A DNA stretch of 64,000 nucleotides, from assembly GCF_000682695.1 (NCBI RefSeq), contig NZ_AWFG01000085.1:62001-126000 (forward strand). Direction: 5' to 3'. Under the pieces are notes generated by a model. It made no database searches and had not been told where the DNA came from. It saw only the letters and a list, made by a program, of their open reading frames with translations. Positions 1 through 64,000 of the stretch are shown here, one piece after another; the first letter of the stretch is position 1, and the number at the start of each line of letters is the position of its first letter. The DNA comes from Hyphomonas chukchiensis (lineage in GTDB: Bacteria; Pseudomonadota; Alphaproteobacteria; Caulobacterales; Hyphomonadaceae). The position numbers and the translations under genes were made by a program.

Positions 1-585
1 GAGCACCTGGAATTGCGCGCCGGCCGGATTGGAGAGCGGGCCGAGCAGGTTGAAGATGGTGCGGATGCCGAGCTTGGCGCGCACGGGCGCGACATGGCGC
101 ATGGCGCTGTGATGGGCGCGGGCGAACATGAAGGCGACTCCGGCGCCATTGAGGCAGGCCTGGAATTCGCTCTCGTCGGTTTCGAGGTTCACGCCGAGCG
201 CTTCGAGCACGTCGGCCGAACCCGTCTTGGGCGGCACGGACCGGTTGCCATGCTTGGCGACGCGGCCACCGGCGGCGGCGATGACGAGCGCGCTGGCGGT
301 GGATGTGTTGAGACTCTTCCATGGCAGGCCGCCGGTGCCGCACGTGTCGAGAACAGGGCCGTCGACATGCATCTTGCGGGCATGCTGGCGCATGATACGG
401 GCGCCTGCGGTCAGCTCGGTGGCCGTCTCGCCGCGTACCGCGAGACCTGTCAGGAAGGCGCCGATCTCTTCCGGGGCGGCCTCGCCAGTCAGCAGGAGCT
501 CGAACGCCGTTTCGAGCGTGTCGCCTTCCAGCGTCTCATTGCGGGCGATGGCCTTGATGGCCGTGGTGAGGGCAGTGTCAGTCAT
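1..585 (-). CDS. trpD: Anthranilate phosphoribosyltransferase, 3' end cut by window edge
   Basis: Transfers phosphoribosyl from PRPP to anthranilate, the second step of tryptophan synthesis. Only the N-terminal 195 codons are in the window. The helical N-domain is followed by the PRPP-binding stretch DTCGTGG with SLNTSTA, then the AAAGGRVAKHGNRSVPPKTGS segment typical of TrpD. The start is the ATG at 585. The gene is the last visible member of the ppiD-trpE-trpG-hydrolase-trpD run, 69 bases after the hydrolase. The family is about 340 residues, so roughly 145 are missing beyond base 1. The assignment is secure from motifs and context. Confidence 0.95.
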   Translation of the reverse strand, partial: MTDTALTTAIKAIARNETLEGDTLETAFELLLTGEAAPEEIGAFLTGLAVRGETATELTAGARIMRQHARKMHVDGPVLDTCGTGGLPWKSLNTSTASALVIAAAGGRVAKHGNRSVPPKTGSADVLEALGVNLETDESEFQACLNGAGVAFMFARAHHSAMRHVAPVRAKLGIRTIFNLLGPLSNPAGAQFQVL

Positions 586-654
586 CAATCATTTCCAATG
601 AAGAGGGACACCGATAGCGGCCTTGGAGACGCGGTTCAATGCGCCAAACGGGAC

Positions 655-1413
655 TCAATAGCCAAGAAAGGCCAGGATATCGGACAGGATACCCGGATCG
701 AGGGCGAGATCGCGATGGCTGAGCGTTTCGCGCGTCACCAGTTTGGCGCCCGGCAGGGTTTCGGCGAGATCGCGGATCAGGCCGAGCGGGGAGCTTTCGT
801 CGGCGGCCGAGCCGATCATGAGGATGGAGCCTTCATAATTGGCAAGGGCAGCCGTGATGTCCGTTTTGGACATGGGGGCGCCGGTCTTTTCTTCATGCAG
901 CTCAAGCGCCCGCGCGATGATCGCTTCATCCTCTCCGCGCATGCGCTGATAGTCCGCCCAGCCGAGCAAGGGCGGGGCGATCATGACGAAATAGTCGGGC
1001 GCGGCACCTGCGGCGATGGCGAGGGCCGCCGCTTCACAGCCGAAGGAATGGGCGATGATCGTGTCGATGGGGCTTTCGGCGGCGCAGACCGCTGCGACGG
1101 ACGCAGCCGCCATGACGGGCGTGCAGGCTTCCGCTTTCGAGGCGCCATGGCCGGGAAGGTCCATCAGAAGGAGGGGCCGTGTGTTCTGGAGGAAATCCTG
1201 CGCGAAGCGGCGCCAGACGCGGTGGGTGTCGTCCCAGCCGTGCACGAACAGCGTGGCCGGGCCTGTGCCTGCGCGCCAGACGGGCGTGTCGCCGAATTCG
1301 CCGGGAATGTCGCTACGGGTATTGGGCGGGAGGAAGTTCTGGCCCGGCGCGGCACTGGGGCTGATCGGCAGGGCTTCGAGGAGCGCTTCGGCTCTGGCAT
1401 CCAGATCGCTCAT
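655..1413 (-). CDS. Alpha/beta-fold hydrolase
   Basis: A 252-residue predicted soluble serine hydrolase. Visible elements are the oxyanion-hole motif HGWDD near residue 58, a nucleophile elbow AHSFGCE with Ser123, and a late catalytic His (SHRDL, His233). It resembles small RBBP9/YdeN-like or general alpha/beta hydrolases; the substrate cannot be told from sequence. It starts 10 bases after trpG and precedes trpD, so it is probably co-transcribed with the tryptophan genes, although nothing in the pathway needs it. It may be a passenger or a housekeeping esterase. Confidence 0.85.
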   Translation of the reverse strand: MSDLDARAEALLEALPISPSAAPGQNFLPPNTRSDIPGEFGDTPVWRAGTGPATLFVHGWDDTHRVWRRFAQDFLQNTRPLLLMDLPGHGASKAEACTPVMAAASVAAVCAAESPIDTIIAHSFGCEAAALAIAAGAAPDYFVMIAPPLLGWADYQRMRGEDEAIIARALELHEEKTGAPMSKTDITAALANYEGSILMIGSAADESSPLGLIRDLAETLPGAKLVTRETLSHRDLALDPGILSDILAFLGY

Positions 1414-1423
1414 GACGCGCCTT

Positions 1424-2002
1424 CTATTTCACCTTGCTGAGGAAGTTCTTCAGCAGGGCGTGGCCGTGTTCGGTCATGATGGATTCGGGGTGGAACTGGA
1501 CGCCGTAGAGGGGGCGGGTTTTGTGGTGAAGGGCCATGATCTCGCCATCGTCCGTGTGGGCGTCGGCGACGAGGCAGTCTGGCAGGTCATTCTCGCGGAC
1601 GGAGAGCGAGTGGTAGCGGACCACGGTGAAGGTTTCGGGCAGGCCCTCGAAGAGGTCACTGCCGGTCTGGTGAATGTCGGACAGCTTGCCGTGGCGGATT
1701 TCCTTCGCCGTGATGACGGCGCCGCCGAAGGCCTGGCCGATGGACTGGTGGCCGAGGCAGACGCCGAGGATGGGCATGTCGTCGGGTGCGGACTTGATCA
1801 GGTCGACGCAGATGCCGGCCTCGTTCGGCGTGCAGGGGCCGGGGGAGAGCAGGATGCCATCGGGCTTGAGGGCGAGGGCCTCTTCGACGGTCAGTTCATC
1901 ATTGCGGATGACCTGCGTATGGGCGCCAAGCTCTTCCAGATAGTGGACGAGGTTCCAGGTGAAGCTGTCATAATTGTCGACGACGAGGATGTGCGGCTTC
2001 AT
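1424..2002 (-). CDS. trpG: Anthranilate synthase component II (glutamine amidotransferase)
   Basis: Supplies ammonia from glutamine to TrpE for anthranilate formation from chorismate. The 192 residues form one class I glutamine amidotransferase domain: nucleophile Cys82 in GVCLGHQ, and His171 and Glu173 in FHPES. LLSPGPCTPNEAG is the usual oxyanion segment. The ATG at 2002 overlaps the trpE stop by 4 bases, giving translational coupling of the two subunits. The amidotransferase is a free-standing subunit, not fused to TrpE or TrpD. It could also serve folate synthesis as PabA; the pairing with trpE favours tryptophan. Confidence 0.95.
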   Translation of the reverse strand: MKPHILVVDNYDSFTWNLVHYLEELGAHTQVIRNDELTVEEALALKPDGILLSPGPCTPNEAGICVDLIKSAPDDMPILGVCLGHQSIGQAFGGAVITAKEIRHGKLSDIHQTGSDLFEGLPETFTVVRYHSLSVRENDLPDCLVADAHTDDGEIMALHHKTRPLYGVQFHPESIMTEHGHALLKNFLSKVK

Positions 2003-3426
2003 TGGTCGAACTCGTAGGTGGCGGCGAGTTCGGCGGCGCGGCGGAGGGCACCCGCCTTGTGCAGGGTCTCGTCATATTCGTATTGCGGGACGGAATCGAG
2101 GACGACCCCGCCGCCCGCCTGGATGTGGAGCTGGCCATCCTTGATGATGGCGGTGCGCAGGGCGATGCAGGTGTCGAGGTCACCATTCCAACCGAAATAG
2201 CCGACGGCGCCGCCATAGATGCCGCGGCTGGCGCTTTCCATCTCGTTGATGATCTGCATGGCGCGGATCTTGGGCGCGCCGGAGACGGTGCCCGCCGGGA
2301 AACCGGCGAAGAGGGCGTCCACGGCGTCGAGGCCTTCGCGGAGGTTGCCTTCTACATGGGAGACGATGTGCATGACGTGGCTGTAGCGCTCGACGATGAA
2401 GCGCTCGGTGACCTCGACGCTGCCATAGGCGGCGACGCGGCCGACATCATTGCGGCCAAGATCCAGCAGCATGAGGTGTTCGGCGATTTCCTTGGGATCG
2501 GCCAGCAGGCCTTCGGCGCGGCGGGCATCCTCTGCGGCGTCACCCGACACGGGACGCGTGCCGGCGATCGGGCGGATGGCGACGCGGCCATCGCGGACGC
2601 GGACAAGGATTTCCGGGCTGGAACCGACGAGACGCACGGTGCCGAGGTTCATGTGGAACATGAAGGCGGACGGGTTCAGGCGGCGCAGGGCGCGGTAGAA
2701 GCTGATGGACTTGCGGGTGAAGGGCGTCGACAGGCGCTGGCTCGGCACGACCTGGAAGATGTCGCCGGCGCGGATATAGTCGCGGCACTTCTCGACGATC
2801 TCGAAATAGCGCTCCTTGGTCGTGTTGGAGGTGAGCGTCACCTCGGCCGGCTTCTGGTCCTTGGGCGGAACGACCGGCAGGCGCTCGAGGCGGGCTTCGA
2901 CCTCGTCGAGCAGCGTGTTGATCGCGGCCTCGTTGCCATTGTGGACGCGGCCGATCAGCAGGATTTCCTGATAGATATGGTCGAACACGATGACCACCCT
3001 GGGAATGACCAGCAGGGCTTCGGGCACGTCGAGCGTGTCTTCGGCGGTGATGGTGACCGGTTCGACATGCTGGATCATGTCATAGCCGACATAGCCGAAC
3101 GCACCCGACGCCATGGGGGGCAGGGGCGTGTCGGTTTCGGCGCGGGCACTGGCCACGAAGGCGCGCAGGGCGGCCACGGGGGTGGCGTCCAGCTTCACGG
3201 CATCGCTGAAGGCGGCGTCGCTGGCGGTTTCGGCCACGCCGTCCTGAATGCGGAACCATTGTTCCGGTTCAAGGCCGATGAAGGAATAGCGGCCGAGGCG
3301 CTGGCCGCCGGCAATGGATTCGAACAGGAAGCTGCCGGGCTGGTCATCGCCCAGTTTCAGCATCGCGCCGACGGGCGTTTCAATATCCCCGATGCGCCTG
3401 CGAACAATCAGACGGGCGGTGCTCAT
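1999..3426 (-). CDS. trpE: Anthranilate synthase component I
   Basis: Converts chorismate and ammonia to anthranilate, the committed step of tryptophan synthesis. It is 475 residues, with an N-terminal regulatory domain (FLFES, where the tryptophan-binding LLES motif normally lies) and a C-terminal chorismate-binding domain. The latter shows IRPIAGTRP, LLDLGRNDVGRV, FPAGTVSGAPK and a glycine-rich end (QAGGGVVLDS). The ATG at 3426 overlaps the ppiD stop by 4 bases and the stop overlaps trpG by 4, so the three genes form one coupled operon. I found no Trp-rich leader peptide upstream. Confidence 0.96.
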   Translation of the reverse strand: MSTARLIVRRRIGDIETPVGAMLKLGDDQPGSFLFESIAGGQRLGRYSFIGLEPEQWFRIQDGVAETASDAAFSDAVKLDATPVAALRAFVASARAETDTPLPPMASGAFGYVGYDMIQHVEPVTITAEDTLDVPEALLVIPRVVIVFDHIYQEILLIGRVHNGNEAAINTLLDEVEARLERLPVVPPKDQKPAEVTLTSNTTKERYFEIVEKCRDYIRAGDIFQVVPSQRLSTPFTRKSISFYRALRRLNPSAFMFHMNLGTVRLVGSSPEILVRVRDGRVAIRPIAGTRPVSGDAAEDARRAEGLLADPKEIAEHLMLLDLGRNDVGRVAAYGSVEVTERFIVERYSHVMHIVSHVEGNLREGLDAVDALFAGFPAGTVSGAPKIRAMQIINEMESASRGIYGGAVGYFGWNGDLDTCIALRTAIIKDGQLHIQAGGGVVLDSVPQYEYDETLHKAGALRRAAELAATYEFDQ

Positions 3427-5336
3427 TGATCGGTGGCAATCGATTTCTTGTAGGCGTCAAGCGCGCCGGGATTGGTCTTCAGCTTGATCGCGCGTTCGAT
3501 CTCGGCCTGAAGCGCGACCTGCAGGTCTTCGTTCAGGGCCTGGTTCAGGGACGAGGTGGCGCGTGTGCCAAGCACCTGAAGCGCTTCGTCCGAAGGCGGC
3601 GTGATCGTGTTGAGGCGCACAACCATGTACTTGTCGCCAGCGCGGCTCGGATAGGCGTACACATCGCCTTCGGCGCCGCTGAAGATGGCGGTGATGGCCG
3701 GCGTTGGCAGGCCGCTCTGCTCGGCGGTGACACGCGTCAGCGGCATGGGCGTGGAGTCGACCGCGGAGTCGGCGGCGGCTGCCGCGTCTGCCAGCGATGT
3801 CTCGCCGGATTTGATGCTGGCGACGATGCCATCCGTATAGGTCTTCATCGCACTTGCGGCGCGCTGCGACACCAGCGTCTGGCGGATGTCATCCTTGATC
3901 GTGTCGAACTCGGGCGTGCTGGGCGCAATGATCGTGCGGGGCGAGGTCAGGTAGACGGCATCCTCGCCGTCAAACCGGTTGGAGACATCGCCTGCATTGA
4001 TCTGGAAGGCGCCACGGAAGGCATCCTGCGCGGCAATGAGGCCGTTCATCATGAGACCATCGGCCGTCATGCCATTGGCATCGACCGGTTCGAAACTGAT
4101 GACCGGCACGCCCAGTTCGGAGGCGATCTGGCTGAGCGGGTAACCGGCGCCAATGGCGCGATCAAGCTCATCGAGTTTCTCATAGAACAGGACCTGGGCG
4201 CGCTCGCGGGCCAGTTCGCCACGGATCACGTCGGACACGGTCTCGATCGGGTAGACGGCACCGGGCTGGACAGACACGAGGCGCGCAACCTGCCAGCGGC
4301 CGTCAACCTCGCGCGGGCCGAAGAGGGCGCCGCTCTGCTTGCCGGGGCCGAACATGGCGTCCTGCAGGGCGGTGTCGGCAATGCTTTCCCTGGCGCCGGT
4401 TTTTGTCTCACTGGAGAGGACGCCGGGCAGGGTGGCCGGGTCTGCGCCGCCAGCGAGCAGGCCGAAGGCTGCGCGGGCGGTGTCACGGTCAGCGAAGTAG
4501 AGCTCGATATAGGTGCGCTGGTCCGGCTCGGAGAAGCGCTCGGACTTGGTCGCCTCGTAAATGGTCGCGATTTCCTGCTCGGTGACGGTGACCTTGGAGA
4601 GGAAATCATCGGCCGACATCTGCAGAAGGTCGATGGCGCGGCGCTCGGGCTGCTCCAGCGCGGCGAGGTTTGCGTCATAATAGGCGCGGATGTCCTCGTC
4701 CGTCGGTGCATCGGGCGTGGGCGCCTTGGACGCATCGAGTATGAACCAGGCGACGTCGCGCGTCTCGCCAATATAGAGTGCCTGAATGCCGGCAAGGACT
4801 TGCGGCGGGAAGAGCGCGGCGGTGGCGCCTTCGCTGAGCGTTTTCAGGGCCAGATCGTCGGAAACCTGCTGCTCGTATTCTTCCTTGGTGAAGCGGTTCT
4901 GGTAGAGCACTTCACGATAGGTGTTCAGATCGAGCTCGCCGGTGAGCGGGTTCTTGAAGGCGTCGACCGTTTTCAACTGTTCGACCACGGCGTCGGTGGA
5001 GGGCTTGATGCCGATGGCATTGGCGTAACCGAGGCTGACGATCTTGGATTTTTCGAGCTGGAAGACCTGGTCGATGATGCCCTGCTCGACGGCTTCCGAC
5101 TTGGTGATCGGCTTGTCGGCATTCGCGTTGATGTTGCGCAGGAGGTTTTCGACGCGGCGGTCAAGCGTCTGGGCATCAATGCCGCGCGCGCCGGCGGCGG
5201 CGAGGTTGCTGCCGAGGCCGGAATTCACGGCGGTCCACGCCTGGTCAGCGCCCCAGAGGGCCATGCCTGCACAGATGATCATGACGACGATCTTGCCGAA
5301 GATCGAATTCATCAGGCTTTTCATCACGGCTAGCAT
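3423..5336 (-). CDS. ppiD: SurA N-terminal/PpiD-type periplasmic peptidyl-prolyl isomerase
   Basis: Membrane-anchored periplasmic folding factor of 637 residues. The N-terminus (SIFGKIVVMIICAGMALWG, about residues 12-30) is a single transmembrane anchor. It is followed by a SurA-N-like chaperone region and a degenerate parvulin domain around residues 200-380. The C-terminal third is helical and rich in Ala and Asp. It is the first gene of the trp operon, an arrangement common in alphaproteobacteria, and is divergent from tpiA across 87 bases. Two starts are possible, ATG 5336 or ATG 5324; neither has a clear Shine-Dalgarno sequence. Isomerase activity cannot be judged from sequence. Confidence 0.88.
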   Translation of the reverse strand: MLAVMKSLMNSIFGKIVVMIICAGMALWGADQAWTAVNSGLGSNLAAAGARGIDAQTLDRRVENLLRNINANADKPITKSEAVEQGIIDQVFQLEKSKIVSLGYANAIGIKPSTDAVVEQLKTVDAFKNPLTGELDLNTYREVLYQNRFTKEEYEQQVSDDLALKTLSEGATAALFPPQVLAGIQALYIGETRDVAWFILDASKAPTPDAPTDEDIRAYYDANLAALEQPERRAIDLLQMSADDFLSKVTVTEQEIATIYEATKSERFSEPDQRTYIELYFADRDTARAAFGLLAGGADPATLPGVLSSETKTGARESIADTALQDAMFGPGKQSGALFGPREVDGRWQVARLVSVQPGAVYPIETVSDVIRGELARERAQVLFYEKLDELDRAIGAGYPLSQIASELGVPVISFEPVDANGMTADGLMMNGLIAAQDAFRGAFQINAGDVSNRFDGEDAVYLTSPRTIIAPSTPEFDTIKDDIRQTLVSQRAASAMKTYTDGIVASIKSGETSLADAAAAADSAVDSTPMPLTRVTAEQSGLPTPAITAIFSGAEGDVYAYPSRAGDKYMVVRLNTITPPSDEALQVLGTRATSSLNQALNEDLQVALQAEIERAIKLKTNPGALDAYKKSIATDQ

Positions 5337-5423
5337 AATTGACGCAGTCTTTCTGAAGGTTTGCGGGATGGCTCAGTGCTTGCTAGGCGACACGGCTTAG
5401 TCTTGCAAGATAGGGATGGCTGC

Positions 5424-6170
5424 ATGTCACGGACACTGATCGCGGGAAACTGGAAAATGAACGGCCTGAGAGCGGGCCTTTCACAGATAGAGGCAGTGGC
5501 TGTTGCAGTTGGCGCCGGTAAAGAGGACGTGACGGCATTGCTCTGCCTGCCGGCAACCCTCGTCGCGCTTGGCGCTGCGGCTACGGGTCATTCGGCCCTG
5601 CGAATCGGCGGGGAAACCTGCCATCCGAACGAAAAAGGCGCGCATACGGGGGATATTTCGGCCGAAATGCTGGCAGATGCAGGCGCGTCCCACGTCATTG
5701 TGGGCCATTCCGAGCGCCGCGCGGACCATGGCGAGACCGATGCCGTGGTGGCTGCACAGGCCAAAGCGGCCCTGCGGGCGGGCCTTGTTCCGATCATCTG
5801 CGTGGGAGAAAGCCTTGAAGAGCGCGAAGCCGGGCGGACGCTGGAGCGGATCGAAAGCCAGCTTGCGGGCTCCATTCCCGAGGGAATTGCCGCAGGTGAT
5901 TTCGTGATCGCCTATGAACCAATTTGGGCCATCGGAACCGGTAAGGTGGCCAGTACGGACCAGATCGGCGAAGTTCACGGCGCCATCCGGGCCTGGCTGT
6001 CCGGCCGGTTCGGGCCTGAAGCGGCGGCCACACTGATTCTCTATGGCGGCAGCATGAACCCGGCCAATGCGGCCGAAATCCTTGCCGTGACTGATGTTAA
6101 TGGCGGCCTGATCGGCGGTGCGAGCTTGAAGGCCGAGGATTTCCTCTCCATTTACATGTCAGCAATTTAA
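5424..6170 (+). CDS. tpiA: Triosephosphate isomerase
   Basis: Interconverts dihydroxyacetone phosphate and glyceraldehyde 3-phosphate in glycolysis and gluconeogenesis. The 248 residues form one TIM barrel with the full catalytic set: Lys11 in AGNWKMNG, His95 in VGHSERR and Glu165 in [12 protein letters not shown], plus LYGGSMNP near the end for phosphate binding. The start at 5424 is chosen because [14 protein letters not shown] matches the family N-terminus; an in-frame upstream ATG would add unrelated residues. It is followed by secG, the usual bacterial arrangement. Confidence 0.97.
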
Positions 6171-6250
6171 CCCAGACTGACGGGAGAGGCTTGGCGTTCG
6201 CCTTCATAGGCGATATGCGGGCCCCTTGATTTCAGGAAATTCGGTCCGCC

Positions 6251-6736
6251 ATGCAGAATCTCATCCTCGTCGTCCATATTTTCGCCTGTGTCATCATGAC
6301 CGGGCTGGTCCTGATCCAGAAGTCGGAAGGCGGCGGTTTGGGAATGGGCGGCGGCGGCGGTGGCAATTCGCTGATGTCGGGCCGCGGGGCAGCTGGCGCA
6401 CTGGTGCGCACCACGATCATCCTTGGCGGCGTGTTCTTTGTGACGAGCCTTGCCCTGACCGCGATTGCCAACCGGAGCAATGATACGCGCTCCGACGTCG
6501 AAAAGGCGCTTGGCGCCGACGAGACGGGCGCCCCATCGGCCCCGTCGGACCTGTTTGACCCGTCGACATCGCTGCTGGACGGACAGGATGCCGGATCGGG
6601 CACGCTGTCGACCCCGGAAGCGCCATCGGATGACCTGGTCGATCCGACGGCAACCGAACCTGCCCAGCCGCAAGGCGAACCGGCAGCAGAGGAAACCCCT
6701 GTCCCGGCTGAGCCGGAAACGGGCAATCCCCAGTAA
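6251..6736 (+). CDS. secG: Protein-export membrane protein SecG
   Basis: Small accessory subunit of the SecYEG translocon. It has two transmembrane segments (about residues 1-20 and 52-72) separated by the loop VLIQKSEGGGLGMGGGGGG, which carries the family hallmark QxSxGGGLG. The C-terminal 85 or so residues are acidic and rich in Pro, Ala and Glu and probably disordered; this makes it 161 residues against about 75-110 in many bacteria, as is common in alphaproteobacteria. It lies between tpiA and pyrG on the same strand. Confidence 0.95.
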   Translation: MQNLILVVHIFACVIMTGLVLIQKSEGGGLGMGGGGGGNSLMSGRGAAGALVRTTIILGGVFFVTSLALTAIANRSNDTRSDVEKALGADETGAPSAPSDLFDPSTSLLDGQDAGSGTLSTPEAPSDDLVDPTATEPAQPQGEPAAEETPVPAEPETGNPQ

Positions 6737-8434
<1,698 letters not shown>

Positions 8435-8474
8435 GCATCTTGAAGTAGATTAAGTTCGCCTTAGGGTAGGCAAA

Positions 8475-9188
8475 ATGCGCGTTTTCGCTTTTGCCTCTCT
8501 ATGGGTTCTCCTGCTTTGCGCGCCGGCAATGGCTAGCGCGCAAAGCGCTGCCGCATCTTCGACAGACGACATTATTGAAGTGGTGGAGACCCTCTGTATC
8601 GACACCGGTCTGGATGCGACCAAGGCGTGGATGGCGGCAACGGATGCAGGCTGGGTGAAGGTTCCGACCTCAGTGATCGATCCGTATATCTGGGGTATCA
8701 AGCCGCATTACCGCGTTGGTGCGCGCGCGCAGGACGGCTCTGGATTTCTGCTTATATTGTCAGCGCAGGGACAGATCACTGCTGAGCAACGGCGGCGCTT
8801 TTATGGCGGGCTGGTCACTGAGGGCAGCCCTGTGAAACCTGGCGTGGTGCTAAGCTACCCTTTCATGCAGGAGCCTTCCGACTCGATAGGCGGCAGGAAT
8901 TGCCGTCTGGATGGCAACGTAGATGACCCCTACAGCCTACGCGACCGTGTCGAAGCACTTGAAATAAACAGTGCGGGTTTTCAGCTTGAATTCGATGAAG
9001 AGGCATACGGCGAAGGGCCTGATACCGGCAAATACAAGCACAATACAAGCTGGTCTGCGCCGGATGCCCTCATGAACCTGTCGATCGGGAAAATGCGGGA
9101 AGATGGCTCATACCCATTTTCGCTGAGCTTGGGTTCTGCAATTGCGATAGACAGTGAGCCTTCTTCCTACATCGTCAAGATCGACTAG
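8475..9188 (+). CDS. Exported protein of unknown function
   Basis: Not recognised. It is 237 residues with a clear Sec signal peptide (MRVFAFASLWVLLLCAPAMASAQS, cleavage probably near residue 23), so periplasmic or outer-membrane located. The mature part is acidic, with two Cys (in ETLCIDTG and RNCRLD) that could form a disulphide. It contains no transmembrane segments or repeats. It lies 40 bases after pyrG and converges with the short-chain dehydrogenase gene, whose stop is 12 bases away. Its local base composition is somewhat less GC-rich than pyrG. Confidence 0.75.
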   Translation: MRVFAFASLWVLLLCAPAMASAQSAAASSTDDIIEVVETLCIDTGLDATKAWMAATDAGWVKVPTSVIDPYIWGIKPHYRVGARAQDGSGFLLILSAQGQITAEQRRRFYGGLVTEGSPVKPGVVLSYPFMQEPSDSIGGRNCRLDGNVDDPYSLRDRVEALEINSAGFQLEFDEEAYGEGPDTGKYKHNTSWSAPDALMNLSIGKMREDGSYPFSLSLGSAIAIDSEPSSYIVKID

Positions 9189-9199
9189 GATCCATTGCT

Positions 9200-9913
9200 C
9201 TAGGCCGGGATTTCCTTGCCGGCCCAGTCGAAGCTCTTGCCGGTATTGGCGGGGGTGAGGCCTTCAATGACTTTGAGCAGATAGCCGGCCGACTGGTCCG
9301 GGCTGAAGAGCTGTGCGTCGGGGACGTTTGACTGGAAGGGCCGGGAGAGGCCGGTATCGACCGTGCCGGGATGCAGGGTGACGGCGATGAACCGGTCGTT
9401 CACGCGGGCCTGTTCGATGGCGTAATTGCGCACCAGCATGTTGAGGGCGGCCTTGGAGGCGCGGTAGGCGTGCCAGCCGCCGAGGCGGTTGTCGCTGATC
9501 GAGCCGACGCGGGCCGAGAGGGCGGCGAACACGGCGCGTCCCTTGCGGGGCATCAGGGGCAGCATGTGCTTTGCGACGAGGGCCGGGCCGAACGTATTGG
9601 CGCGGAAGACCTGTTCGAAGGCGTCCAGGGACTGATGGCGCCAGGACTTTTCGGGCTGGAGGCCGGACGCGTCCGACAGGAGTCCGGTAGCGACGATGAC
9701 GAGGGCGATGTCGCCTGTGCCTTTCAGCGCGGCGGCGAGGGCGGCAAGATCGGCTTCGCTTGTGATGTCGGCCGTGTGCGGCATGATCTTTTCGTCTGCC
9801 TCAGTGCCGGAGCGCGAGACGGCGTGGATGTGGCTGATGTCGGCGCGGGCGGCGAGCCGGGCCACGAGGGCGCGGCCTATTCCGCCGGATGCGCCGAAAA
9901 TGACTGCCTGCAT
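9200..9913 (-). CDS. Short-chain dehydrogenase/reductase (SDR) family protein
   Basis: A 237-residue Rossmann-fold oxidoreductase, probably NADP-dependent. Visible are the cofactor-binding motif VIFGASGGIGRAL at the N-terminus, the NxxG-type strand (IVIVATG region) and the catalytic YRASK motif preceded by a Ser-rich strand (ALSARVGSISDN). It resembles the C-factor/CsgA-like classical SDRs. The start at 9913 is preferred because GGAAGGAGC lies 7 bases upstream; a longer in-frame start would add an unrelated Arg/Ala-rich tail. It is the last gene of the minus-strand block following the photolyase/CFA operon; the substrate is unknown. Confidence 0.88.
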   Translation of the reverse strand: MQAVIFGASGGIGRALVARLAARADISHIHAVSRSGTEADEKIMPHTADITSEADLAALAAALKGTGDIALVIVATGLLSDASGLQPEKSWRHQSLDAFEQVFRANTFGPALVAKHMLPLMPRKGRAVFAALSARVGSISDNRLGGWHAYRASKAALNMLVRNYAIEQARVNDRFIAVTLHPGTVDTGLSRPFQSNVPDAQLFSPDQSAGYLLKVIEGLTPANTGKSFDWAGKEIPA

Positions 9914-10030
9914 GGTGGTGCTCCTTCCGCGAGAAGCTAAGGCGCGGGCCGCGCAAGGAAAGCGCCCAGAACAGATGGCGCCACATGCGCGGGGCATGTC
10001 GCGTCAGGAAGGCTGCGGCCATGGCCGGTG

Positions 10031-10726
10031 TCAGGACGAGTTGAGGTGCGCCAGGACGGCGGCGATTTCCGCCTGCAGGCCGCTCAGGTTTTCGCGTTCG
10101 AGCTTTGACCGAGCGCCGGAGCGGAAGGCGGCTGGCATATCGGCGCGAACCGGGGGCGGGGTTTGCGGCCGGCCGAGGCGGCGGCGCATGGCAGTGATGT
10201 AGACGAGGGGATTTTCGAAAACATCATTGAGCGCGCGCAGGCGCTGTATCAGCGGTTTTGCGGGAAGAAGGTCTGTCGGCTGCGGCGGGTAGGCGAAGGG
10301 CGCGGGCGGCGGCAGGGGCAGGTCGAGATAGCGGAAGCCGGGGCCGGTGGAGGCGGCGCGGCGGGGCGGAAGGGTGTGGCCCGCGCGTTTCGGCGGCTCC
10401 GCGATACGGAAACGGGGCTTACGGAGGAAGCGGGAAGATGCCCGGGCGCTGTGCGGCGCGCTGCCAGGTTTGGACGTTGCGTTGGTCTGCACGCGTGGCG
10501 GCAGGGCACCGAGCTCAAGTGCCATCAGGAAGAGGAGACGACGGACGAGCGGCTCGAAACGCGCAAGCTCTGCGGCGAGGCGGGCGCGGACCGGACGCAG
10601 CAGGAAGGGGCGACAGCCGGTGAGCCCGAGGGCGAAAGAGCGGTGGAGCCCTTCGACCAGATAGCCCGCCTGGTTCCACGCGAAGCGGACCATGCTGCTG
10701 ATAAGAGGGGTGGGCTGGTAATGCAT
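10031..10726 (-). CDS. Conserved-looking protein of unknown function
   Basis: Not recognised. It has 231 residues. The N-terminal 70 are helical and Arg/Leu-rich (ARLAAELARFEPLVRRLL), the middle is Pro-rich and basic (PLPPPAPFAYPPQPTDLLP), and a helical C-terminus ends in LQAEIAAVLAHLNSS. There is no signal peptide or clear membrane segment. It is 114 bases downstream of the CFA-like gene and 117 bases upstream of the SDR gene on the same strand. The reading frame is open with good third-position GC bias, and the opposite-strand frames here look like shadows, so I take it as real. Confidence 0.65.
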   Translation of the reverse strand: MHYQPTPLISSMVRFAWNQAGYLVEGLHRSFALGLTGCRPFLLRPVRARLAAELARFEPLVRRLLFLMALELGALPPRVQTNATSKPGSAPHSARASSRFLRKPRFRIAEPPKRAGHTLPPRRAASTGPGFRYLDLPLPPPAPFAYPPQPTDLLPAKPLIQRLRALNDVFENPLVYITAMRRRLGRPQTPPPVRADMPAAFRSGARSKLERENLSGLQAEIAAVLAHLNSS

Positions 10727-10840
10727 TTGGCGAGGATAGTGTGCACGCCAGTGCGGTAGGACAGATTTTCATCGGGACCAGCTGCGACGGGCACTTTCGC
10801 CCGGGGTGTGCGGGGAAAGCGCCTCACTTGTCCTGCAGGG

Positions 10841-12064
10841 TCAGGCCTTGGAGATCGAGAACTGGCCGACATTGATGCGGCCGTCGAGGAAGCCGGCTTC
10901 GCAATAGGAAAGGTAGAAGTTCCACATGCGCTTGAAGGGTTCGTCGAAGCCGAAGGTCTGGATCTCGTCCCATTTGTCATTGAACGAACGGGCCCATTCA
11001 TGGCAGGTGCGGGCATAGTCCTGACCGAAATAATGCACGCCGTCATGGCGCAGGCCTGCCTTGGCGAACTGGTCCTTGAGAGCCGTTTCGCCTGGCAGCA
11101 TGCCACCCGGGAAGATGTAGCGCTGGATGAAATCGACGCGCTTGCGATAGCTCTGGAAGAGATCGTCATCGATGGTGATGATCTGGAGCGCCGCCTTGCC
11201 GCCCTGTTTCAGGCTGTCGAAGATCTTGGCGAAATAGCTCGGCCAGTAGGACTCGCCGACGGCCTCGAACATTTCGATCGAGGCGACGCCGTCATAGACG
11301 CCCTGATGGTCGCGATAGTCTTCGAGGCGGATTTCAACGCGTTCCGAGAGGCCTTCGCGCTGCATGCGCTCCATGGCGTAATCGCGCTGGGACGGAGAGA
11401 TGGTGAGGCAGGTGACCTTGCTGCCGCGATGCTTGGCGGCGTATTCCGCAAAGCCGCCCCAGCCACAGCCGATTTCAAGGATGCTGCTGGAGGGGCCAGC
11501 ATCAATCCGGTCGCAGATGCCCTTGTACTTGACCTGCTGGGCCTGCTCGAGGGACTGGTTCGGGCTTTCGAAGATGGCCGAGGAATAGGTCATGCTGGGG
11601 TCGAGCCAGAGGCTGTAGAAGTCATTGCCCAGATCATAATGGGCCATGATGTTGCGCCGCGCACCGGCCTTGGAATTGCGGTTGAAGAGGTGGCGGACCA
11701 TGTTGGCCCAGCGCACGACCATGCCGCCGCGCGCGAGCCGCTGGGCGCTTTCGAAATTGGCCGAGAAGAATTGCAGCACCTTGGTGAGGTTCGGCGTGGA
11801 CCACTGGCTGTCCATATAGGCCTCGGCAAAGCCGACATCGCCGCCGGCCAGGGCGCGCTTCACGAAGTTGTAGTCATGCACAATGACTTCAGCTTCAGGG
11901 CCGGGCTCTGCATTCCTGAAGAGCAGCTTGCGGCCATCGGGCAGCGTGAACTGGATCTTGCCACGCTGGGTGCGCAGGACGGTGAGGGCGACCAGCCGGA
12001 ACGTGGTGGGCACGCCCTTGAGACGGCCGATGGATTGCGCGGTGGCAATTATGGGATCGCTCAT
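10841..12064 (-). CDS. Cyclopropane-fatty-acyl-phospholipid synthase family methyltransferase
   Basis: SAM-dependent methyltransferase of the CFA synthase family (407 residues) expected to add a methyl or methylene group to unsaturated acyl chains of membrane phospholipids. The SAM-binding motif is ILEIGCGWGGFAEY, preceded by HYDLGNDFYSLWLDPSMTYSSAIF, the signature that opens the catalytic domain, and followed by YIFPGGMLP. The N-terminal 110 residues match the CFA lipid-binding extension. Its ATG overlaps the DUF1365 stop by 4 bases. In Rhodobacter-type genomes such paralogues sit with the same two neighbours and act in furan fatty acid synthesis (family knowledge), so methyl transfer rather than ring formation is possible. 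Confidence 0.92.
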   Translation of the reverse strand: MSDPIIATAQSIGRLKGVPTTFRLVALTVLRTQRGKIQFTLPDGRKLLFRNAEPGPEAEVIVHDYNFVKRALAGGDVGFAEAYMDSQWSTPNLTKVLQFFSANFESAQRLARGGMVVRWANMVRHLFNRNSKAGARRNIMAHYDLGNDFYSLWLDPSMTYSSAIFESPNQSLEQAQQVKYKGICDRIDAGPSSSILEIGCGWGGFAEYAAKHRGSKVTCLTISPSQRDYAMERMQREGLSERVEIRLEDYRDHQGVYDGVASIEMFEAVGESYWPSYFAKIFDSLKQGGKAALQIITIDDDLFQSYRKRVDFIQRYIFPGGMLPGETALKDQFAKAGLRHDGVHYFGQDYARTCHEWARSFNDKWDEIQTFGFDEPFKRMWNFYLSYCEAGFLDGRINVGQFSISKA

Positions 12065-12867
12065 GCGGCGTCTTTCACGATCTGGGCTGTGGCGCTTGCC
12101 GGTTCCGTGGCGATGGTGGCGGTGCGGTCGGGCGGCGTCGGGCGGGACCTGTATTTCGCACCGCGGAGCCAGAGGAAGGCAGCCTGCCAGTGAATGGCGA
12201 GCGTGACGCCGAGCGTCGAGAAAGGCCTCTTCAGGGCGAGCCCGAGCAGCGCGAGGGGCGTGGCCGACTGGCGCGTGGCCCGGATATTGGCCATGTGCAT
12301 GAGCTGGCCGTCCTTGAGGCTTTCGACCACCACGCCGAGGCGTTGGGCCGGCGCCCGCAGCGTGAAGCGATAGGTGCCGCTGACATCAAAGAAGGGGGAG
12401 ACGTGGAAGTATTTCTGCGCCTCATGCCGTGACCGGTCGGTGGAAACGGATGCGACATAGGAATGGGTGTCGCCGAACGTGTTGTTCACTTCGTAGATGA
12501 TGCCGCGCAGGGCGCCGTCCGGACCGTAGCCATACCAGAGCGAGATCGGCGCGAACTTGTAGAAGAGATGGCGCGGGAAGGTGACCAGGCGGATGGCGCC
12601 GCCTTCAAGCGATACACCGGCCTTGGCCAGCATGTCTTCGGCCCACGGACGCAAGGGCACATCCTGACGGGCGCCATGGTCGCGGCGCCGGAAGGAGAAC
12701 AGGCCCGGCTTGTCGACGGCGAAAAGCGACGTCTGCGCATCGGCTTCGTCGAGGCGATCAATGTCGATATCGATCATGGCGATCTTGTAGGCAAAGCGGC
12801 GCTCGAACGGCACATAGCGTGCGTGTACCGTCTGCCCCTGCCACAAATTGAGCGCTGGGGCGGTCAA
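12061..12867 (-). CDS. DUF1365 domain-containing protein
   Basis: A 268-residue member of DUF1365, a family almost always found between an FAD-dependent amine-oxidase-like protein and a CFA-synthase-like protein; the exact reaction is unknown but it is tied to modification of membrane fatty acids. Family segments visible include VHARYVPFERRFAYKIAMIDIDIDRL at the N-terminus and NNTFGDTHSY, KYFHVSPFFDVSGTYRF further on. I start it at the TTG at 12867, which overlaps the upstream TGA by 4 bases (TTGA) as do the other junctions of this operon. The alternative ATG at 12945 would overlap the previous gene by 82 bases and add unconserved residues. Confidence 0.88.
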   Translation of the reverse strand: MTAPALNLWQGQTVHARYVPFERRFAYKIAMIDIDIDRLDEADAQTSLFAVDKPGLFSFRRRDHGARQDVPLRPWAEDMLAKAGVSLEGGAIRLVTFPRHLFYKFAPISLWYGYGPDGALRGIIYEVNNTFGDTHSYVASVSTDRSRHEAQKYFHVSPFFDVSGTYRFTLRAPAQRLGVVVESLKDGQLMHMANIRATRQSATPLALLGLALKRPFSTLGVTLAIHWQAAFLWLRGAKYRSRPTPPDRTATIATEPASATAQIVKDAA

Positions 12868-14180
12868 ACCGACACCTCTGCTGCAATTTCCATGAACGGA
12901 GTTTTGCGCGAAGGCGCATGAATGTCCACGTTTTTCACCTCCCACGGGACCCGGCCGCCAAGCGACAGGGCGGCCGACAGGCCCGACTTGAGGCCATCCT
13001 CATGGAAGCCGCGGCCCATCCAGGCGCCCGCGAGCCAGAGGCCATTCCGGCCCTGTGTCCGGTTCAGCCCGCGCACGGCGGCCTCGGCGGCGGCGTCGAA
13101 TTGCGGATGGTCGAAGCTGTATTCATGGAATGTGAGATCTTCGCGCGGGGCGAATTCCGGGTTCAGCGTGATGAAAAGGGGGCGCGCATCGTCGAGGCCC
13201 TGAAGGCGGTTCATCCAGTAGGTGAGGCAGATGTCGCCATTGCTCTGCTTGATGACGTTCCAGCTGGCCCAGGCGTTGCGGCGGTTCGGCATCAGCGCCG
13301 GATCACGGTGGAGGTAGATCGTGTTGGGACGATAGTGGATCGAGCGCAGCAGGAAGGCCTGATCCTCGAAACTGTCCTCGACGAGGCGCAGGGCCTGGTC
13401 GGAATGGCAGGCAAGGATGACGTCGTCGAAGACCTGGGTGCGCTTGTCGGCGGTCAGGACGGTGACCTTGTCGCCGAATTGGGAAACGCGGGTGACGGGC
13501 GCATTCGTGCGGACGCGCTGGCCGAGTTCGGCGGCAACGGCGCGAACATAAGTCTGGCTGCCGCCGGTGACCGTGCGCCATTTCGGGCGCTCCTTGTGCA
13601 TCAGGCGGTGGTTTTCGAAGAACTGGAAGAAGCTTTGGGCCGGATAGTCCAGCATGTTGGCTTCGGGTGTCGACCAGATGGCGGCGCCCATGGGGAGGAT
13701 ATAGTTGCAGCGAAAAGGCTGGTCGAAGCCGTGCATGTCGAGCCAGGCGCCGAGTGTCGTGTCGGCGATCTTTCCGGCCGCGAATTCGGCGCGGGCGAGA
13801 TCGTTGAAGCGCAGGATGGTGCGCCAGAAGCGGTGGAATTTCGGGCTCAGGAAGTTGCGCTTCTGGGCGAATATGCCCCGCGCCGTGGACGCCCATTCCC
13901 AGCCGTCACGATCCGAGACGGCAAAGCTCATGTCCGAGGGCTGTGTGGCGACACCAAGCGCTTGGAAGAAGCCGATCAGGTTCGGGTAGTTCAGGCCATT
14001 GTAGACGATGAAGCCGAGATCGACGGCTGTTTCATGGCCGTCATAGTCGAACACATGGGTGCAGGCGTGGCCGCCGAGGCGATCATCCGCCTCGTAGACG
14101 GTGACGTCTGCGGTGTCTTTCAGCGCGTAGGCGGCGCCGAGGCCGGAAATGCCGGATCCGATAATTGCGATGCGTTTCAT
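12864..14180 (-). CDS. FAD-dependent amine-oxidase-like oxidoreductase
   Basis: A 438-residue flavoprotein with the dinucleotide-binding motif IIGSGISGLGAAYAL at the N-terminus, Glu at the end of strand 2 (VTVYEADDRLGGHA) and a C-terminal FAD motif GLWLAGAWMGRGFHEDGLKSG. It is of the NAD(P)-binding/amine-oxidase type that accompanies DUF1365 and CFA-like proteins; in Rhodobacter a relative is implicated in desaturating methylated acyl chains (family knowledge, not shown here). The ATG at 14180 overlaps the photolyase stop by 4 bases and its stop overlaps the DUF1365 start, so expression is coupled to DNA repair by the photolyase. Confidence 0.92.
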   Translation of the reverse strand: MKRIAIIGSGISGLGAAYALKDTADVTVYEADDRLGGHACTHVFDYDGHETAVDLGFIVYNGLNYPNLIGFFQALGVATQPSDMSFAVSDRDGWEWASTARGIFAQKRNFLSPKFHRFWRTILRFNDLARAEFAAGKIADTTLGAWLDMHGFDQPFRCNYILPMGAAIWSTPEANMLDYPAQSFFQFFENHRLMHKERPKWRTVTGGSQTYVRAVAAELGQRVRTNAPVTRVSQFGDKVTVLTADKRTQVFDDVILACHSDQALRLVEDSFEDQAFLLRSIHYRPNTIYLHRDPALMPNRRNAWASWNVIKQSNGDICLTYWMNRLQGLDDARPLFITLNPEFAPREDLTFHEYSFDHPQFDAAAEAAVRGLNRTQGRNGLWLAGAWMGRGFHEDGLKSGLSAALSLGGRVPWEVKNVDIHAPSRKTPFMEIAAEVSV

Positions 14181-15634
14181 GCGGCGTTCCGTTTTTCCTT
14201 GAGGGTATCATAAGCGTCGAGTGCGCGCTGGCGGGCCGTTGGGTGGTCGACGATCGGCTTGGGGTAGGTCTTGCCGAGGGTTATGCCGGCGGCCTTGAGC
14301 GTGTCGCTGCCGGCTTCCCATGGGGTGTGCAGAAACTTGTCAGGCAGGTCGGACAATTCCGGGCACCAGCGGCGGACATAAGCGCCGTTGGGGTCGAACT
14401 TCTGGCCCTGCGTGATCGGATTGAAGACGCGGAAATAGGGGGCCGCATCGGCGCCACTGCCGGCGGTCCACTGCCAGCTGGCGGGATTGGCGGCCTGGTC
14501 GGCATCGACCAGCGTGTCCCAGAACCAGTCCTCGCCGACCTGCCATGGCTGGAGCAGGTGCTTGGTGAGGAAGGAGGCCACGATCATCCGCACACGATTG
14601 TGCATGTAGCCGGTATGCCAGAGCTGGCGCATGCCGGCATCGACGATGGGATAGCCTGTCTGGCCCTCGCTCCATGCCTTTACCGCATCGGAATCCTTGC
14701 GCCAGGGCAGGGCATCGAAATCGGAATTGTAGTTTTCCGTGGCGAGGTCCGGATTGTAATAAAGCAGGACGTAGGAGAATTCCCGCCAGACCAGCTCGGA
14801 GAGGAAGGTCATGGCACTGGATTCGTCGAACCTGTCGGCGTTGATGCCGTGCTGGACGGCGCGCCAGACCTGGGCGGGGCTGATCTCGCCGAAGTGGAGA
14901 TGGGGCGAAAGGCGCGACGTGCCGTCTTCGAGGTCGGGCCTGTTGCGATCTTTGGAATAGGTGTTGATCGGGCCCTCGAGGAAATCGGAGAGGCGGTCCA
15001 TGGCGCCGGCTTCACCGGGGCTCCATGTTTCTTCGAGTCCGTCGGACCAATCAGGATTTGTGGGGTGCAGGCCAAGGGAATCCAGCGTGACGGACTCGAT
15101 ATCGGGACCGCTCAGTGACTTGGGGGCCGGAAGGGCGTCAGGCGCGCGATAGGCGGCCTTCATGGCTTTCCAGTAGGGGGTGAAGACCTTGTAGGGCGTT
15201 CCCGCGCCGGTGGTGATGTCCCACGGCTCCGTCAGCAGGCGGCCATTAAATGTGCTGACGTCCATGTTGTCCTGCTTGAGACTTGTCTTAAGGTCAGCAT
15301 CCAGGGCGCGCTCAGGGCCACCATAGCGGCGGTTCCAGAAGACAGCTGTGGCACCGGTTTCGACAATCACGTCGTTCAGTACGTCCTTCGCGGCGCCGAC
15401 GCGTATCGTGAGACGCCCGCCGGCCTTTTCAATGCGGCGCGCATGCTCTGCCAGTGACTTGCCGAGCCACCATTTGGATGCCCCGCCGCGGGCGCGCAAG
15501 CCGGAAGACTCTTCGTCATGGATATAGAGGAGGACCAGCGGCCGGCCGGTCTTCACGGCCGCCGTGAGGGCCGGATTGTCAGCTAGTCTCAGGTCTTCTC
15601 GGAACCAGACGATGGCGGGGGCAGAATTACTCAG
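14177..15634 (-). CDS. phrB: Deoxyribodipyrimidine photolyase, probable CTG start
   Basis: Light-driven FAD enzyme that splits UV-induced pyrimidine dimers. It has an N-terminal antenna-binding alpha/beta domain (residues about 1-135) and a C-terminal helical FAD domain with GGTSRLSPHLHFGEISP-like residues, WREFSY, YPIVDAGMRQLWHTGYMHNR and VDADQAANPASWQW. The obvious GTG at 15556 would remove the first strand and the conserved WFREDLRLADNPAL segment. The frame is open upstream to a stop at about 15670 but contains no ATG, GTG or TTG there. The CTG at 15634, with GGAG 6 bases ahead, gives 485 residues and the expected N-terminus. An ECF11-type promoter lies just upstream. Confidence 0.94.
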   Translation of the reverse strand: MSNSAPAIVWFREDLRLADNPALTAAVKTGRPLVLLYIHDEESSGLRARGGASKWWLGKSLAEHARRIEKAGGRLTIRVGAAKDVLNDVIVETGATAVFWNRRYGGPERALDADLKTSLKQDNMDVSTFNGRLLTEPWDITTGAGTPYKVFTPYWKAMKAAYRAPDALPAPKSLSGPDIESVTLDSLGLHPTNPDWSDGLEETWSPGEAGAMDRLSDFLEGPINTYSKDRNRPDLEDGTSRLSPHLHFGEISPAQVWRAVQHGINADRFDESSAMTFLSELVWREFSYVLLYYNPDLATENYNSDFDALPWRKDSDAVKAWSEGQTGYPIVDAGMRQLWHTGYMHNRVRMIVASFLTKHLLQPWQVGEDWFWDTLVDADQAANPASWQWTAGSGADAAPYFRVFNPITQGQKFDPNGAYVRRWCPELSDLPDKFLHTPWEAGSDTLKAAGITLGKTYPKPIVDHPTARQRALDAYDTLKEKRNAA

Positions 15635-15671
15635 GACAGGCTCCGAATGGTTACGGGTTAGTGTATGCCTC

Positions 15672-15700
15672 TCTTACGCCCCAGATGCGCATCTGGATCA
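15672..15700 (-). promoter_or_regulatory. ECF11/RpoE(ChrR)-type promoter of the photolyase-FAD-DUF1365-CFA operon
   Basis: Read on the minus strand the -35 element TGATCC (15700-15695) is followed by exactly 18 bases and then the -10 element TAAGA (15676-15672). This is the consensus known for the singlet-oxygen-responsive sigma factor RpoE of Rhodobacter and other ECF11 members, whose core regulon includes photolyase and CFA-like genes. The expected start of transcription is about 7 bases further, giving a leader of some 30 bases with GGAG before the CTG start. The elements are seen; the sigma factor itself is not in the window. Confidence 0.75.
15681..15696. promoter_or_regulatory. Perfect 16-bp palindrome inside the ECF promoter spacer
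   Basis: CCAGATGCGCATCTGG is a perfect two-fold palindrome occupying the spacer between the -35 and -10 elements of the photolyase operon promoter and touching the -35. Its placement suggests an operator for a dimeric repressor or a second regulator, but no cognate protein is identifiable here. Chance occurrence cannot be excluded. Confidence 0.4.
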
Positions 15701-15770
15701 GTTGATGCCACGATGGGTTTCACGGGGCGCAGTGCGGGGCTATATCCGTTCAACAAAGGGAGTCGCCGCC

Positions 15771-15851
15771 ATGGCCTCGAAATTCGGGCTTCAGCCACAT
15801 TGCGTTGTAGTTGCAACAGATTATGTACCCAGCATGGCGGGCAATTGCTGA
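15771..15851 (+). CDS. Possible 26-residue leader peptide coupled to hldE
   Basis: A short frame, MASKFGLQPHC...SMAGNC, begins at an ATG with a good Shine-Dalgarno (AGGGAG, 8 bases upstream). It ends in a TGA that shares bases with the hldE ATG (TGATG). hldE itself has no convincing Shine-Dalgarno, so ribosomes finishing this peptide could initiate hldE by coupling. The peptide has no recognisable domain and could also be a chance frame. It was not part of any longer gene that I could see. Confidence 0.35.
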   Translation: MASKFGLQPHCVVVATDYVPSMAGNC

Positions 15852-17317
15852 TGGATACCGGCGCACTCATGGCACTGGTCCGCGCGGCGGCCGGCAAACG
15901 CGTTGTTTGCGTCGGCGATGTGATGCTCGACCGGTTTGTCTATGGCCATGTGGCCCGTATTTCGCCTGAAGCGCCGGTGCCGATCATGCGGCGGACGCGG
16001 GAAGCGGCGATGCCGGGCGGCGCGGGCAATGTGGGCCGTAACCTGTCGACTCTGGGCATGCAGACTTCGCTGATCGGCGTGGTGGGTGACGATGCCGAAG
16101 GCCGCGCGCTGGCCGAATTGCTGGGGCAGATTGACGGGGTTGAAGCTGACCTGATCGTCATGCGCGACCGTCCGACGACGCTGAAGACGCGTTTTGTGGC
16201 GGGCGGGCAGCAGCTGTTGCGCGTGGATGCCGAGGATACGCAGGCGATTGACCTCTCGACGGAGGCCGATCTTGTCGTCTCGCTGGAAGACGCGGCGAAG
16301 GATGCGAGCCTCATTATCCTGTCCGACTATGCCAAGGGCGCCGTGACGCCGGGCGTGATCGAGGCGGCGATTGCGGCAGGCCGCGCGCATGGCATTCCGG
16401 TGATTGCCGATCCGAAGGGGCTCGATTTTGCGCGCTATGGGGCGGTGGACGTGCTGAAGCCGAATGCGATGGAGCTGAGCCAGGCCATGGGCCTGCCGGT
16501 GGAGACCGACCGCGATGCCGCCGAAGCGCTGGGACAGGCGCTAAGCATTCTGCCGGCCAAAGCCATTGTGGTGACGCGGGCTGCCAAGGGCATGTCGTTC
16601 GCCACGCAGGGCGGCGAGGTCATGCATCGCTCGGGCGAGGCGCGCGAAGTGTATGATGTGTCCGGCGCAGGCGACACGAGCATTGCCGCGCTGGCGCTCG
16701 GCCTCGCAGCGGGCGGCACGCTGGAAGAGGCGGTGTCGCTGGCGATTGCGGCGTCGGGCATAGCCGTTGGCAAGTCGGGCACGGCGACCGTGGCAGCGAG
16801 CGAGCTGAACCAGGCGCTGCAGATGGGCCTGCGCAATGGCGGCGTGTCACATGTGCCGCTGGAGACCTTGAAGGATCAGGTTGAGGTCTGGCGCGATGCG
16901 CACCTGACCGTCGGCTTTACCAATGGCTGTTTCGACATCCTGCATCCGGGCCATCTGCGTGTGCTGGAGGAAGCCAAGGCGCGGTGCGGGCGGCTGGTCG
17001 TCGGGCTGAATTCGGATGCCTCGGTGAAGCGCCTGAAGGGGCCGACGCGGCCGGTGAATGATGAGGTCTCGCGGGCGCGGGTGCTGTCCGGCCTGACAGC
17101 CGTGGATGCGGTTGTCGTGTTCGACGAGGATACGCCGCTGGCGCTGATCGAGGCGCTTCAGCCTGATCTTCTGGTCAAGGGCGGGGACTATTCCATCGAC
17201 ACGATTGTCGGCGCCGATATCGTGCTGGCGCGGGGCGGGACGGTGCATATCGTGCCGCTGGTGGACGGCCAGTCGACGACGGCGGCCATTGCACGCGCGA
17301 ATGCGCAAGCCGAATGA
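15851..17317 (+). CDS. hldE: Bifunctional heptose-7-phosphate kinase / heptose-1-phosphate adenylyltransferase
   Basis: Makes ADP-heptose for the lipopolysaccharide inner core. The 488 residues contain a PfkB/ribokinase domain (about 1-320) with GDVMLDRFVYG, PGGAGNVGRN and catalytic Asp275 in SGAGDTS. A nucleotidyltransferase domain (about 350-480) carries the HxGH motif in CFDILHPGHL at residue 365 and KGGDY near the end. Both halves look complete. The start at 15851 is chosen from the family N-terminus; its ribosome site is weak, but a short frame overlaps it as TGATG. The stop overlaps the next small gene by 4 bases. Confidence 0.95.
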   Translation: MDTGALMALVRAAAGKRVVCVGDVMLDRFVYGHVARISPEAPVPIMRRTREAAMPGGAGNVGRNLSTLGMQTSLIGVVGDDAEGRALAELLGQIDGVEADLIVMRDRPTTLKTRFVAGGQQLLRVDAEDTQAIDLSTEADLVVSLEDAAKDASLIILSDYAKGAVTPGVIEAAIAAGRAHGIPVIADPKGLDFARYGAVDVLKPNAMELSQAMGLPVETDRDAAEALGQALSILPAKAIVVTRAAKGMSFATQGGEVMHRSGEAREVYDVSGAGDTSIAALALGLAAGGTLEEAVSLAIAASGIAVGKSGTATVAASELNQALQMGLRNGGVSHVPLETLKDQVEVWRDAHLTVGFTNGCFDILHPGHLRVLEEAKARCGRLVVGLNSDASVKRLKGPTRPVNDEVSRARVLSGLTAVDAVVVFDEDTPLALIEALQPDLLVKGGDYSIDTIVGADIVLARGGTVHIVPLVDGQSTTAAIARANAQAE

Positions 17318-17493
17318 GCGAGACAGCCGCCAGCACCGCCGGACAATTGATGCGCCAGTATGGCGAGGATGCCGCCGTGATCGCAACGCTGCGGGCCGCT
17401 GAAGTGGCGGCGCAGGGCGATGTCGAGGCGCTGGCGCACTGGGACGCCGTGATCGCGCTGATCGAGGGAACGGACCTGGGGCCGTCAAGCTGA
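17314..17493 (+). CDS. Small 59-residue protein downstream of hldE
   Basis: The frame MSETAASTAGQLMRQYGEDA...GTDLGPSS begins at an ATG overlapping the hldE stop by 4 bases (ATGA), so it is likely translated by coupling. It is mostly helical and acidic, with AAVIATLRAAEVAAQGD and ALAHWDAVIALIE. The pattern (helix, small residues, W, helix) resembles small uncharacterised alphaproteobacterial proteins such as the DUF6961 type, but I cannot be sure of the family. It has no signal peptide and its function is unknown. Confidence 0.6.
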   Translation: MSETAASTAGQLMRQYGEDAAVIATLRAAEVAAQGDVEALAHWDAVIALIEGTDLGPSS

Positions 17494-17570
17494 CACGATC
17501 GCGCGGTATGTGAGGCAACTCGCGGGGCAGCTACGCGTATGAACCTCACCACTGACAGCGGGATACATGA

Positions 17571-19346
17571 ATGCAGGCCTTTTTGACCGACCACTCCGCG
17601 CTGATTTCACTTTCCATTCTCCTGCTGATGTTTGTCGGCTTCTTCCTCGAGCGCTTGCCGGCGGCCGCCATGGCCATGGTGGGAGCGGCGGCGTTTCTCG
17701 TGCTCGGCTATCTGGACGAGGCGGGGGCGCTGTCCGCCTTCTCAAACAGCGCGCCGATCACGATTGGGGCGATGTTCATCCTCGCCGCCTCCCTGCGCCG
17801 CACGGGCGTGCTGGATGCAATGGCGGCCTCCGTGCTGCAAGTGGCGGACAAGTCGGCTGTCGGGGCCCTGTTGCTGCTGGGCACGATTGTGTCGGTGGCA
17901 TCGGCCTTCGTGAACAATACGGCGGTGGTGGTCATCCTCCTGCCCATCGTGATCGAGTTGTCGCAGCGGCTGAAGATTTCCGAGAAGAAGCTACTGATCC
18001 CCTTGTCCTATATCTCGATCCTGGCGGGCACCTGTACGCTGATCGGGACATCGACAAACCTTCTGGTGGCTGGTGTGGCGCAGGAAAACGGGCTGGAGCC
18101 GTTCGGGATTTTCGAGATCACGCCGATTGGCCTTGTGACGTTCGCCTCGGGCATCGCCATCCTGCTGGGACTTGGCTGGCTGTTGCTGCCGCGATCAGAA
18201 GGCGATGTGGCGCGGCCGGCGCTGGATTCCTCCTACCTGACGGATGTGTATGTTCGCGAGGAGGCTCCGGCAGTGGGAAAGCTGGTTTCGGAGGTGCCGG
18301 AACTCGCGAAGAAGGGCATCAACGTCATTTCACTGTTCCGCGGTAACCGGCGACTGGCCGTGGGGGATGAAGACTCCGTGCTGAAAGCCGGGGACCGGAT
18401 CACGCTGCGTGCGGACCTGCAGGAATTGCTGACCATGGTGGATTCCGGCCTGTTCCGGATCGGCATCAAGCTGCGGCAGCTGGATGGCGGGGCAGAGGAA
18501 CACGCTCAGGCCACGGTGACGCCGAATGACCCCAATATCGGGCGGCGGATTTCGGAAATGACCTACCTCTCGCGGCATGCCGTCACCGTGCGCGGGCTGA
18601 CCCGCTTTGGCAGCCTGCCGGGGCCGGACCTTGCCAGTGCGCGTCTTAAAGCCGGGGACCGTATGATCATTGACGGCACACCCGGCGAGCTGCGCGACCT
18701 TGCGGCCTCAGGCGCGCTGGTGGTCGACACCTCGCTCAAGGTGGAGCCGTTCCGCCGCAAGCGTGGGCCGCTGGCGATTGCCATCCTCATCGCGGTGATC
18801 CTGTCGTCGGCCGTGTTTGGCGTGCCGCTGCTGATCACATCGCTGATTGGCGTGGGCGCGGTGCTGGCTTTTGGCTGCCTGACGCTGAACGATGCGTTCG
18901 AGGCGATGGATGCCGGTGTGCTGACGCTGATCATAGCGATGCTGATGGTGGGGGCGGGTCTTCAATCCGCGGGAGGTGTCGAGGCACTGGTCAGCGCGTT
19001 GCAGCCTGTGCTGGTGACGGCGTCGCCGTTCTGGCTAGTGCTGATGGTCTACCTGTTGACTTCGGTGCTGACGGAAGTCGTGACGAATGCGGCGGTGGCG
19101 GTGATCATGACGCCGCTGGTGATCGCGATCGGCACGCAATTGGGCATCGATCCGCGCGCGCTGGTCGTGGCGGTGATGTTCGGGGCGAGCGCGAGCTTTG
19201 CCTCGCCCATCGGCTACCAGACGAACACGATCGTGCACGCCGCGGGCAATTACCGGTTCTCGGACTTCCTGAAGATCGGCGTGCCCATGAACCTGATCGT
19301 GGGCGTGGCGACGAGTGTCGCGATCTATTTCTTCTACCTGGTGTGA
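17571..19346 (+). CDS. SLC13-family permease with two TrkA-C (RCK_C) domains
   Basis: A 591-residue inner-membrane transporter of the divalent-anion:Na+ symporter (SLC13/CitT-like) superfamily. It has two blocks of transmembrane helices (about 1-210 and 395-591) separated by a soluble insert with two RCK_C-like domains (about 220-380; RADLQELLTMVDSGLF, KAGDRMIIDGTPGELRDL). The family motif NNTAVVVILLPIV and the following GTCTLIGTSTNLLVAG are present, with a repeat partner ASFASPIGYQTNTIVHAAG near the C-terminus. The ion could be sulfate, dicarboxylate or similar; not decidable. It stands alone between the hldE genes and hspQ. Confidence 0.92.
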   Translation: MQAFLTDHSALISLSILLLMFVGFFLERLPAAAMAMVGAAAFLVLGYLDEAGALSAFSNSAPITIGAMFILAASLRRTGVLDAMAASVLQVADKSAVGALLLLGTIVSVASAFVNNTAVVVILLPIVIELSQRLKISEKKLLIPLSYISILAGTCTLIGTSTNLLVAGVAQENGLEPFGIFEITPIGLVTFASGIAILLGLGWLLLPRSEGDVARPALDSSYLTDVYVREEAPAVGKLVSEVPELAKKGINVISLFRGNRRLAVGDEDSVLKAGDRITLRADLQELLTMVDSGLFRIGIKLRQLDGGAEEHAQATVTPNDPNIGRRISEMTYLSRHAVTVRGLTRFGSLPGPDLASARLKAGDRMIIDGTPGELRDLAASGALVVDTSLKVEPFRRKRGPLAIAILIAVILSSAVFGVPLLITSLIGVGAVLAFGCLTLNDAFEAMDAGVLTLIIAMLMVGAGLQSAGGVEALVSALQPVLVTASPFWLVLMVYLLTSVLTEVVTNAAVAVIMTPLVIAIGTQLGIDPRALVVAVMFGASASFASPIGYQTNTIVHAAGNYRFSDFLKIGVPMNLIVGVATSVAIYFFYLV

Positions 19347-19365
19347 GCGGGCGCGCGGGCGAGGC

Positions 19366-19818
19366 CTAGTTGGCGACGCCCTTCTTCAGTTCATAAGTGC
19401 CCCGGCCTGTCAGCGTGAACCATTCGTGGATTTCGGGATGGGTCAGCGGGGTCTCGGAATCGTCCGGCAGGAGGTTCTGTTCGGAGACGTAGGCGACGTA
19501 ATGGGTGCGCTCATTCTCGGCGAAGAGGTGGTAGAAGGGCTGGTCCTTGCGGGGGCGGACTTCCTCGGGGATCGACTCATACCATTCCGCCGTATTGGCG
19601 AATTGCGGGTCCACATCGAAGATTACGCCCCTGAAGGGAAACATGCGATGGCGGACGACCTGGCCTATCTGGAACTTGGCATTGTGCCTGGATATGGCGT
19701 TGTATCTACGATTTCCGTCAATCGGATTGATCAATAGCAGGGGTTTTGTCTGCGCTTTCCTGCGCCGACGCCTGAACGGGTTTTTCAACCACGAGAAGAA
19801 GTTTGGTCCACTAGCCAT
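19366..19818 (-). CDS. hspQ: HspQ/YccV-like heat shock hemimethylated-DNA-binding protein
   Basis: The C-terminal 100 residues (KFQIGQVVRHRMFPFRGVIFDVDPQF, RPRKDQPFYHLF, YVAYVSEQNLLPD) match HspQ, which binds DNA and modulates the Lon protease in enterobacteria (family knowledge). The protein is 150 residues, longer than the usual 105 or so, because of an N-terminal tail with a strongly basic patch FRRRRRKAQ near residue 17. The start at 19818 is preferred: GGAG precedes it, and the in-frame ATG 21 bases upstream lacks one. It is divergent from ppx across about 50 bases. Confidence 0.9.
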   Translation of the reverse strand: MASGPNFFSWLKNPFRRRRRKAQTKPLLLINPIDGNRRYNAISRHNAKFQIGQVVRHRMFPFRGVIFDVDPQFANTAEWYESIPEEVRPRKDQPFYHLFAENERTHYVAYVSEQNLLPDDSETPLTHPEIHEWFTLTGRGTYELKKGVAN

Positions 19819-19868
19819 TTCCCACTCCTGTGATAACAATGCCTCAAGTCATCAATTTGGGCCACACC

Positions 19869-21002
19869 ATGGCTGATAAAAAAGCGCCCGGTACCCGCGA
19901 AAAGCGAGGCGCCCAGCGCAACGGAAAGACGGCACCGCTTTTTGCGGCCGTCGACCTTGGAACAAATAATTGCCGCCTGCTGGTCGCTGAACCACGGGGG
20001 AAGACATTTCGCGTGGTCGATTCGCATTCCCAGATCGCCCGTCTGGGCGAGGGCCTGCACGAGACCGGGCGCCTGTCCGAGGCCGCGATTGAACGGGCCA
20101 TCGACGCCTTGCAGAATATCCGCAAGAAGCTGAAACAGCATGGCGTCGGCCGGGTGCGCTGCATCGCGACCGAGGCCTGCCGCAAGGCGGCCAATGGTGC
20201 CGACTTCATTCGCCGTGTGCATAAAGAGACAGGCCTGACCTTCAAGATCATCGGGGCCAAGGAAGAAGCGCGGCTGGCGACGATCGGCTGCCATGACCTG
20301 ATCGAGCCGAACGCCGCGTCCGTGCTTGTCGTGGATATCGGGGGCGGTTCGACGGAGCTGTCATGGGTCGACGCCCGCGCCGCGCGCGAGAACGGGTTCA
20401 AGGGCCTCCTGGAACGCGCGCCGATCCTCGACTGGACGAGCCTGCCGCTGGGTGTGGTTACGCTGTCGGAGGCCTTTGCGCATCTGGACGAAGTGGAAGC
20501 CTATCCGTTGATGCTGGACCATGCGCGGCAGACGATTGCCAGCTGGCCGGGCATCGCGGCCGTACGTGAGGCAATGGCGGAATCGGAAGCGCACATGATC
20601 GGCACGTCCGGCACGGTGACCTGCCTGGCTGGTGTGCACCTGAAGCTCGACCGCTATCGCCGTGACAAGGTGGACGGAACATGGCTGAGTCAGGCGGATG
20701 GCCTGGCCGCGATCAAGCTGCTGCGGGATGTCGGCATGGAAGGCCGCATGAAATTGCCGACCATTGGCGATGAGCGCGCCGGACTGATGCTGTCAGGCTG
20801 CGCGATTGTCGATGCGGTGTGGGAGGCCTGTCCGACGGGCCGGCTACGCGTGGCGGACAGGGGCCTGCGCGAAGGCCTGTTGCTGTCGATGATGTATGGG
20901 CCCAAGAAGCCGAAACCGCGTCGGCGCGGACGGCGGGGGCGCAAGCCTTCACAGGCACGGGCCGGCGCTGAGGATCAGAAGGGCACACAAGATGGCGGAT
21001 GA
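19869..21002 (+). CDS. ppx: Ppx/GppA-family phosphatase
   Basis: Exopolyphosphatase or guanosine pentaphosphate phosphohydrolase, acting in polyphosphate and (p)ppGpp metabolism. The 377 residues form an actin-like ASKHA fold: phosphate-1 motif AAVDLGTNNCRLLVA near residue 30, acidic GAKEEARL, VVDIGGGSTEL and the GTSGTVTCLAGVHL loop. It lacks the C-terminal HD domain of long Ppx and ends in a basic tail (KKPKPRRRGRRGRK). The start is uncertain: ATG 19869 fits the family best, an earlier GTG at 19830 is possible; neither has a good ribosome site. The 3' end overlaps rlmE by 11 bases. Confidence 0.93.
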   Translation: MADKKAPGTREKRGAQRNGKTAPLFAAVDLGTNNCRLLVAEPRGKTFRVVDSHSQIARLGEGLHETGRLSEAAIERAIDALQNIRKKLKQHGVGRVRCIATEACRKAANGADFIRRVHKETGLTFKIIGAKEEARLATIGCHDLIEPNAASVLVVDIGGGSTELSWVDARAARENGFKGLLERAPILDWTSLPLGVVTLSEAFAHLDEVEAYPLMLDHARQTIASWPGIAAVREAMAESEAHMIGTSGTVTCLAGVHLKLDRYRRDKVDGTWLSQADGLAAIKLLRDVGMEGRMKLPTIGDERAGLMLSGCAIVDAVWEACPTGRLRVADRGLREGLLLSMMYGPKKPKPRRRGRRGRKPSQARAGAEDQKGTQDGG

Positions 21003-21696
21003 AGAGAAGCGCCGCTGGAAGGGACCGACCGGCAAGGAAGGGTCTTCCGGACGCCAGACAGGCGAGCGCAAGATACATGCGCACCATGCCAAGAGCGACA
21101 GTTCGAAGAAGTGGCTCGAGCGCCAGCTGGCGGATCCCTATGTGCGCAAAGCCAAGGACGAAGGCTTCCGGGCGCGCGCGGCGTACAAGCTGCTCGAAAT
21201 AGATACGAAGATCGGCCTGCTGAAGCGAGGCCAGCGCATTGTCGACCTCGGCTGCGCGCCGGGTGGCTGGCTGCAGGTGGCTGTGGCAAAGGGCGCGCTG
21301 GAAGTGGTCGGGATTGATCTCCTGCCGGTCGATCCTGTCGAGGGCGCGCATATCATTCAGGGCGACGTCAATGAGCCGGACGATGTGGCGCGCATGCTGA
21401 AAGGCCTGACGGGAAAGCCTGATCTGGTGCTGTCAGACATGGCGGCGAATACGACGGGTCACAAGCAGACAGACCACTTGCGGACGGTGGCGCTGGTCGA
21501 GATGGCAGCGGCTTTTGCCGTCGAACATCTGGCACCGGGCGGGAGCTTTTGTTCGAAAGTCTTCCAGGGCGGCACGACGAAGGATGTGCTCGACATGCTG
21601 AAGGCGAACTTCAAGACCGTGAAACATATAAAGCCGCCCGCAAGTCGTGCGGGCAGCCCTGAGATTTTCGTGATTGCCAAGGGCTTTCGCGCCTAG
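20992..21696 (+). CDS. rlmE: 23S rRNA (uridine-2'-O)-methyltransferase
   Basis: Methylates the 2'-OH of U2552 (E. coli numbering) in 23S rRNA, needed for 50S assembly. The 234 residues show the full KDKE tetrad: Lys66 (ARAAYKL), Asp149 (VLSDMAANTTG), Lys189 (FCSKVFQGG) and Glu224 (SPEIFVIAKGF), plus SAM motif DLGCAPGGWLQ. A 45-residue basic N-terminal extension precedes the core, as in other alphaproteobacteria. The ATG lies inside the ppx 3' end, so the two genes are coupled. Confidence 0.96.
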   Translation: MADEEKRRWKGPTGKEGSSGRQTGERKIHAHHAKSDSSKKWLERQLADPYVRKAKDEGFRARAAYKLLEIDTKIGLLKRGQRIVDLGCAPGGWLQVAVAKGALEVVGIDLLPVDPVEGAHIIQGDVNEPDDVARMLKGLTGKPDLVLSDMAANTTGHKQTDHLRTVALVEMAAAFAVEHLAPGGSFCSKVFQGGTTKDVLDMLKANFKTVKHIKPPASRAGSPEIFVIAKGFRA

Positions 21697-21704
21697 GCCG
21701 AATG

Positions 21705-21914
21705 TCAGCCTTCGTATTTGAAGCCGAGTTCGATTGTCACCTGATAGTATTTGACCTTGCCGTTCTCGATGAAGCCACGCGTGGAGGTGACGTCGAACCA
21801 GTCGAGGCTGCGCAGCGTTTTGCTGGCAGTGGCAAGGGCGCCGTCAATGGCGTCTTCGATGGATGTTTTCGATGTGCCAACGATCTTGGTGATGGCGTAG
21901 GTGTCTGCTGACAT
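21705..21914 (-). CDS. Dodecin
   Basis: Flavin-storing protein that assembles as a hollow dodecamer. It is 69 residues, the usual length, with the flavin-stacking Trp39 (SLDWFDV) and the flavin-contacting Gln58 (KYYQVTIELGF). The start at 21914 is set by GGAGG 7 bases upstream; an upstream in-frame start would add 23 unconserved residues. It follows a second dodecin gene on the same strand with about 70 bases between them, a tandem duplication. Confidence 0.95.
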   Translation of the reverse strand: MSADTYAITKIVGTSKTSIEDAIDGALATASKTLRSLDWFDVTSTRGFIENGKVKYYQVTIELGFKYEG

Positions 21915-21986
21915 TGTGGTCCTCCTTGTTGTGGAGACCAATCGTCTGAGCAGACGGAATGTTCCGTAACTTTCGGGAACCAAGCG

Positions 21987-22280
21987 TTAGAGACGCAGAT
22001 CGACCGTGTGATAGAGCTCGGATTTGCGACCGGAACAGGCGGCTGTGAAATAGCGGTCGTCATCCAGCGTGCCGCGCTCTTTGGCATAACCGAGATCCAG
22101 CGTGACCTGATAATGCGAAACGTTCCCGTTGCTCAGGTAGCCGCGCGCGGTGACGACATCGAACCAGTCAGGTTCGCTGAAACGCTGGCGGGCAACGCTA
22201 AGGGCGCGTGCAATCGCGTCATCGACTGAAATATCGGACGTGCCTGTGATCTGGCGCGTGGTGTAGGTGGGCGATGCCAA
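21987..22280 (-). CDS. Dodecin paralogue with C-terminal extension
   Basis: Second dodecin-family protein, 97 residues. The first 68 or so align with the neighbouring dodecin, including Trp39 (EPDWFDV) and Gln58 (SHYQVTLDLGY). About 28 extra residues follow (ERGTLDDDRYFTAACSGRK...), containing one Cys, not usual for the family. AAGGAGA lies about 9 bases before the ATG. The pair suggests two flavin-binding shells of different stability or partner; that is inference. Confidence 0.9.
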   Translation of the reverse strand: MASPTYTTRQITGTSDISVDDAIARALSVARQRFSEPDWFDVVTARGYLSNGNVSHYQVTLDLGYAKERGTLDDDRYFTAACSGRKSELYHTVDLRL

Positions 22281-22421
22281 ACAAGTCTCCTTTCAGTTCC
22301 AGTACGCATTTATCCCTCCATTGGGTCTATGCACTGGGCATGCCAATCGTTCCATTTGGGAGTGTCTTGAAGTCGTTAACCAACGGCGTCACAGTAGAAT
22401 GAACAGAAAAGGGAGAGCAGC

Positions 22422-22832
22422 ATGAAAGCCAAGGGTGGGTGCTATTGTGGCGCAGTGCGCTTTGAGGTTGATGGCGATACAATTTTCAAGGGACAGTGCC
22501 ATTGCCGGGAGTGCCAATATTACTCCGGCGGGCAGCCAAACATGGTGTTCGGCGTACCGGCGACGGCGTTCAAGGTGACCGCTGGCAAGCCCGCAACCTA
22601 TACAAGAAGCGATATCGAAACGCCTGTGACGCGCTCTTTTTGTGCGACCTGCGGGACGTCCTTGTGGTCGGAAAGCCCGAATTTGCCGGGCGCCTTCCTG
22701 TTGAAGGCGGGCACGCTCGACAATCCGGCGGACTTTGGCAGCCCGCAGATGGCCATTTACATGTGTGACGCCCAGCCCTTCCATGCGAAACCCGAGGGCA
22801 TTCCCGTGTTCGACAAGGCACCGGGCCAATGA
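22422..22832 (+). CDS. GFA family protein (glutathione-dependent formaldehyde-activating type)
   Basis: A 136-residue zinc protein of the GFA/CENP-V fold. Zinc ligands are visible as Cys7 and Cys9 (GGCYCGAVRFEV), Cys26/28/31 (CHCRECQ) and Cys74/77 (FCATCGTSLW). Members were first tied to formaldehyde-glutathione adducts, but most have no proven activity. A good ribosome site (GGGAGAG) precedes the ATG. The stop overlaps the next gene by 4 bases, so the two are probably one transcript. Confidence 0.93.
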   Translation: MKAKGGCYCGAVRFEVDGDTIFKGQCHCRECQYYSGGQPNMVFGVPATAFKVTAGKPATYTRSDIETPVTRSFCATCGTSLWSESPNLPGAFLLKAGTLDNPADFGSPQMAIYMCDAQPFHAKPEGIPVFDKAPGQ

Positions 22833-23251
22833 GGGCCCTGCTGGCGGCAACCGCGCTGGCGACGGTGGGCGCCTGTACGGGCATGGACGGCGCCGATATG
22901 GGCGCGGCAAGTGATGCCCCGGCCCCGGCGGCGGCGACCGGGCACGAGAAGATATGGTTGGACGACAAGCGGGCCACCCAAGCGGAGCGCGCGAAATGCG
23001 AAGCGGCTGGTGGCATTGTCGGGCCGGGCGGCATGCTGGGTTATGACCAGTGCGTCCAGCCCTATGCGGATGCCGGCAAGGCCTGCAAGGGCTCGGAGGA
23101 TTGCGAGGGGCGTTGCCTGCTGTCTGCCGACTCGGATGATGACATGGGCCAGCCGACCGAGGATGGCGTCTGCCAGGCCGACGATAGCCCGTTCGGTTGC
23201 TATACAGAGGTCAATGACGGTGTGGCACAGTACGCGATCTGCGTGGACTGA
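22829..23251 (+). CDS. Cys-rich putative lipoprotein of unknown function
   Basis: A 140-residue protein with a short lipoprotein signal (ALATVGAC, lipid-bearing Cys near residue 16). The mature part has an Ala/Pro linker and then a Cys-rich domain with at least seven further Cys (KCEAAGG, YDQCVQP, ACKGSEDCEGRC, GVCQAD, FGCYTE, AICVD), spaced as if disulphide-bonded. It is probably periplasmic and membrane-tethered. It overlaps the GFA gene by 4 bases. I recognise no family with certainty. Confidence 0.75.
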   Translation: MRALLAATALATVGACTGMDGADMGAASDAPAPAAATGHEKIWLDDKRATQAERAKCEAAGGIVGPGGMLGYDQCVQPYADAGKACKGSEDCEGRCLLSADSDDDMGQPTEDGVCQADDSPFGCYTEVNDGVAQYAICVD

Positions 23252-23262
23252 GCCGGCAGAGA

Positions 23263-24588
23263 CTAGTCGCTATAGATGGCGTGATAGACGCTGCGCATGG
23301 CCGACGGGCGCCTGTTGACGCCTGCCGGTGAGAAGTTCTGCTGGAGGCCGATGAATATCACGTGGTTCTTCGGATCGATCCAGAACCATGTGCCGCTTGC
23401 ACCGTCCCAGTAGTAAGTGCCCTCGGGCGCAGCCAGGCCGGACTGGATCGTATCCGTCACGACGCCGACGCCAAACCCGTAGCCGGTACCGGCCTTGCGC
23501 TTGAAGAAGGTGCGCGGCGAGGCCGGATCGACCACAGGGAGTGCATTGGTGCGCAGCAGGGTGACCGATTCCGGTTTCAGCAATGTCTGCCCGTCCAGCG
23601 TGCCCTCGTTGAGCAGCATAAGCGCAAACCGTTCATAGTCTGCAAGTGTCGAGAGAAGCCCCTGGCCGCCCAGGTCAACCGGTATGCTGGCGCGGTCCAT
23701 CGTTGCCAGCGGGCCGTCGACCCGGTGGATCGGAGTGTCAGGCGTCCAGGCCGTCGCATCCGCCAGCCGATCCTTTTGCGCGGCGCTGACGGCAAAGGCC
23801 GTATCCGTCATATTGAGCGGACCAAAGATGCGCGCCTGCATGAAGTCGCCGAGGGACTGGCCGGTGATGCGCTCGATGATGGCGCCCTGAAGATCCGAGG
23901 CGATGGAGTAGGACCAGGCCGTGCCGGGATCATATTTGAGCGGAATGCCGGCCGTCCGGCGAACCAGTTCGTCCATGGATGGCGCCGTCAGGACGTTCCG
24001 CTCCACGAACTGGCGATTGACGTAATCCTGGTTGCCATAAGCATAACCAAAGCCCGCCGTATGGGTGAGGAGCTGGCGAATTGTGGGGGTCTCAGGCGCG
24101 GAATGCATGGCGGGCTTGCTGCTGCTGCCGGGCGAATTGGAAACTCTCAGCGACTGCATTTCCGGGAGGTATTTGGTGATGGGATCGTCCAGGTCGAGTT
24201 TGCCATCTTCCTGCAGCATGAGGATGGCAACGGCCGTGACCGGTTTGGTCATCGAGGAAAGCCGGTAGATGGTCTTGTCGTTGACGGGCTCTTCGCCATC
24301 CAGGGTGCGGCTGCCGAAGAAGCCGCTCCGCACGCGCTGGCCATCCTTGATCAGGGCATAGGACAGGCTGGCGACATGGTCATTTGTCACGGACGCTGCG
24401 AGTCTGTCATCCAGTTGGTCGAGCACGGGGGCGAAGAAGGAGTCGGCCGGATCGGGTTTCGGCACTTCCGCAACGAGGGGCGCCAGGTCTGGCTCATCGG
24501 CCTTTGGCGCAGCTTTCTGGGCTCCACAGGCCGCAACCATAATGAGAATGAGCCCGCTGCAAATACGCAGCAGCGTTGTCTTGTTCAT
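23263..24588 (-). CDS. Serine hydrolase, beta-lactamase/class C-like lipoprotein
   Basis: A 441-residue member of the beta-lactamase-related (Pfam Beta-lactamase, EstB/AmpC-like) family. A lipoprotein signal ends in MVAAC (Cys21). The catalytic SxxK is Ser112-Met-Thr-Lys115 in RLSSMTKPVTAV; the second motif is WSYSIASD, with Tyr-Ser in place of the usual Tyr-x-Asn; the C-terminal GASGTWFWIDP stands where KTG-like residues act. Likely an esterase or peptidase in the cell envelope rather than an antibiotic-resistance enzyme. It converges with the Cys-rich lipoprotein gene and is divergent from guaB. Confidence 0.9.
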   Translation of the reverse strand: MNKTTLLRICSGLILIMVAACGAQKAAPKADEPDLAPLVAEVPKPDPADSFFAPVLDQLDDRLAASVTNDHVASLSYALIKDGQRVRSGFFGSRTLDGEEPVNDKTIYRLSSMTKPVTAVAILMLQEDGKLDLDDPITKYLPEMQSLRVSNSPGSSSKPAMHSAPETPTIRQLLTHTAGFGYAYGNQDYVNRQFVERNVLTAPSMDELVRRTAGIPLKYDPGTAWSYSIASDLQGAIIERITGQSLGDFMQARIFGPLNMTDTAFAVSAAQKDRLADATAWTPDTPIHRVDGPLATMDRASIPVDLGGQGLLSTLADYERFALMLLNEGTLDGQTLLKPESVTLLRTNALPVVDPASPRTFFKRKAGTGYGFGVGVVTDTIQSGLAAPEGTYYWDGASGTWFWIDPKNHVIFIGLQQNFSPAGVNRRPSAMRSVYHAIYSD

Positions 24589-26300
<1,712 letters not shown>

Positions 26301-26301
26301 G

Positions 26302-26610
26302 ATGGCGGAGTCAAAGGACCCGCTTCGTGTAAAATACTGGGGCGCCGTTGCTACGGGCAGTTTTACCGTGCTCGTAGTTGGACCGGCTCTGGCACTGCTC
26401 TTGAAAGCATGGTGGCCGATCTTGGCAGGCTTTGGCTTCCATATGATAGTCTACTTCTGGGCACTTTTCCTTAAGTGCCAGGAATGCGGCATTGTCTGGT
26501 GGGTCCACGGTCCTAAGGATCCGAATTGGGGCAATCGGAATTTGCTACAAGCCTGGGCCCTCGGCATTCCGCGCAAAGCCTGTGTGCATTGCGGCCAAGA
26601 GCGCATCTGA
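26302..26610 (+). CDS. Small membrane protein with a CxxC pair, function unknown
   Basis: A 102-residue protein beginning one base after the guaB stop. It has two hydrophobic stretches (about residues 15-32 and 38-55) and two CxxC motifs (KCQECGIVWW and ACVHCGQ) that could bind zinc as a ribbon at the cytoplasmic face. I do not recognise the family. The sequence is less GC-rich than guaB, as if less selected or recently acquired. The tight spacing suggests co-transcription with guaB. Confidence 0.65.
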   Translation: MAESKDPLRVKYWGAVATGSFTVLVVGPALALLLKAWWPILAGFGFHMIVYFWALFLKCQECGIVWWVHGPKDPNWGNRNLLQAWALGIPRKACVHCGQERI

Positions 26611-26639
26611 GAGAAAACGAAGGATGACCGTCCTAGAGG

Positions 26640-27242
26640 TCAGGCCTTCGGCTTGCGCCACATCGCTTGCAGGGGCGGGGCGCCGGGGCCGACTTCGATG
26701 TATTTCATGTGTTCGAAGCCGTGGCTCATGTAGAAGCCGGTATTGTCGGGGTTCGAGTTTTCGAGATAGGCGGGCAGGCCGTCGCGGTCGCAGGCCTCCA
26801 GCATGGGGCGGATGAGGGCCTTGCCGAGCCCCTTGCCGCGCGCGGCCTTCCGTGTGCCGATGGAGAAGAGGTACATGTGAGGCTCGTGCGGGTGGTTGGC
26901 ATCCATCACTTCGCCCGCCTTGAGGGCGCGGCCAACGGCACCTTTGGAACCCCAGCGCGCGACGCCAGCTGCGATTGAGAGTATCGCCATCAGGGGCGGA
27001 TTGCGGTTCGCATCCCCCTGGGACCACATGGTCGCGCCGCCATCGCCCGCAAGATAGCAGAGGCCGTTCTTCAGGTAGATGTCGCGTGCGAGGACAGTGA
27101 AAGTGCTCTTGATGGCGCGGTTGGTGCCGAAGATCCATTTGTTCACCGGGTCGTCGAAAAAGGCCTCAGCCGTGATGTCGCCCAGCTGTCGCCAGTCAGC
27201 TTGTGTTGCGGCGCGCACATTGTCCGGAAGTTCGATTTTCAT
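26640..27242 (-). CDS. GNAT-family N-acetyltransferase
   Basis: A 200-residue acetyl-CoA-dependent acyltransferase. The acetyl-CoA loop is ARGKGLGKAL, preceded by MYLFSIGT (beta 4) and followed by YLENSNPDNTGFYMSHGFEH (motif B with the Tyr general acid). The start at 27242 (MKIELPDN) has a GAAAGA ribosome site; a longer frame upstream looks unconserved. The substrate is unknown. It converges with the small membrane protein gene and is divergent from the FAD oxidoreductase. Confidence 0.9.
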   Translation of the reverse strand: MKIELPDNVRAATQADWRQLGDITAEAFFDDPVNKWIFGTNRAIKSTFTVLARDIYLKNGLCYLAGDGGATMWSQGDANRNPPLMAILSIAAGVARWGSKGAVGRALKAGEVMDANHPHEPHMYLFSIGTRKAARGKGLGKALIRPMLEACDRDGLPAYLENSNPDNTGFYMSHGFEHMKYIEVGPGAPPLQAMWRKPKA

Positions 27243-27409
27243 GTCTTTCCATCTCTCAGCCTGACGGGAGTATAGGGAAGACAAATAGCGATGACTAGTT
27301 TCCATATTTGGCGGCGCGACCGTCGCGCGCTGAAGAAAAACGTACACAAAGCGGGACATTGGTCTGGCGCGGTCTAGGTGATGGCTTCTAGCAGGGAGAG
27401 GAGCATTGC

Positions 27410-28321
27410 ATGACCCAACGCGTGGCCATCGTTGGCGCCGGTCTGACCGGCCTGTCCGCAGCGCGGGACCTCAAGGAGGCCGGCCTGGACCCTGTTGTCT
27501 TCGAGAAGAGCCGGGGGCTGGGCGGGCGTCTGGCCACGCGCCGGACCGAGCTCGGACCGATCGACCATGGTGCGCCGGGCGTGCCGGTGGATGTGGCGCA
27601 GGCTGCAGGCGGTAGTGTCTGGTCAGAGGGACCGCATGATGCACGCGGCATCGGCATACCGGGCATGAGCACATTGGCGCGCAATCTGGGGCAGGGCATC
27701 AATGTGCAGCGCGAGATAACCATCACAGGTGTCGGGGACACGGCTGATGGACTCAGTCTGACCTACGCCGCAGGCGGCGTGCATGCGGGGTTCGACGCCG
27801 TGATCCTTGCTGTGCCGTCACCTCAGGCCGCAGCCTTGCTGGTGCATGAGACGGAGATGGCGGAGGCCATCGCCAATGTTCGCATGACGCCCTTGTGGAC
27901 CCTGTTGCTGGGCTTTGATGCCCCAAGCGGGCTGTCGCAGGACGTGCTGACACTCCCCGAGCCGCTCGCGCTGGCCATTCCGATGCTGTCAAAGCCGGGG
28001 CAGATCGCGACGGAGCGGTGGACCGTGCATGCCTCTATCGCGTGGTCGGCCGCACATCTTGAGCTGGACAAGGATTCGGCGGCGAGCCTGTTGCTGAAGG
28101 CCTTCATGGCGACGACAGGGCTTGTCGGCGAACCTGACTATGTGGGGGGGCATCGCTGGCGGTATGCGCGGGTGGCGCAGCCGCTGGGCCAGCCCTTTGT
28201 GGCCAATGGTGCAGGCACACTGCTGGCAGGCGGGGACTGGGCGCTGGGAGCGCTTGCGTCGGATGCGGTAGCGAGTGGACGGGCTATGGCGCGGCGCGTG
28301 CTGGAAATTGCTCGCCGCTGA
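27410..28321 (+). CDS. FAD/NAD(P)-dependent oxidoreductase (renalase-like)
   Basis: A 303-residue flavoprotein with VAIVGAGLTGLSAARDL at the N-terminus, the second-strand acidic residue followed by FEKSRGLGGRLATRR, and a C-terminal FAD motif LLAGGDWALG. The layout and the GRLATRR motif match bacterial renalase-like amine-oxidase-family proteins that oxidise aberrant dihydronicotinamide isomers (family knowledge). GGAGAGGAGC directly precedes the ATG. It converges with the DUF1330 gene. Confidence 0.88.
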   Translation: MTQRVAIVGAGLTGLSAARDLKEAGLDPVVFEKSRGLGGRLATRRTELGPIDHGAPGVPVDVAQAAGGSVWSEGPHDARGIGIPGMSTLARNLGQGINVQREITITGVGDTADGLSLTYAAGGVHAGFDAVILAVPSPQAAALLVHETEMAEAIANVRMTPLWTLLLGFDAPSGLSQDVLTLPEPLALAIPMLSKPGQIATERWTVHASIAWSAAHLELDKDSAASLLLKAFMATTGLVGEPDYVGGHRWRYARVAQPLGQPFVANGAGTLLAGGDWALGALASDAVASGRAMARRVLEIARR

Positions 28322-28326
28322 GGCGG

Positions 28327-28629
28327 TCAGGCCGCCGGTGCGGGAAGACCAGCAAGGATGGCGATCTCAGCCTTGGCGCCTGCAAGGCGGTGGGGGAGTA
28401 TGGCTTGGTATTCCGCGCAATTGTACCATTCGAGGGCCATGTCCTTGCTGGGAAACGCGGCCAATACGGTGCGCGTGCAGGTCCATTCGCCTTCGAGGAC
28501 GTGTGGGGATTCATCAACCGACAGCATCCTTCCCTCGAAGAGATTGAACACCGGCATGAAGCCCTGTTCGTATTTTCCGCAGGCCTCGCGGTCTGAAATC
28601 GTGATCCGGGCGACGATATAGACGGTCAT
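28327..28629 (-). CDS. DUF1330 domain-containing protein
   Basis: A 100-residue ferredoxin-like dimeric alpha/beta-barrel protein of the DUF1330 family. Typical segments are YIVARITISDREACGKYEQG, VLEGEWTCTRTVLAAFPS and the LEWYNCAEYQAILPHRL helix. No activity is established for the family. The start at 28629 is chosen because it gives the usual length; a start 51 bases upstream is in frame but unconserved. It sits 5 bases from the converging FAD oxidoreductase stop. Confidence 0.88.
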   Translation of the reverse strand: MTVYIVARITISDREACGKYEQGFMPVFNLFEGRMLSVDESPHVLEGEWTCTRTVLAAFPSKDMALEWYNCAEYQAILPHRLAGAKAEIAILAGLPAPAA

Positions 28630-28753
28630 GGCGCCCAGTCCCCGCCTGCCTCTTTGACCCCCATCTAAGAATGCAGACAATCCAGTGTCTATTGGTTTCC
28701 TTGGAGGCCAAGCGCGCGTAAAGCGTCCGTCAGATCAAGAATGAGGTAGAATA

Positions 28754-30061
28754 ATGCGCAATGGCGGTAAGATTTCGGCGGCAATCGATGTCCTGACGGA
28801 CGTGCTGAACCGGCACCAGCCTGTGAAGTCGGCGGCCCGGGACTGGGGCAAGCGGGCGCGCTATGCCGGCAGCAAGGACCGGGCCTGGGTGTCGGGCCTC
28901 GTGCTGGATGCGCTGCGCAAGCGCAACTCGATTGCCTATCGCATGGATGACGAGAGCCCGCGGGCGCTGGTGCTGGGCGCGCTGGCCTTCGCCTGGGGCT
29001 GGGATATCCGCCAGATCGACACGGCAATGGACGAGGAGCATGCGCCCTCGAAACTGACGCTGAGCGAGCGCGAGCATCTCGTAATGGCGCCGGATCCGTC
29101 CGCGCCGCCGCATGTGCAGGGCGACTATCCGGAATGGATGGCGCCGATGATGGCGCGCGTGTTCGGCGAGGAAGCGACGGTCGAAGCGCAGGCCATGGCT
29201 GTGCGCGCGGACGTGGACCTGCGGGTCAACACGCTGAAGGTGGATGCCGAGAAGGCGTCCATGCCGCTGAAGAGCGCCAAGGCCGAGCAGTCCCGCCTGC
29301 TGCACAATGCCTTCCATATACCGGCGAAAGACCCGAGCGAGCGCGAAACGAGCCTTGAGAGCATCCCGGCCTATTCCAAGGGCTGGGTGGAAGTGCAGGA
29401 TGCGGGCAGCCAGATAGCGGCGGCGGCCGCGAATGCGCAGCCGGGTGAGCAAGTGCTGGACTATTGTTCCGGCGGTGGCGGCAAGACGATTGCGCTGGCA
29501 GCGCAGATGAAGGGCAAGGGGCAGATCTTTGCCTATGACATTGACGGCAAGCGCCTCAGTGCGCTGATTCCGCGCCTCAAGCGTTCCGGCGCGCACAATG
29601 TGCAACTGGTGCACCCGAGCGAGCCGGTGCAGCTGGAGACGCTAACGGGGCAGATGGACTGCGTCTTCGTCGATGCGCCTTGCACAGGGACAGGCACATG
29701 GCGCCGCCGGCCTGATTCCAAGTGGCGGATCAAGCAGGGCCAGCTGGAAAAGCGCATGGCCGAGCAGACGGACATCATCGCCAAGGCGAGCGAATTCGTG
29801 AAGCCGGGCGGGCGGATGGTCTACGCAACCTGCTCCTTCCTGATGGAAGAGGACGAGGACCGCGTGGCGGAGTTCCTTGCCGCGCATCCGGAGTTCACCG
29901 AGGAAGACGCGGCCGGGGCGGCGATTGCCTCGGGCCTGCTGACGGATGAGGGCGCCAATGTGGTACAGCGCTTTCGCATGCCGACCGGCAGCGTGCGGCT
30001 GACGCCGCGCCGGGCGGGGACGGACGGGTTCTTCTTTGCCGTTCTGCGCCGCGCGGGATGA
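28754..30061 (+). CDS. RsmB/NOP-family RNA (cytosine-5)-methyltransferase
   Basis: A 435-residue rRNA m5C methyltransferase-like protein. The catalytic domain shows SAM motif VLDYCSGGGGKTIALA, VDAPCTGTGTWRRRPD with the first catalytic Cys, and YATCSFLMEEDEDRV with the nucleophilic Cys. The N-terminal 150 residues are a NusB-like or NOP extension (NRHQPVKSAARDWGKRARYAGSKDR). Target base unknown. The stop overlaps the next gene by 4 bases and guaA lies downstream on the same strand, a familiar alphaproteobacterial arrangement. Confidence 0.93.
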   Translation: MRNGGKISAAIDVLTDVLNRHQPVKSAARDWGKRARYAGSKDRAWVSGLVLDALRKRNSIAYRMDDESPRALVLGALAFAWGWDIRQIDTAMDEEHAPSKLTLSEREHLVMAPDPSAPPHVQGDYPEWMAPMMARVFGEEATVEAQAMAVRADVDLRVNTLKVDAEKASMPLKSAKAEQSRLLHNAFHIPAKDPSERETSLESIPAYSKGWVEVQDAGSQIAAAAANAQPGEQVLDYCSGGGGKTIALAAQMKGKGQIFAYDIDGKRLSALIPRLKRSGAHNVQLVHPSEPVQLETLTGQMDCVFVDAPCTGTGTWRRRPDSKWRIKQGQLEKRMAEQTDIIAKASEFVKPGGRMVYATCSFLMEEDEDRVAEFLAAHPEFTEEDAAGAAIASGLLTDEGANVVQRFRMPTGSVRLTPRRAGTDGFFFAVLRRAG

Positions 30062-30516
30062 CAGTCGTTCTGGCCCTCACGCTGTTCCCGGTCGCGTTCA
30101 TCGCGATGTGGTGCGGCGTGATCTGGCTGCTGGGCCGGGTTTCCGGCTGGCAAAGGCTGGGCCAGCACTATGCCTATCACGGTGAGATACGGGGTGTTTC
30201 GCGGGGCTTCCAGAGCGCGATGATGGGCTATTCGCGCTGGCGGCTTGTGCGTTACCGCGCCTGCCTGAACGTGACGGTCGACAGCGGCCTGCTGATCCTG
30301 AAGCCTTGGTTCATCTTCGGCCTGTTCCAGCCACCGCTCGGTATACCGTTGGACGATATCGTGCGCGCGGAGCGGACATTCCTGTTCTGGACCTTCTGCG
30401 AGCTGCGGGCAGCGCCTGAGCCGCGTATCCGGATACTCGTGTCGCTGAGGCTGGCACGGTGGATAGAAAGCAGCGCCGGCAGGCCGATCAGCTCAGCGCA
30501 GGCGCGCGAGTTCTAG
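30058..30516 (+). CDS. Small membrane protein of unknown function
   Basis: A 152-residue protein whose ATG overlaps the methyltransferase stop (ATGA), so it is probably coupled. One strong N-terminal transmembrane segment (VLALTLFPVAFIAMWCGVIWLL) is followed by a soluble part rich in Arg and aromatic residues (YSRWRLVRYRACLNVTVDSGLLILKPW). It looks like a small PH-like or membrane-anchored domain, but I cannot assign a family. A long hairpin follows directly after its stop codon. Confidence 0.7.
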   Translation: MTVVLALTLFPVAFIAMWCGVIWLLGRVSGWQRLGQHYAYHGEIRGVSRGFQSAMMGYSRWRLVRYRACLNVTVDSGLLILKPWFIFGLFQPPLGIPLDDIVRAERTFLFWTFCELRAAPEPRIRILVSLRLARWIESSAGRPISSAQAREF

Positions 30517-30555
30517 CCATTTCGTCCCGCCAGCCCGGCTGACGGGACGAAATGG
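30517..30555 (+). terminator. Strong hairpin between the small membrane protein gene and guaA
   Basis: A perfect 13-base stem, CCATTTCGTCCCG (30517-30529) pairing with CGGGACGAAATGG (30543-30555), starts immediately after the stop codon, with further internal pairing (CAGCC with GGCTG). No T-run follows; GGCCC comes next. It may stop transcription or protect the 3' end of the message, or act as a control element ahead of guaA, which starts 87 bases later. Confidence 0.6.
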
Positions 30556-30642
30556 GGCCCTTAGCGGGTTTGATGCAGGGATTCCGCGCTTTGCGGCGAC
30601 TGGAGGCTTGCCCGAAAGGGCGGGACTCAGCTAAACGGCGCC

Positions 30643-32205
30643 ATGACAGAGCAAAGACACGAACGCGCCCTTATCGTCGACTTCGGCAGCCAGGTGACGC
30701 AACTGATCGCCCGGCGCCTGCGCGAAAGCGGCGTCTATTGCGAAATCCACCCCTTCAACAAGGTCGACAAGGCCTTTGTCGAGACCTACGACCCGCAGGC
30801 GGTTATTCTGTCGGGCGGGCCTTCCAGCGTCTATTGGGACGAGGCCCCGATGGCCGACATGGCCATTTTTGAGGCGGGCATCCCCGTGCTCGGCATCTGC
30901 TACGGCCAGCAGGTGATGATGCACCAGCTGGGCGGACGGGTCGAAGGCGGCACGAGCCGCGAGTTCGGCCGCGCCTTCATCGAAAAAGTGGTCGATGACC
31001 CGTTCCTCGAAGGCCTGCTGGAAAGCGGCGAGCATGAACAGGTCTGGATGAGCCATGGTGACCATGTCGCCGAGATGGCGCCGGGCTTCGGCGTGATCGC
31101 GAAGTCGCCGGGCGCGCCTTATGCGATCATCGCGGACCCTGAGCGCAAGTTCTACGGCACGCAGTTCCACCCGGAAGTCGTTCATACGACGCATGGGCGC
31201 CAGATCCTGCGCAACTTCACACATGGCGTGGCCGGCATGAAGGGCGACTGGACGATGGCCGCCTATCGCGCCGAGGCCATCGAGAAGATCCGCGCGGAGG
31301 TCGGCAAGGGCAAGGTGATCTGCGGCCTGTCGGGCGGCGTTGATTCTTCCGTGGCGGCCGTGCTGATCCATGAGGCCATTGGCGAGCATCTGACCTGCGT
31401 CTATGTCGATCATGGCCTGATGCGCCATGGCGAGAGTGAGCAGGTCGTGAGCCTGTTCCGCGAGCATTACAATATTCCGCTGGTGCACGTTGATGCGTCG
31501 GACCTGTTCCTAGGAAAGCTCGCTGGCGTGTCCGACCCTGAGAAGAAGCGCAAGATCATTGGTGGCCTGTTCATCGATGTGTTCGAGACCGAGGCCAAGA
31601 AGATTGGCGGGGCGGACTTCCTGGCACAAGGCACGCTCTATCCGGACGTGATCGAGAGCGTGTCTGCCCTGGGCGGACCCAGCGTGACGATCAAGAGCCA
31701 CCACAATGTGGGCGGCTTGCCGGAACGCATGAACATGAAACTGGTCGAGCCGCTGCGCGAGCTGTTCAAGGACGAAGTGCGCGCGTTGGGCCGCGAGCTT
31801 GGCCTGCCGGAAAGCTTTATCGGGCGCCATCCATTCCCGGGGCCCGGGCTTGCGATCCGCATTCCGGGCGAGATCACGCGCGAGAAGGCCGATACGCTGC
31901 GCAAGGCCGACCTCATCTATATAGACGAGATCAAGAAGGCCGGTCTGTATGACGAGATCTGGCAGGCGTTCAGCGTGCTGCTGCCGGTGAATACGGTCGG
32001 TGTTATGGGCGACGTGCGGACCTATGAGGCCGTGCTGGCGCTGCGGGCCGTGACGTCTACGGACGGCATGACGGCGGACTATTATCCGTTCGAGCACGCT
32101 TTCCTTGGCCGCGTGGCAACGCGCATCATCAATGAAGTGCAGGGCGTGAACCGCGTCGTATATGACGTGACAAGCAAGCCGCCGGGTACGATTGAGTGGG
32201 AATAG
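30643..32205 (+). CDS. guaA: GMP synthase (glutamine-hydrolysing)
   Basis: Aminates XMP to GMP using glutamine and ATP. The 520 residues include an N-terminal class I amidotransferase (Cys86 in [18 protein letters not shown]), an ATP pyrophosphatase domain with PP-loop SGGVDSS at residues 230-236, and a C-terminal dimerisation domain ([13 protein letters not shown], then ending [13 protein letters not shown]). All catalytic motifs are intact. The ribosome site before the ATG is weak. The upstream hairpin could influence expression. Confidence 0.97.
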
Positions 32206-32229
32206 GCCTGAGAGCGGGATGATTTCCAG

Positions 32230-32679
32230 ATGACGGCCAGCAAACGCATTGTCCTTTCCAGCGACCATGGGGCGATTGAGCTGCGGCAGGCCATTGCCGC
32301 GCATGTCACATCCAGGGGTTGGCTGGCGGTCGATATCGGACCGACGACATCGGAAAGCACAAATTATCCAGAACATGGCGCAGCAGCGGCGCGGCTTGTT
32401 GCATCCGGCGATTGCCAGTTGGGCATTGTCCTGTGCGGCACCGGGCAGGGGATCATGATGGCCGCGAACAAGGTGAAGGGCATCCGTTGCGGTGTCTGCG
32501 CCGACACATTCTCGGCGCGAATGCTGCGCGAGCATAATGATGCCAACATGCTGTCCCTCGGCGCACGCGTTGTAGGGCAGGGACTGGCGCTGGATATTGT
32601 TGACGCGTTCTTGGCCGCGGAGTTCGAGGGTGGGCGACATGCGCTGCGCGTGGATATGATCTCGGCGCTGGAGGCTTAG
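32230..32679 (+). CDS. rpiB: RpiB/LacA/LacB-family sugar-phosphate isomerase
   Basis: A 149-residue isomerase of the ribose-5-phosphate isomerase B type, interconverting ribose 5-phosphate and ribulose 5-phosphate. Family segments are SSDHGAIELRQAI, YPEHGAAAARLVASG, the catalytic loop VLCGTGQGIMMAANKVKGIRCG and REHNDANMLSLGARVVG. It lies 24 bases after guaA and may share its transcript. Other pentose or tetrose phosphates are possible substrates in this family. Confidence 0.9.
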   Translation: MTASKRIVLSSDHGAIELRQAIAAHVTSRGWLAVDIGPTTSESTNYPEHGAAAARLVASGDCQLGIVLCGTGQGIMMAANKVKGIRCGVCADTFSARMLREHNDANMLSLGARVVGQGLALDIVDAFLAAEFEGGRHALRVDMISALEA

Positions 32680-32810
32680 CGCCGCCTCGCGGCTGGTATC
32701 GGTCCGTTGAGAACATCTCTTGATTGAAGCTCCACTGATAGACCTGTCGCCGGGGCAGTCTGGCCTTGTCACATGCCCTCGGCTTATCTGGGCAAAACAG
32801 GAGCGACGGT

Positions 32811-33605
32811 ATGGAACAGGCACAGGATTTCCTGGACGAGAGCAAGGCGCTGCATGCGCTGGTCGCGCCGCTGGACGATGCGGCGTTCGGGCAGGCGACC
32901 GCGTTCAAGGGCTGGACGATCAATGATGTGTTGCGCCACCTGCATTACTGGAACTGGATGGCCTGGCTGCAGCTGAATGACGAAGCGCTACTCGTGGCCC
33001 AGATGAAGGAGATCGCGCGCGCAGGCGGCATGCGGCCTGTCGAGGCGGCACATGTGAATGGCGCATCAGGGCCGGCGCTGGTCGCGCGGTGGATGGTTCA
33101 GGCCGAGAGGACCGCCGACGTATTTGCGATGGCTGATCCCAAGGCGCGTCTGAAATGGGCCGGGCCGGACATGAGCGCGCGGTCGTCGATCACGGCGCGG
33201 CTGATGGAGACATGGGCGCATGGGCAGGAAGTGTATGACCAGTTGGGCGTCGTGCGGGAGAACGCAGATCGTATCCGCAATATCGTCGTTCTGGGCATCA
33301 ATACGTTCGGCTGGACATTCCGGAACCGGAAGCTGGATGTGCCGGAGCCCATGCCGTTTGTGTCGCTGACGACGCCATCTGGCGAAGTATGGACCTATGG
33401 CGAGCCAAGCGAGGCAGAGCGCATCGAGGGCCGGGCTGATGAGTTTGCACAGGTGGTGACGCAGACACGCAATATTGCAGATACGCAGCTGAAGGTGACG
33501 GGGCCGGTGGCAATGCAATGGATGGGCTTTGCCCAGTGCTTTGCAGGCGCGCCGGAGAACCCGCCTGCACCGGGCGTGCGTCACACGATGACGCCGCAGC
33601 AGTAG
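32811..33605 (+). CDS. TIGR03084-type DinB-fold protein
   Basis: A 264-residue protein of the DinB/mycothiol-dependent maleylpyruvate isomerase-like metal-binding fold. The first helices carry KGWTINDVLRHLHYWNWMAWL (a metal-ligand His) and a second helix holds METWAHGQEVYD. Members of the TIGR03084 group are found beside acyl-CoA catabolic genes but have no known function. AGGAG lies about 8 bases before the ATG at 32811, which fixes the start. It is followed by a crotonase gene on the same strand, consistent with a role near acyl-CoA metabolism. Confidence 0.85.
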   Translation: MEQAQDFLDESKALHALVAPLDDAAFGQATAFKGWTINDVLRHLHYWNWMAWLQLNDEALLVAQMKEIARAGGMRPVEAAHVNGASGPALVARWMVQAERTADVFAMADPKARLKWAGPDMSARSSITARLMETWAHGQEVYDQLGVVRENADRIRNIVVLGINTFGWTFRNRKLDVPEPMPFVSLTTPSGEVWTYGEPSEAERIEGRADEFAQVVTQTRNIADTQLKVTGPVAMQWMGFAQCFAGAPENPPAPGVRHTMTPQQ

Positions 33606-33667
33606 ACAAATGCGGCGCTGCCTGCCAGCACAGCGGACAAAGCAAGAAACCAAGGGACCTGAAAGAC

Positions 33668-34465
33668 ATGTCGATCCTCCTTCTCGAAAAACGCGGCCCG
33701 ATTGCCGTTCTGACGCTCAACCGCCCGGACATGATGAATGCGCTGGGGCAGGCGGGCGATGGCCCGGCTGTTGCCGCCGTGTGCGCCGAAGTCGTGGCGG
33801 ATGCCTCGATCCGCTGCGCCGTGCTGACAGGCGCAGGGCGCGCGTTTTCGGCTGGCGGTGATGTGAAGGCGATGAAGGAACGGTCCGGCGCGTTTGGCGG
33901 CTCGCCCTATGACGTACGGAGCGGGTATCGCGACAATATCCATGTCATCGTGAAGTCACTCTACAATATGGAAGTGCCGCTGATTTCGGCCATCAACGGA
34001 CCGGCCATCGGCCTTGGCTGTGACGTGGCGTGCATGGCGGATATCCGCCTCGCAGCTGACCATGCGAAGCTGGGCGTGACATTCCTGAAGCTGGGCCTGA
34101 TCCCGGGTGATGGCGGGGCCTGGCTGCTGCCGCGCCTGATCGGCGCCTCACGTGCAGCGCAGCTTCTGTTCACCGGCGATGTGATTGATGCGGCGACGGC
34201 GAAGGAATGGGGTCTCGTGTCGGAAATCTATCCGGCAGACCAGCTGATGGATGAGGCAATGAAACTGGCCGAGCGTATCGCGCAGCAGCCGCCGCAGGCC
34301 CTGCGCCTTGCGAAGACGCTGATGCGCCAGGCGAACATGGCATCCTATGATACGATCATGGAACTTTCGGCCTCGGCACAAGCGCTGATGCACGAGACCG
34401 AAGATCATATCGAAGGCGTCAACGCGATCCTCGAAAAGCGCAAGCCCGAGTTCAAGGGCCGCTAG
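33668..34465 (+). CDS. Crotonase-fold protein lacking the canonical hydratase glutamates
   Basis: Annotated by family as enoyl-CoA hydratase/isomerase, 265 residues. The oxyanion-hole segments are present (AFSAGGDVKAM; INGPAIGLGCDVACMAD). However, the two catalytic glutamates of true hydratases are replaced: Asp stands at the first (GLGCDV) and Phe at the second (GVTFLKLG). Asp in LIPGDGGAW is placed as in PaaG-like isomerases, so an isomerase or other crotonase reaction is more likely than hydration. Its stop overlaps the converging mmsB stop by 4 bases. The start at 33668 (MSILLLEKRG) fits the family. Confidence 0.9.
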   Translation: MSILLLEKRGPIAVLTLNRPDMMNALGQAGDGPAVAAVCAEVVADASIRCAVLTGAGRAFSAGGDVKAMKERSGAFGGSPYDVRSGYRDNIHVIVKSLYNMEVPLISAINGPAIGLGCDVACMADIRLAADHAKLGVTFLKLGLIPGDGGAWLLPRLIGASRAAQLLFTGDVIDAATAKEWGLVSEIYPADQLMDEAMKLAERIAQQPPQALRLAKTLMRQANMASYDTIMELSASAQALMHETEDHIEGVNAILEKRKPEFKGR

Positions 34466-35352
34466 ATTTCGCCGCGCACGTCCTTGATGACGCCGGAGAA
34501 GTCGAGACCGCCGAAGCCTTTTTCATCCAGCCTAGCATAGATGGTTTCGGCCATCTCGCCGAGCCGGATGTCGGCGCCGGCGGCGCGGGCGGCATCGGCT
34601 GCGAGGTGGAGATCCTTCAGCATCATGGCGACGGCGAATCCGGGCTTATAGTCGCGATTAGCGGGCGACGTCGGCACCGGACCGGGGGCAGGGCAGTAGG
34701 AGGTCATCGACCAGCACTGGCCCGACGCCGTGGACGAGATGTCGAAAAAGGTCTGCGCGTCGAGGCCGAGCTTGTCAGCCAGGTTGAATGCTTCCGATGT
34801 GGCGATCATCGAGATGCCGAGCAGCATGTTGTTGGCGATCTTGGCCGCCTGACCATTGCCGCTGGCGCCCGCATGGAAGATGTTCTTGCCCATTTTTTCA
34901 AGGAGCGGCTTGGCGCGGGCGAATCCGTCATCATGGCCGCCGCACATGAAGGTGAGCGTGCCAGCCTCGGCGCCAGCTGTGCCGCCGGAGACGGGCGCGT
35001 CGACCATGCTGAAGCCAGCAGCCTCGGCTTGGCGGGCAGCTTCGCGGGCATCCTCGACAGCGATTGTGGAACAATCGAGGAAGAGTGTGTCCTTTGGCGC
35101 ATTGGCGGCGACGCCATCCGGGCCGAAATAGACGCTGAGCACGTGCTTGCCGGCGGGGAGCATGGAGACAACGACTTCTGCGTCAGCGACAGCGTCGGCC
35201 ACGCTGGCTGCGCCCTTGGCGCCGGACGCTTCCGCCTTGGCGATGGCGTCCTTGCTCAGGTCGAACGCGCGGACGGTGTGGCCTGCCTTGGCGAGGTTGG
35301 CGCACATGCCAGCGCCCATGTTGCCAAGGCCGATGAATGCAATGCGTGTCAT
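34462..35352 (-). CDS. mmsB: 3-hydroxyisobutyrate dehydrogenase
   Basis: Oxidises 3-hydroxyisobutyrate to methylmalonate semialdehyde in valine breakdown. The 296 residues show the Rossmann motif IAFIGLGNMGAGMCANL, the substrate-binding DAPVSGGTAGAEAGTLTFMCGG and the catalytic Lys in GNGQAAKIANNMLLG. Length is normal. It is followed upstream on the same strand by a crotonase (8-base gap) and mmsA, making a valine-catabolic operon read mmsA-crotonase-mmsB. Confidence 0.93.
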   Translation of the reverse strand: MTRIAFIGLGNMGAGMCANLAKAGHTVRAFDLSKDAIAKAEASGAKGAASVADAVADAEVVVSMLPAGKHVLSVYFGPDGVAANAPKDTLFLDCSTIAVEDAREAARQAEAAGFSMVDAPVSGGTAGAEAGTLTFMCGGHDDGFARAKPLLEKMGKNIFHAGASGNGQAAKIANNMLLGISMIATSEAFNLADKLGLDAQTFFDISSTASGQCWSMTSYCPAPGPVPTSPANRDYKPGFAVAMMLKDLHLAADAARAAGADIRLGEMAETIYARLDEKGFGGLDFSGVIKDVRGEI

Positions 35353-35360
35353 TTGAACTC

Positions 35361-36137
35361 CTAGCGATCCGTGAATTTCGGGTCGCGTTTTGCGGTGAAG
35401 GCTTCCATGCCTTCCTTCTGATCATGCGTGCCGAAAAGGCCCTGGAAGAGGCGGCGCTCGAAGCGTACGCCTTCCGTTGTGGGCATTTCGAGCGCGCGGC
35501 CGACCATTTCCTTGGCGGCCATGATCGAGGGCAGGGAATAGGTGCCGATGGTGTTGGCGACCTCCATGGCAGTGCTCATCAGTTCGTCATGCGGCACAAC
35601 GCGGGAGACGAGGCCGATGCGGTCAGCCTCCGCGGCGTCGATCATGCGACCGGTCAGGACCATGTCCATGGCCTTGGCCTTGCCGACAGCCTTGGTGAGG
35701 CGGACCGAGCCGCCCATGCCCGGCGTCACGCCGAGCTTGATTTCGGGCTGGCCGAACTTTGCTTTTTCGGAAGCGATGATCAGGTCGCACATCATGGCCA
35801 GCTCGCAGCCGCCGCCGAGGGCAAATCCATTGACGGCGGCGATGACGGGCTTGCGGCAGGCGGCGAAACGGTCCCAGCCAGCGAAATAGTCCTCGACATA
35901 CATGTCGGAGAAGCCCTGCGGCTGCATCTCCTTGATGTCGGCCCCGGCAGCGAAGGCGCGGCCCTCGCCGGTGAGCACGGTGACGGCGATATCCCGGTTG
36001 CGGTCGATCTCGGCAAATAGCGTTGCGACCTCGGCCATGACTTGCTGGTTCAGCGCATTGAGGCTTTCCGGCCGGTTCAGCGTGACGAGGGCGACGCGCC
36101 CTTTGTGCTCAAAGGTGATCGTGTCGAAATTTGCCAT
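35361..36137 (-). CDS. Enoyl-CoA hydratase
   Basis: A 258-residue crotonase with both catalytic glutamates: GGGCELAMMCD and GQPEIKLGV, and the oxyanion segment AFAAGADIKEM. The sequence closely follows mitochondrial short-chain enoyl-CoA hydratase. Placed between mmsA and mmsB, it probably hydrates methacrylyl-CoA in the valine pathway; a broader short-chain role is possible. The gap to mmsA is 5 bases and to mmsB 8 bases, so the three are one transcript. Confidence 0.93.
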   Translation of the reverse strand: MANFDTITFEHKGRVALVTLNRPESLNALNQQVMAEVATLFAEIDRNRDIAVTVLTGEGRAFAAGADIKEMQPQGFSDMYVEDYFAGWDRFAACRKPVIAAVNGFALGGGCELAMMCDLIIASEKAKFGQPEIKLGVTPGMGGSVRLTKAVGKAKAMDMVLTGRMIDAAEADRIGLVSRVVPHDELMSTAMEVANTIGTYSLPSIMAAKEMVGRALEMPTTEGVRFERRLFQGLFGTHDQKEGMEAFTAKRDPKFTDR

Positions 36138-36142
36138 GATAA

Positions 36143-37639
36143 TTACCCCATTGTCGGAATGATGAATGCCTGGTCTCCGATATCACCTTCCGGCCATCTT
36201 TGGGTAACTGTCTTGATCTTTGTCCAGAAACGGACGCCTTCGGGGCCGTGCTGGTTGGTGTCGCCGAAGGCCGAGCGCTTCCAGCCGCCAAACGTGTGAT
36301 AGCTCACCGGCACCGGGATCGGCACGTTGATGCCGACCATGCCGACATTGACCTGCGCAGCGAACTCGCGCGCGGCGCGCCCGTTGGACGTGAAGATCGC
36401 GCAGCCGTTTCCGTACTGGTGGTTTGAGGGCAGGGCGGCAGCCTCTTCCAGTGTTTCAGCGCGCACGACCTGAAGCACGGGGCCGAAGATCTCTTCCTTG
36501 TAGGACTGCATGTGGGGCTTCACATTGTCGAACAGGGAGGGACCGACGAAGAAGCCATTTTCGTGGCCCTGCAACGTGTGGCCACGGCCGTCCATCAGGA
36601 GGTCTGCGCCTTCATCGACGCCCATCTGGATGTAGGATTCGATCTTGGCCTTGTGGGCCGCGGAGACGACGGGGCCGTAATGGGCGTCAGCATCGGTGGA
36701 GATGCCGACCGTGAGGCCGCGCGCGGCGTCGAGCATGCGTTCGACGAACTCGTCGCCTGTCTTCTTGCCGACGGTGACCGCGACGGGGAGCGCCATGCAG
36801 CGCTCACCGGCCGAGCCATAGGCCGCGCCGACGATGTCCTTGACGGCCTGTTCCATGTTGCAGTCGGGCATGATGATGCCGTGGTTCTTGGCGCCGCCCA
36901 TGGCCTGGACCCGTTTGCCGTGGCTGGTGCCAAGGCTGTAGACATATTGCGCGATGTCCGATGAGCCGACGAAGCTGACGGCCTTGATGTCGGAGTGCTT
37001 GAGGATGGCGTCGACGGAAACCTTGTCGCCGTGCACGCAGTTGAGGACGCCAGCTGGCGCGCCCGCTTCCATGAAGAGTTCGGCAAGGCGAAGGGGGACT
37101 GACGGGTCTTTCTCGGAAGGCTTGAGGATGAATGTGTTGCCGCAGGCAATGGCGACGGCAGACATCCAGCAGGGGATCATGGCGGGGAAGTTGAAGGGCG
37201 TGATGCCGGCGACGACGCCGAGCGGCTGGCGCATCGAGTAGACGTCGATGCCGGGACCTGCGCCTTCCGTATATTCGCCTTTCTGCAGATGCGGGATGCC
37301 GCAGGCGAATTCGACGACGTCGATACCGCGCTGAACGTCACCCTTGGAGTCCGCGACGACCTTGCCATGTTCGGAGGAGAGCAGCTCGGCGAGTTCGTTG
37401 ATATTGGCCTCGAGCAAGCGCTTGAATTCGAACATGACACGGGCGCGGCGCTGGGGATTGGTCGTGGACCAGCCGAAGAAGGCGGCCTGCGCGCTCTGCA
37501 CGGCGGCGTCGAGTTCGGCTTCCGTCGCCAGCTGCACGCGCGCCTGAACCTCACCGGTGTTCGGATTGTAGATGTCGCCGTAGCGGCCCGATGTGCCGGC
37601 AACCTGTTTGCCGTCGATGAAATGGTGGACGTCGCGCAT
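36143..37639 (-). CDS. mmsA: CoA-acylating methylmalonate-semialdehyde dehydrogenase
   Basis: Converts methylmalonate semialdehyde with CoA and NAD to propionyl-CoA, last step of valine (and thymine) catabolism. The 498 residues have ITPFNFPAMIPCWM, ILKPSEKDPSVPLRLAELF, the NAD loop FVGSSDIAQYVYS and the catalytic Cys near residue 282 in GSAGERCMALPVAV. The start at 37639 (MRDVHHFIDG) is correct for the family; a longer open frame upstream runs into the divergent regulator and is not coding. It is divergent from a LysR regulator. Confidence 0.95.
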   Translation of the reverse strand: MRDVHHFIDGKQVAGTSGRYGDIYNPNTGEVQARVQLATEAELDAAVQSAQAAFFGWSTTNPQRRARVMFEFKRLLEANINELAELLSSEHGKVVADSKGDVQRGIDVVEFACGIPHLQKGEYTEGAGPGIDVYSMRQPLGVVAGITPFNFPAMIPCWMSAVAIACGNTFILKPSEKDPSVPLRLAELFMEAGAPAGVLNCVHGDKVSVDAILKHSDIKAVSFVGSSDIAQYVYSLGTSHGKRVQAMGGAKNHGIIMPDCNMEQAVKDIVGAAYGSAGERCMALPVAVTVGKKTGDEFVERMLDAARGLTVGISTDADAHYGPVVSAAHKAKIESYIQMGVDEGADLLMDGRGHTLQGHENGFFVGPSLFDNVKPHMQSYKEEIFGPVLQVVRAETLEEAAALPSNHQYGNGCAIFTSNGRAAREFAAQVNVGMVGINVPIPVPVSYHTFGGWKRSAFGDTNQHGPEGVRFWTKIKTVTQRWPEGDIGDQAFIIPTMG

Positions 37640-37746
37640 GCGTTGAATTCCCTTTGTCTTCTGATTTGGCCAGTCTAAGACCCGTGTATAGTCTGGTAAA
37701 TGTACATAATTGCAGCTTGTGCCTGCGTTTATGCAGGTAGATTTTG
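37640..37746. promoter_or_regulatory. Divergent mmsA/LysR promoter region with inverted repeats
   Basis: This 107-base region must hold both promoters. I see the palindrome ATGTACAT (37700-37707) and the inverted repeat CCTGC-N6-GCAGG (37722-37737), with another TGCAG at 37711-37715. LysR-type regulators usually bind a T-N11-A palindrome between divergent genes, so these are candidate sites; which one is used is not known. Confidence 0.4.
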
Positions 37747-38625
37747 ATGAACTGGGATGACCTGAAACTTTTCCTCGTGGTGAGCCGGCAGCAGAAGCTC
37801 GATCTTGCGGCGGCTCTGCTGCAGCAGGATCCGACGACGCTGAGCCGGAGACTGCGGCGACTGGAATCGGACGTCGGCCAGACGCTGTTCGAGCGCACGC
37901 GGCGGGGGCATGTGCTGACGCCGGAGGGCGAGGCACTCGCGGCAAGGGTGGAAGCCATGGAGGCACTGGCCCTGGCCGTCGGCGAGTCCGGGGAGGGCGA
38001 ACGGTCGCTGATCGGTAAGGTGCGGCTCGGCGTGACGGAGGGTTTCGGCACGGCCTTTGTGGCGCCGGCGCTTGCGGATTTCGTGGCGGAGTGGCCAGGC
38101 ATCGCGATTGACCTTATCGCGCTGTCAGGTCTCGTCAGCGTTCCGAAGCGGGAGGCCGACATGTCGGTGCTGCTGACGCGGCCGAAGGCGGGGCGGCTGA
38201 AGGTGCGCAAGCTGACCGACTATTCACTCCAGCTGTATGCAAGCGAAGCCTATCTCGCCGCGCATCCGCCGATCAATTCCATCGACGAACTCGGCTCCCA
38301 CAAACTGATCGGTTACGTCGACGATCTTATCTATTCGCCGCAGCTGCGGTATTTCGACGACGTGCTACCGGGGCTTCATCACGCGCTCTCAAGCCCGAGC
38401 ATCATTGCGCAGACAGAAATGACGCGGGCCGGTGCGGGGCTCTGCATCCTGCCGAAATTCATTGCCTCACGGCACGCAGAACTCGTGCCGGTTCTCACTG
38501 ACGAGATTGAGGTCAAACGGTCGTTCTGGCTTGCCGTGCACGAGGACGTGGCCTCGCTGGCGCGGATCAGGGTCCTGTCTGATTATCTCGCTGACTTGGT
38601 GAAACAGCGTCAGGCAGAGTTCTGA
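37747..38625 (+). CDS. LysR-family transcriptional regulator
   Basis: A 292-residue LysR-type regulator. The N-terminal winged helix (DDLKLFLVVSRQQKLDLAAALLQQDPTTLSRRLRRLESDVGQ) is followed by the substrate-binding domain (about 95-290). It is divergent from mmsA and therefore probably controls the valine-degradation operon in response to an acyl-CoA or acid intermediate. The ATG at 37747 is preceded by a TTG that could also start it; AGGTAG lies a few bases upstream. Confidence 0.9.
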   Translation: MNWDDLKLFLVVSRQQKLDLAAALLQQDPTTLSRRLRRLESDVGQTLFERTRRGHVLTPEGEALAARVEAMEALALAVGESGEGERSLIGKVRLGVTEGFGTAFVAPALADFVAEWPGIAIDLIALSGLVSVPKREADMSVLLTRPKAGRLKVRKLTDYSLQLYASEAYLAAHPPINSIDELGSHKLIGYVDDLIYSPQLRYFDDVLPGLHHALSSPSIIAQTEMTRAGAGLCILPKFIASRHAELVPVLTDEIEVKRSFWLAVHEDVASLARIRVLSDYLADLVKQRQAEF

Positions 38626-38638
38626 TCCGCGCCGACGC

Positions 38639-39838
38639 TCATGCCACCACGGAAGACTTGAGCAGCGCGTCTATCTGGGCTTCGTCCATTCCGAGGTCGG
38701 CGAGGACTTCACGCGTATGCTGGCCCATGCGGGGGGAAGGGCCCTTGGGACCATCGTCTGCGCCCGGGAAGCGGACCGGAGACGCGGGTGAAGCATAGGT
38801 CGAGCCATCGCCCTTTGAGCTCGGGGTTTGCACTATAGCGCCAGAGGCAAAGGCCTGCGGATCTTCTGCGACTTCGCCAAGCGTCTGGACCGGGGCCCAG
38901 GCGATGGAATTGGCGTCGAGACGTTCGGAGATTTCCGCCTTGGTGTATTTGGCAAAGCCTTCGTCGATGAGGGCGATGACTTCGCCCATGTTCTGGCGGC
39001 GGGCCTTGGAGGTCGTGAAGCGCGGATCCTCGGCGAGGTCTTCGCGGTCGATCACCTTGCACATAGGCACCCAATCGACGTCTCCCTGACGGGCGACGGT
39101 GCAGATCCAGTGTCCGTCTTTTGTCTGGTAGAAGTTCGAGATGGGCACGATCTGTTCGGTGCGGCTCTTCGTGGAGGCGATCCGACCGAAGAAGAGCTGG
39201 ATCGCGAAGTCCGAGCCCATGGCATAGAGGCCGGTGCGGAAGAGGGAGGCTTCCACGAGCCGTCCTTTGCCGGTGCGCTGGGCCTCGACCAGGGCGGCGC
39301 AGATGCCGGCGGCCGCGGACATGGACGTCGTGTGGTCGCCAAAGGCGGTGCGCAGGGCGTAGGGGTCTTCGCCTTTGGGAATGGTGAGGCGTGCAACGCC
39401 GGTGCGGCTCCAGAAACTGGCAATGTCGAAACCGGGCCGGTCTGCGTCGGGGCCTTCAAGGCCGTAGCCGGTGAGCGAGCAGTAGACGAGCTTTGGATTC
39501 AGGCTGCGCAGGCTCTCATGATCCATGCCCGACCGTGTCAGGCCGCCGGGGCGCACATTGGTGAGAAAGACGTCAGCTTCGGAGGCGAGCTTGCGGACAA
39601 TCTCCTGACCTTCGGATGTGGTCGTATCAACGACGATGGATTTCTTGCCGCGATTGTCGAAGTCGAAGACAGGGTTGTCCTGATAGTCGGTGCCGATCGT
39701 GCGGAAGAAATTACGGATCGGGTCGCCACCCGGAGGTTCGATCTTGATGACCTCGGCGCCCCAGTCAGACAGGATGCAGCCCGCGCCCGGCGCGGCCATG
39801 TAGGTCGCGTATTCAATGACTTTCAATCCTTCGAGCAT
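38639..39838 (-). CDS. CaiB/BaiF-type class III CoA transferase
   Basis: A 399-residue family III CoA-transferase (or alpha-methylacyl-CoA racemase-like) that moves CoA between acids. Visible are LKVIEYATYMAAPGAGCILSDWGAEVIKIEPPGGD at the N-terminus, FDNRGKKSIVVD, DVFLTNVRPGG and the catalytic Asp in RPGFDIASFWSRTG. The substrate cannot be named, but position next to branched-chain acyl-CoA genes suggests an organic acid from those pathways. It converges with the LysR gene, 13 bases apart. Confidence 0.92.
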   Translation of the reverse strand: MLEGLKVIEYATYMAAPGAGCILSDWGAEVIKIEPPGGDPIRNFFRTIGTDYQDNPVFDFDNRGKKSIVVDTTTSEGQEIVRKLASEADVFLTNVRPGGLTRSGMDHESLRSLNPKLVYCSLTGYGLEGPDADRPGFDIASFWSRTGVARLTIPKGEDPYALRTAFGDHTTSMSAAAGICAALVEAQRTGKGRLVEASLFRTGLYAMGSDFAIQLFFGRIASTKSRTEQIVPISNFYQTKDGHWICTVARQGDVDWVPMCKVIDREDLAEDPRFTTSKARRQNMGEVIALIDEGFAKYTKAEISERLDANSIAWAPVQTLGEVAEDPQAFASGAIVQTPSSKGDGSTYASPASPVRFPGADDGPKGPSPRMGQHTREVLADLGMDEAQIDALLKSSVVA

Positions 39839-39968
39839 TCCTCAATCCCTGTGCCGTTTATCAATTTTTCTGGCGCAAGGTTGGACGCTGGGAACTGAAA
39901 AGGGAAGTCCCGAGCCCTCACAGGAGAGGGGTGACGCAGCGTTAGAAAGACGAGATGCTGTCAGACAG

Positions 39969-40700
39969 TCAGAATTTGAAGTCGGGCAGTTTATCGAAGG
40001 CTTCCTTGAGGGCTTCGCCCCAGCCCGATGAGATCACCTTGAAATAGGGATCTTCCGGTGGGACACGGCTCAGAATACCTGTTTCGAATGTGTCGATCTT
40101 GTAGGCGTGCATATCGAGGGGCATGCCGACGGCCAGATTGGCCTTCAGGGTCGAGTCGAATGAGACATAGAGCAGCTTGATGGCCTCTTCGAAGCTCATC
40201 GTCGGATCAAAGGCGCGCAGGATGATGGGGCGGCCATACTTGGTTTCCCCGATCTGGAAGAAGGGGGTTTCCTCACTGGCCTCGATAAAGTTGCCTTCCG
40301 GGTAGATCAGGAAGAGGCGCGGCTCCATGCCCCTTATCTGGCCGCCGACAATCATGGTCGCGCTGAACGTGCTTTCGGATTCCTGCTGGCCTTCGGCTTG
40401 TGAGTGGATAACTTCCTTCAGCGTATCGCCAACCAGGCGTGCAACCTGGAACATGGTCGGCGCCGCGAGGAGGGTCTGCTTGCGGTCTGCCGGCACGACG
40501 GAACGCTCATCAAGCAGGCTGATGACGGCCTGAGTCGTCGCAAGATTCCCGGCGGTCATGATGGTGATCACGCGGTCGCCTTCGACGGACCAGTTGAACA
40601 TCTTCTTGAATGTGGAAATGTTGTCGACGCCCGCATTGGTGCGGGTGTCGGACATGAACAGAAGCCCCTGGTCGAGGCGCAGCGCCACACAGTAGGTCAT
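39969..40700 (-). CDS. Anbu: proteasome-type Ntn-hydrolase peptidase
   Basis: A 243-residue protein of the predicted proteasome-type protease family (Anbu, ancestral beta subunit). The sequence begins Met-Thr-Tyr-Cys, so removal of Met exposes Thr as the N-terminal nucleophile; Asp18 (MSDTRTNAG) and Lys32 or Lys33 (TFKKMF) are the expected supporting residues. It should form a ring-like self-compartmentalised peptidase. It is the last gene of the ATP-grasp/alpha-E/transglutaminase operon, 38 bases after the transglutaminase; that partnership is known across bacteria but the substrate is not. Confidence 0.93.
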   Translation of the reverse strand: MTYCVALRLDQGLLFMSDTRTNAGVDNISTFKKMFNWSVEGDRVITIMTAGNLATTQAVISLLDERSVVPADRKQTLLAAPTMFQVARLVGDTLKEVIHSQAEGQQESESTFSATMIVGGQIRGMEPRLFLIYPEGNFIEASEETPFFQIGETKYGRPIILRAFDPTMSFEEAIKLLYVSFDSTLKANLAVGMPLDMHAYKIDTFETGILSRVPPEDPYFKVISSGWGEALKEAFDKLPDFKF

Positions 40701-40738
40701 ACGATTCCCGCCAGTTTTCCCTTATTAGCCATCAAGGG

Positions 40739-41536
40739 TTACTGCTGGACCTGAAGGGTGACAAGCAGGGATTCAGCGCCATCCCCAAAGACTATTCCCG
40801 CTATGGGAGCCGCCTCTTCATAGTCGAGGCCGGTCGCGATGCGCACGTAGCGCTCATCAGGCGAAATCACGTTCGATACGTCAAAACCGATCCAGCCGAC
40901 ATCCTGCACATAGGCCTCAGCCCAGGCATGGCTGGCTTCCTGGTGCACGCGGTCGTTCATCATCAGGTAGCCGCTGACATAGCGGGCGGGAAAGCCTAGA
41001 AGGCGTGCCGCGCTGACAAAGGTGTGCGCGTGATCCTGGCAGACGCCATGGCCGACCTTGAGGGCCTCTTCGGCCGTTGTGCCTGTGTCCGTGCGGTCAG
41101 TTTCATACCCGATGGCCTCCCGGATCGTGGCAGAGAGGTCGTGAAGTCTTTCGATCGTGTTGGGATTTTCAGGCATGTCATTGGCAAGCTTACGAATGAG
41201 CTTTCCAGGCTGGGTCAGCGCCGTCTGGCGCTTGTAATACCACAGGGGCGCATGCCCGGAATGAAGGCCGACAACGCCGTTCGTCGGGATTGTGTCGACA
41301 TCGCCGGTACAGGTGATCGAGATCCCGTTCTGACCTGAATCGAGGCTCAGGAGCTGAACCCGGTTGCCGTGCTGGTCGTTGAAAGCACATTCCTCTCGGC
41401 CCCCCTCAATGTCGATCGTCCAGTTGACGATGGACTGGCTGTCGCACGGCTTGGGCGTCAGACGGATCTGCTGCAGACCGTAGGGGACGGGCTGGTCATA
41501 GGAATAACGCGTTGTGTGGCTGATATGGAGTCTCAT
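40739..41536 (-). CDS. Transglutaminase-like family protein
   Basis: A 265-residue papain-fold protein with a bacterial transglutaminase N-terminal domain (MRLHISHTTRYSYDQPVPYG) and a catalytic domain: Cys near residue 165 in GHGVCQDHAHTF, His in ASHAWAEAYV and Asp in WIGFDVSN. It may cut or form amide bonds on a peptide made by the neighbouring ATP-grasp protein (inference). It lies 3 bases from the alpha-E gene and 38 before Anbu. Confidence 0.92.
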   Translation of the reverse strand: MRLHISHTTRYSYDQPVPYGLQQIRLTPKPCDSQSIVNWTIDIEGGREECAFNDQHGNRVQLLSLDSGQNGISITCTGDVDTIPTNGVVGLHSGHAPLWYYKRQTALTQPGKLIRKLANDMPENPNTIERLHDLSATIREAIGYETDRTDTGTTAEEALKVGHGVCQDHAHTFVSAARLLGFPARYVSGYLMMNDRVHQEASHAWAEAYVQDVGWIGFDVSNVISPDERYVRIATGLDYEEAAPIAGIVFGDGAESLLVTLQVQQ

Positions 41537-41539
41537 GAT

Positions 41540-42481
41540 TTATTCGTAGAACCTGTAATCTTGCTCCACCTGGGCGGCGAGCTCCGCATTGGCCTTGATG
41601 AACTCCCGGATGAATTCGTGGAGACCGGAGTCGATGATGTTATCGATCGTCCGGCCGGTGAGGCGCTCTTCCAGCTTGGCCGCGAGGTCGTGGCTTGGGC
41701 GCGTGTCGCCATACTCCGCTCCAAGTTCGCGCAGCGAATCGATCAGCCCATCATAGCAGAAGGCGAGCGAGCGCGGCATCCGCGCGTCGAGTATCAGAAA
41801 CTCCGCAATGGCCTTGGGGGTGACATTGCCGGCGTTGAGCCAGTGGAACGAACGGTCGGCAGAGGCGGACCGGAGGATCATTTCCCATTGCACATTATCG
41901 AGGGACGATCCGACAGGTGCGCCTGTGGGCAAGAGGACATAGTATTTTACGTCGAGGATCCGGGCCGTGTTGTCTGCGCGTTCAATCAGCGATCCGATAC
42001 GCGAGAAGCTGAAAATGTCATTGCGCAGCATCGTCCCCTGAAGAGCACCGCGCACAAGCGCGCTTTGCTGGCGCACGGTGGTCAGAACATTTGGCAGATC
42101 TGCCTGGGCGACCGGCCGACGGAGCATTTCCTTCAGCACCATCCAACCGTCGTTGACAGCTTCCCAGACTTCGCGTGTCAGGGCCGTGCGTGTCGCGCGG
42201 GCATTGTCGCGTGCCATCTGCATGACGCTGTAAACGCTCATCGGATTGGTCTTGTCGCGCAGCAAAAAGTCGACGGATGTGTTGGGCGTGATCGTTTCGT
42301 GCTTGGCCTTGTAGGCATTCAGGCAGCCGACCGTTGTGAGAACCGAGCCCCATTCATCCTCACCGGACGCAGCACGCGTCAGGGCCATACGGAAGCCGGC
42401 TTCGACAAGCCGCGCCGTGTTTTCACTTCGCTCAAGGTAACGGGAGAGCCAGAATAACCCGCCGGCGGTTTTGCCTAGCAT
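41540..42481 (-). CDS. Alpha-E domain-containing protein
   Basis: A 313-residue all-helical protein of the alpha-E family (DUF403). The N-terminus GLFWLSRYLERSENTARLVEAGFRM and the internal RIGSLIERADNTARILDVKYY are the repeated family motif with the conserved E-R-x-E/D-N-x-A-R. No activity is known; it is thought to be structural or to bind the substrate of the adjacent ATP-grasp enzyme. Spacing of 4 bases on each side makes it part of the operon. Confidence 0.93.
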   Translation of the reverse strand: MLGKTAGGLFWLSRYLERSENTARLVEAGFRMALTRAASGEDEWGSVLTTVGCLNAYKAKHETITPNTSVDFLLRDKTNPMSVYSVMQMARDNARATRTALTREVWEAVNDGWMVLKEMLRRPVAQADLPNVLTTVRQQSALVRGALQGTMLRNDIFSFSRIGSLIERADNTARILDVKYYVLLPTGAPVGSSLDNVQWEMILRSASADRSFHWLNAGNVTPKAIAEFLILDARMPRSLAFCYDGLIDSLRELGAEYGDTRPSHDLAAKLEERLTGRTIDNIIDSGLHEFIREFIKANAELAAQVEQDYRFYE

Positions 42482-42485
42482 GATA

Positions 42486-43937
42486 TCATTCCTCCAGCAC
42501 CCAGGTGTCCTTGGTGCCGCCGCCCTGGCTGGAATTGACCACGAGCGACCCGGCCTTCATGGCAACGCGCGTGAGGCCGCCAGGGGTGATGTCGATATTA
42601 TCAGGCGACACGAGCACGTAAGGGCGCAAATCGACGTGGCGCGGTGCGAGTCCGCCGCGTGTCAGTACAGGCACCGTTGAGAGAGCAAGCGTCGGTTGGG
42701 CAATATAGTTTGAGGGCTTGGCCGTGAGCTTGGCGCGGAAAGCCGACAGTTCGCGTTTGCTGGCCGCGGGCCCGACAAGCATGCCGTAACCGCCGGAGCC
42801 ATGGACTTCCTTCACGACAAGTTCGTGCAGGTTTTCGAGGACATATTTCAGCGAGTCTGCTTCCGAACAGCGATAGGTCGGCACATTCTTGAGGATGGCG
42901 GTCTGGCCAGTGTAGAATTCAACGATATCAGGCATGTAGGAGTAGATAGCCTTGTCGTCGGCGATGCCTGTACCGGGTGCGTTGGCAAGCGTGATGCCAC
43001 CGGAGCGATAGACATCCATGATGCCCGGCACGCCCAGCATTGAGGACCGGTTGAAGTTCAGTGGATCAAGGTATTCGTCGTCGATGCGGCGATAGAGGAC
43101 ATCGACAGGTTGGTAGCCTTGCGTGGTGCGCATGGCGACGCGGCCATCGACCACACGCAGGTCATGGCCTTCCACAAGTTCGGCGCCCATCTGGTCGGCC
43201 AGAAAGGCGTGCTCGAAATAAGCGGAGTTGTGCAAGCCCGGCGTCAGGACCGCTACGGTGGGCCGCCCTTCACTGCGCGCCGGCGCGCATTTGCCAAGCG
43301 AGCGCCGCAGGAGCGTAGGGTAGTTGCTGATCGGCTGGACCTTGATCCGCGAGAAGAGTTCCGGGAACATCTTCAGCATGGTTTCCCGGTTTTCGAGCAT
43401 GTAGGACACGCCTGACGGGGTGCGGGCATTATCTTCCAGCACATAAAACTCATTTGCGCCGGTGCGCACGAGATCCACACCGACAATATGGGTGTAGACG
43501 CCGCCGGGCGGCGTCACACCGATCATCTCGGGCAGAAAGGCCTCGTTATTGGCGATAAGATGTTCAGGAATACGCCCCGCACGGAGAATTTCCTGGCGGT
43601 GATAGATGTCGTGCAGGAAGGCATTGATCGCCTTGACCCGCTGCTCGATGCCGCGAACGAGCAGGCGCCATTCCTTGCCATCTATGATGCGGGGAACCAG
43701 GTCGAACGGGATAAGCCGCTCGTCCGCGTCCTTCTCGCCATAGACATTGAAAGTAATGCCGGTGCGCCTGAAGAAGGTTTCCGCTTCGCGCGACTTCTTG
43801 TGAAGCTCGTTTATTTTGACCGATTCAAGCCAGGCACAGTATTCAGCATATGGCTGACGTGCCGATTCATCAGATCCGCGCATTTCATCAAAGAAAACTG
43901 GAGTTCCACCCATAAAGTCACAACGCACCAAATCCAT
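42486..43937 (-). CDS. Circularly permuted ATP-grasp type 2 protein
   Basis: A 483-residue protein of the DUF404/DUF407 permuted ATP-grasp family, predicted to ligate an amino group to a carboxylate using ATP. Family segments include FNVYGEKDADERLIPFDLVPRII, YVLEDNARTPSGVSYMLENR, VDVLYRRIDDEYLDPL and VVKEVHGSGGYGMLVGP. The start is uncertain: ATG 43937 or ATG 43913 (MGGTPVFFDEM); the second fits the usual Asp-Glu-Met opening. It is the first gene of the four-gene Anbu operon. Confidence 0.9.
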   Translation of the reverse strand: MDLVRCDFMGGTPVFFDEMRGSDESARQPYAEYCAWLESVKINELHKKSREAETFFRRTGITFNVYGEKDADERLIPFDLVPRIIDGKEWRLLVRGIEQRVKAINAFLHDIYHRQEILRAGRIPEHLIANNEAFLPEMIGVTPPGGVYTHIVGVDLVRTGANEFYVLEDNARTPSGVSYMLENRETMLKMFPELFSRIKVQPISNYPTLLRRSLGKCAPARSEGRPTVAVLTPGLHNSAYFEHAFLADQMGAELVEGHDLRVVDGRVAMRTTQGYQPVDVLYRRIDDEYLDPLNFNRSSMLGVPGIMDVYRSGGITLANAPGTGIADDKAIYSYMPDIVEFYTGQTAILKNVPTYRCSEADSLKYVLENLHELVVKEVHGSGGYGMLVGPAASKRELSAFRAKLTAKPSNYIAQPTLALSTVPVLTRGGLAPRHVDLRPYVLVSPDNIDITPGGLTRVAMKAGSLVVNSSQGGGTKDTWVLEE

Positions 43938-44377
43938 AATCGTTGCAAGGGGGTAGAACCGTGCGCCTGAGAGGCCACACAGCGTGAATAGGTTTGCAGC
44001 AGGTTCATGAAAATTCGACTTAGATGTGTGCACCAGTCGCCATATCCGGCAGATTTGCGGATTCCTGCTTGCATGCATCACTCGTAAAGGGCAGCAGCAC
44101 TCGTCCAAAAATGGCAGGGGTGGGTGCCTAAGGGAATCCCGCCCCGCGTGCCGAGATCGACTCCGGGCATGACGCCCCATGACGAACTCAAAGCCTAGAA
44201 ACGCAAATTCGTCTATTGTCCTGAACGCTGCTCTGGTTCTGGTTTCCAACACTGTTCAATATGGGATTTGCCTACGGAAATCGAAATACAGCCGCACGCT
44301 GAAAAAAAGAGCGAGCGCCTCAGTCTTCCGTCCACCAGATTTGAAAGTTACCGCGTTCCGGACCATGGCTGCCGACG
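43938..44377. other. Gap without an intact gene upstream of the ATP-grasp operon
   Basis: This 440-base stretch carries no open frame that I can support, no tRNA and no insertion sequence. It is less GC-rich than the flanks, with an A-rich patch near 44300, and must contain the promoter of the ATP-grasp operon. It may also contain decayed 5' sequence of the BCCT fragment that follows, but I could not align it by eye. Confidence 0.45.
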
Positions 44378-44884
44378 TTGAATGAAGCGGTGATTTCCGA
44401 CCTCTCAGATGCTGGCTTCAGGGAAGCTGGTCAGGTTCTTTGCATGCCTGTCCTGAGGCGCCTGCTTAGTAGGCCGTTACCGGTTGTAGACATGGTCCAC
44501 GAGGACGCGCCGGCCACTATTGCCGCCATCATAGCTCACCTTCCACTCGGCAAGGTGGCTCTGGCGATTTTCGTGGCGGTGACAACTGTCTTTGTGGCCA
44601 CGACGTACGATTCTGCAAGCTACACGCTCGCCTCTGCTGCGACTCAGGTTTTGCATGCTGGAGGAGATCCTGCTCGTTGGCACCGCCTTTTCTGGGCCGG
44701 TGTGCTGGGCCTGCTTACAGTGGGCCTCATGTTTATCGGTGGCCTGAAAGTTGTTCAGTCAGCTGTGCTGCTTGCGGGGCTACCCATTGCGATCGCCGGC
44801 ATATTTATGGTGCGCTCACTGCTTGGTTGGTTGAAGGAAGACACTGCGCACGCTGTCGTGAGTACAAAAGCCGAAGAGACTTAG
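44378..44884 (+). pseudogene. Remnant of a BCCT-family transporter (C-terminal part only)
   Basis: The frame from about 44492 encodes the last three transmembrane segments of a betaine/choline/carnitine transporter: VTTVFVATTYDSASYTLAS is the unwound helix region, followed by RWHRLFWAGVLGLLTVGLMFIGGLKVVQSAVLL. Full members have 500-700 residues, so about three quarters are missing. Upstream codons in frame (44378-44490) do not resemble a transporter. It faces an intact BCCT gene on the other strand 37 bases away, but the two differ in this region (DSASYTLA against DSGALVVD), so it is a different paralogue. Confidence 0.8.
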
Positions 44885-44921
44885 GTTCGGAGTGCGATAC
44901 TTTGCAGCCAACCTGGATATA

Positions 44922-46565
44922 TCAGACCGCGTCTTCTTCCAGCAGATCCGGTTGGATGTTTTTCATCTCCTTCCACTCATCGCGCATGCCGATATAGAGA
45001 CTAAGACAGCATGCAAGCAGGATGACGGTGAAAGGTAGCGCTGCCGTTATCGTGCCCGCCTGAAGGGATCTCAGGACATCTGTACCGCCGCCATATAGCA
45101 GGGCGGATGCCGTCACCCCTAGCATGCATGCCCAGAATACACGCTGGGCAACGGGCGCATCCGTCTTGCCGCCGCTTGTGATCGTGTCGACGACCAGTGC
45201 GCCGGAATCTGCCGAAGTTACTATAAAGACTATCAGCAGGAGAATGGCGACGCCTGATGTCACTTCCGGAAAGGGCATGTCATGCAGCATTTCAAACAAT
45301 GTGATCGAAGCGCTTGTCATGTCGCCTGCCAGCTCACCGACGCCGGACTTGTGCTGGGCGATGGCCGTTTCGCCGAAAGCCGAGAACCAGATGACGCAGA
45401 TAGTGAAGGGCGCAAGCAGGACGACGGAAAAATATTCGCGCACAGTACGACCGCGGGAGATGCGCGCAATGAACATGCCCACGAATGGCGACCAGGATAT
45501 CCACCATGCCCAGTAGAAGATGGTCCAGTCATGGAACCAGACAATGTCTTCGCGTCCGACCCATGTGGTAAGGGAAGGTGTATCAAGAATATAGTCCAGG
45601 AAGTTGGTGCCGATACCGGTAAATATTACCACCGTGGGTCCAGCAATTATGACGAACATGAGCAGGGCGAATGCCACGCCCATGTTGATATTGCTGAGCA
45701 GTTTTACGCCGCCGTCCAGACCGCGAAGAACCGATAAAACAGCAAGTCCTGTCATGGCCAGGATGAGAAGGATCTGGATCAAACGGGTCGGCTCAAATCC
45801 AAACAGGTAGGAGAGACCGCTGGTCGCCTGCGTCGCGCCGATGCCGATCGTGGTCGCGAGCCCGAAGACTGTCGACACGACTGCGAAGAGGTCAATGATA
45901 TGGCCGGGCCATCCCCATATCCGCTCACCGAGTATGGGGTAAAAGGCTGATCTGATGCTCAGCGGTAGCCCTTTATTGTGCGCGAAGAAGCCGAGAGAGA
46001 GTCCGACGATGGCATAGATGGCCCAGGGCGCGATGCCCCAGTGAAAGATCGTTGCGCTAAAGGCGAGTCGCTCGGCCGCCGGCGTTCCGGCTTCGGCGCT
46101 CAGCGGCGTGCCGGCCCAATCCGTGTAATAGGCGAGTGGCTCGGCTGCGCCATAGAACATGAAGCCGATCCCGACGCCTGCAGCGAAAAGCATGGCGATC
46201 CATGAGTGGATTTTGAAATCGGGTACGGCTGAGGGGCCACCCAGACGAATGCGACCGAGCGGGCTGATGGCCAGTGAGAGCGAGAACAAAAGGACGATGA
46301 CCGGCGTGATGGCAAACAGCCAGTCAGCACTCTGCAAAGTCCACGTTTTAGCCCTCGCCATGGCCAGGCTCGACGCTTCAGGAAAGATAAGGGAGACCGC
46401 CGAAAACAGGATGACCAGTGCCGCGCTCGTGAAAAAAACGGGGTTATGAACATCCAAGCCCAGCACCTCGACATTGTCCTGACCAATCTCATAGTCAGTT
46501 TCGTACGGGTTGCTTGCAAGAAGATCGGCTTCGTCGTTGGGCGGTGCTGGGGGGATTGCGGTCAT
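44922..46565 (-). CDS. BCCT-family choline/glycine-betaine transporter
   Basis: A 547-residue inner-membrane secondary transporter with about 12 transmembrane helices. Family motifs are GVGIGFMFYGAAEPL (Gly-rich helix 3), WGIAPWAIYAIVGL, the substrate-binding aromatic box YWAWWISWSPFVGMFIARISRGRTVREY and FIVTSADSGALVVD. It takes up quaternary-ammonium osmolytes such as glycine betaine; the exact ligand is not certain. It faces the fragment of another BCCT gene and is divergent from the TonB receptor. Confidence 0.95.
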   Translation of the reverse strand: MTAIPPAPPNDEADLLASNPYETDYEIGQDNVEVLGLDVHNPVFFTSAALVILFSAVSLIFPEASSLAMARAKTWTLQSADWLFAITPVIVLLFSLSLAISPLGRIRLGGPSAVPDFKIHSWIAMLFAAGVGIGFMFYGAAEPLAYYTDWAGTPLSAEAGTPAAERLAFSATIFHWGIAPWAIYAIVGLSLGFFAHNKGLPLSIRSAFYPILGERIWGWPGHIIDLFAVVSTVFGLATTIGIGATQATSGLSYLFGFEPTRLIQILLILAMTGLAVLSVLRGLDGGVKLLSNINMGVAFALLMFVIIAGPTVVIFTGIGTNFLDYILDTPSLTTWVGREDIVWFHDWTIFYWAWWISWSPFVGMFIARISRGRTVREYFSVVLLAPFTICVIWFSAFGETAIAQHKSGVGELAGDMTSASITLFEMLHDMPFPEVTSGVAILLLIVFIVTSADSGALVVDTITSGGKTDAPVAQRVFWACMLGVTASALLYGGGTDVLRSLQAGTITAALPFTVILLACCLSLYIGMRDEWKEMKNIQPDLLEEDAV

Positions 46566-46825
46566 GCTCGCCTATTGCAGATTTCATCTTGATAATCAAA
46601 ATAATGATATAGCTCGGATATGTGACCCTGCGCGAAATTCTAGAAATATATCAATAAATGAGGACTCTGTGTCACACCATATAGGTTACTATAGAAAATA
46701 TCGGCCAATAACCTTTCTCTTATCGAAATAAAACGTTAGCCGGACCCTGACGAGCAACCGCGATTCGTTGAGCCGCGCCCAGAGTGCAAGCGCCGAGCGG
46801 TTGGAACCAACTTAAGGGGAAAAGC
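46566..46825. promoter_or_regulatory. AT-rich divergent promoter region, BCCT transporter and TonB receptor
   Basis: A 260-base stretch much richer in A and T than its surroundings. It holds the palindrome TTGATAATCAA (46589-46599), 24 bases upstream of the BCCT start, and TTCTAGAA (46638-46645). AAGGGGA precedes the receptor ATG. The first palindrome is Fur- or osmoregulator-like in style only; no consensus is matched well enough to name a regulator. Confidence 0.45.
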
Positions 46826-49411
46826 ATGAAGACACTTATGTATGGCGCATCGCTGGTAGCGATTGCGAGCCTTTCAACACCGATCGCTGTGGCGCAGGAC
46901 GGCGCTGCAGCCGCCAAACCCCAAACCAAAACGAGGCGCCTGAAGGCAGTTACAGTTACCGCAACGAAGCGGACCGAAAGCGCACAATCGATTCCTGTCA
47001 CGGTGACCGCGCTGGGGCAGACCGAGCTTGATGACCTTGGCGTCAAGAATTTCACTGATTATCTTGTACAATTGCCGGGCGTCACCGCTGGCGGATCAGG
47101 CCCGGGGCAAAGTACGATTTATATTCGAGGGATCGCCTCGACTACGCCAAACCTCACGACGGCAGGCGTGGCGGGGCTCGCGCCAAACGTCGCGCTCTAC
47201 CTAGATGAACAGCCGGTTTCGCAACCGGGTCGAAATCTTGATGTATATGCAGCCGACCTTGAGCGCGTCGAAGTCCTGTCAGGACCACAAGGTACACTGT
47301 TCGGCGCCAGTTCTCAGGCAGGCACAGTTCGCCTCATTACCAACAAACCGAAACTTGGACGCTTCGAAGCCAAGGTAAAGGCATCGACGTCGTTCACTGA
47401 TGGCGGAGAGATGAGCAATAGTGTTGAGGCCGTCATCAACTTGCCGGTCACTGACAAGTTCGCCCTCCGAGGCGTTGTCTATACCGATAATCAGGGCGGC
47501 TATATCGACAATGTCGGCGGAACGCTCGACATCACCGATTCAGCGCGTTTCCGCCCTGCCGGCACAGTACGCGCGAACGGCACGGTTGTTCAGCCCAACC
47601 GCGCGGGCTTCCAGGCAGGAGCAGATCTGTCTGGAGTTAACATCATATCCGCCAACAATGCCTCAATTGCGGAGAACGATATCAACGACACAAGTTATCA
47701 GGGCTTCCGCCTCAGCGGCTTGTATGAGTTCGATGCTGACTGGCGCCTCAGCGTGTCACATTCCCAGCAGAGCCTGGATTCTGATGGCGTATTCTTCGCG
47801 GACCCCGAGCTCGACGATTACGATATTGTGCGGTTTACAGATGATACAATCGAGGACAGCTATCACAATACAGCCTGGACACTGGAGGGCAGGATCGGCG
47901 CGCTTGAAGCACTGTACACTGGGGCCTATACAGAGCGAACAACGGACCAGACTGTCGACTATTCCGACTATCTCTTCGTCGCACAATATCTGCCCTATTA
48001 TATCTGTGATTATAACGTGAGCTATCCCGCGGGTGGCGCTGCGCCTGCAGGCAATTGCTATGCGCCGAACCTGTTTGTGAAATCGAGCACTGAAACAGAA
48101 ATCCAGACGCACGAGCTGCGCTTCAACACGCCTGAAGAGTATCGTATCCGGGCCACGTTCGGCGGATTCTATAGCGACCTGGAGTTGCGTGAGCTTAACG
48201 ACTTCACCTATCCTGGCTCGACAAGCGTCGCCTATTCGGATGGGTCGATCGGCTTCGCACCGAACTATCCACTGACCAATACGGATGTGACTGGCGCGAT
48301 CGGCAATGCCTCACCTGGTTATTACAGCCAGCCGGGCCCTTTCCCGGCCGGTGTGATATTCCGAAATGATGTTAAACGGACCGATAAGCAATTAGGGATT
48401 TTCGGCGAAGCGACATTCGACATCACCGATCAATTCGCCCTGACGCTGGGCGCCCGCTGGTACGATATTGAAGTTGACCTCGAGGGCAGTGCGAACTCAT
48501 CGTTCTATAACTTGTACCAAGACTCCGACCTTCAGCTGGCGGGTACGAACATCTCGGCCCAGTTCGCGCCAAACAACGCCGTGGGCGCGCCTGACAAAGC
48601 GGCCACTGACGGATTTATCTACAAGGTTACTGGAAACTGGACGCCAACCGATGACCTCCTGTTCTTTGCGACCTATTCGGAAGGATTCCGACCGGGGCTG
48701 TTAAACCGTCCCGGCGGTGCATCTGGCCCGAATGGCTTCTCGGTTCCGTACGCTCTCGATACAGATGAAGTGAAGAACTACGAAATCGGCTGGAAAACCG
48801 AATTGTTCGACAATTCGCTTCGGCTGAACGGCTCAGCCTTCTTCGTGAAGATTGATAACTTGCAGACAACGATCTTCGATCCATCCATCGTCAACCTGTT
48901 CTTCTCCGACAACGCGGCAAACGCGGAAATCAAGGGCCTCGAAGGCGAGTTCACGTGGGCTCCGGCATCTGTCGACGGTTTGACACTGGCTGGTGCGTTC
49001 TCGCTACTGGACTCTGAAGTTACTGAAGTCCTGACGCCAACCAATGACGTTGTGCTGGGGTCTGAGCTGGCCTTTGCGCCAGCCTATCAGGGCAATATTC
49101 GGGCTCGCTATGAGTGGGATCTCGAGCGGCGGATCGCCGGATCATCCCTGCGCGCCCACTTCATGCCCCAGATTGTTTTCTCCGATAGCGCTGTCAGCGA
49201 TATCATTGAGATCAACAAGGCCGAGATCGATGGCTGGGTGACACTCGGCGCGACGCTCGGCGTGACAGCTGACAAATGGACGGCGGAACTGTTCGGAAGC
49301 AACCTTACAAACGAGTATGCCGAACTATCCAACAATTTCGTTTTCGACCGGGAACGCGTCACGCCAATGCGCCCGCGCACTGTGGGTGTACGGGTCTCGT
49401 TCTCTTACTAG
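46826..49411 (+). CDS. TonB-dependent outer-membrane receptor
   Basis: An 861-residue receptor for energy-dependent uptake across the outer membrane. The signal peptide (MKTLMYGASLVAIASLSTPIAVAQ) is followed by a TonB box-like KAVTVTATKRTE, the plug domain (QSIPVTVTALGQTELDDLGVK; STIYIRGIAS; VEVLSGPQGTLFGASSQAG) and a beta-barrel ending in aromatic Tyr (VRVSFSY). Such receptors in this group often take up siderophores, sugars or peptides; the ligand is unknown. A terminator follows and then a TPR-sulfotransferase gene. Confidence 0.95.
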   Translation: MKTLMYGASLVAIASLSTPIAVAQDGAAAAKPQTKTRRLKAVTVTATKRTESAQSIPVTVTALGQTELDDLGVKNFTDYLVQLPGVTAGGSGPGQSTIYIRGIASTTPNLTTAGVAGLAPNVALYLDEQPVSQPGRNLDVYAADLERVEVLSGPQGTLFGASSQAGTVRLITNKPKLGRFEAKVKASTSFTDGGEMSNSVEAVINLPVTDKFALRGVVYTDNQGGYIDNVGGTLDITDSARFRPAGTVRANGTVVQPNRAGFQAGADLSGVNIISANNASIAENDINDTSYQGFRLSGLYEFDADWRLSVSHSQQSLDSDGVFFADPELDDYDIVRFTDDTIEDSYHNTAWTLEGRIGALEALYTGAYTERTTDQTVDYSDYLFVAQYLPYYICDYNVSYPAGGAAPAGNCYAPNLFVKSSTETEIQTHELRFNTPEEYRIRATFGGFYSDLELRELNDFTYPGSTSVAYSDGSIGFAPNYPLTNTDVTGAIGNASPGYYSQPGPFPAGVIFRNDVKRTDKQLGIFGEATFDITDQFALTLGARWYDIEVDLEGSANSSFYNLYQDSDLQLAGTNISAQFAPNNAVGAPDKAATDGFIYKVTGNWTPTDDLLFFATYSEGFRPGLLNRPGGASGPNGFSVPYALDTDEVKNYEIGWKTELFDNSLRLNGSAFFVKIDNLQTTIFDPSIVNLFFSDNAANAEIKGLEGEFTWAPASVDGLTLAGAFSLLDSEVTEVLTPTNDVVLGSELAFAPAYQGNIRARYEWDLERRIAGSSLRAHFMPQIVFSDSAVSDIIEINKAEIDGWVTLGATLGVTADKWTAELFGSNLTNEYAELSNNFVFDRERVTPMRPRTVGVRVSFSY

Positions 49412-49436
49412 AACGTGACACCAAACCATTGATATT

Positions 49437-49469
49437 GCAGCGCCCTGGCAGGATCAGGGCGCTGCATTT
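49437..49469 (+). terminator. Probable terminator after the TonB receptor
   Basis: A perfect 11-base stem, GCAGCGCCCTG (49437-49447) and CAGGGCGCTGC (49455-49465), with a 7-base loop, followed by ATTTCGTT. It lies 26 bases after the receptor stop and 28 before the sulfotransferase start, so it may reduce read-through between the two genes. Confidence 0.75.
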
Positions 49470-49496
49470 CGTTCAGACGAGGGTATAACGGCTCAC

Positions 49497-51488
49497 ATGA
49501 CATATACCGAACGTTCCGACACGACGCCGAAAGATGCGCAAAAAGCCATGCAGGCGGGGGATTTTGCGAGCGCCGCAGCTATGGCGCAGGCTATCCTTGA
49601 ACACCAGCCAAATGACCAGGATGCACTTTACATCGCAGCTGTCTGCGCCCGGTACGAGGGCCGCCATGGTGATGCGGCGGATCGACTGGCAGAGCTGAAG
49701 GCGGCCGCTCCAGACTTCGGCCGTGCCTTCCAGGAAGAGGGGCACCTGAAACGTAAGCTTGGTGACACGCCTGGCGCCCTCCGTGCCTATGAACTGGCGA
49801 CCCGCTTTAACCCGGCTCTTTCAGCTAGTTGGACCGCTCAGGCGGACCTGCACACCGGATTCGGAAATAAAGAAGCGGCCGCCAATGCGCGCGATCAGGC
49901 CGAACGATTGAAAGCGCTGCCGCGTGAACTGTTGGCGGTCACAAACTACGTGCATGAGGGGCGGATTTTTCGTGCCGAAGAAATTGCCCGCGCCTTTTTG
50001 CAGCGTAATCCGACACACGTCGAAGGCATGCGTCTGCTTGCCGATATCGGCACGCGGCTTGGTGTGGATGAAGATGCTGATTTCCTGCTGGAAAGCGCCA
50101 TCGAACTCGAGCCAGACAATATCCAGCTCCGGCTTGATTTCATCAAGGTACTGAGGAAACGGCAGAAGTTCAGTGAGGCTCTGAATCAAGCACGGACCTT
50201 GATTGAGCGCGAACCTGACAACCCCCTGTTTCAATCCTATTTTGCGATTGAGAGTATGCAGGCTGGCGATTTTGACGTTGCCCTTGCATACTTTGACAAA
50301 GTCCTTGAAACGCTGCCGGACGACCCGGCGACGCTTGTTTCACGGGGACATGCCCTGAAAACATATGGCCGAAGCGATGAGGCTGTCTTGTCCTATCAGG
50401 CGGCAACGCGCTCTGCGCCGGGACAGGGAGATGCCTGGTACGGGCTAGCCAATCTCAAGACCTACCGATTTACTGATCAGGAACTTTCTGCACTGAAGAC
50501 GCAATCAGTCGACCCCGATCTCGATCGCATGGCCCGCATTCATGTCGCCTTCGCGCTGGGCAAGGCGTACGAGGACCGCGGCGCATATGATGAGGCATTT
50601 GAGGCATACGCGCTCGGAAACCGGCTGAAGCACCAGACCGTGCGCTATTCGACAGACCAGATGCATGCTGAGTTCGATGCACAGAAGTCAGTATGCACGC
50701 CTGAGCTTTTTGCGGCGCAGGCCGGGAAGGGCTTTGTGGCGCCTGATCCGATTTTTATCGTTGGGCTGCCGCGCGCTGGCTCAACGTTGATAGAGCAGAT
50801 CCTCGCGTCGCATCCTGATGTGGACGGTACGCTGGAACTGCCCAATATCCTTTCCATGGCCCACAAGCTGCGTGGCCGCAAACAGCTGACGGATCGGGAG
50901 CGCTACCCGCGCATCCTTTCCGAGATGTCGGCTGAGCAGCTCGCTTCACTGGGAAAGGACTATATCGAAAGCACTCGTATTCACCGGGAAGGGGCGCCAT
51001 TTTTTACAGACAAGATGCCGAACAACTTCAGGCATATCGGCCTGATACATCTCATCCTGCCCAAGGCCAAAATCATTGATGCGCGGCGTAATCCGATGGA
51101 CTGCTGCTGGTCGGGCTTCAAGCAATTGTTCGCTGAGGGCCAGGAATTCACTTACAGCCTCGACGATATTGGCAACTACTATCGCGGCTATGTCGATTTA
51201 ATGGACCATTGGAACTCTGTCCTGCCCAACGGACGTATTCTCAAGGTCCAGCATGAGGACGTGCTAGATGATCTCGAGGGCCAAGTCCGGCGGCTGCTCG
51301 ATTATTGCGGTTTGCCATTTGATGCGCGCTGTGTGGACTTCCACAATACCGAACGCGCCGTGCGCACGGCGAGCTCAGAACAGGTGCGCCAGCCAATCAA
51401 CAAGGCCGGGCTTGAACAATGGCGCCCATATGAGGCACACATGGGCCCTCTGAAAGCTGCGCTAGGGCCCGACCTTACGCCTGAATAA
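49497..51488 (+). CDS. TPR-repeat sulfotransferase family protein
   Basis: A 663-residue fusion of an N-terminal tetratricopeptide-repeat array (about residues 1-380; AMQAGDFASAAAMAQAILEHQPNDQDALYIAAVCARYEGR-like units) and a C-terminal PAPS-dependent sulfotransferase domain. The 5'-phosphosulfate loop is LPRAGSTLIEQIL near residue 424, and the 3'-phosphate region is ARRNPMDCCWSGFKQLF. Such fusions commonly follow TonB receptors in Hyphomonadaceae and sphingomonads and are thought to modify an exported or envelope molecule; the acceptor is unknown. Confidence 0.92.
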   Translation: MTYTERSDTTPKDAQKAMQAGDFASAAAMAQAILEHQPNDQDALYIAAVCARYEGRHGDAADRLAELKAAAPDFGRAFQEEGHLKRKLGDTPGALRAYELATRFNPALSASWTAQADLHTGFGNKEAAANARDQAERLKALPRELLAVTNYVHEGRIFRAEEIARAFLQRNPTHVEGMRLLADIGTRLGVDEDADFLLESAIELEPDNIQLRLDFIKVLRKRQKFSEALNQARTLIEREPDNPLFQSYFAIESMQAGDFDVALAYFDKVLETLPDDPATLVSRGHALKTYGRSDEAVLSYQAATRSAPGQGDAWYGLANLKTYRFTDQELSALKTQSVDPDLDRMARIHVAFALGKAYEDRGAYDEAFEAYALGNRLKHQTVRYSTDQMHAEFDAQKSVCTPELFAAQAGKGFVAPDPIFIVGLPRAGSTLIEQILASHPDVDGTLELPNILSMAHKLRGRKQLTDRERYPRILSEMSAEQLASLGKDYIESTRIHREGAPFFTDKMPNNFRHIGLIHLILPKAKIIDARRNPMDCCWSGFKQLFAEGQEFTYSLDDIGNYYRGYVDLMDHWNSVLPNGRILKVQHEDVLDDLEGQVRRLLDYCGLPFDARCVDFHNTERAVRTASSEQVRQPINKAGLEQWRPYEAHMGPLKAALGPDLTPE

Positions 51489-51499
51489 GGTCAACGACA

Positions 51500-51982
51500 T
51501 TGAGCCTACGTTCTGAAGATGCCCTGATAGCGCTGCGCAAGATTCAGCGGGTAACGGAGATGGCTTCCAAGCGGCTCGCGATGACGGCCGGGATTACGCC
51601 ATCACAATTGAGCGTTTTGCGTTTATTGTCGGAAGCTGGCGAGGTTTCTGCGGGAAGGCTTGCTGAAGCAACCCAACTGAAACATGCCACAATCACGAGC
51701 CTCGTGGACAAGCTAGAAGCGCGCGGATTCATCTCTCGCAGGCGTTGCGATGAAGATCGGCGCCGCGTCTGGCTAAGGCTTCTGCCGGAAGGCCAAACAG
51801 CGCTTCAGACATCGCCCGATCCGCTGCACGAAACGTTTACGCGCAACTTCAATCAGCTTCCAGACTGGCATCAATCAATGCTGATTTCTGCATTGGAAAC
51901 CGTAACGTCGCTAGTGAATGCAGAGAACATGGATGCTGCGCCAGTCCTGGACATTGGTGATCTCGACCAAACTCCTGACTGA
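51500..51982 (+). CDS. MarR-family transcriptional regulator
   Basis: A 160-residue winged-helix regulator (GITPSQLSVLRLLSEAGEVSAGRLAEATQLKHATITSLVDKLEARGFISRRRCDEDRRRVWLRL is the DNA-binding core). It starts at TTG 51500 with AAGG upstream, 11 bases after the sulfotransferase stop, so it may be co-transcribed with it. The ligand and targets are unknown; it could regulate the neighbouring receptor or transporter. It is the last chromosomal gene before the integrase. Confidence 0.9.
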   Translation: MSLRSEDALIALRKIQRVTEMASKRLAMTAGITPSQLSVLRLLSEAGEVSAGRLAEATQLKHATITSLVDKLEARGFISRRRCDEDRRRVWLRLLPEGQTALQTSPDPLHETFTRNFNQLPDWHQSMLISALETVTSLVNAENMDAAPVLDIGDLDQTPD

Positions 51983-52273
51983 ATTTGAGCAGTCTGCTGT
52001 TGGGCCGAACCTGTCGTTCATTTGCACGATTACTAAATGCCATTGATGGCGGAGGAGGAGGCCGTCATATAGGAACCTCATCCCATTCCTTGTTGTTCCA
52101 TTATTAGACAATAAGCCAATAAATAACAATGCAGTAAAGGCCGTAGTGGGGAACTTTTGATGCAGCTTGTTTCATTTGATTTCATCCCGAACCAGCGTCA
52201 CGAGTGCACTAGAAAATGCACTAGCAAAGCACTAGCGTGCCTAAACAGTTGCGACAAAATTACGAGAGTGGTG
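51983..52273. other. Boundary region between the MarR gene and the integrase
   Basis: This 291-base gap probably contains the left attachment site of the element, since the integrase of this family lies at one end. I saw no tRNA 3' end and cannot name the core without the other junction. The region is AT-rich around 52080-52140 (promoter of the integrase) and ends with three GCACTAG repeats. Confidence 0.5.
52206..52235 (+). repeat. Three direct GCACTAG repeats upstream of the integrase
   Basis: GCACTAG occurs at 52206-52212, 52218-52224 and 52229-52235, at intervals of 12 and 11 bases, close to one helical turn. Such phased repeats beside a tyrosine integrase gene suggest arm-type binding sites for the integrase or its excisionase. 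They lie 39 bases before the integrase ATG I prefer (52274). Confidence 0.55.
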
Positions 52274-53506
52274 ATGGCACAGGGGATAAATAAACTGAGT
52301 GACAGAGCGATCAATGCCAAAAAAGCGGCGGGTCGTTACGCTGATGGAGGTGGTCTTTATCTTCAGGTTCAACCCGGTGGGTCTCGAACCTTTATCTTCA
52401 TGAAGACGTATGGCGGCAAACGCCAGGTCCTCGGATTGGGAGCGTATCCCGCAGTAACGCTCGCGGCCGCAAGAACAAAGGCATTTGAACTTCGAAAACA
52501 GTTCGTAGAGGGCGAATTGGCCGAACTGGTGACAGCTGAAACCTCGCTCAGCGAGGCTCATCACCAGCTACAGATGAGGCGACGCGAAGAAAAACGCCTG
52601 GCCGCACAAAAGGAGGAGGCTCGCGTTACGTTTTCCGAATTTTCGAAAGATTGGATGGATAAGAACCTGGTCAGCCTTTCCAATCCAAAGGCAAGACAGC
52701 AATGGTACAATACGCTTCGCGACTATGCGAAGCCGATTGCCGGTCTGCCTGTAGACGAGATCAAGACGGAACATGTGCTCAACTGTCTGAAGCCGATCTG
52801 GCAAACGAAACCGGAAACAGCCCGCCGTGTGCAACAAAGGATCGAACGCGTGCTTGCCGCCGCTGAGGTTCTTGGCCTCAGAGACGGCAAAAACCCAGCA
52901 CAATGGAAGCGTAATCTCGATCTGCTCTTGCCTAATATGCGCTCGCTTCGACAGCACCATCCGGCAATGCCCTATTCAAAATTACCGGATTACTTCGCGG
53001 AACTGTCGGGCAGATACAGCTGCGCATCCCAGTGCCTGCGATTTATTATCCTGACGGCTGTCAGATCATCTGAAGGCAGGGGTGCACTCTGGTCGGAAAT
53101 CGACTTTGAAAAGTCTGTCTGGACCATACCCCCAGAGCGGATGAAGGCCCGCAAGGAACAGCGCATCCCCCTGAGCTCTGCGTGTCTGGCGCTTTTGGTC
53201 GAGCGCCGCTCGCTGGATACCTCTGGTTTCGTTTTCAAATCGCCGACAATTGCGAGTCACGTGTCAGAAGCTGCCTTGCGAAATCTTATGAGCGGTACTG
53301 GCGCCAATGATTATACAATCCATGGCTTCCGAAGCACATTTCGTGACTGGGCGGGCAACGCGACATCCTTCCCGAGAGAGCTCGCAGAGGAAGCACTTGC
53401 GCACCAGCTCGGGTCTGTCGAAGCGGCCTATCGACGTGATCTTGCCACCGAACGACGTCGAGAGCTCATGGAATCCTGGTCACAATACGCCACGTCGGCG
53501 AAGTAG
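52274..53506 (+). CDS. Tyrosine-type site-specific integrase (DUF4102 family)
   Basis: A 410-residue phage/ICE integrase: N-terminal arm-binding DUF4102 domain (INAKKAAGRYADGGGLYLQVQPGG, LGLGAYPAVTLAAAR), a core-binding helical domain (about 115-220) and a catalytic domain with Arg264, His350-x-x-Arg353 (HGFRSTFRDWAG), His377 and Tyr386 (EAAYRRD), all intact. It should integrate and excise the element. ATG 52274 gives the normal N-terminus; an earlier in-frame ATG at 52160 has a better ribosome site but adds unconserved residues. It converges with the trb genes. Confidence 0.94.
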   Translation: MAQGINKLSDRAINAKKAAGRYADGGGLYLQVQPGGSRTFIFMKTYGGKRQVLGLGAYPAVTLAAARTKAFELRKQFVEGELAELVTAETSLSEAHHQLQMRRREEKRLAAQKEEARVTFSEFSKDWMDKNLVSLSNPKARQQWYNTLRDYAKPIAGLPVDEIKTEHVLNCLKPIWQTKPETARRVQQRIERVLAAAEVLGLRDGKNPAQWKRNLDLLLPNMRSLRQHHPAMPYSKLPDYFAELSGRYSCASQCLRFIILTAVRSSEGRGALWSEIDFEKSVWTIPPERMKARKEQRIPLSSACLALLVERRSLDTSGFVFKSPTIASHVSEAALRNLMSGTGANDYTIHGFRSTFRDWAGNATSFPRELAEEALAHQLGSVEAAYRRDLATERRRELMESWSQYATSAK

Positions 53507-53622
53507 CCTAGTGTCGGCAGCGGGCCCCCCAGATCCAAAATCTTAGGTGCAAGTCGACTGTCCAGGTCAAAGACATACGGGTTGTTTTTGGCGCTGACTG
53601 TGTCGGTCACCAAAATTTTGAT
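53507..53622. other. Gap between integrase and AlpA-like gene
   Basis: A 116-base region between converging genes. It contains the perfect palindrome CAAAATTTTG (53611-53620) next to the AlpA-like stop, followed by a T-containing stretch that could help end transcription of the integrase. Nothing else recognisable. Confidence 0.35.
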
Positions 53623-53817
53623 TCATTTGTCGGAATAGGTTTGGCGCGGTGCCCCCTCTATCCAGTCCTGCACTTCCTGCTCCCGCCACCGGACAGCGTC
53701 GCCGGGCAGCTTCACAGGTGCTGGAAAGACTTTTGCGCGCACCTTTCTCCAAAGGGTGGTCCTGCTCCTGTAGCCGGTCAGGTCGAGAACCTGCTTTGCT
53801 GTTATCAATCTGGCCAT
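53623..53817 (-). CDS. AlpA-family helix-turn-helix regulator
   Basis: A 64-residue DNA-binding protein: MARLITAKQVLDLTGYRSRTTLWRKV is the MerR/AlpA-type helix-turn-helix, then FPAPVKLPGDAVRWREQEVQDWIEG completes the family pattern. Members control excision or integrase expression in phage-like and conjugative elements. GAGGA lies directly before the ATG. It lies between the trb operon and the integrase, an expected position for such a control gene. Confidence 0.9.
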   Translation of the reverse strand: MARLITAKQVLDLTGYRSRTTLWRKVRAKVFPAPVKLPGDAVRWREQEVQDWIEGAPRQTYSDK

Positions 53818-53853
53818 TCCTCACACTCCACTTGTTGAATTGCTACTGTCGGA

Positions 53854-54081
53854 TCAAGCGCCCCTTCGCGCGCGTGCCTTCCGAAACCCACTGTCTCCCG
53901 CGATAAACGCCTCGAGCATTAGCGGCACGAGCATCGTGACAGATGCCTCAGTCCCGTACGCGGCTGCATGCACCTGCGCATACGCTTCCAGGTCCGCTGC
54001 CAGCGCCGGCTCTACGCTGATCGACAGTTTCTGCGGCGTTCGGTCCGGCAACGGCCCGATCTTCAAATTCACTTCACTCAT
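53854..54081 (-). CDS. DUF2274 domain-containing protein
   Basis: A 75-residue member of DUF2274, a small family found at the end of trb conjugation operons after trbI. It is mostly helical with QKLSISVEPALAADLEAYAQVHAAAYG, resembling a ribbon-helix-helix DNA-binding protein. The ATG overlaps the trbI stop by 4 bases, so it is translated with the mating-pore genes. Role unknown, perhaps autoregulation of the operon. Confidence 0.9.
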   Translation of the reverse strand: MSEVNLKIGPLPDRTPQKLSISVEPALAADLEAYAQVHAAAYGTEASVTMLVPLMLEAFIAGDSGFRKARARRGA

Positions 54082-55340
54082 GGCTGTTGGCCTCCTTCAT
54101 AGGGCTTCAGGACAATGTCCTCGTTGACGACGATGCCGAGCCGCCAGCCGGGGCGGATGGTGATGGTCGGCTGGACGTCGAGATTGCGGCGCACAATGTC
54201 CTGACCCGCCTGGTTCGCACCCGTCTGGGCCGACCGGCGGAGGGCGCGTGCGATGTCACCCTCATCATCGCTGGCAAGCTCGGACCCGACCCCGAGTAGC
54301 GTCGAAAGCGCAACGCCCTGCAGCAAGCGCCAGGAATGATAGTCGACCTTGTCTTCAAGCCCGGCATAGCCGCGGGCGTCCACGCCCGTGAGATTATCGA
54401 TCCTGATCGACGTGCCATCCGGCATGATGATGCGCGTCCAGACAAGCAGGGCGCGTGACTGGCCGAATGCGATGACACTGTCATAGCGGCCGATCACGCG
54501 GGCGCCTTGCGGCACAAGCACCGTCTCGCCGCTCACCGTATCATAGACCGGGTTCGTCACTTGCGCGATGACCTGGCCCGGCAGGTCGGAGTTCACCCCC
54601 GTGAGCAGGGTTGCAGGGATCACTGTCCCGGCCATCAGCTGCCAGGGGGAGACGGGCGTCTCGAGCCGGTGCGGATTGTAGATCGACGTGTCATCCGTCT
54701 CGCCGAGGAAATCCATCTTCCGTTCCTGCCGGTTCGGATCTTCGCTGAGCGACGCGCCAAACACGCCAGACGCAGAGTTCGCGAACGCTGACAGGTCCGG
54801 CATTTGCAGCGCGGGACGCTTGTCATCGGCTGTTTCTGACACCGATGACAGTCTTGCCCCGCTTGCTCCAACGGAGAAGAACACGCCGCTGCCGCGTGCG
54901 GCTTCGGACATGGCCGCCTCCCGCGCCGCAAGTTCCGCTTCGCGCATCTGGCGGGCCGTATCGACCTCTGTCGGCGGTGCAGCATCATAGGCCTCATCAA
55001 ACGTCATGCGTCCTTCGCGCCGGGCTTTCAGGATGGGGCCGCCAAGGTCACCCGGCAGCGGCGGCCCGAGTTCCGGCGCCTCGGGCTTCACGTCGCCATA
55101 GCTTGCCGGGAGCGCTTCCAGGCCTTCGGCCGTCGGCTTTCTCGCGGTCGCGTAGAGCTCGCGTCCGGCCGTGGCCTTGTCCCTCTCCGGGGATTGAAGC
55201 GCAAATGCCAGCGATCCGAGTATGACCGCACTGGCTGTCCCTAGCAGGATAGCAAGCGCGCGCTTCGAGAACCGCCGGACCGGCCGGGGCTTGCCGCGGA
55301 TCTCCAGAGATTCAGAGGCTGGGGAAGACCTCTGGCTCAT
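54078..55340 (-). CDS. trbI: Conjugal transfer protein TrbI (VirB10-like)
   Basis: Type IV secretion core component spanning the inner and outer membranes. The 420 residues have a cytoplasmic N-terminus, one transmembrane segment (RALAILLGTASAVILGSLAFAL, about residues 28-49), a linker and the C-terminal VirB10 domain (SPWQLMAGTVIPATLLTGVNSDLPGQVIAQV, VLVPQGARVIGRYDS, DGTSIRIDNLTGVDARGYAGL). It overlaps trbG by 4 bases and DUF2274 by 4. Confidence 0.95.
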   Translation of the reverse strand: MSQRSSPASESLEIRGKPRPVRRFSKRALAILLGTASAVILGSLAFALQSPERDKATAGRELYATARKPTAEGLEALPASYGDVKPEAPELGPPLPGDLGGPILKARREGRMTFDEAYDAAPPTEVDTARQMREAELAAREAAMSEAARGSGVFFSVGASGARLSSVSETADDKRPALQMPDLSAFANSASGVFGASLSEDPNRQERKMDFLGETDDTSIYNPHRLETPVSPWQLMAGTVIPATLLTGVNSDLPGQVIAQVTNPVYDTVSGETVLVPQGARVIGRYDSVIAFGQSRALLVWTRIIMPDGTSIRIDNLTGVDARGYAGLEDKVDYHSWRLLQGVALSTLLGVGSELASDDEGDIARALRRSAQTGANQAGQDIVRRNLDVQPTITIRPGWRLGIVVNEDIVLKPYEGGQQP

Positions 55341-56353
55341 CGGCCCGCATCTCCCAGATCGGACCGTGCGATCCGCACGACATCCTGCTTCTTCTCGCCG
55401 AGGCGGAGCTCGGCTTTCGCAAACAGGCGGTCGACCACATAATAATTCCCCGACATGCGGTAGTTCACCAATTGGGAGCGCCCGTCGCGGCCAATCACGA
55501 ACAGGGCGGGTGTATCGCCCTGGTCAAGCCGGGCGGGGAACTGGATATAGACCTTTCGGCCATCGTCGAATACGCGCTCCGGGCGCCAGTGCGGCCTGTC
55601 ACCTGCAAGCTCGTAGCGGAACTTCAGGCGTTCCAGCTGGAGGCCCTGCGGTGCATGCGGCTCCGCAGCCCGGGACGTGGCACTGGCAACATGGGTCACG
55701 AGTTGCTGGTCCGCATAACGCCAGGAGACGGCGGCCATATATGTCTCCTGGAATGCCTGAAGCTCGAGGTGGTAGGCGCGGCGTGACGTCGTCACAATCA
55801 GGTTTGTCCGGAGGCCGGGCTGGATCGGTTTGACGAGAATGTGAGCCTGCGCTGCCGTGCCAGTGCCCGACACGGTGTCGCCAAGTACCCAGCGGACCGT
55901 GTCACCGGCCGACACTGACAAGAGCTCCTCGCCGGGTTCGAGCGCGATGTCGGTCACCTGTTCTGGCGCGCAATAAACCTGATAGAGTGCTCCGACTGTG
56001 TAGGGATAGACTTGGATCGCGTTCATGTAATTGTCGAGCGAGGGTTCGATGGACGCCTTGCTGTTGGCAGTCTCAATCGCCTCAAAGGGTTTGAGCGATG
56101 ACGCGACAGCGGCAGCAACAGGCAGGGGCTTCAATTGTCCCGGCATCGGCACCGGGTGGTAGGTCGTCAGCACAACAGGTGATGGCACGCCGTCCAGGTC
56201 TTCTTCCGGTTCGAGAAAGAGGTCTTCGGCGAACGCTGTGTCATCCGGCAGCTCCGCATCAAGCAAGATGTCGGGCGCCCCAGCGCCAGAGGGAAAGGTT
56301 TCGCAAGCCGTAAGGCAAGTCGCACCGAGAAGGATCAGGGCAAGGCGTTTCAT
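55337..56353 (-). CDS. trbG: P-type conjugative transfer protein TrbG (VirB9-like)
   Basis: Outer-membrane-proximal core component of the mating pore. It is 338 residues, with a lipoprotein signal ending LTAC (lipid Cys near residue 17). The conserved body has PYTVGALYQVYCAPEQVTDIALEPGEEL, VKPIQPGLRTNLIVTTSRRAYHLEL and VFDDGRKVYIQFPARL, typical of VirB9/CagX. TrbG of this kind usually stabilises TrbI and the lipoprotein of the outer-membrane ring; here it carries its own lipobox. Confidence 0.94.
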   Translation of the reverse strand: MKRLALILLGATCLTACETFPSGAGAPDILLDAELPDDTAFAEDLFLEPEEDLDGVPSPVVLTTYHPVPMPGQLKPLPVAAAVASSLKPFEAIETANSKASIEPSLDNYMNAIQVYPYTVGALYQVYCAPEQVTDIALEPGEELLSVSAGDTVRWVLGDTVSGTGTAAQAHILVKPIQPGLRTNLIVTTSRRAYHLELQAFQETYMAAVSWRYADQQLVTHVASATSRAAEPHAPQGLQLERLKFRYELAGDRPHWRPERVFDDGRKVYIQFPARLDQGDTPALFVIGRDGRSQLVNYRMSGNYYVVDRLFAKAELRLGEKKQDVVRIARSDLGDAGR

Positions 56354-56359
56354 GGAAAT

Positions 56360-57049
56360 CTACTCCTGTTTGTGGTCTTGCGACCAGTTGAGGCCATGGA
56401 CGTAGAGTCCCAGCGGATTGGCTCGCAGGGTTTCCACATCGCGGGGCGGATCGATCACAATGGAAAAGATGCCCGTGTGGTGTGACCGGTCGATCTCGGC
56501 GCCATTTCGGAATGCCGTCTCGCGCCAGCGCACGGTGAAACTGTCATCGGAGGAGCGTACGACGCTGGTCACGTCGACCGAGACCGAGCGGTGTCCGATA
56601 TCGGCGAACGGGTCATTGTCACGGGCATAATCGTTGAGTGTCGCGGCGGCCCGGTCGGTCGCATAGGCATAGGCCTTCAGCCAGTTCTGGCGCACCACGA
56701 CCGGATCAATGGAAACCGAGCGCGTATTTGTGACAAAGTTCGCCAGATGATACGCGATCTGTGCATCGGTCGGCTCGTACTGCCCCTCGGCCGGGCCGAC
56801 GGCGCGTACGGCGCCGTCTGTCGTCAGTTCAACCACATACGGCGTCACAAAAGACTGGGTCGAGCGCCAGACAAGCCCGCCTGCCAGCACGAACGCGAGC
56901 GCAATCGATCCGAGGGCCGCGAGGCGCCAGTTTGCGGCCTGAACCCGGTAGGAGCCGATCCGGTCGTCCCAGGCCTGAGCCGCGCGCTGGTAGGGTGTGA
57001 CAGGTTCGGGTGTGTCGCCGTATCGGCAGGTTGTGCGTTTCCAAAGCAT
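56360..57049 (-). CDS. trbF: Conjugal transfer protein TrbF (VirB8-like)
   Basis: Inner-membrane assembly factor of the type IV secretion system, 229 residues. After a short cytoplasmic N-terminus (QRAAQAWDDRIGSYRVQAANWR) comes one transmembrane helix (about 44-62) and the periplasmic VirB8 domain, with SVSIDPVVVRQNWLKAYAYATDRAAATLND and SFTVRWRETAFRNG. It lies 6 bases from trbG and 6 from trbL in the operon. Confidence 0.94.
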   Translation of the reverse strand: MLWKRTTCRYGDTPEPVTPYQRAAQAWDDRIGSYRVQAANWRLAALGSIALAFVLAGGLVWRSTQSFVTPYVVELTTDGAVRAVGPAEGQYEPTDAQIAYHLANFVTNTRSVSIDPVVVRQNWLKAYAYATDRAAATLNDYARDNDPFADIGHRSVSVDVTSVVRSSDDSFTVRWRETAFRNGAEIDRSHHTGIFSIVIDPPRDVETLRANPLGLYVHGLNWSQDHKQE

Positions 57050-57055
57050 CTCTGT

Positions 57056-58390
57056 CTAATCCTCGTCTGATCGGAGCTGAACGGATGTGCCACCGCCTGG
57101 CTGGTCGCCGTCTCGGACGGCAGAGGCGGCCATCATGCCGGCATCACGGGTTGTCTGGCTGCGCCGGATGCGGCTTGCCCAATCGGGCGCTGACCGGTCA
57201 TTGGCGGTGGGCGGCGCAGAGGGCGTCGCGCCTGACCCGCCGGTCGCGGCAAATGCCGCGCGGCTTCCAGCTTGTGACCTCGCTCCCGGATTGCCAAATG
57301 CGCGGCGCGCGAACCCCGCAACTCCCGAGGCCGCGGTCTGGACGCCTGCGCTGGCCACGCCGCCCATGCCGGCAGCCGCTGCGCCCATACCCGTCTTGCC
57401 GGCGCGCGCCGCGCCGAGTGAATAGGCCGTACGTGCCCCGCCTGCCATGGAGGCGGCCGCGCCAATCGCACTCCGCCCGCCCTCCGCAACCGCAGACACA
57501 GCTGACTTCGCAACTGTCCCGCCGGCAACAGTGCCAGCTGCAACACCTGCCATCGTGCCGACGGCTGCGCCCGCACCGAGCTGCGGCGCGCCGGAGACAA
57601 GGCCGGTCGCGATGCCGGGCCCGAACAAACCGAGGGCGAGCAAGGCGAGCGACCCCAGGATAACGGAAGCCGCCTGCTCAAGCGTCACATTGTCCGGCTC
57701 GAACGTGGATGTGATGCTTGTGAAGATCGTGGATCCGATGCCGACAATGATGGCGAGCACCATGAGCTTGATGCCCGAGGCAATCACATTGCCGAGCACC
57801 TTCTCGGCGAGGAACGAAGTCTTGTTCCAGAGCGCGAAGGGAATGAGGACAAAGCCCGCCAGCGTTGTCAGCTTGAATTCGATGATGGTCACGAAGAGCT
57901 GGATCGCGAGGAAGAAGAAGGCGAGGAGCGTGATCAGCCAGGCGAGGAAGAGGACCGCGATGATCACGATATTTTCGAAGAAGGCGATCGGGCCTGTCAG
58001 TTTCCGGATTTCATCCAGCAGGGGATAGGCGGCATCAAATCCGGTCGCCGCGACGAAGCCGGGCTTCACGATGTCGTCTGCCGTCAGTGTCCCGCCGGTT
58101 GCATTGAGTCCAAGCTGGGCAAAGCTTCGGAACACGACGTCGGCGAGCAGGGCGAAATTGCCGAGGATCAGGGCAAAGGCGCCGACATAGAGGACCTTTT
58201 TCAGGAACCGGCCGATGACGTCCGTGTCCGGTCCCATGGCCCAGAAGAGACCGGCCAGCGTCACATCGATTGCGATCAGCACCGAAGTCAGCCAGGCGAC
58301 ATCGCCCTGTAGGAGGCCGAACCCGCTATCGATATAGGCGGAGAAGGTCGCGACAAACCGGTCGATGACATTGAGATCCTCCATGGCCAT
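57056..58390 (-). CDS. trbL: P-type conjugative transfer protein TrbL (VirB6-like)
   Basis: Polytopic inner-membrane channel component of 444 residues. Five or six transmembrane segments occupy residues about 30-270 (WLTSVLIAIDVTLAGLFWAMG; NIVIIAVLFLAWLITLLAFFFLAIQLF). A Gly/Ala-rich then Ser/Pro-rich tail of about 150 residues follows, as is common in TrbL. It overlaps trbJ by one base (TGATG). Confidence 0.94.
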   Translation of the reverse strand: MAMEDLNVIDRFVATFSAYIDSGFGLLQGDVAWLTSVLIAIDVTLAGLFWAMGPDTDVIGRFLKKVLYVGAFALILGNFALLADVVFRSFAQLGLNATGGTLTADDIVKPGFVAATGFDAAYPLLDEIRKLTGPIAFFENIVIIAVLFLAWLITLLAFFFLAIQLFVTIIEFKLTTLAGFVLIPFALWNKTSFLAEKVLGNVIASGIKLMVLAIIVGIGSTIFTSITSTFEPDNVTLEQAASVILGSLALLALGLFGPGIATGLVSGAPQLGAGAAVGTMAGVAAGTVAGGTVAKSAVSAVAEGGRSAIGAAASMAGGARTAYSLGAARAGKTGMGAAAAGMGGVASAGVQTAASGVAGFARRAFGNPGARSQAGSRAAFAATGGSGATPSAPPTANDRSAPDWASRIRRSQTTRDAGMMAASAVRDGDQPGGGTSVQLRSDED

Positions 58391-59112
58391 CAGTTCCGGG
58401 TGTAGGCGGCGCCGTCGCCGCGGAAGCGTTCGTGCCGGACCCGCGCCTGCTCTTCGAGCGCGGCGCGCCGGGAAGCCTCGACCGCCTCCATCCGGTACTG
58501 GGCCGCCATCAGCTGCTGCATCTGCATTTGCTGTTCGACAGAGAGGGCGATCAGCTGGTTGCCGGCCTGGGCCACAGAGAGATTGCCTGAAGCCGACTGG
58601 CTCTCACTGACAAGTTCGCTCAGCGTGCCTTGAGAATCAGCAATGGCCGACACGATCCCTGACTGGACCTGCACAGCGCCCGCAAAACTCCCCCGCGACA
58701 GACGCCACTGATCTTTTGCCTGCGCGGTGATCTCTTCGTTCGAGACGTCCTCGTAGCTCTCCGGGAAGGCCTCCTCATACCGGCGTTCTGACTCTTCAAC
58801 TTCGTAGGAAATCTCGTCGGCCTCACGCATCAGCGTGTCGATCCGTTCTAGCAGGCGTTTCAAATGCTCGATGGACCCATAGTCGAGGCGTTTGAGGTCC
58901 TCGGCCTGGTTCACCAGCATTTGCGCCTCGTGCTGGAGCTGCGTGATCTGGTTGTTGATCTGCTCCAGCGTATTGGTGGCCGTCACGATGTTCTGCACCA
59001 GGTTCGTCGGGTCGATCACGACGTCACCGACACCGAGCAGGGCGTCTGCGCGCGGCACCGTCAGGGACAGTCCCAACATCCCCACGAGTACAGCGGTCAC
59101 TCTGCGGCGCAT
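58390..59112 (-). CDS. trbJ: P-type conjugative transfer protein TrbJ (VirB5-like)
   Basis: Exported 240-residue protein of the mating pore, thought to sit at the pilus tip. It has a signal peptide (about residues 1-24), then DPTNLVQNIVTATNTLEQINNQITQLQHEAQMLVNQAEDL, a long heptad-rich coiled-coil typical of TrbJ. The ATG lies 16 bases inside the trbE 3' end. Some TrbJ-like proteins include an entry-exclusion lipoprotein TrbK nearby; I saw none between trbJ and trbL. Confidence 0.93.
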   Translation of the reverse strand: MRRRVTAVLVGMLGLSLTVPRADALLGVGDVVIDPTNLVQNIVTATNTLEQINNQITQLQHEAQMLVNQAEDLKRLDYGSIEHLKRLLERIDTLMREADEISYEVEESERRYEEAFPESYEDVSNEEITAQAKDQWRLSRGSFAGAVQVQSGIVSAIADSQGTLSELVSESQSASGNLSVAQAGNQLIALSVEQQMQMQQLMAAQYRMEAVEASRRAALEEQARVRHERFRGDGAAYTRN

Positions 59113-61526
59113 GGCACGGCCTCCCTGTCAGCGATGAGGTCAGAGGCCCAATCGAGCCCCTTCGCCGCGAGCCAGGCGGCAGCGAACCCGTCCGGTCCCA
59201 CGACGTCCATAACCTCATCCATCTGCACCTGATCGGCCTTCGACCCGGCCGCGCAGAATGCGAGCGCCACGGGACCCAGCTCCAGATCGAAGAGCCGGTT
59301 GCCCGCCGGGCATTGCAGGTAATAGTCCCGTTTCGGCGTTGCCCGCGCGATCAGCTGGGTCTGCCGGGCATTGAGACCAAACGCATCATAGGTTTTTGCC
59401 TGTCCGGGTTCTTCGGCCCGTGCATTGGCGAGGAATATCCGGGTGGGCGCGCTTTCGATCAGGGCCGGTGCAATCGCGCTCGAAGTAATGTCCGCCAGGC
59501 TCTGTGTCGCAAACACGACCGAGACGTTCTTTTTGCGAAGAGTCTTCAGCCAGTCCCGCAGGCGTCCTGCAAACAGCGGATGATCAAGGAAGAGCCAGGC
59601 CTCGTCGAGGATGAGCAAGGTCGGACGGCCGTCGAACCGCGCCTCCAGCCTCTCGAAGAGATGCGCAAGGACAGGCGCGGCAAGGCGCCTGTCCGACATC
59701 AAGGCTTCCATTTCAAAGCACGCCAGATCTGACGCTGCAAAACTGTCCGCATCTGCGTCGAGTAGCACGCCATAGGGCCCGTCCAGCGTGTAAGGCTGCA
59801 GCGCTTGCCTCAAAGCCGACGACTGGATCAAAGCCGTCAGCCCCGTCAGCGTGCGCTGGCGGCGCGGGGCTTCAGCCAGGCTCTTCAGCGCCGACCAGAC
59901 GGCCTGGCGTACTTCCGGGATGATCGTGACGCCTTCCTGTTCGATCAGTGCCAGGATCCAGTTCTGCGCGGCAGCGAGCGATCCTTCATCAGATATTTCA
60001 CTCAATGGCTGGAACGCGTGACTGCCGCCCAGGTCTAGGTCATACCAGTCACCGCCCAGCGCCATCGTCATGGCGCGCGCCGACTTTCCCTTGTCGAACA
60101 CGAAGACCTGGGCGCCTTCATAGCGCCGGAACTGAAGCGCGAGCAGGGACAAAAGAACCGACTTGCCGGCCCCTGTCGGCCCGACAATCATCATGTGCCC
60201 GACATCACCCTGGTGCGCCACCAGCCGGAACGGGGTGGAACTGGCCGAACGTGCCATCAGGAGCGGCGGGCCATCCAGATGGTCATTGCGCTCGGGCCCG
60301 GCCCATTGGGTCGACAGCGGCGCCATATGGGACAGGTCGACCGTATTCAGGATCGGCTGGCGCACATTGGCATAGGCCTCGCCGGGCAGGGTCCCGAGCC
60401 AGGCATCGAGGGCGTTGAGGGTTTCCGGGGTGGCGGTAAAGCCGCGGGCATTGATGACGCGTTCGGCAGCCCGGATACGTTCTTCGGCAACCAGCGGATC
60501 GGCATGGGTGAGAACGAGCGTTGCCGTGTAATAGCCAAACGCGACATGGCCTGCGCCGAGCGCCTGCAGGGCGGCGTCGACATCAGAGGCCTGATTGTCG
60601 GCGTCCGTGTTGAACTGGGTGGCCGGTTCATTGGTCAGGATTTCCCGGACATACGACACGAGCGAACGGCGCTTGGCCAGCCAGGCCCGCATGTAACGGT
60701 TGAGGATCTTCTCCGCGTCCGCTTTGTCGAGCGGTATGAACCGCGTCACCCAGCGGTACGGGAACCCGAGCTGGTCAAGTTCCGCCAGGAGGCAAGGCTC
60801 GCTCGTCCCCGGGAACTTGCGCACCGTCAGGACTTTCAGCGTCTCGCCGCCGAGCATGGGGGCGAGCCCACCGGTCACGTCCGTGTCGGCAAGCAGGCCG
60901 TCGAGGAACATCGGCGCCTCCGGTGCCCGAACTGGATGCCGTTTCAGGGAGATGCAGCCATGCAGGTAGGTCAGCGTTTCATCGTCATCCAGAAACCGTG
61001 CCTCCGGCATAAGGTCCGCCATGAGGTCCAGCGCCCGTACTGTCTCGGTTTCGAAACGGTCAAGGTTTTCAGCAAAGAAGCTGCGCGGCGCTGCGGCTGG
61101 ATCTTCGATGAACAGCTGCTCGACGCGGGCTGTCCGGTCGGCTGGTGGCATCCAGCTGAGGGTCAGATAGCAATCGGTTTCAAAATGCCGGCCCACCTCT
61201 TCGAACTGGGCGCGGCGTTCCGCGTCGACCAGCCAGGCGGCCGGATCACGCCAGCTGTTGTCCGGATACGAGGTCGAATCCCGCCGGTCTGCTTCGAACC
61301 AGAGCGCCCATCCGGACCCGAACCGCATCAGCAGATTATTCATCCGGGCAGAGATGGAGACCAGTTCTTCCGGCGTCGCGCTCTCAAGGTCAGGGCCACG
61401 ATAGGCAATCGTCCGCTGCAGGCTGCCATCCTTGTTGAGGATGATGCCGGGCGCGATCAGCGCGGCCCATTTGAGGTGGTCGGCGAGGCGCGCCGGGCGG
61501 GCGCGGTATTCACGGAGGTTCAGCAT
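59097..61526 (-). CDS. trbE: Conjugal transfer ATPase TrbE (VirB4-like)
   Basis: The large ATPase powering pilus assembly, 809 residues. The N-terminal VirB4 domain (LNLREYRARPARLADHLKWAALIAPG) is followed by a C-terminal RecA-like ATPase: Walker A GPTGAGKSVLLS near residue 450, FVFDKGKSARAM, Walker B LLILDEAWLFLD and the later FATQSLADI. It is full length. Its 5' end overlaps trbD by 7 bases. Confidence 0.96.
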   Translation of the reverse strand: MLNLREYRARPARLADHLKWAALIAPGIILNKDGSLQRTIAYRGPDLESATPEELVSISARMNNLLMRFGSGWALWFEADRRDSTSYPDNSWRDPAAWLVDAERRAQFEEVGRHFETDCYLTLSWMPPADRTARVEQLFIEDPAAAPRSFFAENLDRFETETVRALDLMADLMPEARFLDDDETLTYLHGCISLKRHPVRAPEAPMFLDGLLADTDVTGGLAPMLGGETLKVLTVRKFPGTSEPCLLAELDQLGFPYRWVTRFIPLDKADAEKILNRYMRAWLAKRRSLVSYVREILTNEPATQFNTDADNQASDVDAALQALGAGHVAFGYYTATLVLTHADPLVAEERIRAAERVINARGFTATPETLNALDAWLGTLPGEAYANVRQPILNTVDLSHMAPLSTQWAGPERNDHLDGPPLLMARSASSTPFRLVAHQGDVGHMMIVGPTGAGKSVLLSLLALQFRRYEGAQVFVFDKGKSARAMTMALGGDWYDLDLGGSHAFQPLSEISDEGSLAAAQNWILALIEQEGVTIIPEVRQAVWSALKSLAEAPRRQRTLTGLTALIQSSALRQALQPYTLDGPYGVLLDADADSFAASDLACFEMEALMSDRRLAAPVLAHLFERLEARFDGRPTLLILDEAWLFLDHPLFAGRLRDWLKTLRKKNVSVVFATQSLADITSSAIAPALIESAPTRIFLANARAEEPGQAKTYDAFGLNARQTQLIARATPKRDYYLQCPAGNRLFDLELGPVALAFCAAGSKADQVQMDEVMDVVGPDGFAAAWLAAKGLDWASDLIADREAVPCAAE

Positions 61527-61792
61527 GCGAGATACCCCTTGTGGCGGACGTGCCGGATCAGAACGTCGACAAATTGCGGATCACGCCGCGCGGAAAACAC
61601 GCAGAGCCCGTGCGCGATCAGCCAATAGGCGAGCCCCACAATCCAGAGCTGGAGACCGAGCCCAAGCGCTGCGGCGAGCGTGCCGTTCACGATGGTCGCC
61701 ATGCGCGGCGCACCCGCGATCAGGATCGGCTCGGTGAGCGCGCGGTGGACCGGCGTCACATAGCCTTCAGGGAGGGACGAACGGCCAGCCAT
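61520..61792 (-). CDS. trbD: Conjugal transfer protein TrbD (VirB3-like)
   Basis: A 90-residue inner-membrane protein of the VirB3 family: LPEGYVTPVHRALTEPILIAG is the family opening, followed by two hydrophobic stretches (ATIVNGTLAAALGLGLQLWIVGLAYWLIAHGL). The ATG at 61792 overlaps the trbC stop by one base; a much longer open frame exists in this reading frame but its upstream part overlaps trbC and trbB and is not coding. Confidence 0.92.
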   Translation of the reverse strand: MAGRSSLPEGYVTPVHRALTEPILIAGAPRMATIVNGTLAAALGLGLQLWIVGLAYWLIAHGLCVFSARRDPQFVDVLIRHVRHKGYLAC

Positions 61793-62103
61793 CAGAGCGT
61801 CGCCCCGCCGCCGAACGAGAAGAAGGAAAGGAAGAACGAAGTGGCCGCAAACGCGATCGACAGGCCGAACACGATCTGCAGGAGCTTCCTCATCCCGCCG
61901 CCGCTTTCCCCGAACGCAAGGCCGAGGCCGGTCAGGATGATGACGATCGTGGCGAGGATCTTGGCGACCGGGCCCTCGATGGATTCCAGGATCGATTGCA
62001 GCGGTCCTTCCCAGGGCATGCCGGAACCCGCCGCATGGGCCGGCAGGACAAGAAGGGCAGCAAGCGCTGTCAGGCTGAGGGCTTTGCCCATATCTCGGTT
62101 CAT
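61792..62103 (-). CDS. trbC: Conjugal transfer pilin TrbC (VirB2-like)
   Basis: The 103-residue pilin precursor. A signal region (about residues 1-30, ALSLTALAALLVLPAHAAGSG) is followed by two hydrophobic segments (ILATIVIILTGLGLAFG and IAFAATSFFLSFFSFGG) with the GGMRK loop between, which is the VirB2/TrbC pattern. It lies 14 bases after trbB. Confidence 0.93.
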   Translation of the reverse strand: MNRDMGKALSLTALAALLVLPAHAAGSGMPWEGPLQSILESIEGPVAKILATIVIILTGLGLAFGESGGGMRKLLQIVFGLSIAFAATSFFLSFFSFGGGATL

Positions 62104-62117
62104 CGGTCGTGTTCCTT

Positions 62118-63122
62118 TCAGTGGTGGAGTGCAGAAGGCTGGAGCGACGGCAGGTTCGGCAGGACGAGCTGTAGGTCGGGCACAATCGGGCGAAGGTCAT
62201 AACCATGCCGACCGAGCCCGCAGAGCGAGGCGACGGTCTCGACCCGGCGAGACCCATGTTGGCGCGCGATGAACACGACACTGTCTATCGTCTCAGAAAT
62301 GAGATCATGTGGCACGTTCACGGCCGCCTCGCCGACCAGCTGTTCGAGTCGGGAAAGACCCGCCAGCGCAGAGTTTGCGTGCAGGGTCGCGATCCCGCCC
62401 GGATGGCCGGTATTCCAGGCCTTCAGCATGTCGAGGGCTTCGGCCCCGCGTACTTCGCCAATTACGATCCGGTCGGGCCTGAGACGCAAGGTCGAGCGCA
62501 CAAGGTCTGACAGGGAGACCGATCCCGGCTGCGTGCGCAGTTGCACGACATCCGGTGCGCCGCAGGAAAGCTCGCGCGTGTCTTCCAGGATGACCAGCCG
62601 GTCGCCGGTCTCGGCCATTTCAGCAAGGAGCGCATTGGCGAGCGTGGTCTTGCCCGATCCTGTTCCCCCGACAACCAGGATATTCTGGCGGTCCAGGACG
62701 GCGCGCCGCAGGGCATCGGCATGGTGGCCACTCATCACGCCGGAGGCGACATATTCATCAAGCCGGATGACGCGTCCGGCCGGTTTGCGGATCGAGAAAC
62801 AGGGGCCCGGCGCGACCGGCGGCAGGACGCCTTCGAACCGTTCGCCTCCCATGGGCAGCTCGGCCGACACAAGCGGCGCGTCCGCCGTCGCGTCACGCCG
62901 CATATGGGTCGCGACCAGCCGGATCACGCGCTCGACCTGGGCCGGTGCCAACACCGCGCCGCAGGCAGTACGCCCCGCGCCATGCCGTTCGATCCAGAGC
63001 CGGCCATCGGGGTTGACCATGATCTCGACGACCTGGGCGTCGGCAAGCGCCGCCATGATGACGGGCCCGAACGCGGTGGCCAGCATGTCGCTGGTGCGGA
63101 TGAGGCTCTGGGCTTCACGCAT
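62118..63122 (-). CDS. trbB: P-type conjugative transfer ATPase TrbB (VirB11-like)
   Basis: A 334-residue hexameric ATPase at the base of the secretion channel. It shows an N-terminal domain (ALADAQVVEIMVNPDGRLWIE), Walker A VGGTGSGKTTLANAL near residues 150-157, the Asp box (ILEDTRELSC), Walker B RIVIGEVRGAEALDML and the His box GHPGGIATLHANS. The start at 63122 (MREAQSL) fits the family. It overlaps the upstream RHH gene by 8 bases. Confidence 0.95.
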   Translation of the reverse strand: MREAQSLIRTSDMLATAFGPVIMAALADAQVVEIMVNPDGRLWIERHGAGRTACGAVLAPAQVERVIRLVATHMRRDATADAPLVSAELPMGGERFEGVLPPVAPGPCFSIRKPAGRVIRLDEYVASGVMSGHHADALRRAVLDRQNILVVGGTGSGKTTLANALLAEMAETGDRLVILEDTRELSCGAPDVVQLRTQPGSVSLSDLVRSTLRLRPDRIVIGEVRGAEALDMLKAWNTGHPGGIATLHANSALAGLSRLEQLVGEAAVNVPHDLISETIDSVVFIARQHGSRRVETVASLCGLGRHGYDLRPIVPDLQLVLPNLPSLQPSALHH

Positions 63123-63585
63123 CGATCCCGCTCCGCACGCCAAGCCGGTCGAGCTCGGCTTCGCTGACAAAGTCGGACGGCGCAGCAACGAACTCCTCGA
63201 TGGCATTTTGCAGGATCCTGTCGCCGGAGCGCACGCTTTCGGCCACCTGACGAACAAAGAAATCGAACTTTAGGTCACCCTTGGCCCGCGCCGCATCGAG
63301 CTGGTCGGCCGGCACCGGCGGCGTCACGGTCAGAAAATAGCGGACATAAGTCGAGACCGTCTCGCCGAGGATCAGGTGGTGGCGTTCGAGCCGTCCGAAC
63401 TGGCGGGTTAACCGATCAAGCCGCCGCGTGATGGCGGCGTCCCGCTGGTCGTCCGTGTCGCCAGCAAAGAAGGCCGCCAGCGCCCGGTCGACAATCTTGC
63501 TTTCCGACAGACCCGGTCTTTTCGCCATGGCCCGGAGCCGAACGAGATTTCCTGCAGAGATATAGGGTTGGATGCGCGGCTTCAT
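63115..63585 (-). CDS. CopG/ribbon-helix-helix-domain protein of the trb operon
   Basis: A 156-residue protein with an N-terminal ribbon-helix-helix-like part (MKPRIQPYISAGNLVRLRAMAKRPGLSESKIVDRALAAFF) and a helical C-terminus (RLDRLTRQFGRLERHHLILGETVSTYVRYFLTVTPPVP). Proteins like this sit between traG and trbB in Tn4371-type elements and are annotated CopG-family; they are thought to regulate transfer. It overlaps traG by 4 bases and trbB by 8. Confidence 0.88.
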   Translation of the reverse strand: MKPRIQPYISAGNLVRLRAMAKRPGLSESKIVDRALAAFFAGDTDDQRDAAITRRLDRLTRQFGRLERHHLILGETVSTYVRYFLTVTPPVPADQLDAARAKGDLKFDFFVRQVAESVRSGDRILQNAIEEFVAAPSDFVSEAELDRLGVRSGIDA

Positions 63586-64000
63586 TTGTTGCCCCGTCCA
63601 GTCAGGTCAATCCCGGTCGTCTGTTCCAGTCCGTCCGCAATCTGGATCGTATCGAACAGTCCCTGCTGGAGTGGCTGGCGAGGCCGGGACGGGCGGGCCG
63701 GCCCGGGCGACCGGGGTCCCTTTGGCCCGGAAGATCGGACTGGAGTGCCTGCGCTTCCAAAGCCCGGACCGCCTTCATCCGAGTCATCCGACACCGGTGG
63801 CACCATCAGACCTTCATGCAGGGTCCGGATCTGCTGACCCCAGCCATCCAGGCGAGCTGCGGGCAGGGCCTCACCATCCCGGGGCGGCTTCATGAGGCGT
63901 GAGGTGAAATTGCGATCGGCATAATAGCGTAGTTTCTTCGCCCGGATCGGCGGACAGCCGGCAACAAGGACAAGCTCCTCGGACGAGGGCAGCTGCATGA
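63582..64000 (-). CDS. traG: Conjugal transfer coupling protein TraG, C-terminal end (partial)
   Basis: Only the C-terminal 138 codons are in the window; the start lies beyond base 64000. ELVLVAGCPPIRAKKLRYYADRNFTSRL is the characteristic end of the TraG/VirD4 ATPase domain, then comes a Pro/Gly/Arg-rich disordered tail of about 100 residues. The coupling protein docks the relaxosome to the mating pore. Its place ahead of the RHH gene and trbB fits a Tn4371-like order. Confidence 0.85.
   Translation of the reverse strand, partial: MQLPSSEELVLVAGCPPIRAKKLRYYADRNFTSRLMKPPRDGEALPAARLDGWGQQIRTLHEGLMVPPVSDDSDEGGPGFGSAGTPVRSSGPKGPRSPGPARPSRPRQPLQQGLFDTIQIADGLEQTTGIDLTGRGNK

Follow-up and report, generated by a model that had tools for sequence, protein, structure and literature searches.

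The window, a stretch of 64,000 nucleotides from Hyphomonas chukchiensis (genome of 3.86 Mb in 106 contigs, completeness 99.96), carries a DNA photolyase gene (phr) on its minus strand between positions 14177 and 15634 (Pfam PF00875 and PF03441). The photolyase is followed on the same strand by a flavin amine oxidase (12864-14180; PF01593), a DUF1365 protein (12061-12945; PF07103), a CFA/mycolic cyclopropane synthase-like methyltransferase (10841-12064; PF02353), an ORF with no Pfam or NCBIfam match (10031-10726) and a short-chain dehydrogenase/reductase (SDR; 9200-9922; PF00106), the last gene of the presumed operon. The start of the DUF1365 protein is uncertain, and its ORF overlaps the preceding gene. 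The photolyase itself probably starts at a CTG codon at 15634, which is in frame and preceded by a GGAG; a start-codon scan from the stop at 15676 to the GTG at 15556 found no ATG, GTG or TTG in frame between them. In the photolyases of some relatives, a GTG stands near the position of this CTG. Elsewhere in the window, a run of minus-strand ORFs (54078-61526) resembles, on visual inspection, a conjugative transfer region.

The DUF1365 protein is probably the counterpart of UfaO/RSP_1090, DUF1365 being the family that we take to be linked to RSP_1090. The methyltransferase is UfaM/CfaS-like, and the SDR corresponds to RSP_1087 by type. The flavin amine oxidase is UfaD/RSP_1091-like, a correspondence based on product names (PMC5507510) and gene names (PMC7380195). 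The sequence-only reading had described the lipid genes as CFA-like. This suits the methyltransferase, but by domain type the genes also agree with the furan fatty acid enzymes UfaM, UfaD and UfaO (PMC7380195) and thus resemble a furan-fatty-acid set rather than a pathway for cyclopropane synthesis only. The same reading had assigned the photolyase and lipid-modification genes to the targets of an RpoE/ECF11 sigma factor, and the gene set indeed matches the published core RpoE-ChrR regulon, as listed for Pseudomonas syringae (PMC5507510). In Rhodobacter sphaeroides, RpoE is reported to activate phrA, cfaS and rpoHII (PMC7074977), and the core regulon there (phrA, cfaS, RSP_1087-1091, rpoHII) has its likeness here in a photolyase, a CFA-like methyltransferase, an amine oxidase, an SDR and an RpoH-type sigma factor (discussed below) as targets or presumed targets.

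Upstream of the photolyase, the minus strand reads TGATCC, 18 bases and TAAGA from 15700 to 15672, as the sequence-only reading had noted. At spacings of 16 to 20 bases, the window has no other exact match; 0.10 matches are expected, and at least one was found in 9 of 100 window shuffles. The same letters contain TGATCC-N16-CGTA (15675-15700, minus strand), with the -35 element at 15695-15700 and the -10 element at 15675-15678, which is identical to the published ECF11 (RpoE-ChrR) promoter motif. TAAGA, which overlaps the TA of CGTA, is only partly conserved: TA, the part common to both, is all of it that is kept throughout the relatives, and we rejected TAAGA as the -10 core. Judged from the aligned upstream regions, the -10 core is CGTA at a spacing of 16, because TGATCCA and CGTA stay in place across the genus while the spacer varies. 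The proposed recognition pattern therefore stands as a promoter type that is conserved across the genus, but with a different -10 core and spacing than first assigned.

A perfect 16-bp palindrome, CCAGATGCGCATCTGG (15681-15696), spans part of the -35 element and extends into the spacer. Being perfect and lying between both hexamers, it could be regarded as an operator, with the photolyase controlled by a light regulator of the MerR/LitR type instead of an ECF sigma factor, and MerR-linked control of blue-light genes has been reported in Vibrio cholerae (PMC5241685). The palindrome is broken already in the two closest relatives, in which TGATCC and CGTA stay, and over 38 sites of the genus every spacer column past the A that follows TGATCC stays at or below 0.7 bits. 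We therefore consider such an operator very improbable, reject it as not conserved and take the palindrome as a product of chance.

Chance might also account for the hexamers themselves, a reading that the genome-wide counts of the exact string appear to favor. The pattern with TAAGA has five matches in the genome against three for the pattern read backwards, so the exact string by itself lies near chance genome-wide, and the shuffles of the window point the same way. One of these matches (L003) is directly ahead of a Hva1_TUDOR gene, and another (L006, spacing 19) is ahead of a large open frame. Of the others, L004 lies inside a coding region, and L005 (spacing 19) runs into the end of a gene on the opposite strand. 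TGATCC-N16-CGTA is found 13 times in the genome and never backwards, a comparison that is flattering because the reversed pattern is scarce whatever the spacing (62 forward and 11 backward matches summed over spacings of 10 to 22 in the whole genome). The same caveat applies to the observation that forward matches outnumber backward matches in every one of the 41 genus genomes. Weight is therefore placed on the spacing control and on conservation. Spacing 16 gives 13 matches, against an average of 4.1 for the remaining twelve spacings between 10 and 22 (Poisson P 0.0003, or 0.004 when corrected for 13 spacings). By our own reading, seven of these 13 sites are not ahead of a plausible gene.

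For the conservation analysis, the genus of the compared genomes was taken to be Hyphomonas. The photolyase is 85% identical to its homologue in Hyphomonas oceanitis, and the eight closest photolyase loci belong to Hyphomonas, other Alphaproteobacteria and Hyphomonadaceae; in all eight, TGATCCA and CGTA are fixed in position while the spacer changes. A photolyase match at E 1e-100 was present in 39 out of 41 genomes, of which 38 were used. Genome G003 was left out of the count, as its photolyase match begins only at residue 138, though TGATCC-N16-CGTA still precedes it. With a relaxed pattern, an element of the TGATCCA-N15-CGTA type lies 71 to 87 bases ahead of the aligned photolyase start in 38 of the 38 upstream regions, and [TG]GATCC-N16-CGTA in 35 of them. 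It was found in none of the 38 on the opposite strand and in none of 474 control windows taken from within these loci. The -35 element is TGATCC at 29 sites, GGATCC at six, and GCATCC, AGAACC and CGATCC at one each. Since the search pattern presupposes some of the letters, it is the controls and not the column counts that carry the argument. On the contrast between 38 of 38 loci and 0 of 474 controls, we judge the site to be real; its retention at about the same distance across the genus refutes a chance match, to which we give practically no credence. The initial view that the match was unlikely to be accidental is upheld by conservation and not by the string alone.

Two side observations concern the -35 element. 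In seven genomes of what we call the TCQ type (defined below; G004, G005, G006, G018, G032, G035 and G036), the photolyase has GGATCC or GCATCC and the promoter of the sigma gene TGATCC, which perhaps reflects graded promoter strength. In G027, the photolyase site is AGAACC-N16-CGTA.

Outside the genus, the element is less common. Among 80 related photolyase loci, searched up to 1500 bases before the photolyase (several have less than 1500 bases upstream), TGATC[CAT]-N16-CGTA is present in 21, eight of which belong to Hyphomonas or close relatives. Most upstream regions of these related photolyase loci have no such element, which counts against our preferred explanation, namely that the site before phr is a promoter for an ECF11 (RpoE-ChrR) sigma factor. 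We nevertheless hold this explanation with high confidence, sigma binding being deduced from the motif, its conservation and the genes that it precedes. The promoter is a further member of the RpoE-ChrR type already published, and promoter, operon and targets all match. TGATCC-N16-CGTA was found by ChIP in P. syringae (PMC5507510), which is not a phototroph and in which the phrB operon is a target of the PSPTO_1043/1042 system. In Shewanella oneidensis, the same elements are described for rpoE2-chrR and for an operon that includes phrB and cfa, and the transcription starts of rpoE2 and pgpD have been mapped (PMC4336711). A photo-oxidative response of the RpoE-ChrR type in non-phototrophs is accordingly already in print (PMC5507510, PMC4336711). 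We regard the element before phr as, very probably, a true switch belonging to this known alarm against oxygen damage generated by light, and a conserved one. It places the Hyphomonas genome inside the RpoE-ChrR system, and its evolutionary footprint defines the promoter base by base.

An ECF11-like sigma factor, the type on whose presence in the genome the initial proposal depended, is encoded on contig C30 (locus L001, about 886-1443) and adjoins a chrR gene that follows it (L001, 1474-2130). Its best relative of known structure is R. sphaeroides RpoE with 141 bits, the next one scoring 59 bits. Its assignment to ECF11 is based on this proximity, among solved structures and not on an ECF11-specific profile, and on the linked chrR. 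Both domains of this ChrR match R. sphaeroides ChrR, and the protein scores 120.8 bits, just under the TIGR02451 cut-off of 124.5. Like its counterpart in R. sphaeroides, it has a cupin-like domain (Pfam PF12973), and this domain contains the HxHxxxE metal ligands that are retained in all 38 ChrRs of the genus. The TIGR02451 profile search of the genome yielded two ChrR-like genes, the second of which is discussed below as chrR2.

The sequence-only reading had also expected a ChrR with a zinc anti-sigma domain, and in this respect it failed. In R. sphaeroides ChrR, the zinc ligands of the anti-sigma domain are His6, His31, Cys35 and Cys38, and zinc binding is reported as necessary for inhibition (PMC6852236). 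All four ligands were found in only one of the 38 genus genomes with a sigma-linked ChrR (G027) and not in the other 37, including the genome studied here. In 29 genomes, again including this one, an E[TA]Q motif replaces HxxxCxxC (ETQ type), and eight others carry a CQ motif (TCQ type), likewise without the zinc ligand set. Of the two zinc sites of the inhibitor, one has thus been lost in this group. By its ligand residues, the protein is ChrR-like without the anti-sigma zinc site and falls outside the zinc-binding (ZAS) class. Among soluble class I anti-sigma factors, about 72% are reported to carry the zinc motif (PMC7406223), so that a ChrR without it is uncommon but within the known range. 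G027 (L141) is the only genus genome examined with an HHCC ChrR, and its ORF ends in the cupin half.

Loss of the ligands extends beyond the genus. We surveyed 70 loci of the order that were chosen by score; eight had no sigma gene in the stretch, which left 62. All four ligands are present in 24 of the 62 sigma-linked ChrRs and incomplete in 38. At 28 of the 62 loci, 14 of the 24 with ligands and 14 of the 38 without, an element lies no more than 250 bases before the sigma gene, and the systems without a zinc site therefore appear to be maintained. What part the ChrR zinc finger plays in singlet-oxygen sensing is under debate (PMC6432622), and a lineage that keeps the regulon without the zinc ligands would offer a natural experiment on this question: continued inhibition and response by its ChrR would mean that the zinc finger does not serve as the sensor in that lineage.

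The ChrR-linked sigma gene of this genome differs in a second way. Its operon has no recognizable element, and in all 29 ETQ-type genomes the best match upstream of the sigma gene, with mismatches allowed, reaches eight of ten letters at most, which is close to shuffled sequence. In the nine genomes that are not of the ETQ type, the element does precede the sigma gene with nine or ten out of ten letters (seven exact, two with one mismatch); within the TCQ lineage, it is exact in seven out of eight genomes and has one mismatch in the eighth. The sigma-chrR pair is thus not recognizably autoregulated in this lineage, unlike in R. sphaeroides; rpoE2-chrR of S. oneidensis is autoregulated (PMC4336711), and the sigma gene of PSPTO_1043/1042 in P. 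syringae has its own copy of the promoter (PMC5507510). This absence, together with the 14 Sigma70 region-2 matches in the genome, leaves some room for another sigma factor as the reader of the photolyase site. Against it, the sister lineage carries the element before its ChrR-linked sigma gene, as do 28 of the 62 loci across the order, and the motif is that of the tested RpoE-ChrR systems. On these grounds, we consider another sigma factor unlikely and retain the ChrR-linked ECF11-like protein as the probable reader. Upstream of some ETQ-type sigma genes, a TTGC-N17-GATACT-like pair is seen instead, by eye and in a few of the aligned rows. GAGTTAAGGCCAAACTACGAC lies at 739-759 of L001, between a divergent gene and the ECF11 sigma gene, and in 13 of 38 genomes, each of them of the ETQ type, some form of it precedes the sigma gene; it is perhaps a divergent promoter or an operator.

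Two further genes, each preceded by one of the 13 sites of this genome, are candidate targets of the same promoter. The RpoH-type sigma gene (rpoH2), which scores above the NCBIfam NF005693 cut-off, is preceded by the exact element at 23 of 30 loci; six of the remaining seven have [TC]-ATCC-N16-CGTA and one has GGTCCA-N16-CGTA. chrR2 is an orphan ChrR-like gene on contig C37 (L002, 1471-2055, minus strand), with no sigma gene around it and no Sigma70 region-2 match on that contig. ChrR2 aligns with ChrR over both domains (probability 98.8 in a profile comparison of the two families), and the element precedes chrR2 at all 21 loci. The chrR2 of Azospirillum is a different case, as it is paired with a sigma gene. 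R. sphaeroides likewise differs from Hyphomonas in this orphan under the same promoter. Among the literature matches listed (titles and abstract openings, with few subscription journals), none dealt with a Hyphomonas ChrR or with an orphan ChrR under ECF11 control. ChrR2 is present in 19 of the 29 ETQ genomes and in two incomplete genomes in which no main ChrR was located. It was found in none of the eight TCQ genomes and not in G027, and ten of the 29 ETQ genomes gave no match or, in G013, a weak match only. This weakens the case for ChrR2 as an essential replacement of autoregulation.

We propose that ChrR, encoded beside the sigma gene, would hold the ECF11-like sigma factor and release it upon exposure to singlet oxygen or organic peroxides. 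RNA polymerase would then begin some 30 to 35 bases upstream of the phr CTG codon and transcribe phr together with the lipid-modification genes as one operon; chrR2 and the RpoH-type sigma gene would be driven by the same element. The ChrR of this lineage would act as an inhibitor with no zinc site in its anti-sigma domain and with its cupin metal ligands retained. The zinc-site-less ChrR, the missing autoregulation and the orphan ChrR2 under the same promoter are less expected features and, as read from the genomes compared, make the system a variant of the published type. A bolder reading is that most genomes of the genus have been rewired, with a housekeeping-type promoter for an ECF11 sigma gene that is no longer autoregulated, a zinc-less ChrR that senses via its cupin domain or proteolysis and, in many species, an unlinked ChrR2 that is a conserved target of the sigma factor and provides inducible negative feedback. 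We advance this combination only tentatively and would sooner expect it to fail than to hold, because ten ETQ genomes have no clear ChrR2.

ChrR2 has two sequence features of its own. The anti-sigma region of the L002 gene and of 20 relatives contains conserved histidines (DHxAGNH ... D[LM]H), and the cupin part carries a CxC in all 21 ChrR2 proteins and in none of the 38 main ChrRs, among which the G027 protein is shortened. Among the 13 sites of this genome, candidate further ones lie before a PilZ gene (L108), a Hva1_TUDOR gene (L103) and a gene with a signal-peptide-like start (L102).
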